From positions 1-41,346 of IMG/VR virus record IMGVR_UViG_3300020433_000016: a stretch of 41,346 bases of DNA. One strand, given 5' to 3'. Within the stretch, counting starts at the first letter, position 1, and the number at the start of each line of letters is the position of its first letter. The notes under the pieces were generated by a model that was given only the letters and a program-made list of their open reading frames with translations, was not told the DNA's origin and did not search any database. Origin of the DNA: a virus. The translations under genes and the position numbers were made by a program. This document shows positions 1-41,346 of the stretch, piece by piece.

Positions 1-255
1 TTTGATAGAAGCGTAGGAGCTGGAGGAGGAACTGCATATATAAATGGTGCAGCAATAACCCCAGGTGCAACATTTTTCAATACCACCACTACAGATAGTG
101 CAGATTTTGATGCACCTTTGCAGTATGGGAGAGTAAATGCTGGTACAGGGTATGCTTACACATCAAGCGGCCATGCAGTAGCTGATTTAAGATTTTATAG
201 AAAAGCATTTACTGCGGATGAAATAACAGCACTATATAATGAATCTATTATAAAA
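1..255. repeat. Left copy of imperfect terminal repeat
   Basis: Aligns without gaps to 41092-41346. I count nine mismatches (positions 60, 66, 67, 68, 78, 81, 98, 129, 178). The copies lie in the same reading frame of the same LamG-type gene, and the amino-acid changes are mild (Ala/Gln, Ser/Thr, Val/Ile). The simplest reading is a circular or circularly permuted genome whose ends were assembled from two closely related variants. A true duplicated lectin segment is the alternative. Confidence 0.9.
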
Positions 256-942
256 AGAGCCAATGCGGTATCTAATGAAGTAAAGGCGACAATAGGTAAT
301 ATGTGGACATTTGGAGATACTAAAGGCGATGTTACTACAAAAGTACCTGGAGTTTTTAACGACATAAATCAAGCTTTAGATAATGACCGTAATGCAGTTA
401 ATAATTATTCAGACCAAATAAATAATAGCAGAAATTCAGTTGGTGAACTTGTGGCTAATGGAGATTTTTCATCAGCTTTAGATAGTAGTGAATGGACAGT
501 TACAGTTCAAACAGGTTCAGGTGCATGGAGTGTTGCAAGCGGTTCATGTTTTACGACTTTAGATGGAAGTATTCTTAATAGTGTTGCTAATAATGCTGTT
601 ATTGGGGGTCTATATTCAATAAAATTTCAATTTGCCCCTACAATAGATGTAGGAGGCTCTGCAAATTTAAAAGTTTATTTTGGAGGTGTAAGTAGTGATA
701 ATTTAGTTGCTACTTTAACTTCATCTGGTACATATGAATATACTGTGCGAGCTTTTGGCACAACTCCAAATGTGTCTTTTGAAGCTGATATAACTAATAG
801 CGGTGGTACAAATTCAATGCGAGTGCTTAATGTAAGTGTAACTAGAATACATCATAATGGATTTATTACTCATAACGTTGAACTAGATGATTTAAAAAAA
901 CAAGACATATCAAATAACCCAAACAGGAGATTAGATGGGTAA
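1..942 (+). CDS. Receptor-binding/tail protein with LamG domain, C-terminal part (open at left edge)
   Basis: The frame is open from base 1, and its beginning lies at 40654-41346 if the genome is closed; the joined protein would be about 459 residues. The first ~80 residues are the end of a concanavalin A-like LamG fold (YINGAA, then ADLRFYRKAFTADEITALYN, typical of the Laminin_G_3 family). A linker of about 60 residues follows. A second beta-rich domain spans roughly residues 110-275 of this fragment, starting at NGDFSSALDSSEWTV, and resembles a carbohydrate-binding jelly roll. It probably binds host surface glycans at the tail tip; that role is inferred from the domains and from its position before the lysis genes. 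It overlaps the next gene by 8 bases. Confidence 0.8.
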   Translation, partial: FDRSVGAGGGTAYINGAAITPGATFFNTTTTDSADFDAPLQYGRVNAGTGYAYTSSGHAVADLRFYRKAFTADEITALYNESIIKRANAVSNEVKATIGNMWTFGDTKGDVTTKVPGVFNDINQALDNDRNAVNNYSDQINNSRNSVGELVANGDFSSALDSSEWTVTVQTGSGAWSVASGSCFTTLDGSILNSVANNAVIGGLYSIKFQFAPTIDVGGSANLKVYFGGVSSDNLVATLTSSGTYEYTVRAFGTTPNVSFEADITNSGGTNSMRVLNVSVTRIHHNGFITHNVELDDLKKQDISNNPNRRLDG

Positions 943-1183
943 AAAAGATTATACATATTTTATCATACATCAAGATAATTTAACTGGTGAACAATTTTTG
1001 AATTCAAAGCTATCTATTTTAGGTAATGCTAGAAAAAGCAGCAATAATAATGTTTTAATATATACTGATGACCCATCTAACTCTTGTTTTTCTGGTTTGA
1101 CAGGGTATACATACTCTGAAATATTAGTTCAAATGCAGGAAGAAGAATGGAGTCCAAATACACCACCAGGATTTTCAGAATGA
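935..1183 (+). CDS. Hypothetical protein, 82 aa
   Basis: The ATG at 935 follows a good ribosome binding site (AGGAGATTAG) inside the end of the receptor-binding gene, and the stop overlaps the next start as ATGA. The product is small, soluble-looking and without a recognised motif; it has two aromatic-rich strands near the N-terminus (YTYFIIHQD) and an acidic segment near the end (MQEEEW). Tight coupling to the receptor-binding gene upstream and the hydrolase downstream suggests a late protein, perhaps a tail-fibre chaperone or lysis accessory. Function unknown. Confidence 0.7.
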   Translation: MGKKDYTYFIIHQDNLTGEQFLNSKLSILGNARKSSNNNVLIYTDDPSNSCFSGLTGYTYSEILVQMQEEEWSPNTPPGFSE

Positions 1184-1617
1184 AAGCAATGAAAAACATA
1201 ATATCAAAAACTTTAAAAAAAGTAAATCTTTACAGCGAAGATGCTGTTGATCTAATTTATGAAACTGGTAATGCTGAGTCTCACTACATGGCTTTAGAAC
1301 AGTATGGAGGAGGTCCAGCACTTGGATATTTTCAATGTGAGCCTGCCACCATGAACGATTGTATTGAGAACTACATTAATTATAGACCTGAGCTCAAAGA
1401 AAGTTTATTATCTTTAGGTTTTTTAGAAGATGATGCAGAGTATAGTTTACAAACTAATATAGCAGTTCAAATCTTTTTTTGTAGAATAAAGTATAGAAGA
1501 GATAAAGACCCAATACCAAATAATCTTACAGAAAGAGCTGCATATTGGAAAAAAGTTTATAATACTAACGCTGGAAAAGGTACTGTACAGCATTACATAA
1601 AAGCAAATCAACCATAA
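1180..1617 (+). CDS. Peptidoglycan hydrolase (lysozyme/transglycosylase-like endolysin)
   Basis: A 145-residue protein from the ATG at 1180, chosen because it makes an ATGA overlap with the gene before it and has AGGA eight bases upstream; an in-frame ATG at 1147 would overlap more deeply. The segment TGNAESHY (candidate catalytic Glu33) followed by GGGPALGYFQCEPAT (residues 43-57) is the signature of the small phage muramidases annotated as lysozyme-like or transglycosylase. No signal peptide is seen, so release would need a holin; the next gene is a holin candidate. It probably degrades the cell wall at the end of infection. Confidence 0.75.
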   Translation: MKAMKNIISKTLKKVNLYSEDAVDLIYETGNAESHYMALEQYGGGPALGYFQCEPATMNDCIENYINYRPELKESLLSLGFLEDDAEYSLQTNIAVQIFFCRIKYRRDKDPIPNNLTERAAYWKKVYNTNAGKGTVQHYIKANQP

Positions 1618-1766
1618 TGTTTCAAAGTATAAAGCCCATATTAGCAGGAACTAGCGGAGTAACTATAACATGGATTGAATGGTTACCTGTTGTTGTAAGA
1701 GTCTTAGTAGGGCTAGCTACTTTTATTTACATATGTGTTAAAATATATAAAGAACTTAAAAATTAA
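1617..1766 (+). CDS. Small membrane protein, candidate holin (49 aa)
   Basis: The start overlaps the stop of the hydrolase gene (TAATG). The 49-residue product has one clear membrane segment of about 20 residues (PVVVRVLVGLATFIYICV), a short polar N-terminus and a Lys-rich C-terminal tail (KIYKELKN). That layout, directly after an endolysin without signal peptide, is typical of small one-span holins, which would let the hydrolase cross the inner membrane. The assignment rests on topology and context, not on family similarity. Confidence 0.6.
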   Translation: MFQSIKPILAGTSGVTITWIEWLPVVVRVLVGLATFIYICVKIYKELKN

Positions 1767-1767
1767 T

Positions 1768-2541
1768 ATGGCTGCTAACAACTTTGTCAAAAGAGCAATT
1801 GTTACCCCTGATAAACATTTTCCCCTACACGATAAACAAGCGATTAATATAGTATGCCAAGCAATAGAAATTGTAAAGCCTGATATTTATATTGATTTAG
1901 GAGATACAGGAGAATGGGAACATTTCAGCACACATTACTGGAAAGGTAGAAATGCAAAGCCAATGGAAGACTTGATACCATTGCTAGATTACGATGTTGA
2001 CATGGTCAATAAAGGCATGGATCAAATAGATGCATCTTTAGATAAAGCTGGTGTAAAAGAAAGACATTTTGTCCAAGGCAATCATGAAGTGTGGCTTGAT
2101 AAATTTGTTACTAGATACCCCTATCTTCATAAATATGTAACACCTAGAGCATTAAAGCTCAAAGATAGAGGATACAAATACCATCCATACAATAAAAAGA
2201 AAGGTTTAAAAATAGGTAAATTAAATTTTACACATGGTAAATATACTTCTAAATATCATTCATATAAACATCTTGATGTCTTTGGTGAAAGCATTATGTA
2301 TGGACATACACACGATTTACAGAGGCATACAAAAACATTTGCAGGCGGCACAATAAGTGCTTGGAGTTTAGGCTGCTTAAAAGATATAGAAAAAGATGAG
2401 GATTGGCTTGGAGGTAGACTCACTAACTGGAACCACGCTTTTGCTATTGTAGATTGGTTTAAAGGTGGTAACTTTTGTGTAGAAATTATAGAAATATACA
2501 AAGGAATTACAAGCCTTTGGGGTCAAACAATTAAAGGATAA
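1768..2541 (+). CDS. Calcineurin-like metallophosphoesterase
   Basis: Start taken at the ATG at 1768, two bases after the holin stop; upstream in-frame codons lie inside the holin gene. The 257-residue protein has the ordered metal-ligand motifs of the family: DKH (Asp15, His17), GD (45-46), GNHE (104-107), a lone His at 156 and GHTH (179-182). It should bind two metal ions and hydrolyse a phosphomonoester or phosphodiester; the substrate cannot be told. Phage members of this family have been linked to nucleic acid or nucleotide hydrolysis. Its place in the late lysis block, away from the replication genes, is unusual. Confidence 0.8.
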   Translation: MAANNFVKRAIVTPDKHFPLHDKQAINIVCQAIEIVKPDIYIDLGDTGEWEHFSTHYWKGRNAKPMEDLIPLLDYDVDMVNKGMDQIDASLDKAGVKERHFVQGNHEVWLDKFVTRYPYLHKYVTPRALKLKDRGYKYHPYNKKKGLKIGKLNFTHGKYTSKYHSYKHLDVFGESIMYGHTHDLQRHTKTFAGGTISAWSLGCLKDIEKDEDWLGGRLTNWNHAFAIVDWFKGGNFCVEIIEIYKGITSLWGQTIKG

Positions 2542-2543
2542 TC

Positions 2544-2720
2544 ATGGCAAAAGTTAAAGGTATAGATATATCTAAGTTCACAAAAAGACAAATAGCTGCA
2601 ATGAAAAAACATGCAAAACATCACACTGTAAAGCATATGAAGTCTATGGTTAACATGATGAAACGCGGCAAAACATTTACTGTTGCACACAAAGCTGCAA
2701 TGAAAAAAGTTGGCAAGTAA
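2544..2720 (+). CDS. Small basic protein, 58 aa
   Basis: Begins two bases after the phosphoesterase stop, with AAAGGATAATC in front of the ATG, and overlaps the next start by one base (TAATG). The product is rich in Lys, His and Met, with amphipathic helices (RQIAAMKKHAKHHTVKHMKS, then HKAAMKKVGK). No known domain is recognised. I have a general impression of similar short basic proteins beside lysis genes in marine phages. It could bind nucleic acid or membrane; unproven. Confidence 0.6.
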   Translation: MAKVKGIDISKFTKRQIAAMKKHAKHHTVKHMKSMVNMMKRGKTFTVAHKAAMKKVGK

Positions 2721-3025
2721 TGGACATAGCTGTTTTACTTTCCGAATATGGCATACCAGTCGTGGTTGCAACATGTTTCGGTTTTTTTATATGGAAGCAA
2801 AATAAATTTATTCAAGATGAACTCATGGAAGAGCTTGATGAAAGATTTAAAAGATTAGAAGCTATAGTAATAAAACTTATTGATCAACAAAAAAAGATGC
2901 AGATTGAACAAAAAGGTATTGAAAAAAGTTACAAAGCTCTCGTAGAAATTATTGCAGCTCTTTCAAAAGACGGATTAAAACATAAATTTTTAAGTATGAT
3001 TAAAAGTAACCAGGAGAAACTATGA
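2720..3025 (+). CDS. Single-span membrane protein with coiled coil (holin-like or spanin-like)
   Basis: 101 residues. The N-terminal membrane segment runs from about residue 5 to 25 (LSEYGIPVVVATCFGFFIWK), followed by a long charged helix likely to form a coiled coil (about residues 35-75, ELDERFKRLEAIV and onward). This is the layout of BhlA/UviB-type holins and of some inner-membrane spanins. It lies in a run of one- to four-base overlaps with its neighbours, so it is part of the lysis operon. Whether this protein or the 49-residue one upstream is the holin cannot be decided from sequence. Confidence 0.6.
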   Translation: MDIAVLLSEYGIPVVVATCFGFFIWKQNKFIQDELMEELDERFKRLEAIVIKLIDQQKKMQIEQKGIEKSYKALVEIIAALSKDGLKHKFLSMIKSNQEKL

Positions 3026-3180
3026 AACTAGCACTAAAAGCTTTAAGTAAATTGTTAAGCTCTATCATTACACCAGAGATGAAGAAGCAAGTTTTTTTAT
3101 ACTGTGGTGATAAGTTGGTGGCTTCAACAAAAAACAAACTTGACGATAAGCTTTGGGAACAAGTAAAGAAGAAGTTCTAA
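3022..3180 (+). CDS. Hypothetical protein, 52 aa
   Basis: The ATG overlaps the stop of the previous gene as ATGA and is preceded by a strong ribosome binding site, CAGGAGAAACT. The product is a short Lys-rich, mostly helical peptide with a mildly hydrophobic N-terminus (LALKALSKLLSSIITPEM) and an amphipathic C-terminal half. No family is recognised. Its tight coupling argues that it is a real late gene. Confidence 0.6.
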   Translation: MKLALKALSKLLSSIITPEMKKQVFLYCGDKLVASTKNKLDDKLWEQVKKKF

Positions 3181-3500
3181 TTAAGATAGTATCGCAATCC
3201 CAAATAAAAGTATGTGGCCATCTGCTAGATGTTGTTTTAGTGGATGGCTTATACAATCACGAAGGTCATCATGCATGGGGTAGGTTTAACTGTGAGCTGC
3301 AGCGTATTGAATTAGAATATAACCAACCTGTCAGCAAACTCGGTGAAACTTTGATACATGAAATACTGCATGCAATAGAATCAAGTATCGACTTAGATTT
3401 AGATGAATTAAAAATACAAGTCCTAGCCAACTCACTGAATCAATTAGGATTCGGCAATCACTTACTAAATAAAGTAGATTTAGCTATAAATCTAGATTAG
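3153..3500 (+). CDS. Small HExxH metallopeptidase-like protein
   Basis: The motif GETLIHEILHAIE (HEILH at about residues 69-73) is the zinc-binding HExxH signature, in a form common in compact phage metallopeptidase-like proteins of about 100 residues. Upstream strands (CGHLLDVVLVDGL, then ELQRIELEY) fit the small beta-sheet before that helix. The only usual start in range is TTG at 3153, inside the previous gene; a weaker start just after that gene's stop is possible, so the N-terminus is uncertain. It overlaps the converging gene at 3484 by 17 bases. Target and activity unknown. Confidence 0.6.
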   Translation: MGTSKEEVLIKIVSQSQIKVCGHLLDVVLVDGLYNHEGHHAWGRFNCELQRIELEYNQPVSKLGETLIHEILHAIESSIDLDLDELKIQVLANSLNQLGFGNHLLNKVDLAINLD

Positions 3501-3660
3501 ATAGCATGTCGTAGCATTTTTTAGCTGCTCTTCTATCTCTATGATTTCTAAGAATATCTAAAACTTGCATAGACATTTTTAGATTTTTTCTATATAAAAG
3601 AACTGTTTCAGCTAACATCATATTTTCTTTTTTTAACTGTTTTATTATAGCATTTTCCAT
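3484..3660 (-). CDS. Small helical protein, 58 aa
   Basis: Last gene of the leftward early block. ATG at 3660 with GAGGA seven bases upstream; stop at 3484-3486. The product is a charged helix (KQLKKENMMLAETVLLYRKN, later RNHRDRRAAKKCYDML) without a known motif. It meets the rightward late block tail to tail, overlapping the metallopeptidase-like gene by 17 bases. Confidence 0.55.
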   Translation of the reverse strand: MENAIIKQLKKENMMLAETVLLYRKNLKMSMQVLDILRNHRDRRAAKKCYDMLSNLDL

Positions 3661-3739
3661 AACAAGTCCTCATCTTTGTTGATGTCCAGTAACCTTCTGG
3701 AACTAATACTGTTATTGTTCTTTCTTTCGACATTTGCAT
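3608..3739 (-). CDS. Possible 43-aa protein overlapping both neighbours
   Basis: An open frame from ATG at 3739 (a second ATG at 3733) fills the gap between two early genes and overlaps the end of one and the start of the other. It contains a plausible strand segment (RTITVLVPEGYWTS) and two Cys. No good ribosome binding site is seen, and the C-terminal third lies in the frame-shifted start of the next gene, so it may be chance. Confidence 0.3.
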   Translation of the reverse strand: MQMSKERTITVLVPEGYWTSTKMRTCYGKCYNKTVKKRKYDVS

Positions 3740-3867
3740 TTTTGTTGTTTAATCTTTTCAATATCTTCTAGAGCTACTGCATGATTGTTTTTCCAGTATT
3801 CTATTTCTTGATATGCTTTTGCAAGCATTGATTCTAAATTTTTTACTATAGGGTCTTTAGGTAGCAT
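3712..3867 (-). CDS. Small helical protein, 51 aa
   Basis: ATG at 3867, overlapping the end of the nuclease-like gene upstream by 11 bases. The product is one long charged helix (LESMLAKAYQEIEYWKNNH) ending in a Cys/Lys-rich tail (KQQKCKCRKKEQ). No recognised family. The overlap and same-strand order suggest it is co-translated with the DNA-processing genes. Confidence 0.55.
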   Translation of the reverse strand: MLPKDPIVKNLESMLAKAYQEIEYWKNNHAVALEDIEKIKQQKCKCRKKEQ

Positions 3868-4234
3868 AATCAAATATATCCTTTATGGGAAGTAAAACTA
3901 TTTCACTTAAATTAGAGTCTCCAGCTTTAAGTTTTTTAGCTTTACCCTGTATTAGAAGTCTTTTCACAGTTAGTTTTAATTTATCTACTGGAAAGAAAAA
4001 TCCACCAACTATCTCATCGTTGATTGCCAGTAAATGTATCCAAGTATCTGCATCTGTTGCAGCTAATCCAGAGGGTTTATCTCTGTATTTAACTTCAATA
4101 CAAATATTTCCAGTCTTGAGCCATTTATCTCTTTCAGTTTTTACCTCAACATTGCCTTTACAATTTAGCATTTTTTGTACTTTGTCCTCAAAAAGCAAAC
4201 CAAACTTTAGGTCTAGATCAAAATTCTTACTCAC
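3857..4234 (-). CDS. PD-(D/E)XK-like nuclease-type protein
   Basis: 125 residues from GTG at 4234, chosen because GGAGG stands six bases before it; a TTG three bases earlier is too close to that site. The core EVKTERD...TGNICIEVKYRDKPSG (about residues 30-56), followed by TDADTWIHL, matches the small phage PD-(D/E)XK-fold proteins, with the two Glu-x-Lys motifs as candidate catalytic centre. It overlaps the resolvase gene upstream. It is likely a DNA endonuclease in recombination or packaging intermediates; substrate unknown. Confidence 0.6.
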   Translation of the reverse strand: MSKNFDLDLKFGLLFEDKVQKMLNCKGNVEVKTERDKWLKTGNICIEVKYRDKPSGLAATDADTWIHLLAINDEIVGGFFFPVDKLKLTVKRLLIQGKAKKLKAGDSNLSEIVLLPIKDIFDYAT

Positions 4235-4679
4235 CAATCACCTCCCAGTTATAACAATAATGTGCTAGTAGTACTGCATCTGAAGTAATTAAAGTTATTT
4301 TTTCTTCAGGGTGCAAGCTTTGAGCAGCATCTTTTAATTCATGCTTTCTTTCTTTTTTAATTTTAGATAAAGGTTGATAGGCTTTCATCCATTGTTTTGG
4401 ATTAGCAAAGATGTATGGTAAACTAAAAGCTTCTAGTATTCCTATCCATGTTCCAAAGTTTTGACCGAATGAAAATGTAGAGACTACGCCTTGACCAGGA
4501 AAAGAGTGGACCTTTTCAATGACAATATAAACATCATCGTACTCATACTTTCTGATTATGTTTGCCATTTCTTGTTCTGACTTTGGGCATCTATGTGTTA
4601 CAAGATTCAAAGAACTATCTAGTATTGCAACACCACCATTTTTACCTGGATCAATGCCGATATAATATGTGTTAGCCAT
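4227..4679 (-). CDS. RuvC-like Holliday junction resolvase
   Basis: 150 residues. An RNase H-fold nuclease: GIDPGKNGG near the N-terminus (Asp10), VIEKV at about 53-57 (Glu55) and SDAVLLAHY near the C-terminus (Asp134), the three acidic positions of RuvC-type resolvases. Length agrees with the short phage RuvC family. It overlaps both neighbours by eight bases and belongs to the replication/recombination set with the annealing protein and exonuclease. Expected role: resolving branched DNA before packaging. Confidence 0.8.
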   Translation of the reverse strand: MANTYYIGIDPGKNGGVAILDSSLNLVTHRCPKSEQEMANIIRKYEYDDVYIVIEKVHSFPGQGVVSTFSFGQNFGTWIGILEAFSLPYIFANPKQWMKAYQPLSKIKKERKHELKDAAQSLHPEEKITLITSDAVLLAHYCYNWEVIGE

Positions 4680-5178
4680 TGTTCTTCATAATTACAATTC
4701 GTTCTGCTGCAAAGTTGCAGTCCCAATCTTTCGACTGAGCAAAGCTATAAACAAATTTAGGGGCAGATTTTATAGGCAGTGAGGCAGGCATCTTATTTCC
4801 TGCAGGACATTCACACTTGCCAATTATCTTGCTATAATACATTGCACCCTCTGATTCAAAATTTAAACTATATAGTTCAATGTTCCCACAAAAAACTGAC
4901 TTGATAGCACCGCTACCACCACAAAAGTCACAATCATACCTTTCATCATTAACAGAAACGTCCCTAGAAGCCTTTATTTTGCGATATGAGGCCAAAATAT
5001 CTCTCCACTTAGGTAAGGTATCGGATGCCATAGAAAGTTCCTTACAGGCTAAATTTAGTATCCTTTCATCGCAGTCCCAAAGTCGCTCAACATAGTGCTC
5101 TACCAAAGCTTTGTTCTTGTATGGGTCACGATTGAAGTCTAAAAAGAAGTCTGTTACTATCTTTAATCTATCTGGCAT
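4672..5178 (-). CDS. Putative helicase-loader-type replication protein with zinc finger
   Basis: 168 residues. The N-terminal ~65 residues (HYVERLWDCDERILNLACKE, then LPKWRDILASYRK) have the helical pattern of the phage loader/inhibitor family typified by G39P. A zinc-finger-like part follows: CDFCGGSG at 83-90 and CEC at 122-124. It overlaps the initiator gene by 11 bases, the usual initiator-loader pairing in phages without their own polymerase. Likely role: bringing the host replicative helicase to the origin. The family call is by pattern only. Confidence 0.5.
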   Translation of the reverse strand: MPDRLKIVTDFFLDFNRDPYKNKALVEHYVERLWDCDERILNLACKELSMASDTLPKWRDILASYRKIKASRDVSVNDERYDCDFCGGSGAIKSVFCGNIELYSLNFESEGAMYYSKIIGKCECPAGNKMPASLPIKSAPKFVYSFAQSKDWDCNFAAERIVIMKNNG

Positions 5179-5848
5179 TGAACCTCCCTTTCATTTTTTC
5201 CATCCAACTATCTCTCTCGTTGTTATAGTTACCCTCTAAAACTTTTTGCATGTTGTTTATATTGATTGCCCAATCAAATGAGCATTTCCAAGAGTCACTT
5301 CTACCACTCAAGAAATCTGATGACTTAATCTTTTGAAAGTATTCTACAAAGTAGTCTTTTTTAGGATTCTCTTCCCATCTCTTTCTAGTGTGTGAAAGTC
5401 TCTTACCTTTGATCGATATGATGCTAGGTACACTTTCACTTTCAAATGTATTATTCCATGTTTCAATGAACCAATCCACAGGTATATTAATTTTATTATT
5501 ATTTTTAATATTATATACATTATTATATATACCTCCATTTTTTAATGGATAGGTATCCATTTTTTTATGGATAGGTGTCAATTTAATTATGGATAGGTAT
5601 CTCTTATTGTTTTCAGACTTGTCGATATCAACACTAATATACCCAAGAGACTGAAGATTAGATACCCAGGTAGATACTGTTTTTTTGTTAACTCCATACA
5701 AACTAGCAAAATATCTGTTTTCTGCCCAGCACCTACCTGTCTTATTGCATAGACTAGTTATCTCACCATAGAGTAATTTCTCACTGGCTTTTAGTCTATT
5801 ATCGTATCTAACTTCTGAAGGTATAATAGCGTAATAACTAGGTCGCAC
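5168..5848 (-). CDS. Replication initiator-like protein, winged helix N-terminus
   Basis: 226 residues. Residues ~1-75 form the helix-turn-helix domain typical of phage O-like/RepA-like initiators: YYAIIPSEVRYD, LKASEKLLYGEI, then VNKKTVSTWVSNLQSLGYI as the recognition part. The C-terminal half (SDFLSGRSDSWKCSFDWAIN, NMQKVLEG) has the tail motif often found in such proteins. It should bind the phage origin and recruit the loader encoded next. The gene overlaps both neighbours by about 11 bases. A repressor role is less likely given that C-terminus. Confidence 0.7.
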   Translation of the reverse strand: MRPSYYAIIPSEVRYDNRLKASEKLLYGEITSLCNKTGRCWAENRYFASLYGVNKKTVSTWVSNLQSLGYISVDIDKSENNKRYLSIIKLTPIHKKMDTYPLKNGGIYNNVYNIKNNNKINIPVDWFIETWNNTFESESVPSIISIKGKRLSHTRKRWEENPKKDYFVEYFQKIKSSDFLSGRSDSWKCSFDWAININNMQKVLEGNYNNERDSWMEKMKGRFNAR

Positions 5849-6452
5849 TATTTGCCTTCATCTGTTGTAAGGAAGAGGTCTTTTTGTTTTTAAGCTGATC
5901 AATCTTGTCACTTGCATCACTGGATGTTGGATTACTATCTAGCCAAACATCTAGCTTTAGTTTTTGAGATGCATTGTAATCTTTTGTCAGCTCTCTAATT
6001 AGTATCAATTGACTGTCTGTGATACCTTTAGGTTTGTCAATATCTTTATACTTAGACTCCTCTGGAATATCTTCTCCATTGTAGATATACAGACCCAATC
6101 CATGTAAACTAATCACCTTTGCCAAGCATCTTTGTATTGATGTGTTGACATGTGTACCATTTGGTTCTTTTACTGTATTGTATCTGTGGTCCCAGACAGG
6201 CATGATTTGTGTTCTGTCGATACCATTTACTGTCAGTGTTATCTTGACGTAGCATCCAGATTCTGTTCTCATGTACGGTCTTACGTTGCCATCGTTGTCA
6301 GTATACTCATGTATTACCCAAGTTGCATCAGGGCAAACTTTGAGCAGCTCTGTAACTGCATTGCTCCAAGAAAGATAATTGTAGCCACCTTTCTTCTCAA
6401 TGTATGCACCTACATCTATCTTATTTAATGTACTAAATACATCTTTTTTCAT
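5838..6452 (-). CDS. DUF1071-type (Sak3-like) single-strand annealing protein
   Basis: 204 residues from ATG at 6452, which overlaps the exonuclease stop as ATGA and has GGAGGG upstream; an earlier in-frame start at 6485 is less likely. NYLSWSNAVTELL near residues 25-37, then NTSIQRCLAKVISLHGLGLY, are hallmarks of DUF1071 annealing proteins. The Lys/Ser/Thr-rich C-terminus is probably disordered. With the neighbouring exonuclease it would form a two-component recombination system comparable to lambda Red. Confidence 0.75.
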   Translation of the reverse strand: MKKDVFSTLNKIDVGAYIEKKGGYNYLSWSNAVTELLKVCPDATWVIHEYTDNDGNVRPYMRTESGCYVKITLTVNGIDRTQIMPVWDHRYNTVKEPNGTHVNTSIQRCLAKVISLHGLGLYIYNGEDIPEESKYKDIDKPKGITDSQLILIRELTKDYNASQKLKLDVWLDSNPTSSDASDKIDQLKNKKTSSLQQMKANSAT

Positions 6453-7261
6453 GGTTTTACTTTCCCTCCATACTTGTTTTCGCATTCTCTCCAGTATGCA
6501 CAGAATCTTTTAGAGCACATCATATTGTTTCTATTAGGTATAAATACTTCTTTCTTTACACCGTTAGCAACTGTCTCCATCAATTGAAGTACATACTGTC
6601 TGTCTTGTTTGTTAGGCTTCCACCTAGCTTGTTGTATCTTAGGCTTTTTAGTTTTGATTAGATAGTCTAACCCCAAACCTGTTGCCTGAGAAGATTCGTT
6701 TACCTCGTATCCAATATCATACATAGTTAGTTGTAACCTATGGTCGTGAGGTATTAATAATTTTTCTGTAACTTTACTGACTGATATTGATCTACCTGCA
6801 GTCTTGTTATCAATAATTACACCGTCATCAGTAATCACATCTGCATATTGCAGCACATTAAAATCAAAGTCATTGAACTCTATAGGTAGCTTTTGCTGCA
6901 CTGCTTTGGGTTGTATAGTTTTTGCAACGGTATTGCTCCACTCACCAACACTATTTATACCAATCTCTCTCAAATCTTTTGGTTTATCTACAGAATGAAA
7001 CTCTGTATTATCTTTGTTGGCATCCCATTCTGTAACAAATGCATCTTTCACATCGTCTTCTGATAAATTCTTTTTACTGTCAATTTTCTGCTCCATGTCT
7101 ACATTGATAGCTTCATCAACAGATTTACCATAGAGCAAAGCAATTCCTGGTGGCTTCGCTCCTATGGTTTTTCTGAACATAAACTGTGCAGAGCACTTTA
7201 TGTATTGAGTAATAGAAGAAGGACTAAGGTGTGGCTTAATCGTTTTTCTTGTATTCTTCAT
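6449..7261 (-). CDS. Cas4/RecB-like PD-(D/E)XK exonuclease, probable Fe-S protein
   Basis: 270 residues. The nuclease core shows Asp141 in YADVITDDG, then Asp151-x-Lys153 in IIDNKTAG, and the QLTMY motif near 177. One Cys in the N-terminal helix (Cys23, QYIKCSAQF) and three near the C-terminus (Cys249, Cys254, Cys260 in MMCSKRFCAYWREC) form the split four-Cys arrangement of Cas4/AddB-type iron-sulfur nucleases, although the spacing C-x4-C-x5-C is not the classical one. Located just upstream of the annealing protein, it probably resects DNA ends for recombination. Confidence 0.75.
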   Translation of the reverse strand: MKNTRKTIKPHLSPSSITQYIKCSAQFMFRKTIGAKPPGIALLYGKSVDEAINVDMEQKIDSKKNLSEDDVKDAFVTEWDANKDNTEFHSVDKPKDLREIGINSVGEWSNTVAKTIQPKAVQQKLPIEFNDFDFNVLQYADVITDDGVIIDNKTAGRSISVSKVTEKLLIPHDHRLQLTMYDIGYEVNESSQATGLGLDYLIKTKKPKIQQARWKPNKQDRQYVLQLMETVANGVKKEVFIPNRNNMMCSKRFCAYWRECENKYGGKVKP

Positions 7262-7529
7262 TTACTACCCCAGAGATGTACTGTTTACCGTTTTTTTCGT
7301 TCGTCCATCCCACGATAGGCAACTTTGAGCCATTGCCCTCATTCAAATAACCTTTAAAGTCTGGTGCATTGTCACTAGATTTAGGACTATCTGCAAAAAA
7401 TAATACAAACTTATCTCCAGGTTTTATAGTTAGCTTATCTGACATTTTTTTTTCTCCTTTTTGTTGATCAAATTCTTTCTTACGATTATCAAATAAAAGT
7501 TTTAGTTCCTCATAATTTAAAGACTTCAT
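7236..7529 (-). CDS. Hypothetical protein, 97 aa (alternative 69-aa start)
   Basis: ATG at 7529 overlaps the stop of the gene before it (ATGA), suggesting coupling. An internal ATG at 7445 has a much better ribosome binding site (AAAAGGAGA) and would give a 69-residue form beginning MSDKLTIKPGDKF. The body is a small beta-rich domain (GDKFVLFFADS, KLPIVGWTNEKNGKQYISGV) that could bind DNA or protein; it stands right before the exonuclease and annealing genes, overlapping the former by 26 bases. No family recognised. Confidence 0.6.
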   Translation of the reverse strand: MKSLNYEELKLLFDNRKKEFDQQKGEKKMSDKLTIKPGDKFVLFFADSPKSSDNAPDFKGYLNEGNGSKLPIVGWTNEKNGKQYISGVVNEEYKKND

Positions 7530-7684
7530 TCTTTACCTAGTTCGTAAACTACTACAACGTATTGTAGTCCATTAGATTTAAATTCTAAAGTTGTTGTTTC
7601 TCCAAACTTAACTTTGACTTTAGTCTCTTTTTCAATCTTATAATATTTTTTTATATCTTCTAAAGCATTTGAAATTGAATTCAT
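7526..7684 (-). CDS. Small protein, 52 aa
   Basis: ATG at 7684 preceded by an excellent ribosome binding site (AAAGGAGATAAC). The product has an N-terminal helix (ISNALEDIKKYYKIEKET) and a beta hairpin (LEFKSNGLQYVVVVYELG). First gene of the recombination sub-block after a 254-base gap, so it may be the first gene of its own transcript. Function unknown. Confidence 0.65.
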   Translation of the reverse strand: MNSISNALEDIKKYYKIEKETKVKVKFGETTTLEFKSNGLQYVVVVYELGKE

Positions 7685-7938
7685 GTTATCTCCTTTAAGT
7701 TATAGTGACTCCTGCAACTTCCAGCCAGGCAATGAATGGTGTTATTAAATACATTCCATAAGGAATACGAGTAAAAAAGGTTGTAAGCATCAGAGTACTT
7801 ACAGGAGTTTTTATACTGTCACTAAATTTTATTAGGGGCAAGTTTAGCATATCTCGTTTCTTCTTAAAAAACAAAATCTCACCCCTAATTTTTGGCAGAA
7901 GGCTATGGCAATAGCAACTGTGGAGTGACCCCCTGCCA
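7685..7938. other. Intergenic gap with inverted repeat and candidate promoter
   Basis: No credible gene. It holds an 8-base inverted repeat, ATTAGGGG at 7831-7838 and CCCCTAAT at 7882-7889, around a 43-base spacer that contains a leftward promoter-like pair. This is the largest break in the leftward block, separating the small early genes from the recombination/replication genes. Confidence 0.6.
7846..7874 (-). promoter_or_regulatory. Candidate sigma70-like promoter
   Basis: On the minus strand, TTGTTT (7869-7874) and TATGCT (7846-7851) are separated by 17 bases, in the only sizeable gap of the block and about 160 bases before the 52-residue gene. The arms of the inverted repeat at 7831-7838 and 7882-7889 flank it, so it could be under operator control. 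In AT-rich DNA such matches arise by chance. Confidence 0.3.
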
Positions 7939-8340
7939 TTAAATATTTTTCAATTCATTGGTAACTCCTAGGCAAGACTCCCTCAATACAAATCTCTCCA
8001 TAATGCCCAGGGTTCGTAATTTTTTAATCAATTTTTCAAAGTCATGTTTAGACTTGATTGGTGAATCTGTGTCTTGGAATGCATCATAAAGCTCTGCTTC
8101 CCACACTTTTAAAGATGATATATTAACTCTATCAATAACTGTATCTCTGCAAGCATAAAATACCATTTTCTTTTCATCTTTTTCTAATCTTAGATTACTC
8201 ATTAAGTTTCGAGCAGCCTCTGCTTTCATCTTAGGAAAGCTTTCACATGCCATAACACAACCTGCATGAACAGTTTTGTAGAAACTTTTATAATAATTGA
8301 TAGTATTATCGTTGATTCTTATTGTAGTGTTTTTTTTCAT
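7939..8340 (-). CDS. Hypothetical protein, 133 aa
   Basis: Start taken at ATG 8340 because GGAGG lies six bases before it; an in-frame start at 8376 has no such site. The product is helical and charged, with an N-terminal strand-helix (TTIRINDNTINYYKSFYK) that vaguely recalls ribbon-helix-helix DNA-binding proteins. The centre (SFPKMKAEAARNLMSNLRLE) and C-terminus (HDFEKLIKKLRTLGIMERFV) look like small helical bundles. No family assigned. Confidence 0.6.
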   Translation of the reverse strand: MKKNTTIRINDNTINYYKSFYKTVHAGCVMACESFPKMKAEAARNLMSNLRLEKDEKKMVFYACRDTVIDRVNISSLKVWEAELYDAFQDTDSPIKSKHDFEKLIKKLRTLGIMERFVLRESCLGVTNELKNI

Positions 8341-8375
8341 TACATTCCTCCATATAAATGCTACACAATTTATCA

Positions 8376-8576
8376 CTATTTTTTAACATCATCAACCTTT
8401 TTTTTCTTTTTGTTGACATATTTTTCAAACTCTTTTCTATCTTTTTTGAATTCAATGTACTCTGCAAGAGTTACTATTGTGGAATCTAGCTGGCTTTTGA
8501 TTCCTTTTAAGTAATATATTATCTCTTTTTGTCTCTGTTCGAGAACTGAAATCCTTGATGGTTTTTTCTTTGTCAT
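8376..8576 (-). CDS. Small coiled-coil protein, 66 aa
   Basis: ATG at 8576 overlaps the stop of the membrane peptide upstream (ATGA) and has GAGGAACCG before it. Almost the whole chain is one charged helix (ISVLEQRQKEIIYYLKGIKS and onward) ending in a run of Lys. It probably forms a coiled coil; no known family. Confidence 0.6.
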   Translation of the reverse strand: MTKKKPSRISVLEQRQKEIIYYLKGIKSQLDSTIVTLAEYIEFKKDRKEFEKYVNKKKKKVDDVKK

Positions 8577-8701
8577 CGGTTCCTCACTTCGTTTAGGTTG
8601 CTGATCAATTGTATAAGTAATACAAGTAATACAAATATCTTGAATACAAAGGGTATAAAAGATACAATATAAAATATAAAATTAAAAATACTTTCTACCA
8701 T
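8573..8701 (-). CDS. Small membrane protein, 42 aa
   Basis: An open frame between two certain overlaps: its ATG shares a base with the stop of the gene before it, and its stop overlaps the next start. The product is dominated by hydrophobic residues (FIFYIVSFIPFVFKIFVLLV) with a short polar C-terminus, so one long or two short membrane segments. Possible host-membrane or superinfection-exclusion function; this is inference only. Confidence 0.5.
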   Translation of the reverse strand: MVESIFNFIFYIVSFIPFVFKIFVLLVLLIQLISNLNEVRNR

Positions 8702-8871
8702 TATTTGACGTATTGGTGAAGCCAATCATCTAATCCATCTTCTGCAGATGATATAGCTCTTTTTCTCAATATTTCTACTGCTGTGTTTTTACCTATAAGA
8801 TTATCTTTGCAAAACCTATCAAAGACATCATTAGGTATTTCTGTTGTATATTTTATCATAATTCTTTTCAT
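8701..8871 (-). CDS. Hypothetical protein, 56 aa, possibly ribbon-helix-helix
   Basis: ATG at 8871 with GGAGGAAGA upstream and an ATGA overlap with the preceding gene. The N-terminal strand (KRIMIKYTTEIPNDVFDRF) followed by two helices (KNTAVEILRKRAISSAEDGL) has the size and order of a small ribbon-helix-helix regulator, but no firm match. It ends with an acidic-aromatic tail (DDWLHQYVK). Confidence 0.55.
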   Translation of the reverse strand: MKRIMIKYTTEIPNDVFDRFCKDNLIGKNTAVEILRKRAISSAEDGLDDWLHQYVK

Positions 8872-9035
8872 TCTTCCTCCTCTGTTTCTTTTATAAATTT
8901 TAAATCAATTAGTTGACCATCTGTTGTTGGGAATGTCCAATCGATGTGTGTTTTTCTTTCGTACAATATATCCCAAAATGATTCAATATCGCATTCACTT
9001 ATAGGTATTTCAATCTGTTTGTTTTTTACAGACAT
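8868..9035 (-). CDS. Hypothetical protein, 55 aa
   Basis: ATG at 9035 preceded by AAAGGAGAGTGT. The product is acidic, especially at the C-terminus (KFIKETEEEE), with IPISECDIESFWDILYERK in the first half. It is the first gene of a chain of overlapping small genes running down to 8376, downstream of a palindrome-rich gap. No family recognised. Confidence 0.6.
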   Translation of the reverse strand: MSVKNKQIEIPISECDIESFWDILYERKTHIDWTFPTTDGQLIDLKFIKETEEEE

Positions 9036-9081
9036 ACACTCTCCTTTCTTTATGAGGTTGAGAGCCTCACATATTCCTTCG

Positions 9082-9108
9082 CCTATATATAGGGCTTGTT
9101 TCTAGAAA
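9082..9108. promoter_or_regulatory. Two perfect palindromes, candidate operator
   Basis: CCTATATATAGG (9082-9093) and TTTCTAGAAA (9099-9108) lie five bases apart in the 141-base gap before the gene chain starting at 9035. The first also contains a TATATA that could serve as a -10 element on either strand. Twin short palindromes at a leftward operon entrance look like a repressor site, though no repressor gene is identified. Confidence 0.35.
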
Positions 9109-9176
9109 ACAGAGGCATACAGGACTTACAGGACCAGTTATTGGCTCTCATTACCCCTCGCTCACTTGCTTATAAT

Positions 9177-9326
9177 TTAACTACCTTGGTCCCAACCACA
9201 CTTTCTACAGAACTGATAGATGAATTTAACTATCTCTCCGTATTGATCAGCATAGCCAGTACCAACTACTTGTCCATCACAATCTTCACATGGACATTGT
9301 GTTTGAAACTCTACTTCATGATACAT
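9177..9326 (-). CDS. Small zinc-ribbon protein, 49 aa
   Basis: Two Cys pairs, CPCEDC near the N-terminus and CRKCGW near the C-terminus, define a compact zinc ribbon. ATG at 9326 was chosen because GGGAGG is immediately upstream; longer starts at 9344 and 9377 would sit deeper in the methyltransferase gene, which it overlaps by 11 bases. Likely a nucleic-acid or transcription-complex binding mini-protein; target unknown. Confidence 0.55.
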   Translation of the reverse strand: MYHEVEFQTQCPCEDCDGQVVGTGYADQYGEIVKFIYQFCRKCGWDQGS

Positions 9327-10032
9327 AATCCTCCCATTGGTCATGATGGCAAGCATACCGCTGTGTTGCACAAGCATAACAGTTTAGTTTGTCGTTAAGT
9401 AATTGTAATTCAACTTTTTGTAATACTTTTTTGCACAATTGACTTGGGACTTTACTTCTTTCGTAATTGTTCTTGAGACCCTGTGTGCCTGTTCTACTAC
9501 CTCTGGGTGCACGTTCGTGGTGACAATCTGGATTACCATTCTTACACGTCTTGGTAGTCCAGTTGAAGTTAGTCCACAAGTCTGTTGGTTTTGCTCTTGT
9601 ATCTCCATACTGACAGTACCAGGCAGTTTGTAAATATTTGTTATCAAATACCCCCAACTTCCTAAGCACACCTCTTGGATTCTCTACAAGGAACAGTAAC
9701 CCTGGATTCAATGTCTTGTAATACTCAATGATGTCAGCAGTTTTCTGTGCAATACGGATGCCGACTTCTGCTTCTTTTGTTTTTGGCTTGTAAGCACGAT
9801 GCCCACCAGTCCAATGATGTCCGATACTAGCTACGCTAAAAGTATAGCAAGGTACACTCGCCCAAATGAATTCAGGTACATAAGGTACTTTGCTTGGATT
9901 GAAATCAAATATATCACACACTTGGTCAATCTTATCGAATGGATTGATGTCTGTAGTATATGTATCATGACCATGCTCCTCTGCTATCTTGCTAAAGCTA
10001 CGCGAACCTGCAAATAGTTCTAATGTTTTCAT
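9316..10032 (-). CDS. C5 cytosine DNA methyltransferase
   Basis: 238 residues. Motif I for S-adenosylmethionine (LFAGSRSF, residues 6-13), the catalytic Pro-Cys (PCYTFS, Cys62) and motif VI (ENPRG, 117-121) identify a C5 methyltransferase. It is short for the family: the region after motif VIII holds only a small variable segment with Cys/His (NPDCHHERAPRG) and no full-size target recognition domain. No partner restriction enzyme is nearby, so it is an orphan enzyme, probably protecting phage DNA from host restriction or marking it. Ribosome binding site AAAGGAGTAAG. Confidence 0.8.
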   Translation of the reverse strand: MKTLELFAGSRSFSKIAEEHGHDTYTTDINPFDKIDQVCDIFDFNPSKVPYVPEFIWASVPCYTFSVASIGHHWTGGHRAYKPKTKEAEVGIRIAQKTADIIEYYKTLNPGLLFLVENPRGVLRKLGVFDNKYLQTAWYCQYGDTRAKPTDLWTNFNWTTKTCKNGNPDCHHERAPRGSRTGTQGLKNNYERSKVPSQLCKKVLQKVELQLLNDKLNCYACATQRYACHHDQWEDYVS

Positions 10033-10033
10033 C

Positions 10034-10291
10034 TTACTCCTTTATTTGTACTAATGATTTACTTACTCTCCAGCCACCTAAGTTAGTTTTGATTGAATAG
10101 GTCTTTGGATTTATCTTTGTTATCTTGCCCATTATCCTACTACCATTACCACCTTTATCGAAATAAACTTCGGTGCCAACTTTGAAAAACTTAGTACGAG
10201 CCCACAAAATTTCATCTTGAACTTCTTTTAGGTCACCATAACTTAAACCATTTATAGCAACTTTTATATCAGTTACATCTATCTTAGCCAT
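10034..10291 (-). CDS. Small protein with SH3/KOW-like C-terminus, 85 aa
   Basis: ATG at 10291 preceded by CAGGAGTAAAAAAT. The N-terminal half is helical (VAINGLSYGDLKEVQDEILW). The C-terminal half (FKVGTEVYFDKGGNGSRIMG, then GKITKINPKTYSIKT) has the strand pattern of small KOW/SH3-like barrels. It begins one base upstream of the methyltransferase start region. Role unknown. Confidence 0.6.
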   Translation of the reverse strand: MAKIDVTDIKVAINGLSYGDLKEVQDEILWARTKFFKVGTEVYFDKGGNGSRIMGKITKINPKTYSIKTNLGGWRVSKSLVQIKE

Positions 10292-10312
10292 ATTTTTTAC
10301 TCCTGTTTTGTT

Positions 10313-10495
10313 TTAGTATTTTATCACCTTCAGTATTTGATCAGCATAAGCCCATCTGCAAGTACCATCTGGCTGTGCATCATAATCAAACACCATTGAA
10401 CCTTTTTTTATACCAATAGAACAAACTTGAACTATTTCTTTTTGGTCTGTCCAATCTTTTACAACAACAATGCTACCTTCTTTTATCATAGTCAT
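10313..10495 (-). CDS. SH3-like small protein, 60 aa
   Basis: ATG at 10495 overlaps the preceding stop (ATGA). A complete small barrel is suggested: GSIVVVKDWTDQKEIVQVCS, then WAYADQILKVIKY. It resembles the C-terminal half of the 85-residue neighbour in fold pattern, although not obviously in sequence. Possible RNA- or protein-binding module. Confidence 0.55.
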   Translation of the reverse strand: MTMIKEGSIVVVKDWTDQKEIVQVCSIGIKKGSMVFDYDAQPDGTCRWAYADQILKVIKY

Positions 10496-10695
10496 ATTTT
10501 ACTCCCTAGCTTATCCAGCACTTTTAAACATTCAATTGCATCATCTACTGCTATCTCTAATTCATCTTGTTCATAGTCTCTAGCACCAGATTCAATCAAC
10601 TCATCCATAGTTTCATCATCTATTAGGAATAATCCAGAGCCAATATTCTCTCTCACTTCTGACAAACATTTGATAATATGTTGTAATTTAGTCAT
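10492..10695 (-). CDS. Acidic helical protein, 67 aa
   Basis: Overlaps both neighbours by four bases (ATGA junctions). Strongly acidic (DDETMDELIESGARDYEQDE), helical, no recognised domain. Acidic mini-proteins of early phage blocks are sometimes DNA mimics or inhibitors of host enzymes; nothing here proves that. Confidence 0.6.
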   Translation of the reverse strand: MTKLQHIIKCLSEVRENIGSGLFLIDDETMDELIESGARDYEQDELEIAVDDAIECLKVLDKLGSKI

Positions 10696-10985
10696 AGTAC
10701 TGGTAGCGTATCAGTATCACCTACTGCAAGTGCCCCTCCATCATTACCTTCATCATCTCGCATTGGGAATATCCACTTTCTAGCTTTACCTTTTGCTAGT
10801 CTCATTGCAATGGGTTTTGAATGCCATGCCATTTCTTTTATCTCTTCTTCATTGAGATATCTAACTGCTTCTATCTTCCAACCAGCCAAATGATACTCTG
10901 CTTCTTCATTCCAATACAGAGTTCTGAACTTCTCATCCAGTAAGCTTCCAGTTGTTTTAGTTATTCTTGTCTTGGTTTTTGCCAT
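10692..10985 (-). CDS. Hypothetical protein, 97 aa
   Basis: ATG at 10985 with AAAGGAGACGTGT directly upstream. Mixed alpha/beta, Trp-rich (LYWNEEAEYHLAGWKIEAVR, MAWHSKP, KWIFPM), with an acidic C-terminus. No known family. It overlaps the zinc-ribbon gene before it by 29 bases. Confidence 0.6.
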   Translation of the reverse strand: MAKTKTRITKTTGSLLDEKFRTLYWNEEAEYHLAGWKIEAVRYLNEEEIKEMAWHSKPIAMRLAKGKARKWIFPMRDDEGNDGGALAVGDTDTLPVL

Positions 10986-11151
10986 ACACGTCTCCTTTAT
11001 TTACCAATTCCGTTTTATTGTTACAAGTATAACAATATATCATTTCAATACAATCATTTAGAACTTCTTGTCTTTTGTAGTTTTCTGATTCGCCACAATT
11101 ATAACAATAGTTTGGATTTGTATCTTTAAACATTATTTTATCATAAATCAT
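10957..11151 (-). CDS. Small zinc-ribbon protein, 64 aa
   Basis: ATG at 11151 with CGGAGACCAAT upstream. CYNCGES and CYTCNN form a two-pair zinc ribbon separated by about 20 residues; the C-terminus is Lys/Asn-rich and overlaps the next gene. Comparable to the zinc-ribbon protein at 9177-9326, suggesting several nucleic-acid-binding mini-proteins in this block. Confidence 0.55.
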   Translation of the reverse strand: MIYDKIMFKDTNPNYCYNCGESENYKRQEVLNDCIEMIYCYTCNNKTELVNKGDVYGKNQDKNN

Positions 11152-11166
11152 ATTGGTCTCCGTTTT

Positions 11167-11433
11167 CTAGAATCCAAATGCTTCATTCAATTTTTGAGCT
11201 TCTTTTTGTTTTGATGTAAGCTCTATTGTTTCCCAATTCCCATCTTCATTCTTTGCAGATACTATATTCCAAGCATATATCGAGCCAAGTTCATCATACA
11301 ATCCAATCTCACTTCCATTTGTTTTAATGAGCCTTGTATTGCCTTTTTTATTATCTTCCATAGTACCACTTACAACAACACCTAGTTGATTAGTTTTAAT
11401 AGGTGTACCTTTTTTTATGTTATTCGTTAACAT
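11167..11433 (-). CDS. Small beta-rich protein, 88 aa
   Basis: ATG at 11433 after AAAAGGAGACACC. Short strands with turns (KKGTPIKTNQLGVVVSGTME, TRLIKTNGSEIGLYDELG) suggest an SH3-like barrel, then a helix (SKQKEAQKLNEAFGF). No family recognised; one of several barrel-like small proteins of the early block. Confidence 0.6.
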   Translation of the reverse strand: MLTNNIKKGTPIKTNQLGVVVSGTMEDNKKGNTRLIKTNGSEIGLYDELGSIYAWNIVSAKNEDGNWETIELTSKQKEAQKLNEAFGF

Positions 11434-11449
11434 GGTGTCTCCTTTTTTT

Positions 11450-12172
11450 TTACACTTCTACCACAAATCCATCTTTGATACCTTGCTCTAGTTCTGCTTT
11501 ACTACCTTTGAACTTGAGTCCTACAATCACATTGTCTCCACACTCTGTACGTTCATCAATCCTCACGTCTGTCTCATCACCATTGATTACTTGTTTACCC
11601 TCCCACATCTTCGGCAGTTTGTTGAATACTACTGCAACATTCATACCTCTCTCATGTAGTGCAAAGTTGGTGTACATCTGATTACCATAGTGCGAGTATG
11701 TCAATTGATAATTACTCGGCACCTTTCTATTATGAATCTTCGTGTAGTCATAGAACGTGACATCTGGAAAATTCTCTATAATCCCCTGTTTCTCCCACAG
11801 TATATCTGAGTATGCATTGAGTCTGAATGTAGGCTTGAAGCCTAGTTTCTCGGCTCGTACGATACCTTTGGATATCTCCTTGGATAATATGTCCAAGAAT
11901 TTTGATCTGTCCTCGTGGAATAACTTTGTCTTACGTACTCTAGCTTCCATCACTTTTGGAAACCTTTGTGCGAATCCATTGTAACCCACACAAACAGACG
12001 AACAAGTGCTTTTCTTGGTCGAATCTTCACCCATTTGTATTCTGTTTGCCATAGGACATACATTGTATCCTGATATATCTGAGTGAGCCAAAGCTAAGCT
12101 ATAAGTATAGTAACCTTTTTTTAAGTTCTTTTTTATCTTATAGTTAACTTTAGGGTCACTTATTAACTTCAT
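11450..12172 (-). CDS. GP88-like phage protein, 240 aa
   Basis: ATG at 12172 preceded by AAAGGAGACGCGT. The start GYYTYSLALAHSD, three Cys (Cys39 in NVCPMA, Cys57 and Cys61 in TCSSVCVGYNG), and RLNAYSDI at 118-125 resemble the gene product 88 family first named from mycobacteriophages. The Cys set may bind a metal or iron-sulfur cluster. The family's biochemical role is unknown to me. It is the largest protein in the promoter-proximal part of the early block. Confidence 0.55.
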   Translation of the reverse strand: MKLISDPKVNYKIKKNLKKGYYTYSLALAHSDISGYNVCPMANRIQMGEDSTKKSTCSSVCVGYNGFAQRFPKVMEARVRKTKLFHEDRSKFLDILSKEISKGIVRAEKLGFKPTFRLNAYSDILWEKQGIIENFPDVTFYDYTKIHNRKVPSNYQLTYSHYGNQMYTNFALHERGMNVAVVFNKLPKMWEGKQVINGDETDVRIDERTECGDNVIVGLKFKGSKAELEQGIKDGFVVEV

Positions 12173-12183
12173 ACGCGTCTCCT

Positions 12184-12345
12184 TTATCTTATCATAAACC
12201 CTTCAAAGTCTGAAACCATCCATTGACAATCAGATGGACGGAATCCTTTTTGAATTAAGAATTCTTCATCATCTTTAGTATTAGATGGATATTCTAATGC
12301 AACAACATTACCATTTAGAAAGTCTAGTATAGTTATTATCTTCAT
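12184..12345 (-). CDS. Small protein, 53 aa
   Basis: Start taken at ATG 12345 because ACAGGAGACACTT precedes it; an in-frame start at 12387 would begin inside the leader hairpin. The product (IITILDFLNGNVVALEYPSN, then a Trp/acidic C-terminus) is probably a small beta-alpha fold. It follows the long non-coding region and the hairpins of its leader. Function unknown. Confidence 0.6.
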   Translation of the reverse strand: MKIITILDFLNGNVVALEYPSNTKDDEEFLIQKGFRPSDCQWMVSDFEGFMIR

Positions 12346-12371
12346 AAGTGTCTCCTGTTTTATAATTCTGT

Positions 12372-12393
12372 AGGCTCTATGTTTCAAGAGCCT
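12372..12393 (-). promoter_or_regulatory. Leader hairpin before the 53-aa gene
   Basis: Perfect 7-base arms, AGGCTCT (12372-12378) and AGAGCCT (12387-12393), with an 8-base loop, 26 bases before the ATG at 12345. No U-run follows it on the minus strand, so it is not a standard terminator. It may stabilise the mRNA 5' end, be a processing site, or be a regulatory leader. Confidence 0.45.
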
Positions 12394-12424
12394 GTAGAGA
12401 TATGCTATTAGTGAGCAAATAGGA

Positions 12425-12452
12425 TGTAGTGACGTATCGATTGATACCTACA
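12425..12452 (-). promoter_or_regulatory. Second leader hairpin with bulge
   Basis: Nested arms: outer TGTAG/CTACA (12425-12429, 12448-12452) and inner GTATC/GATAC (12434-12438, 12443-12447), with a 4-base bulge and a 4-base loop. It lies between the 27-residue frame and the first hairpin. It may be part of the leader of the early transcript or the tail of the structured RNA region. Confidence 0.4.
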
Positions 12453-12467
12453 CCATAGAAATAAATT

Positions 12468-12551
12468 TTATAAATATGATATAAAAATAAGTATAATTGT
12501 AATATATGGGATGACTGTCAAAAAGATAAATTCTAATAAATCTTCGTTCAT
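12468..12551 (-). CDS. Possible 27-aa membrane peptide
   Basis: ATG at 12551 with AAAGGACGG upstream; a short frame of acidic start and hydrophobic body (MNEDLLEFIFLTVIPYITII). It looks like a single membrane helix and is the first potential coding frame after the structured region. No second line of evidence supports translation. Confidence 0.4.
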   Translation of the reverse strand: MNEDLLEFIFLTVIPYITIILIFISYL

Positions 12552-12589
12552 AGTATACCGTCCTTTATTGTGTTCTGTCTTAGTGTATT

Positions 12590-13460
12590 GTAAAACAAAA
12601 CCTTACCGTAAGTAAATCGTTGCGGAATCGCTACTACTCCACGTACCATAGGCACGCGTTTTCGTCCTCGCAAAAGGGGTTTTTCTCCCCTAATGGACGG
12701 GTATTTCAACCCGTATTATGCCCCGTATCTGTTTCGGTATGGCGTAAAGCTTCTCTTCGGGGATGATGGTCCCCAATTCAGCAGGTCATTATCCTACCCA
12801 CCGTGGGCATACATGGTAATCCACAGAGAGAGTCTCATATGTGAGGGTCCGTCCTAACACCGCAAAAATGCTGTCGTGCTTACGTTCGGTCTCGTACTCC
12901 GTTCCCAGCTGTAGGGTCCCTATGGGTAAGGACTTTCAATACTCGAGACGTACTCTTCCTGCGTATTTCATGGGTCTCCCCTACCAACTCCGCGTATCGC
13001 TACACTTCGTCTCTTTAGCCAGTCTAATTCTCGCCCTCGGAAGGGCAAGCACCTGTACTCTCTAGGGTCATACTCTTACAGTACTTCCTATATTTTCGCA
13101 GGCTCTGCTGTCCTGCTGTGGATGTCTCGTTGCTACTGCGACTGCCACTGCCAAAGCTTAAGCATGGATTTTTGCAAAATGTCAGTTTCTCGACGAGAAA
13201 AAAGGTCTTGACAAGCTAAAACGAGGTCCTGGCTCTCCTACGCGTACGAATCCGTGTTTCCGCGGATATCAGGTACACGTGCACACGCGTTCGTGAGCTC
13301 AACGAGAATTGCAATGTCGGTCGGCATGCACACGGGGGTACTATATATATACCTACCCCCTACAGATTTTTTACGCTATTTTTAGGTTTTGCCCTCAGAG
13401 GAGTGGGGAGCCACAGGTAATGATTGAGAGAAGTATGGAGGCAGCTCCCCTTTATATGCG
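12590..13460 (-). ncRNA. Probable large structured non-coding RNA (giant ornate-RNA-like)
   Basis: About 0.85 kb without a credible gene at roughly 50% G+C (28/60, 30/60 and 33/60 in lines counted), beside flanks such as 11/60 at 12481-12540. Hairpin arms found by eye: 12675-12679/12687-12691, 12697-12702/12709-12714, 12757-12762/12771-12776, 12795-12800/12804-12809 (with outer 12788-12791/12817-12820), 12889-12894/12944-12949, 13030-13037/13042-13049, 13098-13102/13112-13116, 13186-13191/13195-13200, 13240-13247/13273-13280 enclosing 13250-13254/13263-13267, 13281-13287/13292-13298, 13334-13340/13354-13360 and 13405-13411/13444-13450. Four helices gain a G:U pair only on the minus strand, two only on the plus. 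The minus strand also has a GAGA loop closed by GGG/CCC and purine-rich joints. A T-rich end (TTTTGTTTT) follows near 12590. Size and setting recall GOLLD and ROOL; no family is confirmed and the ends are approximate. Confidence 0.55.
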
Positions 13461-13478
13461 AAGTAAGAGTTATCTTAA

Positions 13479-13484
13479 TATAAT
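13479..13484 (+). promoter_or_regulatory. Candidate -10 element for the late block
   Basis: A perfect TATAAT 41 bases before the terminase small-subunit ATG, right after the GC-rich region ends. No convincing -35 box is found at the right distance, so an activator may be needed or the match may be chance. Confidence 0.3.
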
Positions 13485-13524
13485 ACAGGGTTTTATTAAA
13501 TAAAAAGGTTTTGTATATTATTTT

Positions 13525-14445
13525 ATGATTACTAGGTGCAGAAACAAGATTTTTCATGTATATAGTGTAGAAGATGCCAAGAAACACAACATAGTGTATA
13601 GTGATAAGTGGCGAGTCGCAAAAAAAGATGAATGGGTTTTGACTTCTGATAACAAAGTATTGCAAGTATTGAATGTTAGGCAAGAAAACAAAAAAGATAG
13701 AAAAAAGCCTGTAGTTTATATCCGTACTGGATTTGGCGAGACACCGACTTATAAAAGTAATTTATATGCAAGAAAGTATCCTGACCCTATTAATGATGCA
13801 GGTTTTATGTATGAAGTAACTAGAGATGTAAAGCCTACTGTATTACAAAAGCGTTTTATTGATGCTTTGAGGTTTAATGGAGAGATTGATCAGAATGGAA
13901 TGTGGACAAATGAAAGTATAATCAACGCGTATCAGTCTGTTTACTCAGATAACAACCCAACAAACTCATTGAAGCGTGCAAATATTATTTTAAAAAAAAA
14001 GAGGGTACAAGAACATATGAGCGAGCTAATGAAAGACAAACTAATGTCAAAAGGTTTGAATGATGATTATGTTGCTGAAAACTTAAAAAAGTTTGTAGAA
14101 GATAAGAAGATTAGTCCTAATGTAAGATTAAATGCTTTAAATCGCGTAAGTACACTTTTAGGACACGATGAAAAGAAAGTTGAGCAACTTGAAGGCGTTA
14201 CTACCATTGCAATATCTGAAGGCGATAAAAAGATGCTAGCTGAGTTTAGAAAGCAACTATCTGATAAAGAACTTGAAAATATTATTAAATTTGGAGATAT
14301 TAATGGAAACAATAAAAACAATAATGCCGATAATAAAAGAAGAATCAATAACCCTAGACCTAGCGACAAAAGTAGTAACAGTAGGAAAAAACAAGTATAT
14401 AGTAGAAAAGGGAGTGATGAATTTACTACAAGCACTAATAAGTGA
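13525..14445 (+). CDS. Terminase small subunit
   Basis: 306 residues. The first ~90 residues (IFHVYSVEDAKKHNIVYSDK, KKDEWVLTSDNKVLQVL, TPTYKSNLYARKYPD) form an N-terminal domain I associate with terminase small subunits of marine phages. The middle (LQKRFIDALRFNGEI, NESIINAYQSVYSDNNP, ANIILKKKRVQEHMSELM) is the DNA-recognising helical part. The last ~45 residues are low-complexity Asn/Lys/Arg/Ser and overlap another gene. No ribosome binding site lies at a useful distance (AAAAGG is 16 bases away), unlike most genes here. Role: recognising phage DNA for packaging with the large subunit. Confidence 0.7.
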   Translation: MITRCRNKIFHVYSVEDAKKHNIVYSDKWRVAKKDEWVLTSDNKVLQVLNVRQENKKDRKKPVVYIRTGFGETPTYKSNLYARKYPDPINDAGFMYEVTRDVKPTVLQKRFIDALRFNGEIDQNGMWTNESIINAYQSVYSDNNPTNSLKRANIILKKKRVQEHMSELMKDKLMSKGLNDDYVAENLKKFVEDKKISPNVRLNALNRVSTLLGHDEKKVEQLEGVTTIAISEGDKKMLAEFRKQLSDKELENIIKFGDINGNNKNNNADNKRRINNPRPSDKSSNSRKKQVYSRKGSDEFTTSTNK

Positions 14446-14509
14446 GAATGCAGTAATGAAAGACTTCATTGAATATACAAAAGGTATTGATACAGACATT
14501 GAAGCATGA
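14303..14509 (+). CDS. Small protein between terminase genes, 68 aa
   Basis: ATG at 14303 with GGAG six bases upstream; 143 bases overlap the end of the small-subunit gene in another frame, and the stop overlaps the large-subunit start (ATGA). The sequence is well behaved: alternating strands (ITLDLATKVVTVGKNKYIVE), then helices (GVMNLLQALISENAVMKDFI). In the overlap the terminase frame is low complexity, which suggests this frame is the constrained one. Possibly a packaging accessory; no family named. Confidence 0.65.
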   Translation: METIKTIMPIIKEESITLDLATKVVTVGKNKYIVEKGVMNLLQALISENAVMKDFIEYTKGIDTDIEA

Positions 14510-16122
14510 ACAATAAAGAAAAAAAAGAATTATTGAAACGGATGTACATCGATCCGTTCTTTTTTGCAAAATTTATTTTTGGCGACAAGAATTATCCTAT
14601 GAACTATCATGTTAGGGATAAGTCGCCAGACTTTCACAAAGAAATATTTAATAACCTACTACACCTTAGCTCAGGCGAAAAAATCGCTATCATAGCACCT
14701 CGTGGTCACGCGAAGTCAACTTTATGCTCCCTTATATACCCACTTCATCGTATCTTGTTTGGGGAAGAGCGTTTTATTTTATTAATATCAGAATCTGAAA
14801 TGCAGTCAAAGTATTTGCTTGAAAGCATTGGCGATGAGATAGAATACAATGAAAAGCTGCAATATTTTTTTGGTAATCGCATTGGCGATGTCTGGGGTAA
14901 AGAAGAAAAAGAAGTTATTACAGGTTTTAATCAAGATGGTAGCCCTACAGGTGTTTGCAAGATTATGGTTCGTGGTACAGGGCAAAAAGTTAGAGGATTA
15001 AAGTTTGGAGCCTACAGACCAACACTAACTATTATAGATGATGGAGAAGGTGATGGTAATGCTGCAACAATATCACAAAGAGATAAATTTAGAAGATGGA
15101 TTGATACAGCTGTTGTTCCTGGCTCTGATGATGGTAAGATTGTTTTTGTGGGTACAATTATAGATGAAGATGCATACTTGAATAAAATAGCTGGCTCAAA
15201 AGCTTTTGATAAAAATGGTAATAGAATAGTAAAAGGTTGGAAGTCTTTATTTTATCAAGCTATATTACAAGAAGTTGAAAATAAACAATATGTTTCATCA
15301 GGTAAAGAAAAAATTAAAGATGGCGAGCCAGAAGTATTATGGCCTGAACGAAGACCATATAAGTGGCTCTTGGGTAAAAAAGAAGAAGCTAGGTCCAAAG
15401 GTGACATCGCATACTTCTTTCAGGAATACCAGAATATACCAATGGATGATTCCTTTCGAGTCTTCAAGCGTGACGATATCCAGTATTATAAAGGCGAGTA
15501 CGTTCATAGAGGTGGCATTGACTTTTTACAAATCCAAGAACACGAAGAAACCTACGAAGTACCTATAAATGTTTTTTTAGGTGTTGACCCTGCATCTTCA
15601 GAAAATGTAAAAGCAAACTACACAGTTGTAATGGTAATTGGTGTAGATGCTGATAATAATATTTATGTACTAGATTATTTTAGAGGTCAAGTAGCTCCAA
15701 TGGATGGTGCTGAAAAAATATTAGAGTTAGCTGACTACTATCATCCAAAGTTTGTAAACATAGAAGAAACTGGTCATGTTATGCTAGCAGATTATTTATT
15801 TAGAAAATCTAAAGAGACAGGTAGATTTTTACACATCAATACTAAAAAAGCAATACAAAAGAAATTTTATAGAATAAAACAAATGCAGCCTATGTTTGCC
15901 TCTAAGTCCGTTTTTTTAAAACATGACCAAGATGAGCTAGAGCAAGAGTTATTAGGTTTTAAAGAGCATGGAACGTCTACAAAAGATACATTAGATGCAT
16001 TAAGATGGGCAATGGATGACATTTATGCACCACAAATAGACATTGATCAGAACGGAGAATGGGCACAAGAAAGACAAATAATAGGTCAAGATTGGGAAAC
16101 TGGAGAGATATATTATGCATAG
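14506..16122 (+). CDS. terL: Terminase large subunit (packaging ATPase-nuclease)
   Basis: 538 residues. ATPase domain: Walker A variant APRGHAKST at 64-72, Walker B TLTIIDDGEGD at about 173-183, and a VFVGTIID coupling segment near 213-220. RNase H-like nuclease domain: Asp361 in FLGVDPASS, Glu420/421 in FVNIEETGH, and KDTLDALRWAMDD (Asp494, Asp497). Complete and of normal length. It pumps DNA into the prohead and cuts it; packaging type cannot be told from this alone. Coupled by ATGA to the small gene before it. Confidence 0.92.
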   Translation: MNNKEKKELLKRMYIDPFFFAKFIFGDKNYPMNYHVRDKSPDFHKEIFNNLLHLSSGEKIAIIAPRGHAKSTLCSLIYPLHRILFGEERFILLISESEMQSKYLLESIGDEIEYNEKLQYFFGNRIGDVWGKEEKEVITGFNQDGSPTGVCKIMVRGTGQKVRGLKFGAYRPTLTIIDDGEGDGNAATISQRDKFRRWIDTAVVPGSDDGKIVFVGTIIDEDAYLNKIAGSKAFDKNGNRIVKGWKSLFYQAILQEVENKQYVSSGKEKIKDGEPEVLWPERRPYKWLLGKKEEARSKGDIAYFFQEYQNIPMDDSFRVFKRDDIQYYKGEYVHRGGIDFLQIQEHEETYEVPINVFLGVDPASSENVKANYTVVMVIGVDADNNIYVLDYFRGQVAPMDGAEKILELADYYHPKFVNIEETGHVMLADYLFRKSKETGRFLHINTKKAIQKKFYRIKQMQPMFASKSVFLKHDQDELEQELLGFKEHGTSTKDTLDALRWAMDDIYAPQIDIDQNGEWAQERQIIGQDWETGEIYYA

Positions 16123-16136
16123 ATTGCAGATTATCG

Positions 16137-16166
16137 TTGCACTTGACAATAAAATTTGATTAAAAT
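16137..16166 (+). promoter_or_regulatory. Candidate promoter before the portal gene
   Basis: TTGCAC (16137-16142) and TAAAAT (16161-16166) with an 18-base spacer fit in the 56-base gap after the terminase stop. It would start transcription a few bases before the portal ATG, leaving almost no leader, which lowers confidence. Confidence 0.22.
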
Positions 16167-16178
16167 AGGGCTAGAAAT

Positions 16179-18194
16179 ATGTTAAAAATAGAAGAATTAG
16201 ATTTACCAGAAATAGATGCGGCAGATGTTCGTGACGAATATATTCGTTATGAATCAGACTCATCTGATTTCAGATTTCAAATGTCTGAAGATGAAGATTT
16301 TTATTTAGGCAAACAACTTACTGAAGCACAAAAAGATTATTTACATAGCGTAGGTCAGCCAGCAGAATCAAATAATAAAATTAGACCAGCAGTAGAGCAA
16401 GTACTTTCTAATATAGCAAGTGCTAAACCTGAATGGGATATTGAACCAATAGGTGAGATGGATGGTAAGCTGGCAAAAATATATAATCAAATAATAGATA
16501 AAGTCTGGCGAGATTCAGATGGTGATGTTCAGTTTAGAAAATGCTGCAAAGATTTTTTAGTCAAGGGTGTTGGGTATATGTATGTATATCCAGACTATCA
16601 AGCAGAAGGTGGGTTAGGAGCTGTTCGTTGTAAAAATATAAAACCTGAATCTGTTTTTGTAGACCCTAACTCTTGTGAGCCTGATTTTTCTGATGCATCA
16701 AGTATTATTATATCTGACCTACATACAAAAGAATCTTTAAAAATTTCTTTTCCAGATTTTGCAGATGAGATAGATGATGCCGAAGAAGATTACTATACAA
16801 ATGAAACTGCATCTGGTAATTATAATAGAGATGGTATAGAAGTCAAAGGAGATATATCTGATGACTCTCAACCTAAATCTAGAAAGTATGTAAGGTTTGC
16901 AAAAGTTTCTGTACCAAAAGCTTTGATTACAGAAGTTATGTCAGGCAAATATCAAGTATACAATAAAGAAGGATATCAAGCTTTATCTTCAGATGACAGG
17001 TATCAAAAATTAATTGAGTCAGGTGCAATAACAGAAACTGTTATATATGAAACTTTAATACGCGAAACATTTTGCATAGGTGATAAAGTATATTATGATG
17101 AAGTTCATCCAATAAAAGATTATCCTATTGTCCCTGCATGCAATGAACACACAGGCACGCCTTACCCAGCAAGTGATGTTAGGCATGCAAAAAGTCCACA
17201 AAGAATGTTAAATAGAACAGAAGCATTAATAATTGCACATACAAATGCAACAACAAATTTTAAACTTGTAGTTGAAGATGGAGCTATAGATCCAGGCGAG
17301 CTGCAAAAGTGGAACATACCTAACTCTGTAATTAGGGCAAACCCTGGTGCACTAAGAGAAGGTAAAGTAAAAGAATTTACACCGCCAGCTGTATCGTCAC
17401 AACTATTTAGAGAAAAACAAAGATATGAACTAGATATTGAACAAGTATTTGGTGCATATAAATACTTACAAGGTTTTGCTACTGAATCTCCAGGAACTGT
17501 TGGTGAAGCACAAATAGTTGAAGAAGCAGTATCAAGAAAACAAAACTGGAAAGTATTGCCAATATATGACATGTTAACTAAGGCTGGTCGCATAGCTGTA
17601 CAATGGTTGCCATATGTATACAACCAAGAAAGAGTTATGAGGCTAGTAGATGACTATGGTCAATATAGCGAAGTCATGATTAACCAAGCTTTAATAGTTC
17701 CTGAAACAGGTGAAATAGCTAGGTTATATGACTTGGTTGCTAATACTGTTGATATAAAAGTTGTTATTGGCTCAACGCGTGCTAAGTCACCTATGACAGA
17801 ACTTAGAAAAGATTTACAGTTATTGCAAGCTGGCATAATTGATAGAACACAAGTTATTTTAAATATGAGCACTCATATGGATAAAGAATCTTTAATACAA
17901 AGATTTAGTGAAGTAGCTAGATTGCAGCAACAAAATCAACAATTAGCTGAGCAATTGAAATCTATACAAGGTGATTTACAAACTAGAGAACGTGAACTGT
18001 TTCATAGCAATATGAGAGCAGAAGTTTCTGAAGCAACTAAAAGAGTGCATAGTGCTACAGAAAAAGTTAAAAGTCAAGCAGAAATTGAAAAAGCAAAGCA
18101 GAGAGCTGGAACTCAGATGGTCGCTGAGGATTCTGCTCCTGGGCAAACGGTTAACTCTGGACAACAAGCCCCTATACCACCTGGGTTAGGGTAA
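16179..18194 (+). CDS. Portal protein (P22-like)
   Basis: 671 residues, in the size range of podoviral portals. Typical segments: EDEDFYLGKQLTEAQKDYL near residues 38-56, NKIRPAVEQVLSNI, VKGVGYMYVYPDY near 128-140, a conserved middle (HPIKDYPIVPACNEHTGTPY, SPQRMLNRTEALII), and a helical C-terminus rich in Gln/Glu, Ser/Pro-rich at the very end. It forms the dodecameric DNA gate at one capsid vertex and docks the terminase. Its place after the large terminase subunit is canonical. Confidence 0.85.
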   Translation: MLKIEELDLPEIDAADVRDEYIRYESDSSDFRFQMSEDEDFYLGKQLTEAQKDYLHSVGQPAESNNKIRPAVEQVLSNIASAKPEWDIEPIGEMDGKLAKIYNQIIDKVWRDSDGDVQFRKCCKDFLVKGVGYMYVYPDYQAEGGLGAVRCKNIKPESVFVDPNSCEPDFSDASSIIISDLHTKESLKISFPDFADEIDDAEEDYYTNETASGNYNRDGIEVKGDISDDSQPKSRKYVRFAKVSVPKALITEVMSGKYQVYNKEGYQALSSDDRYQKLIESGAITETVIYETLIRETFCIGDKVYYDEVHPIKDYPIVPACNEHTGTPYPASDVRHAKSPQRMLNRTEALIIAHTNATTNFKLVVEDGAIDPGELQKWNIPNSVIRANPGALREGKVKEFTPPAVSSQLFREKQRYELDIEQVFGAYKYLQGFATESPGTVGEAQIVEEAVSRKQNWKVLPIYDMLTKAGRIAVQWLPYVYNQERVMRLVDDYGQYSEVMINQALIVPETGEIARLYDLVANTVDIKVVIGSTRAKSPMTELRKDLQLLQAGIIDRTQVILNMSTHMDKESLIQRFSEVARLQQQNQQLAEQLKSIQGDLQTRERELFHSNMRAEVSEATKRVHSATEKVKSQAEIEKAKQRAGTQMVAEDSAPGQTVNSGQQAPIPPGLG

Positions 18195-18219
18195 CTTATA
18201 ACAATAAGGAGCATCGAAC

Positions 18220-19047
18220 ATGAAAGAAAAAAATGACCAAGTACAAAGTCCTGAGCAAACAGATAACTCTCCAGTAGTAGATGTATTGAGCGATTTGAAT
18301 ACATTTAATACTCCGAGCTCTGATGAAGTTCAAGATGATGTCAATGAAACAAGCCAAGAGGAAACACAAGAAGAAGTGGCACAAGCAAAAAACTGGCTTA
18401 TCCAAGATAAGTTTGAAGATAGTGAAGAAGGTCGTAAAAAACTGGCAGAATCTTATAAAAACCTGCAAAGTAAATATGATAAGGAAAAGCCTGGAGAAGA
18501 TTATGAAAAGCTCAAAAAGCTTGATAATTTTTTAAAGAACAATCCTAATGTTGTAGAAGCTATGCAAGGTGAATTAAATAGAATGCAAAAAAATCAACAA
18601 GGACCTCCAGAAAAACCAGAGGACTATGATTATCTTGAAGAAGATACTCCTGGTACTCCTTCATACGAATGGAGACAGCAATACAATCAATACTTGATAG
18701 ATCAAGGAAAGAATGCTGCCAAAATGGAAGTTAATGCTTTACGCCAAGAAATAGAACAAGATAGGGCTACAAAAGATAAGATAATGAAACTTAAAGCCAT
18801 GGGTATGAGTGATGTTGAAATCGAAGACTATACAAGATTTATGTCTGATGATAAAAACATTACAGAAGAAAATCTTGTTGAAATCTACCGTTTCCTTAAA
18901 GCAAAAGAGTCTGGACAAACAGTTCAACCTTTACAACAAAAAAGAACAAGTGCTGCTGCAATTAGTGGTGTTAACCCTCCACAAAAAAAATCAGCAGAAA
19001 AAGTAAAGGATGAATTCTTTAAAGGGCTTATGAAGTTTAGCAGATAA
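18220..19047 (+). CDS. Scaffolding protein
   Basis: 275 residues with AAGGAG before the ATG. Acidic, Gln/Glu-rich N-terminus, long helical centre (KKLAESYKNLQSKYDKEK, KMEVNALRQEIEQDRATKD), and a basic C-terminal end (KVKDEFFKGLMKFSR). That composition, and the position between portal and capsid genes, are those of phage scaffolds, whose basic C-terminus binds the coat protein during prohead assembly. The assignment is by context and composition. Confidence 0.75.
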   Translation: MKEKNDQVQSPEQTDNSPVVDVLSDLNTFNTPSSDEVQDDVNETSQEETQEEVAQAKNWLIQDKFEDSEEGRKKLAESYKNLQSKYDKEKPGEDYEKLKKLDNFLKNNPNVVEAMQGELNRMQKNQQGPPEKPEDYDYLEEDTPGTPSYEWRQQYNQYLIDQGKNAAKMEVNALRQEIEQDRATKDKIMKLKAMGMSDVEIEDYTRFMSDDKNITEENLVEIYRFLKAKESGQTVQPLQQKRTSAAAISGVNPPQKKSAEKVKDEFFKGLMKFSR

Positions 19048-19078
19048 TAATAACTAAAAAGGATAAAAGGTAAAATAA

Positions 19079-20545
19079 ATGGCAAATTCAACTTACGGTA
19101 CTGGTACAGCGTTACAGTTCGGAAACGGACAGCAACGCCAGATACTAGAACTAGGTGATAAAATACATTACTACAATCCTTCTGTTACTCCTTTATTGAC
19201 ACTTATGGGTCGTCTTTCTACAGTCGTTACTCCTGTGCCAATTTTTGAGTGGATGGAAGATGAGTATATGATTAAAAAATCAGTAGTAACAGATGTTGAT
19301 GCATCTGGTACTGAAATTCTTGACACTGCATCACAAAGTGCTGGTGGTAATAATAGTAAAGGTGCAATTATTACAATGTCAAAACAAGCTAGCTTAGAGC
19401 TTTTTGAAAAAGGAGCTTTATATGCAATATCCAAAACTGGTGGTGTAAGCTTAAACAGCATGACACATGTTATGTGCATTGCAACAGGTGCTGAATGTAA
19501 TGTAGCATCTGCAAATGAAAAAAATGTACAGTTCATTGGTTTTGATGCATTGTCTGGTGGTGTTGCAACTCACGATAGACATAACAGCTCAACAGCTATA
19601 TTCAGTCAGTCTTCAAGTGCTGGAACAATTACTTTTACATATGTAGGTAATTGTGGAGTATTTAGCACTTTTGCTAAACCTGGAAGTTCTGTTTCAGAAG
19701 GCGACCTAGCTGATAACGAAACTTGCTCTGTTTTAGGTTTAAGTGGTCATGCTGAAGGTGCTGCTATTGGTGAGCAAACCAGTAAAAAAGTTAGAAGATT
19801 AAAAGGTTGTACTCAGATATTTAGAGAGCCTTATTCTATTACTGGTACTGCTGATGCATCTGCACATTATGGTGGTGATGAATTAAGCAGACTTCAAGCT
19901 AGAAAGCTTGCTAAAATTAAAACTGACATTGAGTTCGCAATGCTTACTAATGGCGATTTTAGTTTAGATGCATCATCTGAAAACCCAAAAAGAACAATGG
20001 CTGGTTTCGGAATTGGAACAACAGGCGGAGTTCTTTCATCTTTAGATGGTCGTACTAACTCTAACTTGCAGCTTGATTTTGATGCTGCTGGTTTAGATGA
20101 CATGGATGCAGCAGTTGAATATATATTCTCTGATATGATTGAAGGTTCAATGGAAAAAGTTGTTTTATGTTCTAATAAATTTTTAAGATTTATTACATCA
20201 TTAGGACGACAAGGTATTGGCCCAGCAGGCTCTTCTCCACCATTTGGTGAAGGAATTGTTCAAGGGCAAGCAAATGCTACTGCAGGACTACAGGTAACTA
20301 GATACCAAGGTCCAGTAGGAGTGCTTAACTTTGTACCTCATCCAATGCTTAAAGGTGCTTTTGAAGATTTTGCATTAGCTATTGATCCAGCTAATATCGA
20401 CATCAGACCTTTAGCTAGCAGAGACATGCAGTTGAGAACAGATGTAGTCAATGATGGTAGAGATGCTAGAGTTGACGAGTGGTTAATGGAAGTTGGTATG
20501 GAAGTTCGTAACGAACAAACACATGCTATCTTGAAATTAGTCTAA
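19079..20545 (+). CDS. Major capsid protein (SU10/DUF5309-like)
   Basis: 488 residues. The N-terminus, with YNPSVTPLLTLMGRLSTV and then PIFEWMEDEYM (about residues 28-65), matches the DUF5309/SU10-type coat family. Later segments FEDFALAIDPANIDIRPLAS and EVGMEVRNEQTHAI are in the expected order for an HK97-fold coat. Codons look well adapted, and a strong terminator follows the gene, as expected for the most abundant structural protein. Confidence 0.85.
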   Translation: MANSTYGTGTALQFGNGQQRQILELGDKIHYYNPSVTPLLTLMGRLSTVVTPVPIFEWMEDEYMIKKSVVTDVDASGTEILDTASQSAGGNNSKGAIITMSKQASLELFEKGALYAISKTGGVSLNSMTHVMCIATGAECNVASANEKNVQFIGFDALSGGVATHDRHNSSTAIFSQSSSAGTITFTYVGNCGVFSTFAKPGSSVSEGDLADNETCSVLGLSGHAEGAAIGEQTSKKVRRLKGCTQIFREPYSITGTADASAHYGGDELSRLQARKLAKIKTDIEFAMLTNGDFSLDASSENPKRTMAGFGIGTTGGVLSSLDGRTNSNLQLDFDAAGLDDMDAAVEYIFSDMIEGSMEKVVLCSNKFLRFITSLGRQGIGPAGSSPPFGEGIVQGQANATAGLQVTRYQGPVGVLNFVPHPMLKGAFEDFALAIDPANIDIRPLASRDMQLRTDVVNDGRDARVDEWLMEVGMEVRNEQTHAILKLV

Positions 20546-20561
20546 TAGTTCATTATATTAT

Positions 20562-20581
20562 AGGGGGTCTTATGGCCCCCT
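20562..20581 (+). terminator. Rho-independent terminator after the capsid gene
   Basis: AGGGGGTC (20562-20569) pairs with GGCCCCCT (20574-20581) around a TTAT loop: eight base pairs with one G:U, followed by TTTAATA. Its position 16 bases after the capsid stop and before a new ribosome binding site suggests it limits read-through into the minor structural genes. The U-run is short, so termination may be partial. Confidence 0.7.
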
Positions 20582-20597
20582 TTAATAAAGGAGAAAC

Positions 20598-20765
20598 ATG
20601 GCAGTAAAAAGAAAAAGACCAAAAGGCAGCCCTACACCAACTAACAAAGCTTTGTATAGTAGAGTAAAAGCTGCTGCTAAAAGAAAATTTAAAGTATATC
20701 CATCAGCATATGCAAATGCATGGCTTGTTAGAGAATATAAAAAACGAGGTGGTGGGTACAGATAA
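20598..20765 (+). CDS. Small basic virion-type protein, 55 aa
   Basis: ATG with AAAGGAGAAAC upstream. The Lys/Arg-rich start is followed by LYSRVKAAAKRKFKVYPSAY and LVREYKKRGGGYR, a motif I recognise from small proteins of marine phages and giant algal viruses. It overlaps the next gene by one base. High basicity and position after the capsid gene suggest a DNA-neutralising or capsid-associated protein; no function has been shown that I can cite. Confidence 0.65.
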   Translation: MAVKRKRPKGSPTPTNKALYSRVKAAAKRKFKVYPSAYANAWLVREYKKRGGGYR

Positions 20766-21052
20766 TGGCTTACAAAGGTGGCTTAACTAAATGGTTTAAA
20801 GAAAACTGGGTAGATATAGGTGCACCTAAAAAGAAAGGTAAGTTTCAAAAATGTGGGCGTAGCTCTGCTAGTAAAAGCAAAAGAGGATACCCTAAGTGTG
20901 TTCCTGCTGCAAAGGCTGCAAAGATGACAGCAGCTCAACGTAGAAGTGCAGTCAAAAGAAAAAGAGCAAAACCTCAAGGTGTTGGCGGAAAGCCAACTAA
21001 TGTAGCAACATTTAAGAAAAGGAAGAAGCGTGCCAAAAAAAAGAAAAAGTAA
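20765..21052 (+). CDS. Small basic protein with KWFKENWVDI motif, 95 aa
   Basis: Begins on the last base of the previous stop. Starts YKGGLTKWFKENWVDIGAP, then FQKCGRSS and YPKCVPAAK with two conserved-looking Cys, and ends in a run of Lys. This is a second member of the marine-phage/giant-virus set of small basic proteins. The Cys pair might bind zinc. Likely packaged or head-associated; inferred. Confidence 0.65.
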   Translation: MAYKGGLTKWFKENWVDIGAPKKKGKFQKCGRSSASKSKRGYPKCVPAAKAAKMTAAQRRSAVKRKRAKPQGVGGKPTNVATFKKRKKRAKKKKK

Positions 21053-21332
21053 AAGAGACCCAAGGTTAGCTAGGGCAGGTGTATCTGGTTATAATAAACC
21101 AAAAAGAACACCAGGGCATCCTAAGAAATCACATATTGTTGTTGCAAAAGAAGGTGACAAAATTAAAACAATTCGTTTTGGTCAACAAGGGGCTAAGACA
21201 GCAGGTAAGCCTAAAAAAGGTGAGTCAAGACGAATTAAAATGAAACGTAAAAGTTTTAAAGCAAGACACAGAAGAAATATAGCTAAAGGCAAAATGTCTG
21301 CAGCATATTGGGCAAATAAAGTTAAATGGTAA
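21030..21332 (+). CDS. Small basic protein with GKMSAAYWANKVKW ending, 100 aa
   Basis: Start taken as GTG at 21030, with AAGGAAGAAGC before it, overlapping the previous gene by 23 bases. The body SHIVVAKEGDKIKTIRFGQQ and the ending RRNIAKGKMSAAYWANKVKW are very characteristic; I have the same impression of marine-phage and algal-virus relatives. Extremely basic. Third of four consecutive Lys-rich genes. Confidence 0.65.
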   Translation: MPKKRKSKRDPRLARAGVSGYNKPKRTPGHPKKSHIVVAKEGDKIKTIRFGQQGAKTAGKPKKGESRRIKMKRKSFKARHRRNIAKGKMSAAYWANKVKW

Positions 21333-21344
21333 AAGGAGGTCACT

Positions 21345-21428
21345 ATGCCTTATCACGGTGGTGGAATGAAAAAGAAAGTTAAAAAGAAAAAAAAGAAAAA
21401 AGTCAAAAAACTCAAGAAGAAGAAATAG
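21345..21428 (+). CDS. Polylysine-like peptide, 27 aa
   Basis: A near-perfect ribosome binding site (AAAGGAGGTCACT) precedes the ATG, and the stop is directly followed by the next start. After MPYHGGG the peptide is almost pure Lys: 16 of 27 residues. The strong translation signal argues that it is a real product despite its size. It could neutralise packaged DNA, act as a nucleic-acid chaperone, or be a capsid peptide. Confidence 0.6.
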   Translation: MPYHGGGMKKKVKKKKKKKVKKLKKKK

Positions 21429-22325
21429 ATGAGATATTTAGATGCATATGAACTTATAAGTACTTCGTTAATGGCGAACAATTTGCCATTGCCTGTAACA
21501 GAGCCATTGGTTGCTAGATTTTTTGATGACCATGTAATTAATGTTGCATTAAGATGTAATCGTAAAACTAACAAAGAAGTGTTATCTGTCAATGGTACAA
21601 GTGCTGCTTTTACTAATACAGATATACAAGCAAAAAAGTTTACATCTCAAATATTTAAAGTTGAAAAAACAAATTCAGATGGTACTCTTAGTGCAGTACC
21701 TTTTGTGCCTGAAAGTGCGGTATTAGTTGGAGATGATAAAACTATATCACATCTAGGTTATTATTTTAAAACAGATATATCAAGAGGAACTATTACAAAT
21801 GTTAGCACAAATGCAACTACTGTAACTGTAACAGCTAATAATTCCTTAGATGCTGGTGACTATGTAATTTTATCTGAGATAGCTGGTAATACAGCAGCAT
21901 TAAATAATTCTTGGGACTCTGTTGTAAATGATAAAAGATTTAAGGTTTTGGCTGCAACAAGTAGTAATTTTGCAATAACCACGCCAGAGGCAACACCTGC
22001 AACATATACTGCAGGAGGTGTATTTGTTGAAGATACTAAAAAAATATTTTTTAATAAGAGCATAAGTGAAAATATCACTGTATATTATTATGCTTTACCA
22101 GAAGAAAAAAATAGTAACAAAAGCAGAATTGATATAGCTGATCAACTTATAACAGCAGCAATGCATTATACTTTTGCAGATATATATTTTATAACTTCAA
22201 ATTTAGAATTAGGTGGACCACATAGAAACCTAGCAAACTCAATTGAAAAAGAATTTATGAAAGTAAACCGAGCAAAAGAAGCAAATCACGATATATTACC
22301 TGCACCATTACAGGATTTTTTATAG
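21429..22325 (+). CDS. Putative head-tail connector/structural protein with inserted beta domain
   Basis: 298 residues. N-terminal (MRYLDAYELISTSL, PLPVTEPLVARFFDDHVI) and C-terminal helical parts flank an insertion at about 120-198, with TTVTVTANNSLDAGDYVILS and later ATYTAGG, resembling the FCCH-like beta modules frequent in phage structural proteins. The position between capsid/basic genes and the next connector fits a head-completion or adaptor role; that role is inferred. Confidence 0.55.
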   Translation: MRYLDAYELISTSLMANNLPLPVTEPLVARFFDDHVINVALRCNRKTNKEVLSVNGTSAAFTNTDIQAKKFTSQIFKVEKTNSDGTLSAVPFVPESAVLVGDDKTISHLGYYFKTDISRGTITNVSTNATTVTVTANNSLDAGDYVILSEIAGNTAALNNSWDSVVNDKRFKVLAATSSNFAITTPEATPATYTAGGVFVEDTKKIFFNKSISENITVYYYALPEEKNSNKSRIDIADQLITAAMHYTFADIYFITSNLELGGPHRNLANSIEKEFMKVNRAKEANHDILPAPLQDFL

Positions 22326-23156
22326 ATGGCAACTTTCGTAACAAGAATAGAAGACTTAACAGGAACAGTTGAAACAGCTTATAAGTCAGGCAGCACAGAT
22401 ACTGATTTTGTAAATGATGCTATACGAGAAGCAATATATGAAATAATAAATCTGGCACCAGATAATTTAATTTTTAACTTCACTCAAACTTCAAGCGAAA
22501 TTACATCGAATGGTCAAGCAAACCCTAATATGAAAATTTATGCTGTACAACGAGAATCTGGAGTAGATGGTGATTTTATTGAATGTAAAGAATTATCTGT
22601 AGACTATGAAAACAAAGTTCAAAATCCGAATAGTGTTTTCTTCGCGACTAAACAAAACCCTGTATACATTAGAAAGGATGCAAAGATATTCGTATATCCA
22701 GCTCCTAGTACAAGTCCAGACACGTTCAAGTATACATTTGCAAATTATCCGTCAGGTGATTTCGCTTCTCAATCATCTATAAATACATTCCCAGATGAAT
22801 TAGAGTATGTAGTAGTTTATGGAGCTGCGGTCAGATGTGCTATGCATAATATGTCTATTATTGAAAATGAAATAAAAGATGCTACTGATAATGCTAAAAA
22901 GTTATTTGATGTAGATTTATCTGAAGATGATGGAGCATCAGCAGAGTCAATATTACACTGGTTAAATGATGAAGATTCAGAAATGTCTGCAGCAACATCA
23001 CAAGCAGCACAAACAGAATTAGACAGAATGCAAGCTCTGATAACACAAAGAGAATCATTACAACAACTTATAGGAAACTTGTCAGGAGCCTACAAAAGCT
23101 CACTACAGTCAGCTGGTTTTATATCTATCCCTCAAACTGCACAGCAGGGAAGATAG
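22326..23156 (+). CDS. Head-tail adaptor protein
   Basis: 276 residues. The start (ATFVTRIEDLTGTVETAYKS, DFVNDAIREAIYEIINLAP) and the motif TFPDELEYVVVYGAAVRCAM near residues 158-177 are typical of podoviral head-to-tail adaptors that ring the portal. The C-terminal third is helical and Gln-rich. It starts right after the previous stop and is followed without a gap by the nozzle gene. Confidence 0.7.
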   Translation: MATFVTRIEDLTGTVETAYKSGSTDTDFVNDAIREAIYEIINLAPDNLIFNFTQTSSEITSNGQANPNMKIYAVQRESGVDGDFIECKELSVDYENKVQNPNSVFFATKQNPVYIRKDAKIFVYPAPSTSPDTFKYTFANYPSGDFASQSSINTFPDELEYVVVYGAAVRCAMHNMSIIENEIKDATDNAKKLFDVDLSEDDGASAESILHWLNDEDSEMSAATSQAAQTELDRMQALITQRESLQQLIGNLSGAYKSSLQSAGFISIPQTAQQGR

Positions 23157-26100
23157 ATGCCAAAACAAATTCTAGAAATAAAAGATTTTTCAGGTGGACT
23201 GAATAGTCAGAATGATACAAAAGATTTACGGAACAATGAATTTAGCGAAGCTAAAGGAGTAATGTTTGATAAGCCTGGACTAGTTAGAATGTCAAAAAGG
23301 TCTCAACAGGCACAAAATGCAGGAACAGATATAGCTAATTATGATTCTGTTGCTAGCGAAAAATTAATCAACGGATATGGATTAGGTTATTTAAATAGCG
23401 ATACTATTATGGATAGTGTTAAGTTTGAAATTACTCCTGGAAATGCTGATGCCTGGACAAATAAATATTTAAGTTTGCGAGATGGTGCAGATGCAGGCAA
23501 CTGGGGTAGCACTAATCATACAGTAATGAAAGTTGTTAAGTTTGTTGATAATGGCTCAGATAATGATTTTATATACTGCATCATTATAAAGCCAGGAACA
23601 ATTGGCGAGCAATATACTGACAATGTAGGAACTTACGAAATATATATAGCAGATGATGCTTCTGGTACAAATTCTACTGATCAAAACATTACATTAGGTT
23701 TGAGCTCTGAAACATTAAATAACACAGACGATTTTTCAAGTAACTGGACTATTGCAACTGTAGCAAATGGAGACACATCTAAATTTTCTATAGAAGGAAG
23801 TGGTGCTGGTGCTGGTTCTTATATTAAGTATAATCCTTCAGCTACTGCTTCAGATGCTTACAGTGCTTTTTTTCAACTTGAAAGTTCTAATGCAGTTACT
23901 TGGTTAAATAATAAAGGTTATTTATTAAAAATGACATTTAATACAAGTTACGTTCCAACAGATGGCTTTATTAATATTTACTTTTTGGGCAGTCTAACTA
24001 CTATTTCTTTTAGAAATATATCAGGAACTACATTTGAAGCATTTGTTCAGTCTGGTTCACAGACTGCAGATGCAAATATTGTAAATAATTTAGTTTTTCA
24101 ATTTTTTGGCGTAAGTAATGAAGTTCAAATAAATACAATATCTTTAAAGCAGTCAACTGCTTTTCAATATCCTAGTGAGTATTTAAACTTTGATGACAAT
24201 CAAGAGGGTGAAGCTAATTTAGTAGCGGTAAGTGGTACAGACTTTTCGATTGATAGATTTAGTTTTTTTATAAATGAATGGATGCCTGTATTGAAATATA
24301 TGCCAGCTTTTGATTTTTTAGAGCAAGCTAAAATGCAAAATCTATCTATAAATAGTTCAGGTGTAGGTACTTTAAGAAACTCAACTGGCGGTAAAGTTTT
24401 AATATATCAAATTGCAGGTGCTTTACATTTTGTTGATACAAATTTTTTAACAAGCCACAGACCAAACTTGTTGGCTAATTATTGGTTAGGCCATATAAAA
24501 CAAAAATTATTTCCAGGTTTAAGTCAATCTCATAATGTAGATAGTTTTGTTTTTACTTTGATGGATATAATAAAACCTTTAAAAGGTAAACTTCATAATA
24601 CTAACACAATAACACCAGAACTAAATCCTGGATATTTGACAATGATAGCCAGACCTGCTGATACAGATACTAGTTTAATTGTATGGGAATCAGGGGCAGA
24701 CCCAGATGGATGGTTTGTTGGTAAAAGTGGTGCAAGCACTAGTGCTTATTTACACAATAGAGGAGCTTCATTTCCAAAAGATTTATTAGATACAGCAACA
24801 CAAAGAAACTCAGACGAAAATTTGGTTGCAGCATATTGTGCTAGTAAATATTTTTCAGGAGTTAATGATAATGGCGAATTATATATTGTAATTGGATATC
24901 ACTCTGACTATGACTATAATGGAGAAAGCAATACTGTAACAACTCCATTAAACTATTACAATGAAAATCAAAAAATAATTTACTTTGATTTATATTTAAG
25001 CGACTACTCTTACAATCTTTTAAGTGATTCAGACCCAAGTACATTGTGGTTAGGTAGTAAGCTTCCTTTTAAAGATACATATACTGCAAGTAATACAGCA
25101 TGCTTAAAATATACAATAAATAAAATAGATTTAGAGCCTGGATGGCAGCAAGTACAGATTAATTTAGATGATTATGATAGTATTTTAGGCAGCCCTGATT
25201 TAGACAATATAACTAAATTTGCTTTAGAGTTAAGACTTTCAAGTGGTTCGACAGATTTTATTGGAGAGGTTGGAACGACCGAACAACCAACATACAATGT
25301 AGGCACAGACATAAATGTATCAAGCGTAACTGTTACAAGCTCTACTAATGTAGGAGCAACTGCTGTAAATCATAATCAAATTATAAATATAGGCACTGAT
25401 GTAGCAGGAGCAGGCTTCACTGTAGGGGATATAATTTTTATTGATTTTGCTAATGATGGTGTTAGCGTTATTGATGAGTTTGCAGTAATAACTAAGATTG
25501 ATGGCAATGCAATGCATGTAACTAGACCTTATAAAGACCAAAATATATGGTCTGTTTTGGAAAATCCATATTCTGGTGGAACAGATAATCGTCCTCATAT
25601 TAATTCTAATAGAGTGTATGACACTGCTATGAAAATTAATCAAGTTACAGCTGTTCCTCATCCTGGTGCTGCAATTGCTAATATATCATATGGTGAAAAA
25701 ACAGATGGCGGATGGGATGGAGAGTATAAATTTTTCTATACTTTTGTATATGATGAGAATCAAGAAAGTCAGTTATTTGAGTTTGCTGATACAGTTTCAG
25801 CAACTAATCAATCTTTATATTTTAACTTCTGGATGCCTCAAGGTGAAGGCGGAGGTTTCGGTTTAGCCTCTACGTTAGGTTTGTCAGGTCATAGAATAAA
25901 TAAAGCTAATATATACTATTCTCGCATAAATAGTGCAGATGATGTTTCTGATCAGCGAATTTTTTTATTAGGTAATTTAGATGTTGAAAAAGGATTTAAA
26001 TTTTCTAATGATGATAAATACTTTGCATGGACAGAAGACCCAAATAATACTGGATTAGTTTGTATTGATGTAGATAGTTCTCAAGCTGGACGACAAGATA

Positions 26101-27284
26101 TATTTAGTAATAATCCACCGTTCGTTGATTTTTATGAATCGTCAGCTGGTTATTCAACTGATGTAGATTCAGTGCAAGCTCATTTTAAAGATATAGCTTT
26201 TAATAATGGCATTGCTTATGCAGCATATCCATATCAAGCTACTTCTAATGAAATAGATACATCAGAACAAAAAGCAGAAGCATATCCAGATAGAATACTT
26301 AAATCTTTACCAAACAGATATGATATATTTCCTAATACTAATTATATAGATGTTGTTACAGAAGATGGTGAAAGTATTGTTGCTATTGAAACTTTTAATG
26401 ATAGGCTGTTACAGTTTAAAGAAAATACATTATATATAATAAATGTTTCAAAAGACTTAGAATTTTTAGAAGATACATTTAATTATCTTGGAGTTCAAAA
26501 TAAAAATGCAGTATCTAAATCTGATGTAGGTATTGTATTTGCAAACAAGTTTGGTATATATGTGTATCCAGGAAGTGGTGAGCCTGTAAACTTAACTGCT
26601 AAAATAGATGAAAGCGAGTATGCAACATTTGCAGGAGATGGTAAAGACTTAGTAACAATATACATGCCAACTATGGATCAATTTGTTGTAGCTAGAACAA
26701 ACAATTCTGATACTAAATCAGACAGTTTTATTGTTGATATGCAAACTCAAACTGTTACTAGAACAACAGATGGTGTTGATTTTAGTCAACAGTATGGATA
26801 TTCAAATGTAGTGCTTGATACAGAGAATGGTCAGCCTTTGTGGATTAGTGATGACAACTCAAATACAAAAGTATTTACTATAGATAATATTGATGATAGC
26901 ACATCTACAGTTAATGGTCATGCAAGTGGCAAATTTAATCTAAAAACAAAATACTATGATTTTGATAGACCAGGTGTAAAAAAGAAAATACATAAAGTTA
27001 GAGTAAGTTATAAGTGTTCAGCTACTACAAATGTGCAAGTTAAGTTTGGTGTAAATCAAGAAGAAACAATTAGTAAGGTATTTGCTGATGGTGATAATTT
27101 TTCTAGCAATGAACTGTCAACTACAGGTGGAGCTTTTAGAGTAGCAGAGCTATCACCTAATGTATCATCACAATCAAATAATGTATATTCTTTTGCATTA
27201 GAATTTACAAATGATGGTACAGTTCCAGAAGATTTTAAGATAAACGATATATCAATTGTATTTAGGTACAAGAATGTCAAATAG
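23157..27284 (+). CDS. Tail nozzle protein (T7 gp12-like tubular protein B)
   Basis: 1375 residues. It opens with EIKDFSGGLNSQNDTKDLRN and NNEFSEAKGVMFDKPGLVRM, the usual N-terminus of podoviral nozzle proteins. Its C-terminal half carries the beta-propeller segments VVTEDGESIVAIETFNDRLL, KENTLYIINVSKDL and VGIVFANKFGIYVYPGSG. It is longer than T7 gp12 because of inserted modules, one at about residues 180-345 looking like a carbohydrate-binding jelly roll (DDFSSNWTIATVANGD at its start). It forms the distal tail tube and probably anchors fibres. Confidence 0.75.
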   Translation: MPKQILEIKDFSGGLNSQNDTKDLRNNEFSEAKGVMFDKPGLVRMSKRSQQAQNAGTDIANYDSVASEKLINGYGLGYLNSDTIMDSVKFEITPGNADAWTNKYLSLRDGADAGNWGSTNHTVMKVVKFVDNGSDNDFIYCIIIKPGTIGEQYTDNVGTYEIYIADDASGTNSTDQNITLGLSSETLNNTDDFSSNWTIATVANGDTSKFSIEGSGAGAGSYIKYNPSATASDAYSAFFQLESSNAVTWLNNKGYLLKMTFNTSYVPTDGFINIYFLGSLTTISFRNISGTTFEAFVQSGSQTADANIVNNLVFQFFGVSNEVQINTISLKQSTAFQYPSEYLNFDDNQEGEANLVAVSGTDFSIDRFSFFINEWMPVLKYMPAFDFLEQAKMQNLSINSSGVGTLRNSTGGKVLIYQIAGALHFVDTNFLTSHRPNLLANYWLGHIKQKLFPGLSQSHNVDSFVFTLMDIIKPLKGKLHNTNTITPELNPGYLTMIARPADTDTSLIVWESGADPDGWFVGKSGASTSAYLHNRGASFPKDLLDTATQRNSDENLVAAYCASKYFSGVNDNGELYIVIGYHSDYDYNGESNTVTTPLNYYNENQKIIYFDLYLSDYSYNLLSDSDPSTLWLGSKLPFKDTYTASNTACLKYTINKIDLEPGWQQVQINLDDYDSILGSPDLDNITKFALELRLSSGSTDFIGEVGTTEQPTYNVGTDINVSSVTVTSSTNVGATAVNHNQIINIGTDVAGAGFTVGDIIFIDFANDGVSVIDEFAVITKIDGNAMHVTRPYKDQNIWSVLENPYSGGTDNRPHINSNRVYDTAMKINQVTAVPHPGAAIANISYGEKTDGGWDGEYKFFYTFVYDENQESQLFEFADTVSATNQSLYFNFWMPQGEGGGFGLASTLGLSGHRINKANIYYSRINSADDVSDQRIFLLGNLDVEKGFKFSNDDKYFAWTEDPNNTGLVCIDVDSSQAGRQDIFSNNPPFVDFYESSAGYSTDVDSVQAHFKDIAFNNGIAYAAYPYQATSNEIDTSEQKAEAYPDRILKSLPNRYDIFPNTNYIDVVTEDGESIVAIETFNDRLLQFKENTLYIINVSKDLEFLEDTFNYLGVQNKNAVSKSDVGIVFANKFGIYVYPGSGEPVNLTAKIDESEYATFAGDGKDLVTIYMPTMDQFVVARTNNSDTKSDSFIVDMQTQTVTRTTDGVDFSQQYGYSNVVLDTENGQPLWISDDNSNTKVFTIDNIDDSTSTVNGHASGKFNLKTKYYDFDRPGVKKKIHKVRVSYKCSATTNVQVKFGVNQEETISKVFADGDNFSSNELSTTGGAFRVAELSPNVSSQSNNVYSFALEFTNDGTVPEDFKINDISIVFRYKNVK

Positions 27285-28320
27285 AAGACAAAGAAGATTA
27301 CAGCATGTCAAGCAGCAGCGTACTGAAATAAAATCTGGATATCCGTCTAAGCAACACGAGCAACAAGGTAAAAGTGTAAAAAGATTTATAAGAGGTAAGG
27401 GTTTGTATGAGTTTACTTTTTATAATGGCAAATGGTTTAGCAAAAAACTTGAAGAATTAAAACAAATAGATGTTGTGACTGCTGATGAAGTAAATGTTCA
27501 AAATGTAAATATTTCAGATAATGGCAACCTAAATGTTTCTCGGACATCAAATGTAAATGGATTAAAAGCAGATAGTATAGAAAATACGCCCACAGCAGGT
27601 GTTTTAAAGGCAGATTATACAGGCAAGCTAGGTAACTTATCATTTACAAAAAAACCTACAGAAGAGGGTCAAATAGGATTTGACTCATCTAATAAAAAAT
27701 TTGAATTTCAGACAACAGCTGATGATAAATTATCATACGATGGTACAAGTTTAAAATCTACAAGAGATGTTAATGATGGTAACCCAGAGTTTCAAATAGG
27801 TTCGTCAGATACAGAATGTTTTAAGATTAGTTTAACTTATGGCACAGGCGGTAAAGGTGTTGAACAAGTTACATTAGATACTTTAACAGCAAGTAGTGAT
27901 GCTGATATGGGTAAATATAATATTAAAGTTGATGGTGCTCGACATACTATATTAGAAGATTCTGGTTTGAGATTGTTTGGAAAAACATTTAGTATTAACA
28001 GCTCTGCAGATACAGGCGATATTTTTAAGATAGAAACAACAACACATGGAGCTACTACTATATCTACAGTAGATGATGATGCTACAGCTGCTCATTTGAA
28101 TGTTGATATTGATGGAGATGTAACAATAGATTCTGCATCAGGTAATATTAATTTTAAAAATGATGGAACAACAACAGTTAGTCTAGCAGATTCAATAGTG
28201 TTTATTAAGAATGGATCAGCACCTTCAACACCAACTGGTGGTGGATTTTTGTATGTTGAGTCTGGTGCACTAAAATTTAAAGGCAGCAGCGGAACTGTAA
28301 CAACAATTGCTCCTGCATAA
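27274..28320 (+). CDS. Tail fibre-like protein
   Basis: 348 residues from ATG 27274, chosen over an upstream in-frame codon deeper inside the nozzle gene; the overlap is 11 bases. A basic N-terminus, then a segment that may attach to the tail (YEFTFYNGKWFSKKLEELK), then repeated short strands (VNVQNVNISDNGNLNVSR, and later VDIDGDVTIDSASGNINF) as in elongated trimeric fibres, and an ending SAPSTPTGGGFLYVESGA with LKFKGSSGTVTTIAPA typical of fibre C-termini. Likely a thin fibre or fibre base, separate from the LamG receptor-binding protein. Confidence 0.65.
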   Translation: MSNRRQRRLQHVKQQRTEIKSGYPSKQHEQQGKSVKRFIRGKGLYEFTFYNGKWFSKKLEELKQIDVVTADEVNVQNVNISDNGNLNVSRTSNVNGLKADSIENTPTAGVLKADYTGKLGNLSFTKKPTEEGQIGFDSSNKKFEFQTTADDKLSYDGTSLKSTRDVNDGNPEFQIGSSDTECFKISLTYGTGGKGVEQVTLDTLTASSDADMGKYNIKVDGARHTILEDSGLRLFGKTFSINSSADTGDIFKIETTTHGATTISTVDDDATAAHLNVDIDGDVTIDSASGNINFKNDGTTTVSLADSIVFIKNGSAPSTPTGGGFLYVESGALKFKGSSGTVTTIAPA

Positions 28321-28325
28321 TATAA

Positions 28326-28354
28326 TTGTTTTATATATATAGTGTTATTAAATT
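28326..28354 (+). promoter_or_regulatory. Candidate promoter before the internal virion genes
   Basis: TTGTTT (28326-28331) and TAAATT (28349-28354) with a 17-base spacer in the 56-base gap after the fibre gene. The downstream gene lacks a good ribosome binding site, so the leader is unusual. Low certainty in AT-rich DNA. Confidence 0.25.
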
Positions 28355-28376
28355 ATCATGAAAAAAACTAATTGAC

Positions 28377-29006
28377 ATGGCTACATTAAAAAGACTAAAA
28401 TCATTATATCAACCTATTAAATCTGCAGATGTGAAAACATTTTTAGATTCTGTTAATCAAGAGCAAAAAAGAATTGCCTTAGAAAAGTCTATGGATATGC
28501 AACTAATAAAAAATATAGCAGCCTTAGCACCTCAACAAATTACAAAAATATCAGATTTTACTGGCAAAATATCAAAAAAACTTAAAGATAGACAAAATAA
28601 AATATCAGAAACTACTCCAGTAGTGCAAGAATTTGAAAACAATGTAAATCAATTAACAGCAGAAGAATCGATTAAACCAGTAATAACATCAAAGGATGCT
28701 TCTAAATCATATCTTAGCGGTAGAGTAATGCAAGAAAAAGATAAAAAATTAAATGAAGGGGTTTTAGGTGCTGAAGAAAAAGCTAAGGAGAATATACAAA
28801 AAAAATTACCAGGTGTTCAAGAGGGCTTTGATAATCCAGAACAAAAGTTAGCAAATCCATTTCAAAAAATTCAAAAAGAACTTTTAGATATAATAGGTTC
28901 TGAATACAAAACTATTATTAATAAAATGAGCCCTCAAACTCAAAATAGAATGTTATTTGATGCAAAGCAAAGACAAAAACTAATGCAGCAGGAGGATAAC
29001 TATTAA
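28377..29006 (+). CDS. Internal virion-type protein, 209 aa
   Basis: Charged, helical, Gln/Lys-rich protein (QEQKRIALEKSMDMQLIKNI, then KISKKLKDRQNKI), with no domain recognised. First of four overlapping genes that end with a giant protein, an arrangement like the internal (ejection) proteins of podoviruses. No Shine-Dalgarno-like sequence precedes the ATG. Role inferred from position only. Confidence 0.5.
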   Translation: MATLKRLKSLYQPIKSADVKTFLDSVNQEQKRIALEKSMDMQLIKNIAALAPQQITKISDFTGKISKKLKDRQNKISETTPVVQEFENNVNQLTAEESIKPVITSKDASKSYLSGRVMQEKDKKLNEGVLGAEEKAKENIQKKLPGVQEGFDNPEQKLANPFQKIQKELLDIIGSEYKTIINKMSPQTQNRMLFDAKQRQKLMQQEDNY

Positions 29007-29524
29007 TGTCTCAGTTAGGTGATGTTATAACAGGTGCAATACAAGGAGGAGCAGCTGGTGGTAAACTAGGTGCTGTAATAGGAGGCTTAGGTGGTCTTTT
29101 TTCATCTATTGACATAGGCGGTAAGAGAAAAAAATTAAGACAAAGAATAGCAGCAAAAGAAAGTGAAATAAGATTTAGAATACCAGGCGTTGAAAGTTAT
29201 TTTGATGAGCTAGAAGAATTTGAAAAGAAAAAAATAGACACAAAGAAAAATAATGTTCTAGATAACTTTATTAGGTCAACACTATCAAAAATACCCACAG
29301 TCGAGCAAGCTATAGCATCTACAAATATAGAAGCAAGTGGTGCACAAGATAGAATTATGACAAGCACTAGAGGACCACTACAATCAGGGCTAGAGCAAGC
29401 TCTTTCAAAAATAGATATGGAAGAAGACGACAGAATGCTAGCTATCGAAAAAGATAGACAAAATCAAATTTCTTCTTTATTGTCGCAAATTGATGCATTG
29501 GAGCTTAGAAGGATGCAAGTATAG
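29006..29524 (+). CDS. Gly-rich membrane-active internal virion protein, 172 aa
   Basis: ATG overlaps the previous stop, with AGGAGG upstream. The N-terminal ~35 residues are a Gly/Ala-rich hydrophobic stretch (VITGAIQGGAAGGKLGAVIG, then GLGGLFSSIDIGG) able to insert in membrane. The rest is charged helix. This pattern occurs in small ejection proteins that help form a channel across the envelope during DNA entry. Family similarity is not established. Confidence 0.55.
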   Translation: MSQLGDVITGAIQGGAAGGKLGAVIGGLGGLFSSIDIGGKRKKLRQRIAAKESEIRFRIPGVESYFDELEEFEKKKIDTKKNNVLDNFIRSTLSKIPTVEQAIASTNIEASGAQDRIMTSTRGPLQSGLEQALSKIDMEEDDRMLAIEKDRQNQISSLLSQIDALELRRMQV

Positions 29525-30960
29525 TGGCTAAAGAAGATTTATTAAATATTACTAATGCTCTTGTCGGATATCAAGCTGCTCAAGCAAGAAGAGATGCACA
29601 AAACAAACCTGATGATTTTGGCACCATAAAGTTTTTTAAGTTTACAAACGAGATTACAGGTCAAGAAGAACAAATATCATATACTGATCAAGCAGTTAGT
29701 AACGCTATTAGACTCGAAAATAATAATATAAACTCGCCTGATGATTTTTTTAACAATGCTATAAAAACAGGTCAGGGCATAGATTTAGCTGATAAGTTTG
29801 GTTATGGTTTTTATAATGAAAGTGATGTTCAAAAAGCACAACAAACTATATTTAGTCAAATTAAAAAAGTAAATCCAGAATATGGCAGTACAATATCTGC
29901 AGATGAGGCAAAAATATTATTAGATGTGCAAGGTTATCTAGATGATTATAGTAATATAAATGATAATATAGTAAAATATGGTCAGACTAATGCAAATTTT
30001 ATTAACGATGAAGTAAATCAAATATTTAATCAAATAACTGAAACATATAACACTGGTCAAAATTTATCTTCTAATCAGCAAAGATTATTTAAAAAACAAC
30101 TTCAAGATATTAATCAACTTGAAACAGATTCATTTGATGAGTTTACAAAAACAGGTAAAAGAAGTGGATTACCAGACCCAGAAAAAATAGATTTAAGTAC
30201 CCCTGCTAAAAGAGCTAAGTATGTACAAGATACATATGGTGACTTCTTTGTATTTAAAAACAATAAGACTAACAAAACAGTTATATCTAGAGAGAATGTA
30301 CCTTTAGGCGAAGACTTTGTGCCAGTAGGTAAATTAGGCACAGCTAAATTAGAAGGACTCTTTTTAACACAAGCTGCACTAGAAAATGACGGTGGCTATG
30401 ATATGAGAGATTTAGATAAAAGAGAAGAAGATAATTTAAATTTATATACTACTATGGTAAAAGCTATTCAAAGACGTGGTTTTATAAGTGTTAAAGGTCC
30501 AGATGGCGAGATGATTATGGTTCCATTAGAAAACTTACTACAGATTGTAAATAACCCAGCAAAAATAAAACAATTTGCACAAGATAATAATATTACTGAC
30601 GCTACAAATTTAGTAAAACTTAAAGAAGCTATAGACGAATCTCTTGAACTTTTTAAAACAGAAGCTGATATTACTTTTGAGCAATTACATAAAGAGTTTT
30701 CATGGTATTACAATTTAGAAAAACCTGTTCCAGATAAATATAAAGCTAAAGCAGTACAAAGAGATTTAGTAGATTTTATTCCTGCTTCTACTTTCGACCC
30801 ACAATTACAAGGCAGCACTGATGAATTGAATTTAATTCCAGGATTAAGTATAAATGAAAGTATAAAAAACCAAAAGAAAGCAACTAGCAACGAAGTAAAT
30901 ATTGGTGGCAAAAAATATTCAATACCTGAAGAAATTTTAAATCAATATGAAATTAAGTAA
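29524..30960 (+). CDS. Internal virion-type protein, 478 aa
   Basis: Start GTG overlapping the previous stop, AAGGA ten bases upstream. Mostly helical and Asn/Gln-rich with many aromatic residues (ADKFGYGFYNESDVQKAQQT, EEQISYTDQAVSNAIRLE), no transmembrane segment. Located between the membrane-active protein and the giant one and overlapping the latter by 14 bases, it corresponds in position to middle ejection proteins such as T7 gp15. That comparison is positional. Confidence 0.5.
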   Translation: MAKEDLLNITNALVGYQAAQARRDAQNKPDDFGTIKFFKFTNEITGQEEQISYTDQAVSNAIRLENNNINSPDDFFNNAIKTGQGIDLADKFGYGFYNESDVQKAQQTIFSQIKKVNPEYGSTISADEAKILLDVQGYLDDYSNINDNIVKYGQTNANFINDEVNQIFNQITETYNTGQNLSSNQQRLFKKQLQDINQLETDSFDEFTKTGKRSGLPDPEKIDLSTPAKRAKYVQDTYGDFFVFKNNKTNKTVISRENVPLGEDFVPVGKLGTAKLEGLFLTQAALENDGGYDMRDLDKREEDNLNLYTTMVKAIQRRGFISVKGPDGEMIMVPLENLLQIVNNPAKIKQFAQDNNITDATNLVKLKEAIDESLELFKTEADITFEQLHKEFSWYYNLEKPVPDKYKAKAVQRDLVDFIPASTFDPQLQGSTDELNLIPGLSINESIKNQKKATSNEVNIGGKKYSIPEEILNQYEIK

Positions 30961-33900
30961 AGAAGATTTTATAGGTCAGGTAAAAGAACAATACCCAGCT
31001 TATAAAGATATAGATGATGATGAGTTATATAACTCACTTATAGAACAATATCCAGACTATAAAGATTATATACAGGAAAGCCCTGTTCCTGCAGCACCTG
31101 CAGGTCAAGATGCGGACCTATATAACGATACTGCTGAATCACTTTTAGAAAAAGGTTTAGCACAAGTAAATACTCCCCCACTTGATGAGTTTGTTGACTC
31201 TGATTTAGATGCACCAACACAAAACTTCAAAATATTATCTGGTAATGGCTTGTTTGATTTTCAGCAATACAGAACATTAAACTATGATGACTATAAGGCT
31301 GCTCAAGATAAATATGCAAAAGACATGAATGTCTATGAAAACAATGTATTTAAAGGTGATGGATTGAGTGTTTTAGATGATGAGTCTATAGAGCTACAAT
31401 ACAAAACTTTCAAAGACCAGGGAGTTTTGAGAAAAACAGCAGAAGCTGAAGATGTTAGTTTAGATCAATTTAAAATAGATACCAAAGAAAGAAATCAAGC
31501 TGATATAAAGAAAAGAATAGATTTATTTAAAGATAATGATGAGACTGTTTTTTTTAGAAGAAAGAATGGTAGATTTTCATATGGTAAAATAAAAGAGTCA
31601 AACTTAGATGATGCGGAAAACAAAAGTGTTACTATTACATTAACTAATGGTAATGATATAAATGTAAATCTAGAAGATGTTGCATCAATTAATAATTATC
31701 AAAGAACAGTAGATAATCTTACTAAAGTTTGGAAAGATATATCAGATAAAAGTTATCCTGAGTTTTCTAATATGGAGCCAGGACTACAATCTGTGTTGTA
31801 TAAACTTGCTTCTGAAAATGATATAGATTCTTTTGTAAAGCTATACTTATTAAATCAACCTATGCCTATGGCTGACAGCGAAAAGAATGATGAATCACCT
31901 TATGTTTTACAAGAAACAGATGAAGAGCAGAAAATTTATAACTTAAGTATTGGACCTTACTTTGAAAATTTAGAAAGCGTAAAAGAAGTTTTATCAGATT
32001 ATTATTATAACATTGATACAAGAACTATAAATGGTGAAAAAGAATATTACTTTGAACATTTAAGACCTAAAAACTTTGATGTAAAAAATAAAGCTACAGT
32101 AACAGAAAACCTAATGGACTCTGTCGCTGAGGAATTGCAAAGAAAAATTGATACAAATGACGTTACCTCATCTGTTGTTAATGTGCAAGTTGTAAACCCA
32201 CAAGAGTATAAAACAGTTAAAGATGCTAATGTAAGACCTGATGTTTTATTGAACAATGAAATGATAAGAAAAGGTCAAAAGTTGTTTAACGATATAAAAA
32301 GCTATTCACCGCAATATATGCTTCTAGAAACATTAGAAGACTTTCAATCTAGAAACTATAAAGAATATTTAAAAGAGGATAATAAAACATTTGAAGGCAA
32401 TGTTGAAGGTATAGAAGATGGCAAGCTTCACTCTGATGATGTGCAATTTATAAATAACGTAAATAAAGAAGGGTTTGCAGTAAACAAAAAATACGGTATT
32501 GAATTATCTAATCTAGATAATACGCTACCTTTGACATTTGATTTAGCAGTTAATAGACCTAAAGAGTTTAAAGATAGAGTTGACAATGCATTCAAAATGT
32601 ATGGTAATGTAAAAAATAAAGATGATGTTAATTTTTCTACACTAGACCATGTTACTTTTGAGCAAGATGGCTCAGTACGTTTTCGTGGAACCTGGGTATT
32701 ACATCCAGTTATAAAGAAAAATGATAACTTTCCAAAAGATATATTTTTAGGCAACAGTTTAACAGGTCAAAGATATTTAGATGGTGAAGATGAGAAGATT
32801 GCAAACCCACTCACACTTACAACTCCTCTTTCATTTTATGGATCAACAGAAGAATCAGAGAAAAAATTCAAAGAAGATATAGTAGCAAAGCAAATACAGG
32901 CAAATACAACAACAGTTTTAGGAGTAGAAGTTGATTTTTTAGATATTGCAAGAGCAGTTTCAGGTACAGGTATATCGAATTTAATATATGGCGGCAAATC
33001 AAGTCCACATTTTTATGGTATTGAAGGAACTGAAAGTATTGCAAGTGAAGGAGATTTTAAATATCAAGTACCTGGTTTATCAGGAAAAGATGCAACTACT
33101 TTAAAAACAGATGGCGATTTATGGTACTGGGAGTTTATACCTGATGATAAAGAATTAGCTGCAGAGATTGTTGTTTCTGAAGAAAAAAGTTCATTGAAAA
33201 GAGTAATGGATGTTGGTTTAGATATGGAAAGCTACATTCGTTCTGGTTTTGCTGGAGCATCTGAATTTGCAGCATCGACTGTTACTTTTCCTTTAGCAGG
33301 TTTGGTGGGTATAGGTGGACTTGCAGTTAATAGGTCTAGTTATGATTCGTTTACAGAAACATACAATAAAAAAGTGTCTGCTAGTATGCAAAAAGTTATG
33401 AGACCTGTTGTTTCAGATGCTGGTGGTCAGTATGCTTTAGAAACTTTATTTACACCTATAACTTATTCAATTGATGCTATACATTCAGCAGGAGATGCAA
33501 TTACAAATTATACAGGTAATAGGTTTGTAGGAGATACAGCTTCTATTTTAGGGGAAACTGCACTGTTTGTTTTGATTGGTAAAAGTGCTAGAGGTGGATA
33601 TAATGTGGGAAAGAAATATATATCATCACCTAAAAAGATTGATCCGTATACTGGTAAGTCATCTAGAGAATATACTGTTAATAATGCTACGACAGATTTT
33701 ATGGAAGCTTTTAATAAAAAAAGTTGGCTACGAAACCAATTGTCAATAGGTACAACTGTTTTACTTGATAAAGCTTATGTTAAATATTTTCAACCATTTA
33801 AATATGAATTATTAAAAACACCATTAGCTGAGTCTATTGCTAAAGGTTTTAAGGTTGATTTAAAAAAGAATTTTGCTTTAGTAAAGTCTGATTTTCCAGT

Positions 33901-36900
33901 TAAAGGTGCAAATAAAATACAAGAAACTGTCTTTACTTTAGGACCTCCACATTTCCAAGTCTTGCCTAATTTTACTTTTAAAGCTGGCAAACTAACAAAA
34001 GAATTTAAATTTAAGAAGTATAGGCTACCACACTATAAAGTAAAGGTTGATAAGTATTTTACAGATATGAAAATGCCTGAAATATTTGCTGATTTTGCAT
34101 CAATAAATTATAGAGATTTTAGAACAAAATGGGGTCCTGATTTCAAACGAAATAAAATACCTATGGAGCAAGTTACAAAATGGCAGCCAGCATTTTTGAA
34201 AGATAAAAAGTTTGCAGGCTATGAAAAAAAGCAAGCAAGTTATTTAGAGCAATCAAAATATTCTAGGCTAGCAGATATAACTGATGAAATGTTTAATAAA
34301 AAATATCCAAGTAATGTAAAGCATGTCCCAATACCTACATCAGAAATAGCAAGAACTACACATTTAGAGCTTACTCCTAAAAAAGATGGTGTTGATGTTG
34401 TGGTTTCAAACAAACAAACAAAAAAAGAATATAAGCAAAAATATGATAACATGGATGATGCAGTTAGTGCTTTGAACTTTTTAAATCGTAACATAGCAAC
34501 TAAAGCTACAATATTTAAAAATGCAATAAGTTTTAATCATAATGCTAGTGTTAATGGATTTTTACAAAACCCAAATCTTAAAAACTACATGTTTTTTAAA
34601 GACAAAAATATATATGATAATAAAGTATCTAACCTTGATAGAACCACAATATCTAGTATTACTGTTCCAGAAGCAACACCACAAGTAGTGTTTGACATAT
34701 CAAATCAAATTATTACATCAAATCAAAAACTATTTGATAAGTATGCAGAAAATATGATTGTTACTGTTGACAAAGTGCAGGGCGGTTTAAAAATAAATGC
34801 AGAATTATTAACATCAATAGACAATAGACCTAATGTATTAAAGTTTGCACAAGCTAACAATTCAAGGTTAGTAGATGGCAATAATAATGTGGTTGCAGAA
34901 GCATCTTCTGATATGCATAATTTAAATAAAGACAAGTTAGATGCTAGAATAAAATCTTTGATCAAAGGTAAAGATATTAACATAGATATACCAACTGAAT
35001 TTGAAATACTTTACAATAAAAAGAGGCAAATAAATCAAAAAATAAATAAAGCTATATTAGAAATAGAAAAACTAAAAAGTAGTTTAGATAAATCTAAAGG
35101 CAATGATGCAAAAATATATCAGAGCCAGATAGATGGGTTTGACGAATTACTTGATGGTTTGTATAAAAGCAGAGATGAAATTAATAATGCATTATCTACT
35201 GGTGCTGTAGATATAACAAAACTGTATAGCGGAAATTTTAAAAACAGAAAAGTAACTAATATAGCATTTAATAAAGATAGCGATAAAATATACAGCAAAA
35301 TACAACCTAACAGCCCAAGAGAGTTTGCTGCAAAACTTGACCCTGAGTTATACCGTTCTTTAATGAAGAAGAAAAAATATAAAGAAAGAGATTGGCAAGT
35401 TTCAACACAGTTAATACAAGCATATTTGAAGAAAAATCCTGCTGAATTTGAAAATGCAAAGTACATAGTTTATAATAGAAATGATAATAAAAATGTTGTT
35501 ACGCCTGAGTTTTACAATATTGAAAATGGTAAATACTATAGCCCTGATAAAAATGTTGCACAATTATATGCAAATCAATCTGGTAAAAACAGAGAGTTTA
35601 TAGATGTTCCAGAGATACAAAATAAATATTCATTAGCTGAACCTGTAAAAAAAGTAGAGCCTGTGAAAACAAACCAAAGTAGGTGGGAAGATGATGTTGA
35701 AATTTTAGGTGAGCCAGGTCAAAATTCTATTGCAGTACCGAGAAGTTTAGATTCAGGGATTAAAACTAAAGATGGCATAAAATCTATACCTGTTAAAGAT
35801 ATAGATAAAATTGTTCCTGTTAGAGAATTAATTGAAAAAAGAAAACCTGTGAGCAAAGACGGTAAGAAAATAATAGGTCCATTAAAAAAATTAAAATCAG
35901 AAAAAGGCATAGTTTATCATGTTACTGAAACAAAAAATGTTCCAAGTATAAAAAAGCAAGGTTTAATTGTTGACCCTACAAGAAAACCATTATGGTTAAA
36001 ACAAGGAAACATGAAAGGTTATGGTAAGGGAGAAATATTTGCTTTTACAGACATTAATGATGCATTAAAATGGTCATCAAAAATGAATCTTGATTTACAA
36101 ATTCCTTTAGATAATATGTCTATTGTGCAAATAAAAAAAGACCCACAGTTGACAAAAAGAAAAGCAACTGTAAAAAAAGCTACACCTGCACCAAAGAAAA
36201 TAGCAAAAGTTGTTGATCAAACTAAAAAGAAGATGATTGAATTAAAGCCAGAACAGCTTGCTGAGCTAAGTTTAGAGGCACAAATAGGTTACTTGAGAGC
36301 TCAAGAAACATCTTTATTAAATAAAATACAGAAAAAATTTACCACAAAAGAGCTAGACAAACTAGGCTCAGGTTTTATAAACGACAAAAAAGTAACACAA
36401 TCTGAAAGAAAATTGTTTTCAAATATTACACAGACCATACAAAGAACAGAAAGACTTAGAAAACAAAAAATAGATAATGATGAGCTATTTAGCTGGTATA
36501 AACCTGGCACAGGTAATCAAAAGATATTAGTAAAAATGCCTATAGAAATAAGAGTATCTATAGATGGACTAGCTGCACCAGAAAAAAAGATTGCATCTAT
36601 GAGAGCAAAATTAAGCACTCTTGAGCCAGATACATATGACTTCTACTTTCAAGAAGCTTTGATAAAAAAAGAAAAAAAGAACTATGATGAATATCATAGA
36701 GAAAATATCACAGGTATTATAGAAGGTCTTAAATTATCTATTAAAGAGTATAGAGCAGATTTAAAAGCTTTGAAGTCAGGTGCTTTGAAACTTACATCAG
36801 CAGAGCAAAAACTAAGAATTGATGCATCAAAAAAAGCACAAAAGCTATTAGTGCAGTTTGAAGAAATAAGAAGAAAGAAAACACCTCTATATGACATGAG

Positions 36901-39900
36901 GATTACATCTGAATTAGTTCCTGGTATGAGAATACTTTTAGATAAATTTGATAGAATGAGCAAGTATTTTAAGGCTAAAAAAGAACCAGTACAGTTTTCA
37001 CCAGAACAAATAGATTTTTTAGTAAATCAAAGAGGTTTTACTAGACCTTTTGATGGTGGACATACTACAGGTGATGCAACATTTATTACCGATAATTTAT
37101 ATAGAAGGGCAGCCGATGCATACAATGGAACAGAAGCAAAAATAGCAAAAGAATTAAAGTTTGCAGAAAAATTAGATAACAAAGTTAAGACAATCCAAGA
37201 AGCTTGGGACATAAATACTTACATAGAAATGAATCTTTTACTCAAAAGAACACAGATTGCAAAAGGTTTAGTTGTTCCTGATGCCCTAAAAAATGGTAAT
37301 CCATATATAAAAGGCGATACATATACTGCTTTTGTGCAAAGAATGAAGAAGAACAAAAAAGGATTACAAGTAGCCAAAGAGCTTTCTAAAAAATATGAAG
37401 ATTTAAGAATGCAAATAAATCAATCATTAAGTCTTGTTGGCAGGCAAGAGTATATACAGTTTTTAGAGAGCTATATACCACACTATTGGGATTTACGAGG
37501 TGATGTAACATTTAAAAACTTTATAGACAATATAAAAGGTGTTGGTCCAAAAGATAGAAAAATGTCTGAGTTTGAGTCTCGCATGAGAACAGGTACACAA
37601 CAATTTAAAAAGAGAATTATACCAACATATGCAGATGGGATAGCTCTTGGACTAAAACCAAAGATACTAAAGCTTGGTGAAACTTATGCAAAGTATGCCG
37701 AGACTAATCTTATTGTTGCAAGAAATCAATTTTTACTAGATCAAATAAGAACTAGCTTAGATGAGTTTGGTAATCCTGTAGCGTATACACCTAAAGAATT
37801 ATCTAATGTACAAAAATCTTTACAGGACAAATTAAATCTAGCAGTAGAAAGTCGTGTAGACAAAAAGAATAGAGATAATATTCAAGCAGAAATAGAATAT
37901 TTTAATGATAAAAACTTTAAAGAATTCAATAGTGATTACATTCTAAGAATGAATGAGCCAGGTAAAAAATACAGAGCAGCATCTCCTAATAAAAAGATTT
38001 TAATTAGAAATGATTTTGCAAAGATACTAGGCCCTATACTACCACAAAATAAAATGTTCAACAATAAATATGTTAGAAGTTTGTATGTATTAAATAATAC
38101 ACAGAGAAGTGCATTTTTTACTTTATCATTCTTTCACTATGGTACATTGGCAGAAAGTGCAATAACAACTATGGCTAGATTAAAAAATCCTTTAGCTGGT
38201 CTTATAGCTATAGGCGAGTTTAACCCAAAACCAAGGGGCGTTCCTTTTACAAAAATATTAAAAAGTCCAAGGATGTCACCTTTCCAATTTAGATATTCGT
38301 TAGGTAAAAAAATATTAGATACTGAATTTTATGAAGAAATGGTTGGTGCTGGTATGGCAAGAGATGTATCAAAAATAGATTATCAGCATAGATACTTTAC
38401 AGGATTTATCGAAAAAACAATTAGAGATATACAGTTTGGAAGACTATCTGATTTTAAACTTTTAAACAATACTGCTATGACAAGTTTATTAAAGTTAGCT
38501 AATTTTCCATTAAAAAAACTTAATGAACATTTATGGACAACTTATCACCCAGCCTTGAAAATTGCATCTGCAAGCTATTGGTATAATGATTTTATAAAAC
38601 AATATCCAGATTTAGACCCATATGTTGCTAAAGCTGTAGTAGCAGAATTTGTTAACAACAGTTTTGGAGGTCAAGGACAATTTCAAATTCCAATAAGCAA
38701 AACTAAAGAATGGTTTAATAATGCTAGATTTAGGTCTGCTGCTGGATTTATTTTGCTTGCTCCTGACTGGACATATTCTGTACAAAATCAGTTTTGGAAT
38801 GCTTTTGGTAGAAGCAAAAAGTGGGATAGATATTATGGAACAGATTTGTATAGAAAATTGAGCAATAGACTTTACAGAAGAAACATTGCATATGGTGCTT
38901 TTACACTAGCATGGTTAATTGAGTTAACTAATTGGTCTTTAAATTACTATTTAGAAGGTAAAGAAGATGAATATGAGTTATTCGGAGATGGTTTGTTTCA
39001 CATAAAAGCAGATGCATGGAATAAATTTTTATATGAAAAAGCATTACCTGCTTTAGGTGCATCAGATGATACAAAGGTACCTTATTTTGCACCAGAGTCT
39101 ATCAAAACAGACTATGCAAAAGCTAAAGAAAAACAAAGAGTCATTAACTTTGCTAAACAGTTTAAAGAAGTTGCTGAACCTCTATCAAGTTTATTAAATA
39201 TACCATTTAATTTAACTTTAGGTAATAATATAGATGCTGTTGGTAGAAACTTTGCTGACATGACATTACAACAAAGAGATATTTTTACTGCAAAAGTAAG
39301 TCCTATTTTAAGAACTGTAGGCGAATTAAGCTTGAACTTTTTCCTTGATCAGAAAAATTTAAGTTTTCCTAAACAACCAGGACAAATATTAATAGATTCT
39401 TTTACACCTATATCATTTAGGCAAGACGGTCAAAGCTTTTTAAATACATTTCCTATAAAACAAAAACTTAGTTTATTCAATGCTAGAAAAAGAATGGACA
39501 ATCTAACCAAGCTTTATTATGATGAACAAGCTGAGTTTGATTTGTTTAATAAATATGGTGGTGGATATGCTAAAAACTACAGTGCAAAACAATTTTTGGC
39601 AAACAAACATGAGTTGTATGAAGATTTAATTAAAGTAATAAAGAAATCTAATCCTAAATTTAAAAGCAAAACAGAAATTAATGCTGCATGGAATAGAGCT
39701 GAAAAAGATTTATTTAAACAATTCAATAAAGAATTTAATCCTAAAGTATTTGGCAACTCTTACTCTAAAATAAGTGTAGAAAAATTAACTGACTTGGCAT
39801 ATAAACTAGCTAGGCTGCATAACAGCAGACTTGATTTATACGAATATTTAAATAAAAGAGGATTTACAATTGGGTACGAAGAAGGGTATGAACAGTACTC

Positions 39901-40084
39901 TAAATTACTTGATGATTTATATAGAGACCTAGACGGTAAAGATATTTATCCTTTACATAGAGCAAAGCTACCGACAAGATTTGGCAATGAAAAAGAATTT
40001 TTATGGTGGCAGAAAAACTTCAAGTATTATTTAACTGAAGAAGCTAAAAAACAGATAGTATTGGATTATTTAGAAGAAGATTAG
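30947..40084 (+). CDS. Giant internal virion/ejection protein, 3045 aa
   Basis: One uninterrupted frame covering 22% of the genome. N-terminus with two related segments (KEQYPAYKDIDDDELYNSLI and EQYPDYKDY). Possible membrane segments lie near 766-795 (FPLAGLVGIGGLAV) and 865-878. A coiled coil is likely at about 1355-1415. Around 1650-1745 a compact domain starts GIVYHVTETKNVPSIKKQGL and continues EIFAFTDINDALKWSSKMN. The C-terminal third has AFFTLSFFHYGTLAES near 2390 and AAGFILLAPDWTYSVQNQFW near 2600, resembling the LPD38-type domain of large polyvalent phage proteins. No lytic transglycosylase motif was seen. Probably ejected with the DNA to form a conduit or act in the host. Confidence 0.65.
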   Translation: MKLSKEDFIGQVKEQYPAYKDIDDDELYNSLIEQYPDYKDYIQESPVPAAPAGQDADLYNDTAESLLEKGLAQVNTPPLDEFVDSDLDAPTQNFKILSGNGLFDFQQYRTLNYDDYKAAQDKYAKDMNVYENNVFKGDGLSVLDDESIELQYKTFKDQGVLRKTAEAEDVSLDQFKIDTKERNQADIKKRIDLFKDNDETVFFRRKNGRFSYGKIKESNLDDAENKSVTITLTNGNDINVNLEDVASINNYQRTVDNLTKVWKDISDKSYPEFSNMEPGLQSVLYKLASENDIDSFVKLYLLNQPMPMADSEKNDESPYVLQETDEEQKIYNLSIGPYFENLESVKEVLSDYYYNIDTRTINGEKEYYFEHLRPKNFDVKNKATVTENLMDSVAEELQRKIDTNDVTSSVVNVQVVNPQEYKTVKDANVRPDVLLNNEMIRKGQKLFNDIKSYSPQYMLLETLEDFQSRNYKEYLKEDNKTFEGNVEGIEDGKLHSDDVQFINNVNKEGFAVNKKYGIELSNLDNTLPLTFDLAVNRPKEFKDRVDNAFKMYGNVKNKDDVNFSTLDHVTFEQDGSVRFRGTWVLHPVIKKNDNFPKDIFLGNSLTGQRYLDGEDEKIANPLTLTTPLSFYGSTEESEKKFKEDIVAKQIQANTTTVLGVEVDFLDIARAVSGTGISNLIYGGKSSPHFYGIEGTESIASEGDFKYQVPGLSGKDATTLKTDGDLWYWEFIPDDKELAAEIVVSEEKSSLKRVMDVGLDMESYIRSGFAGASEFAASTVTFPLAGLVGIGGLAVNRSSYDSFTETYNKKVSASMQKVMRPVVSDAGGQYALETLFTPITYSIDAIHSAGDAITNYTGNRFVGDTASILGETALFVLIGKSARGGYNVGKKYISSPKKIDPYTGKSSREYTVNNATTDFMEAFNKKSWLRNQLSIGTTVLLDKAYVKYFQPFKYELLKTPLAESIAKGFKVDLKKNFALVKSDFPVKGANKIQETVFTLGPPHFQVLPNFTFKAGKLTKEFKFKKYRLPHYKVKVDKYFTDMKMPEIFADFASINYRDFRTKWGPDFKRNKIPMEQVTKWQPAFLKDKKFAGYEKKQASYLEQSKYSRLADITDEMFNKKYPSNVKHVPIPTSEIARTTHLELTPKKDGVDVVVSNKQTKKEYKQKYDNMDDAVSALNFLNRNIATKATIFKNAISFNHNASVNGFLQNPNLKNYMFFKDKNIYDNKVSNLDRTTISSITVPEATPQVVFDISNQIITSNQKLFDKYAENMIVTVDKVQGGLKINAELLTSIDNRPNVLKFAQANNSRLVDGNNNVVAEASSDMHNLNKDKLDARIKSLIKGKDINIDIPTEFEILYNKKRQINQKINKAILEIEKLKSSLDKSKGNDAKIYQSQIDGFDELLDGLYKSRDEINNALSTGAVDITKLYSGNFKNRKVTNIAFNKDSDKIYSKIQPNSPREFAAKLDPELYRSLMKKKKYKERDWQVSTQLIQAYLKKNPAEFENAKYIVYNRNDNKNVVTPEFYNIENGKYYSPDKNVAQLYANQSGKNREFIDVPEIQNKYSLAEPVKKVEPVKTNQSRWEDDVEILGEPGQNSIAVPRSLDSGIKTKDGIKSIPVKDIDKIVPVRELIEKRKPVSKDGKKIIGPLKKLKSEKGIVYHVTETKNVPSIKKQGLIVDPTRKPLWLKQGNMKGYGKGEIFAFTDINDALKWSSKMNLDLQIPLDNMSIVQIKKDPQLTKRKATVKKATPAPKKIAKVVDQTKKKMIELKPEQLAELSLEAQIGYLRAQETSLLNKIQKKFTTKELDKLGSGFINDKKVTQSERKLFSNITQTIQRTERLRKQKIDNDELFSWYKPGTGNQKILVKMPIEIRVSIDGLAAPEKKIASMRAKLSTLEPDTYDFYFQEALIKKEKKNYDEYHRENITGIIEGLKLSIKEYRADLKALKSGALKLTSAEQKLRIDASKKAQKLLVQFEEIRRKKTPLYDMRITSELVPGMRILLDKFDRMSKYFKAKKEPVQFSPEQIDFLVNQRGFTRPFDGGHTTGDATFITDNLYRRAADAYNGTEAKIAKELKFAEKLDNKVKTIQEAWDINTYIEMNLLLKRTQIAKGLVVPDALKNGNPYIKGDTYTAFVQRMKKNKKGLQVAKELSKKYEDLRMQINQSLSLVGRQEYIQFLESYIPHYWDLRGDVTFKNFIDNIKGVGPKDRKMSEFESRMRTGTQQFKKRIIPTYADGIALGLKPKILKLGETYAKYAETNLIVARNQFLLDQIRTSLDEFGNPVAYTPKELSNVQKSLQDKLNLAVESRVDKKNRDNIQAEIEYFNDKNFKEFNSDYILRMNEPGKKYRAASPNKKILIRNDFAKILGPILPQNKMFNNKYVRSLYVLNNTQRSAFFTLSFFHYGTLAESAITTMARLKNPLAGLIAIGEFNPKPRGVPFTKILKSPRMSPFQFRYSLGKKILDTEFYEEMVGAGMARDVSKIDYQHRYFTGFIEKTIRDIQFGRLSDFKLLNNTAMTSLLKLANFPLKKLNEHLWTTYHPALKIASASYWYNDFIKQYPDLDPYVAKAVVAEFVNNSFGGQGQFQIPISKTKEWFNNARFRSAAGFILLAPDWTYSVQNQFWNAFGRSKKWDRYYGTDLYRKLSNRLYRRNIAYGAFTLAWLIELTNWSLNYYLEGKEDEYELFGDGLFHIKADAWNKFLYEKALPALGASDDTKVPYFAPESIKTDYAKAKEKQRVINFAKQFKEVAEPLSSLLNIPFNLTLGNNIDAVGRNFADMTLQQRDIFTAKVSPILRTVGELSLNFFLDQKNLSFPKQPGQILIDSFTPISFRQDGQSFLNTFPIKQKLSLFNARKRMDNLTKLYYDEQAEFDLFNKYGGGYAKNYSAKQFLANKHELYEDLIKVIKKSNPKFKSKTEINAAWNRAEKDLFKQFNKEFNPKVFGNSYSKISVEKLTDLAYKLARLHNSRLDLYEYLNKRGFTIGYEEGYEQYSKLLDDLYRDLDGKDIYPLHRAKLPTRFGNEKEFLWWQKNFKYYLTEEAKKQIVLDYLEED

Positions 40085-40157
40085 TATATTACGCTAGATT
40101 TTATAATAATTAACAAGCTCATTCGTGCACAGCCAGTGCTTAGGGCAGGAGGATAAC

Positions 40158-40652
40158 ATGGCAAAAACCAACATAAAAAAATATTCAATCCAACAAAAAC
40201 TCAACAAAATGGATGTTGATGTGATTAGCGTAGATGTTGCTGTTCAATCAAGTCAAAGTTTAGATTTAATGTATGAACCAACAGAAATACCTAATGCAGT
40301 TGCGGTTCCAGGTGGGACGTGTATCATTCAATCAGTAACTGCAAGCTTACCTTTAGACAAAAATATAACACACAATTTAGTTGTATCAGATGTAGTTACA
40401 GGATTAGGAGTTACTAAAGATAATCCTTTGGGAACTGCTGCTGATGCTGCTATAGCAGGTATACAAGGTTTTATACCAATATCTGTAGGAACTTCTTTTG
40501 GATCAGCAGACACAATTGCATCTGTATTGTCAATTGGTTTGGTTTGCAAAGCAGCTTCAGACACCACAAGTCTTTTTGTATATGGAATTCAAACTGCTAG
40601 TAACGCTATTACTGGTACTATGAATCTTAAATTTGGTATTGTAAAGGACTAA
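40158..40652 (+). CDS. Beta-rich tail or decoration protein, 164 aa
   Basis: ATG at 40158 with a perfect AGGAGGATAAC upstream; an in-frame start at 40125 lacks one. The product is all-beta in pattern (DVISVDVAVQSSQSLDLMYE, CIIQSVTASLPLDK, LFVYGIQTASNAITG), Ala/Thr/Ser-rich, no Trp, like small capsid decoration or tail-tip proteins. It stands one base before the receptor-binding gene and could form the adaptor to it. No family recognised. Confidence 0.55.
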   Translation: MAKTNIKKYSIQQKLNKMDVDVISVDVAVQSSQSLDLMYEPTEIPNAVAVPGGTCIIQSVTASLPLDKNITHNLVVSDVVTGLGVTKDNPLGTAADAAIAGIQGFIPISVGTSFGSADTIASVLSIGLVCKAASDTTSLFVYGIQTASNAITGTMNLKFGIVKD

Positions 40653-40653
40653 T

Positions 40654-41346
40654 ATGAAAGTTAAGCCTCTTATTACAGGAGCATTACGTCCAAACCCAAT
40701 ACAGATTGATGACGACAATAATGATAACATAAATCCTATTGATACTGTAGTTCCTAGGTCTGTACATAATGGTAAATCATATGTAGAGTTTGATGGCACT
40801 GATGCATTTTTAAGTGGTGCAAATACATTTAAGCCTGGAACAGGTGATTTTACTGTTGCCGAATGGATAAAAACTCCTAGTCCTTTTTTAAATACAACGC
40901 CTGTTTATGGTTTTTCTAAATTTAAAGATAGCCAAAATTATATTTATGCTGGAATTTCATGGAACGTGTTTCCACCAGGTCATTTTATATTTTTTATTGG
41001 ATTAGTAAATAATGTAGCGGTTGCACAATATTATGTAAGAAATGCTGCAACCACAAATTATGGAGGACAATGGATACATCTTGCTTTTGTTTTTGATAGA
41101 AGCGTAGGAGCTGGAGGAGGAACTGCATATATAAATGGTGCAGCAATAACACCAGGCCAAACATTTTTTAACACCACCACTACAGATACTGCAGATTTTG
41201 ATGCACCTTTGCAGTATGGCAGAGTAAATGCTGGTACAGGGTATGCTTACACATCAAGCGGCCATGCAATAGCTGATTTAAGATTTTATAGAAAAGCATT
41301 TACTGCGGATGAAATAACAGCACTATATAATGAATCTATTATAAAA
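40654..41346 (+). CDS. Receptor-binding/tail protein with LamG domain, N-terminal part (cut by right edge)
   Basis: ATG at 40654 directly after the previous stop; the frame is open to the end of the window (231 codons) and continues in frame at base 256 if the genome is closed. After a short Asp/Asn-rich N-terminus comes a complete concanavalin A-like domain: SYVEFDGTDAFLSG, FTVAEWIKTPSP, GGQWIHLAFVFDRS, TAYINGAAITPG, ADLRFYRKAFTADEITALYN. These are the core strands of the Laminin_G_3 family. Expected to recognise host surface glycan or protein; no attachment domain to the tail is apparent. Confidence 0.8.
   Translation, partial: MKVKPLITGALRPNPIQIDDDNNDNINPIDTVVPRSVHNGKSYVEFDGTDAFLSGANTFKPGTGDFTVAEWIKTPSPFLNTTPVYGFSKFKDSQNYIYAGISWNVFPPGHFIFFIGLVNNVAVAQYYVRNAATTNYGGQWIHLAFVFDRSVGAGGGTAYINGAAITPGQTFFNTTTTDTADFDAPLQYGRVNAGTGYAYTSSGHAIADLRFYRKAFTADEITALYNESIIK
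41092..41346. repeat. Right copy of imperfect terminal repeat
   Basis: Counterpart of 1-255, 255 bases without gaps. All nine mismatches lie in the first 178 bases, with a cluster at the positions equal to 66-68; the last 77 bases are identical. The codon frame is preserved throughout. Confidence 0.9.

Follow-up and report, generated by a model that had tools for sequence, protein, structure and literature searches.

A candidate large structured RNA at the head of the early genes in a clade of uncultivated phages

What is encoded by a long gene-free island lying between two gene blocks of opposite orientation in a phage genome? The window considered here (the whole stretch of 41,346 nucleotides that was analysed, positions 1 to 41,346 of the IMG/VR virus record IMGVR_UViG_3300020433_000016) comes from an uncultivated phage that encodes a P22-type portal (PF16510) and a large terminase (TerL). 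The island (12590–13460) is flanked by a minus-strand gene block on its left and a plus-strand gene block on its right. Its G+C content is 49.4%, versus 33.2% for the whole window, and its open reading frames (53–107 aa) are purely mechanical: none has a Pfam match, and PHROG gives only E-values of 0.13 or worse. The description of a gene-free island of about 50% G+C in an AT-rich phage, made in a first-pass annotation, is thus confirmed. That annotation further proposed that this 0.85-kb island between the two blocks is a giant structured RNA candidate. Our analysis indicates that the island is composite: its right third (about 13170–13390) is regulatory DNA, and its left two thirds (about 13150–12574, minus strand) are a structured-RNA candidate. 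The most likely product of the island is a folded RNA of about 600 bases that heads the early genes and belongs to a previously undescribed family shared with the nearest relatives of the phage.

The early genes, on the minus strand, occupy the region left of position 12551, and the plus-strand late genes begin at 13525. The first late gene (13525–14445, plus strand) encodes a 306-aa protein without any Pfam or PHROG match; it lies directly before TerL, is conserved in relatives and is identified by its position alone as a putative terminase small subunit (TerS). On the other side, the putative first early reading frame (12468–12551, minus strand), read from the sequence, would encode a 27-aa hydrophobic peptide, MNEDLLEFIFLTVIPYITIILIFISYL. 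It directly follows the terminal motif of the leader (see below) and is preceded, 10–15 nt upstream, by AAAGGA.

Compared with shuffled sequences, the whole 901-nt stretch has minimum free energy z-scores of -1.86 on the minus strand and -1.27 on the plus strand. Between 13170 and 12560, they are -2.2 to -2.45 on the minus strand versus -0.03 on the plus strand, -2.45 being a modest value, and local windows over 13141–13420 fold unremarkably on both strands. The island had been described as dense in strong helices, and by these values its helix density exceeds chance only in part. Because of the strand asymmetry, a plus-strand structured leader of the late genes was rejected for the left part. 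The candidate leader RNA (12574–13150, minus strand; about 0.58–0.6 kb) is supported by its folding, by the lack of genes and by a position and direction identical to those of the covariation-supported RNAs of relatives. Its 5' end probably lies near 13150 and its 3' part runs into the early mRNA. It appears as the leader of the early operon and not as a free-standing RNA between the blocks. A scan of the window called neither a promoter nor a terminator that would fit the RNA.

The right third carries several DNA elements. The sequence TTTTGCAAAAATCC (13166–13179, minus strand), found by eye, contains TTGCAA and is a possible promoter element; TTGCAA is also seen by eye just upstream of the RNA in L002, L003 and L004, and the promoter scan called no minus-strand site at this position. 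A perfect 15-bp palindrome, TTTCTCGACGAGAAA (13186–13200), looks like an operator, and variants of the TCTCGTCGA type occur at the same place in five relatives (L163, L207, L209, L211, L222) and, by eye, in L002. Further right, the hexamer GTTGAG (13298–13303, minus strand; CTCAAC on the plus strand) is conserved in nearly all relatives. It is followed by a terminator-like hairpin and T-run (13334–13372, plus strand) located 150 bp before the terS-like gene. This block is shared by 35 phage loci, one of them the window, and the plus strand folds better in 25 of them; the terminator scan did not call it in the window.

Alternating purine-pyrimidine tracts, which are prone to form Z-DNA, occupy 13239–13290 (TACGCGTACG at 13239–13248 and GTACACGTGCACACGCGT at 13273–13290). 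They account for the nested helices noted at 13240–13280 in the first-pass annotation: helices can indeed be drawn there, but in an alternating DNA tract outside the RNA-like part. When a qualifying run is defined as at least 15 alternating bases with a G+C content of at least 40%, 13273–13290 is the only one in the window. Eleven loci of the clade contain 14 qualifying runs, every one located 450–950 bp upstream of terS, with no other in 95 kb; in unrelated viral DNA, the density of such runs is 0.004 per 500 nt. The tract thus has one fixed genome place, and its length varies from 15 to 33 nt across the clade (L005, L009, L003, L008, L010, L004, L002, L012, L013). Between pairs formed by L003, L008 and L010, it differs by 19–33%, versus 2–4% for the terS-side flank and 8–15% for the far flank. 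Summed over these three pairs, which are not independent, 18 of the 22 changes are transitions, which keep the alternation; CpG decay could contribute to them. From its sequence, the tract, for which the window region 13239–13334 was considered, is a candidate Z-DNA element. Since the right third is regulatory DNA and bears a conserved signature of its own that is not that of an RNA, the large minus-strand RNA is supported at a size of about 0.6 kb and not 0.85 kb.

Relatives were found through TerL (33 loci) and the terS-like protein (80 loci), all of them uncultivated. Isolate phages yielded no match to the terS-like protein; for TerL, the best among the matches listed to isolate phages is below 30% identity, and a nucleotide search against them gave only chance-level matches covering about 3% of the query. 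A genome collection scanned with TerL and with the leader pattern yielded nothing and pointed to no host. Where enough sequence exists, the closest relatives have roughly 1–1.9 kb without genes upstream of terS. An RNA is present at the same place in nine relatives, five of which (L005, L009, L003, L044, L008) could be aligned (alignment A3); two MAFFT alignments, A5 and A6, were misaligned and excluded. Of the 92 pairs that RNAalifold predicted from A3, 41 show changes on both sides. Under different settings, covariation is seen in 53 of 128 pairs, versus a mean of 10.7 and a maximum of 16 in column shuffles. The fold energy is -151 versus -78 ± 6 for shuffled alignments, and the minus strand outdoes the plus strand (-151 versus -124). 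The covariation that the first-pass annotation proposed to look for in related phages is found in these five relatives, but the window RNA cannot be aligned with them beyond its core and terminal motif. In the relatives, the RNA always lies immediately ahead of the first early gene and in the same direction; its length varies greatly and its sequence drifts fast.

Several other features of these loci can be mentioned. Five relatives (L080, L166, L181, L177, L178) have shorter leaders of about 140 nt that share the terminal motif of the family (here AATACACCAAGACAA), located just before AAGGAGG and a start codon, and a GAGCC..GGCTC closing stem occurs in the short leaders L080, L181 and L185. 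The pattern GGGACAAnnGG..AACAGCAACTAA was discarded, being confined to three relatives. The interval separating terS from the terminator-like block contains a second structured block of about 300 bp (L005:2110-2465, and the corresponding position in L002, L003, L004, L009, L010, L011, L012, L013 and L031). It is more conserved, with the motifs ACGGCTCC, AAGGGGTT, GTCGAAGR and GTCTCTATCC; RNAalifold gives it an energy of -78.7 versus -44 ± 5 when shuffled and 22 covarying pairs versus at most 15, its strand being uncertain. In the window, these motifs were not found together.

The window RNA is linked to its relatives by synteny, by a core of 65 nt and by a motif of 16 nt; the sequences can be aligned nowhere else. 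The core (12747–12811, minus strand), located by a covariance model and by a descriptor, consists of two hairpins arranged as CGGUnnnn-loop-nnnnUGCUG, a linker, a hairpin and GAAGAG. In nine relatives, 95% of its cells are paired and its covariation score is 0.81, versus 0.24 when shuffled (0 of 500 shuffles). A covariance model built from these nine relatives, the window being excluded, gives 24.6 bits to 12811–12747, the best match both in the window and in 848 kb (both strands), where the next best reaches 16.7 bits. The descriptor has seven distinct matches in 3.6 Mb (both strands), all in these leaders and including that of the window, whereas 10.9 Mb of shuffled sequence gave no match; the tolerances of the descriptor were chosen after the window candidate had been seen. 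Without L031 and L012, the two closest-looking cores, the model gives the window 13.9 bits, less than a coding false positive (17.1 bits), and the genuine L031 obtains only 16.7 bits. Because of these post hoc tolerances and of the 13.9 bits obtained with the leave-out model, membership of the window RNA in the leader-RNA family of its relatives is regarded as likely, with rather high confidence, and not as proven. Pattern scans for further members of the core family returned only the known ones and chance matches in coding sequences. The second-best match to the core model in the window (38904–38995, plus strand; 16.7–17.8 bits) was taken as a chance match and used as a yardstick for false positives. 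It lies inside the gene of a 3045-aa protein (30947–40084, plus strand) that has no Pfam or PHROG match.

The terminal motif of the leader, AATACACTAAGACAGA (12574–12589, minus strand), comprises 16 bases and is shared with relatives. Its exact form AATACACHAAGACARA is found in ten distinct regions upstream of terS, window included, and shuffles predict 0 chance matches in the window. It is located near the 3' end of the leader and ahead of the first early gene. In several relatives, a ribosome-binding site and an ATG come after it, and in L080, L166, L177, L178 and L181 as well as in the window it immediately precedes the ribosome-binding site. Its reading as a sigma-70 -10 box was rejected, as position 2 of the hexamer is, by eye, not conserved across relatives.

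In many relatives, the RNA ends with a tRNA-like module made of a T-arm and an acceptor stem. This module terminates the RNA in L155, L158, L156, L161, L031, L162 and L160 (the same contigs as L005, L009, L003, L012, L031, L002 and L004, respectively) and can also be read in L044. It has a near-constant T-loop (TTCGAAT or similar) and a 7-bp acceptor stem that varies in sequence from phage to phage, and the first early ATG comes within some tens of bases after it. The module is usual without being universal: it occurs in most relatives whose RNA end is covered by sequence, and it is absent from the window RNA. Since neither ARAGORN nor Rfam recognises a tRNA at the module in the loci of the relatives, it is considered an imitation of the acceptor and T-arm of a tRNA. 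No tRNA gene was found in the window or in the searched loci L002–L013 and L031. T-arm and acceptor stem without a normal anticodon arm also characterise tmRNA and viral tRNA-like structures. Here, however, a whole minihelix stands at the 3' end of the leader, neither Rfam nor ARAGORN finds a tmRNA, and the window has no such module.

The RNA is thus supported in the relatives by a covarying fold, a constant position and direction and, usually, the tRNA-like module, and in the window by strand-specific folding, the two-hairpin core, the terminal motif and synteny. The best overall explanation, in which we place slightly more than even confidence, is that the early operon begins with a large structured leader RNA of about 0.6 kb constituting a new family of this phage clade. 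The following model can be proposed for its production. An early promoter around 13180 would start transcription near 13150, and the leader RNA would be the first part of the early transcript, made first after infection. In the relatives, host RNase P and RNase Z would cut at the tRNA-like module, and a stable noncoding RNA would be freed from the early mRNA. In the phage of the window, which lacks the module, the RNA would either remain part of the mRNA or be cleaved by other means. For the relatives, we lean slightly towards such a release, and the freed RNA may act in trans, as is possibly the case for GOLLD and ROOL. A more elaborate proposal is tentative and, on balance, doubtful: that of a new class of large RNAs, in which an early-transcript leader is freed by a built-in tRNA imitation, the divergent promoter region is marked by a conserved Z-DNA-forming tract and the phage of the window is a member that has lost the imitation.

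Alternatively, the leader might never be released and might act in cis, either by making the polymerase resist terminators along the long early operon, as do the put antiterminator RNAs of phage HK022, or by gating the first early gene, as a translational control leader would. Like put, the leader is a structured RNA with which an early phage operon begins. It lies directly 5' of this operon in all members, no terminator separates it from the gene, the window and the five relatives named above have the terminal motif immediately ahead of the ribosome-binding site, and the sequence of the leader drifts fast. However, put RNAs are far shorter than the leader described here and were not recovered as a family in the searches made; the length of the leader varies greatly, and the module that most close relatives carry between the RNA and the gene resembles a cutting signal. 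Such a cis-acting leader is conceivable but not probable. It is improbable that the island functions only as DNA (regulatory region, replication origin or packaging site) and that its RNA structure is incidental: the Z-DNA-prone tract, the palindrome and the terminator-like block of the right third would agree with this, but the left part shows strong covariation and strand bias in the relatives, and strand-specific folding and the core in the window.

The structured RNA favoured here can finally be compared with known large RNAs. GOLLD and ROOL are large phage RNAs of unknown function that are often located near tRNA islands, and both form homo-oligomeric RNA-only cages (PMC12286853). ROOL env-120 has 659 nt, and GOLLD, which has marine members, is made of a conserved part and a variable part and sometimes harbours tRNAs inside its linker (PMC12286853). 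The leader RNA resembles ROOL as a large, structured, noncoding, phage-borne RNA of unknown function with a tRNA association (the module of the relatives), and resembles GOLLD as a large phage-borne RNA with a conserved and a variable part. It differs from ROOL by its place as leader of an early operon and by the tRNA-like 3' module that relatives carry themselves instead of nearby genuine tRNA genes, and from GOLLD by its shorter length and a different conserved core; neither is matched through Rfam. Scans at gathering and permissive thresholds up to E 10 gave a single chance match in the window region, outside the RNA, and only chance-level matches in relatives. The ROOL covariance model had no match at any threshold used, that of GOLLD (universally conserved 3' region) had none, and neither RNA was matched in six relatives. 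Models of OLE, HEARO, raiA and group I or II introns likewise had no match up to E 10; a group I intron or a tmRNA was rejected, having no support from Rfam or ARAGORN. A large structured minus-strand RNA outside the Rfam families, as first proposed, is supported. A divergent GOLLD, ROOL or other known large RNA of Rfam is very improbable, since the comparable size, the occurrence in phages and, in relatives, a sort of tRNA association (PMC12286853) are set against these negative scans and against a module that contains no recognisable tRNA and is part of the leader, where GOLLD and ROOL associate with genuine tRNAs. From its sequence and surroundings, the leader RNA would be like GOLLD and ROOL in size and setting, and perhaps in its working, while being a member of neither.

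No function is yet known for GOLLD and ROOL. Another family of large phage RNAs, unrelated to these two, fixed at the head of the early genes and equipped with a built-in processing signal, would provide a position and a timing from which function can be probed. The alternating tract beside the RNA would be a rare case of a virus keeping its Z-DNA potential while the bases change.
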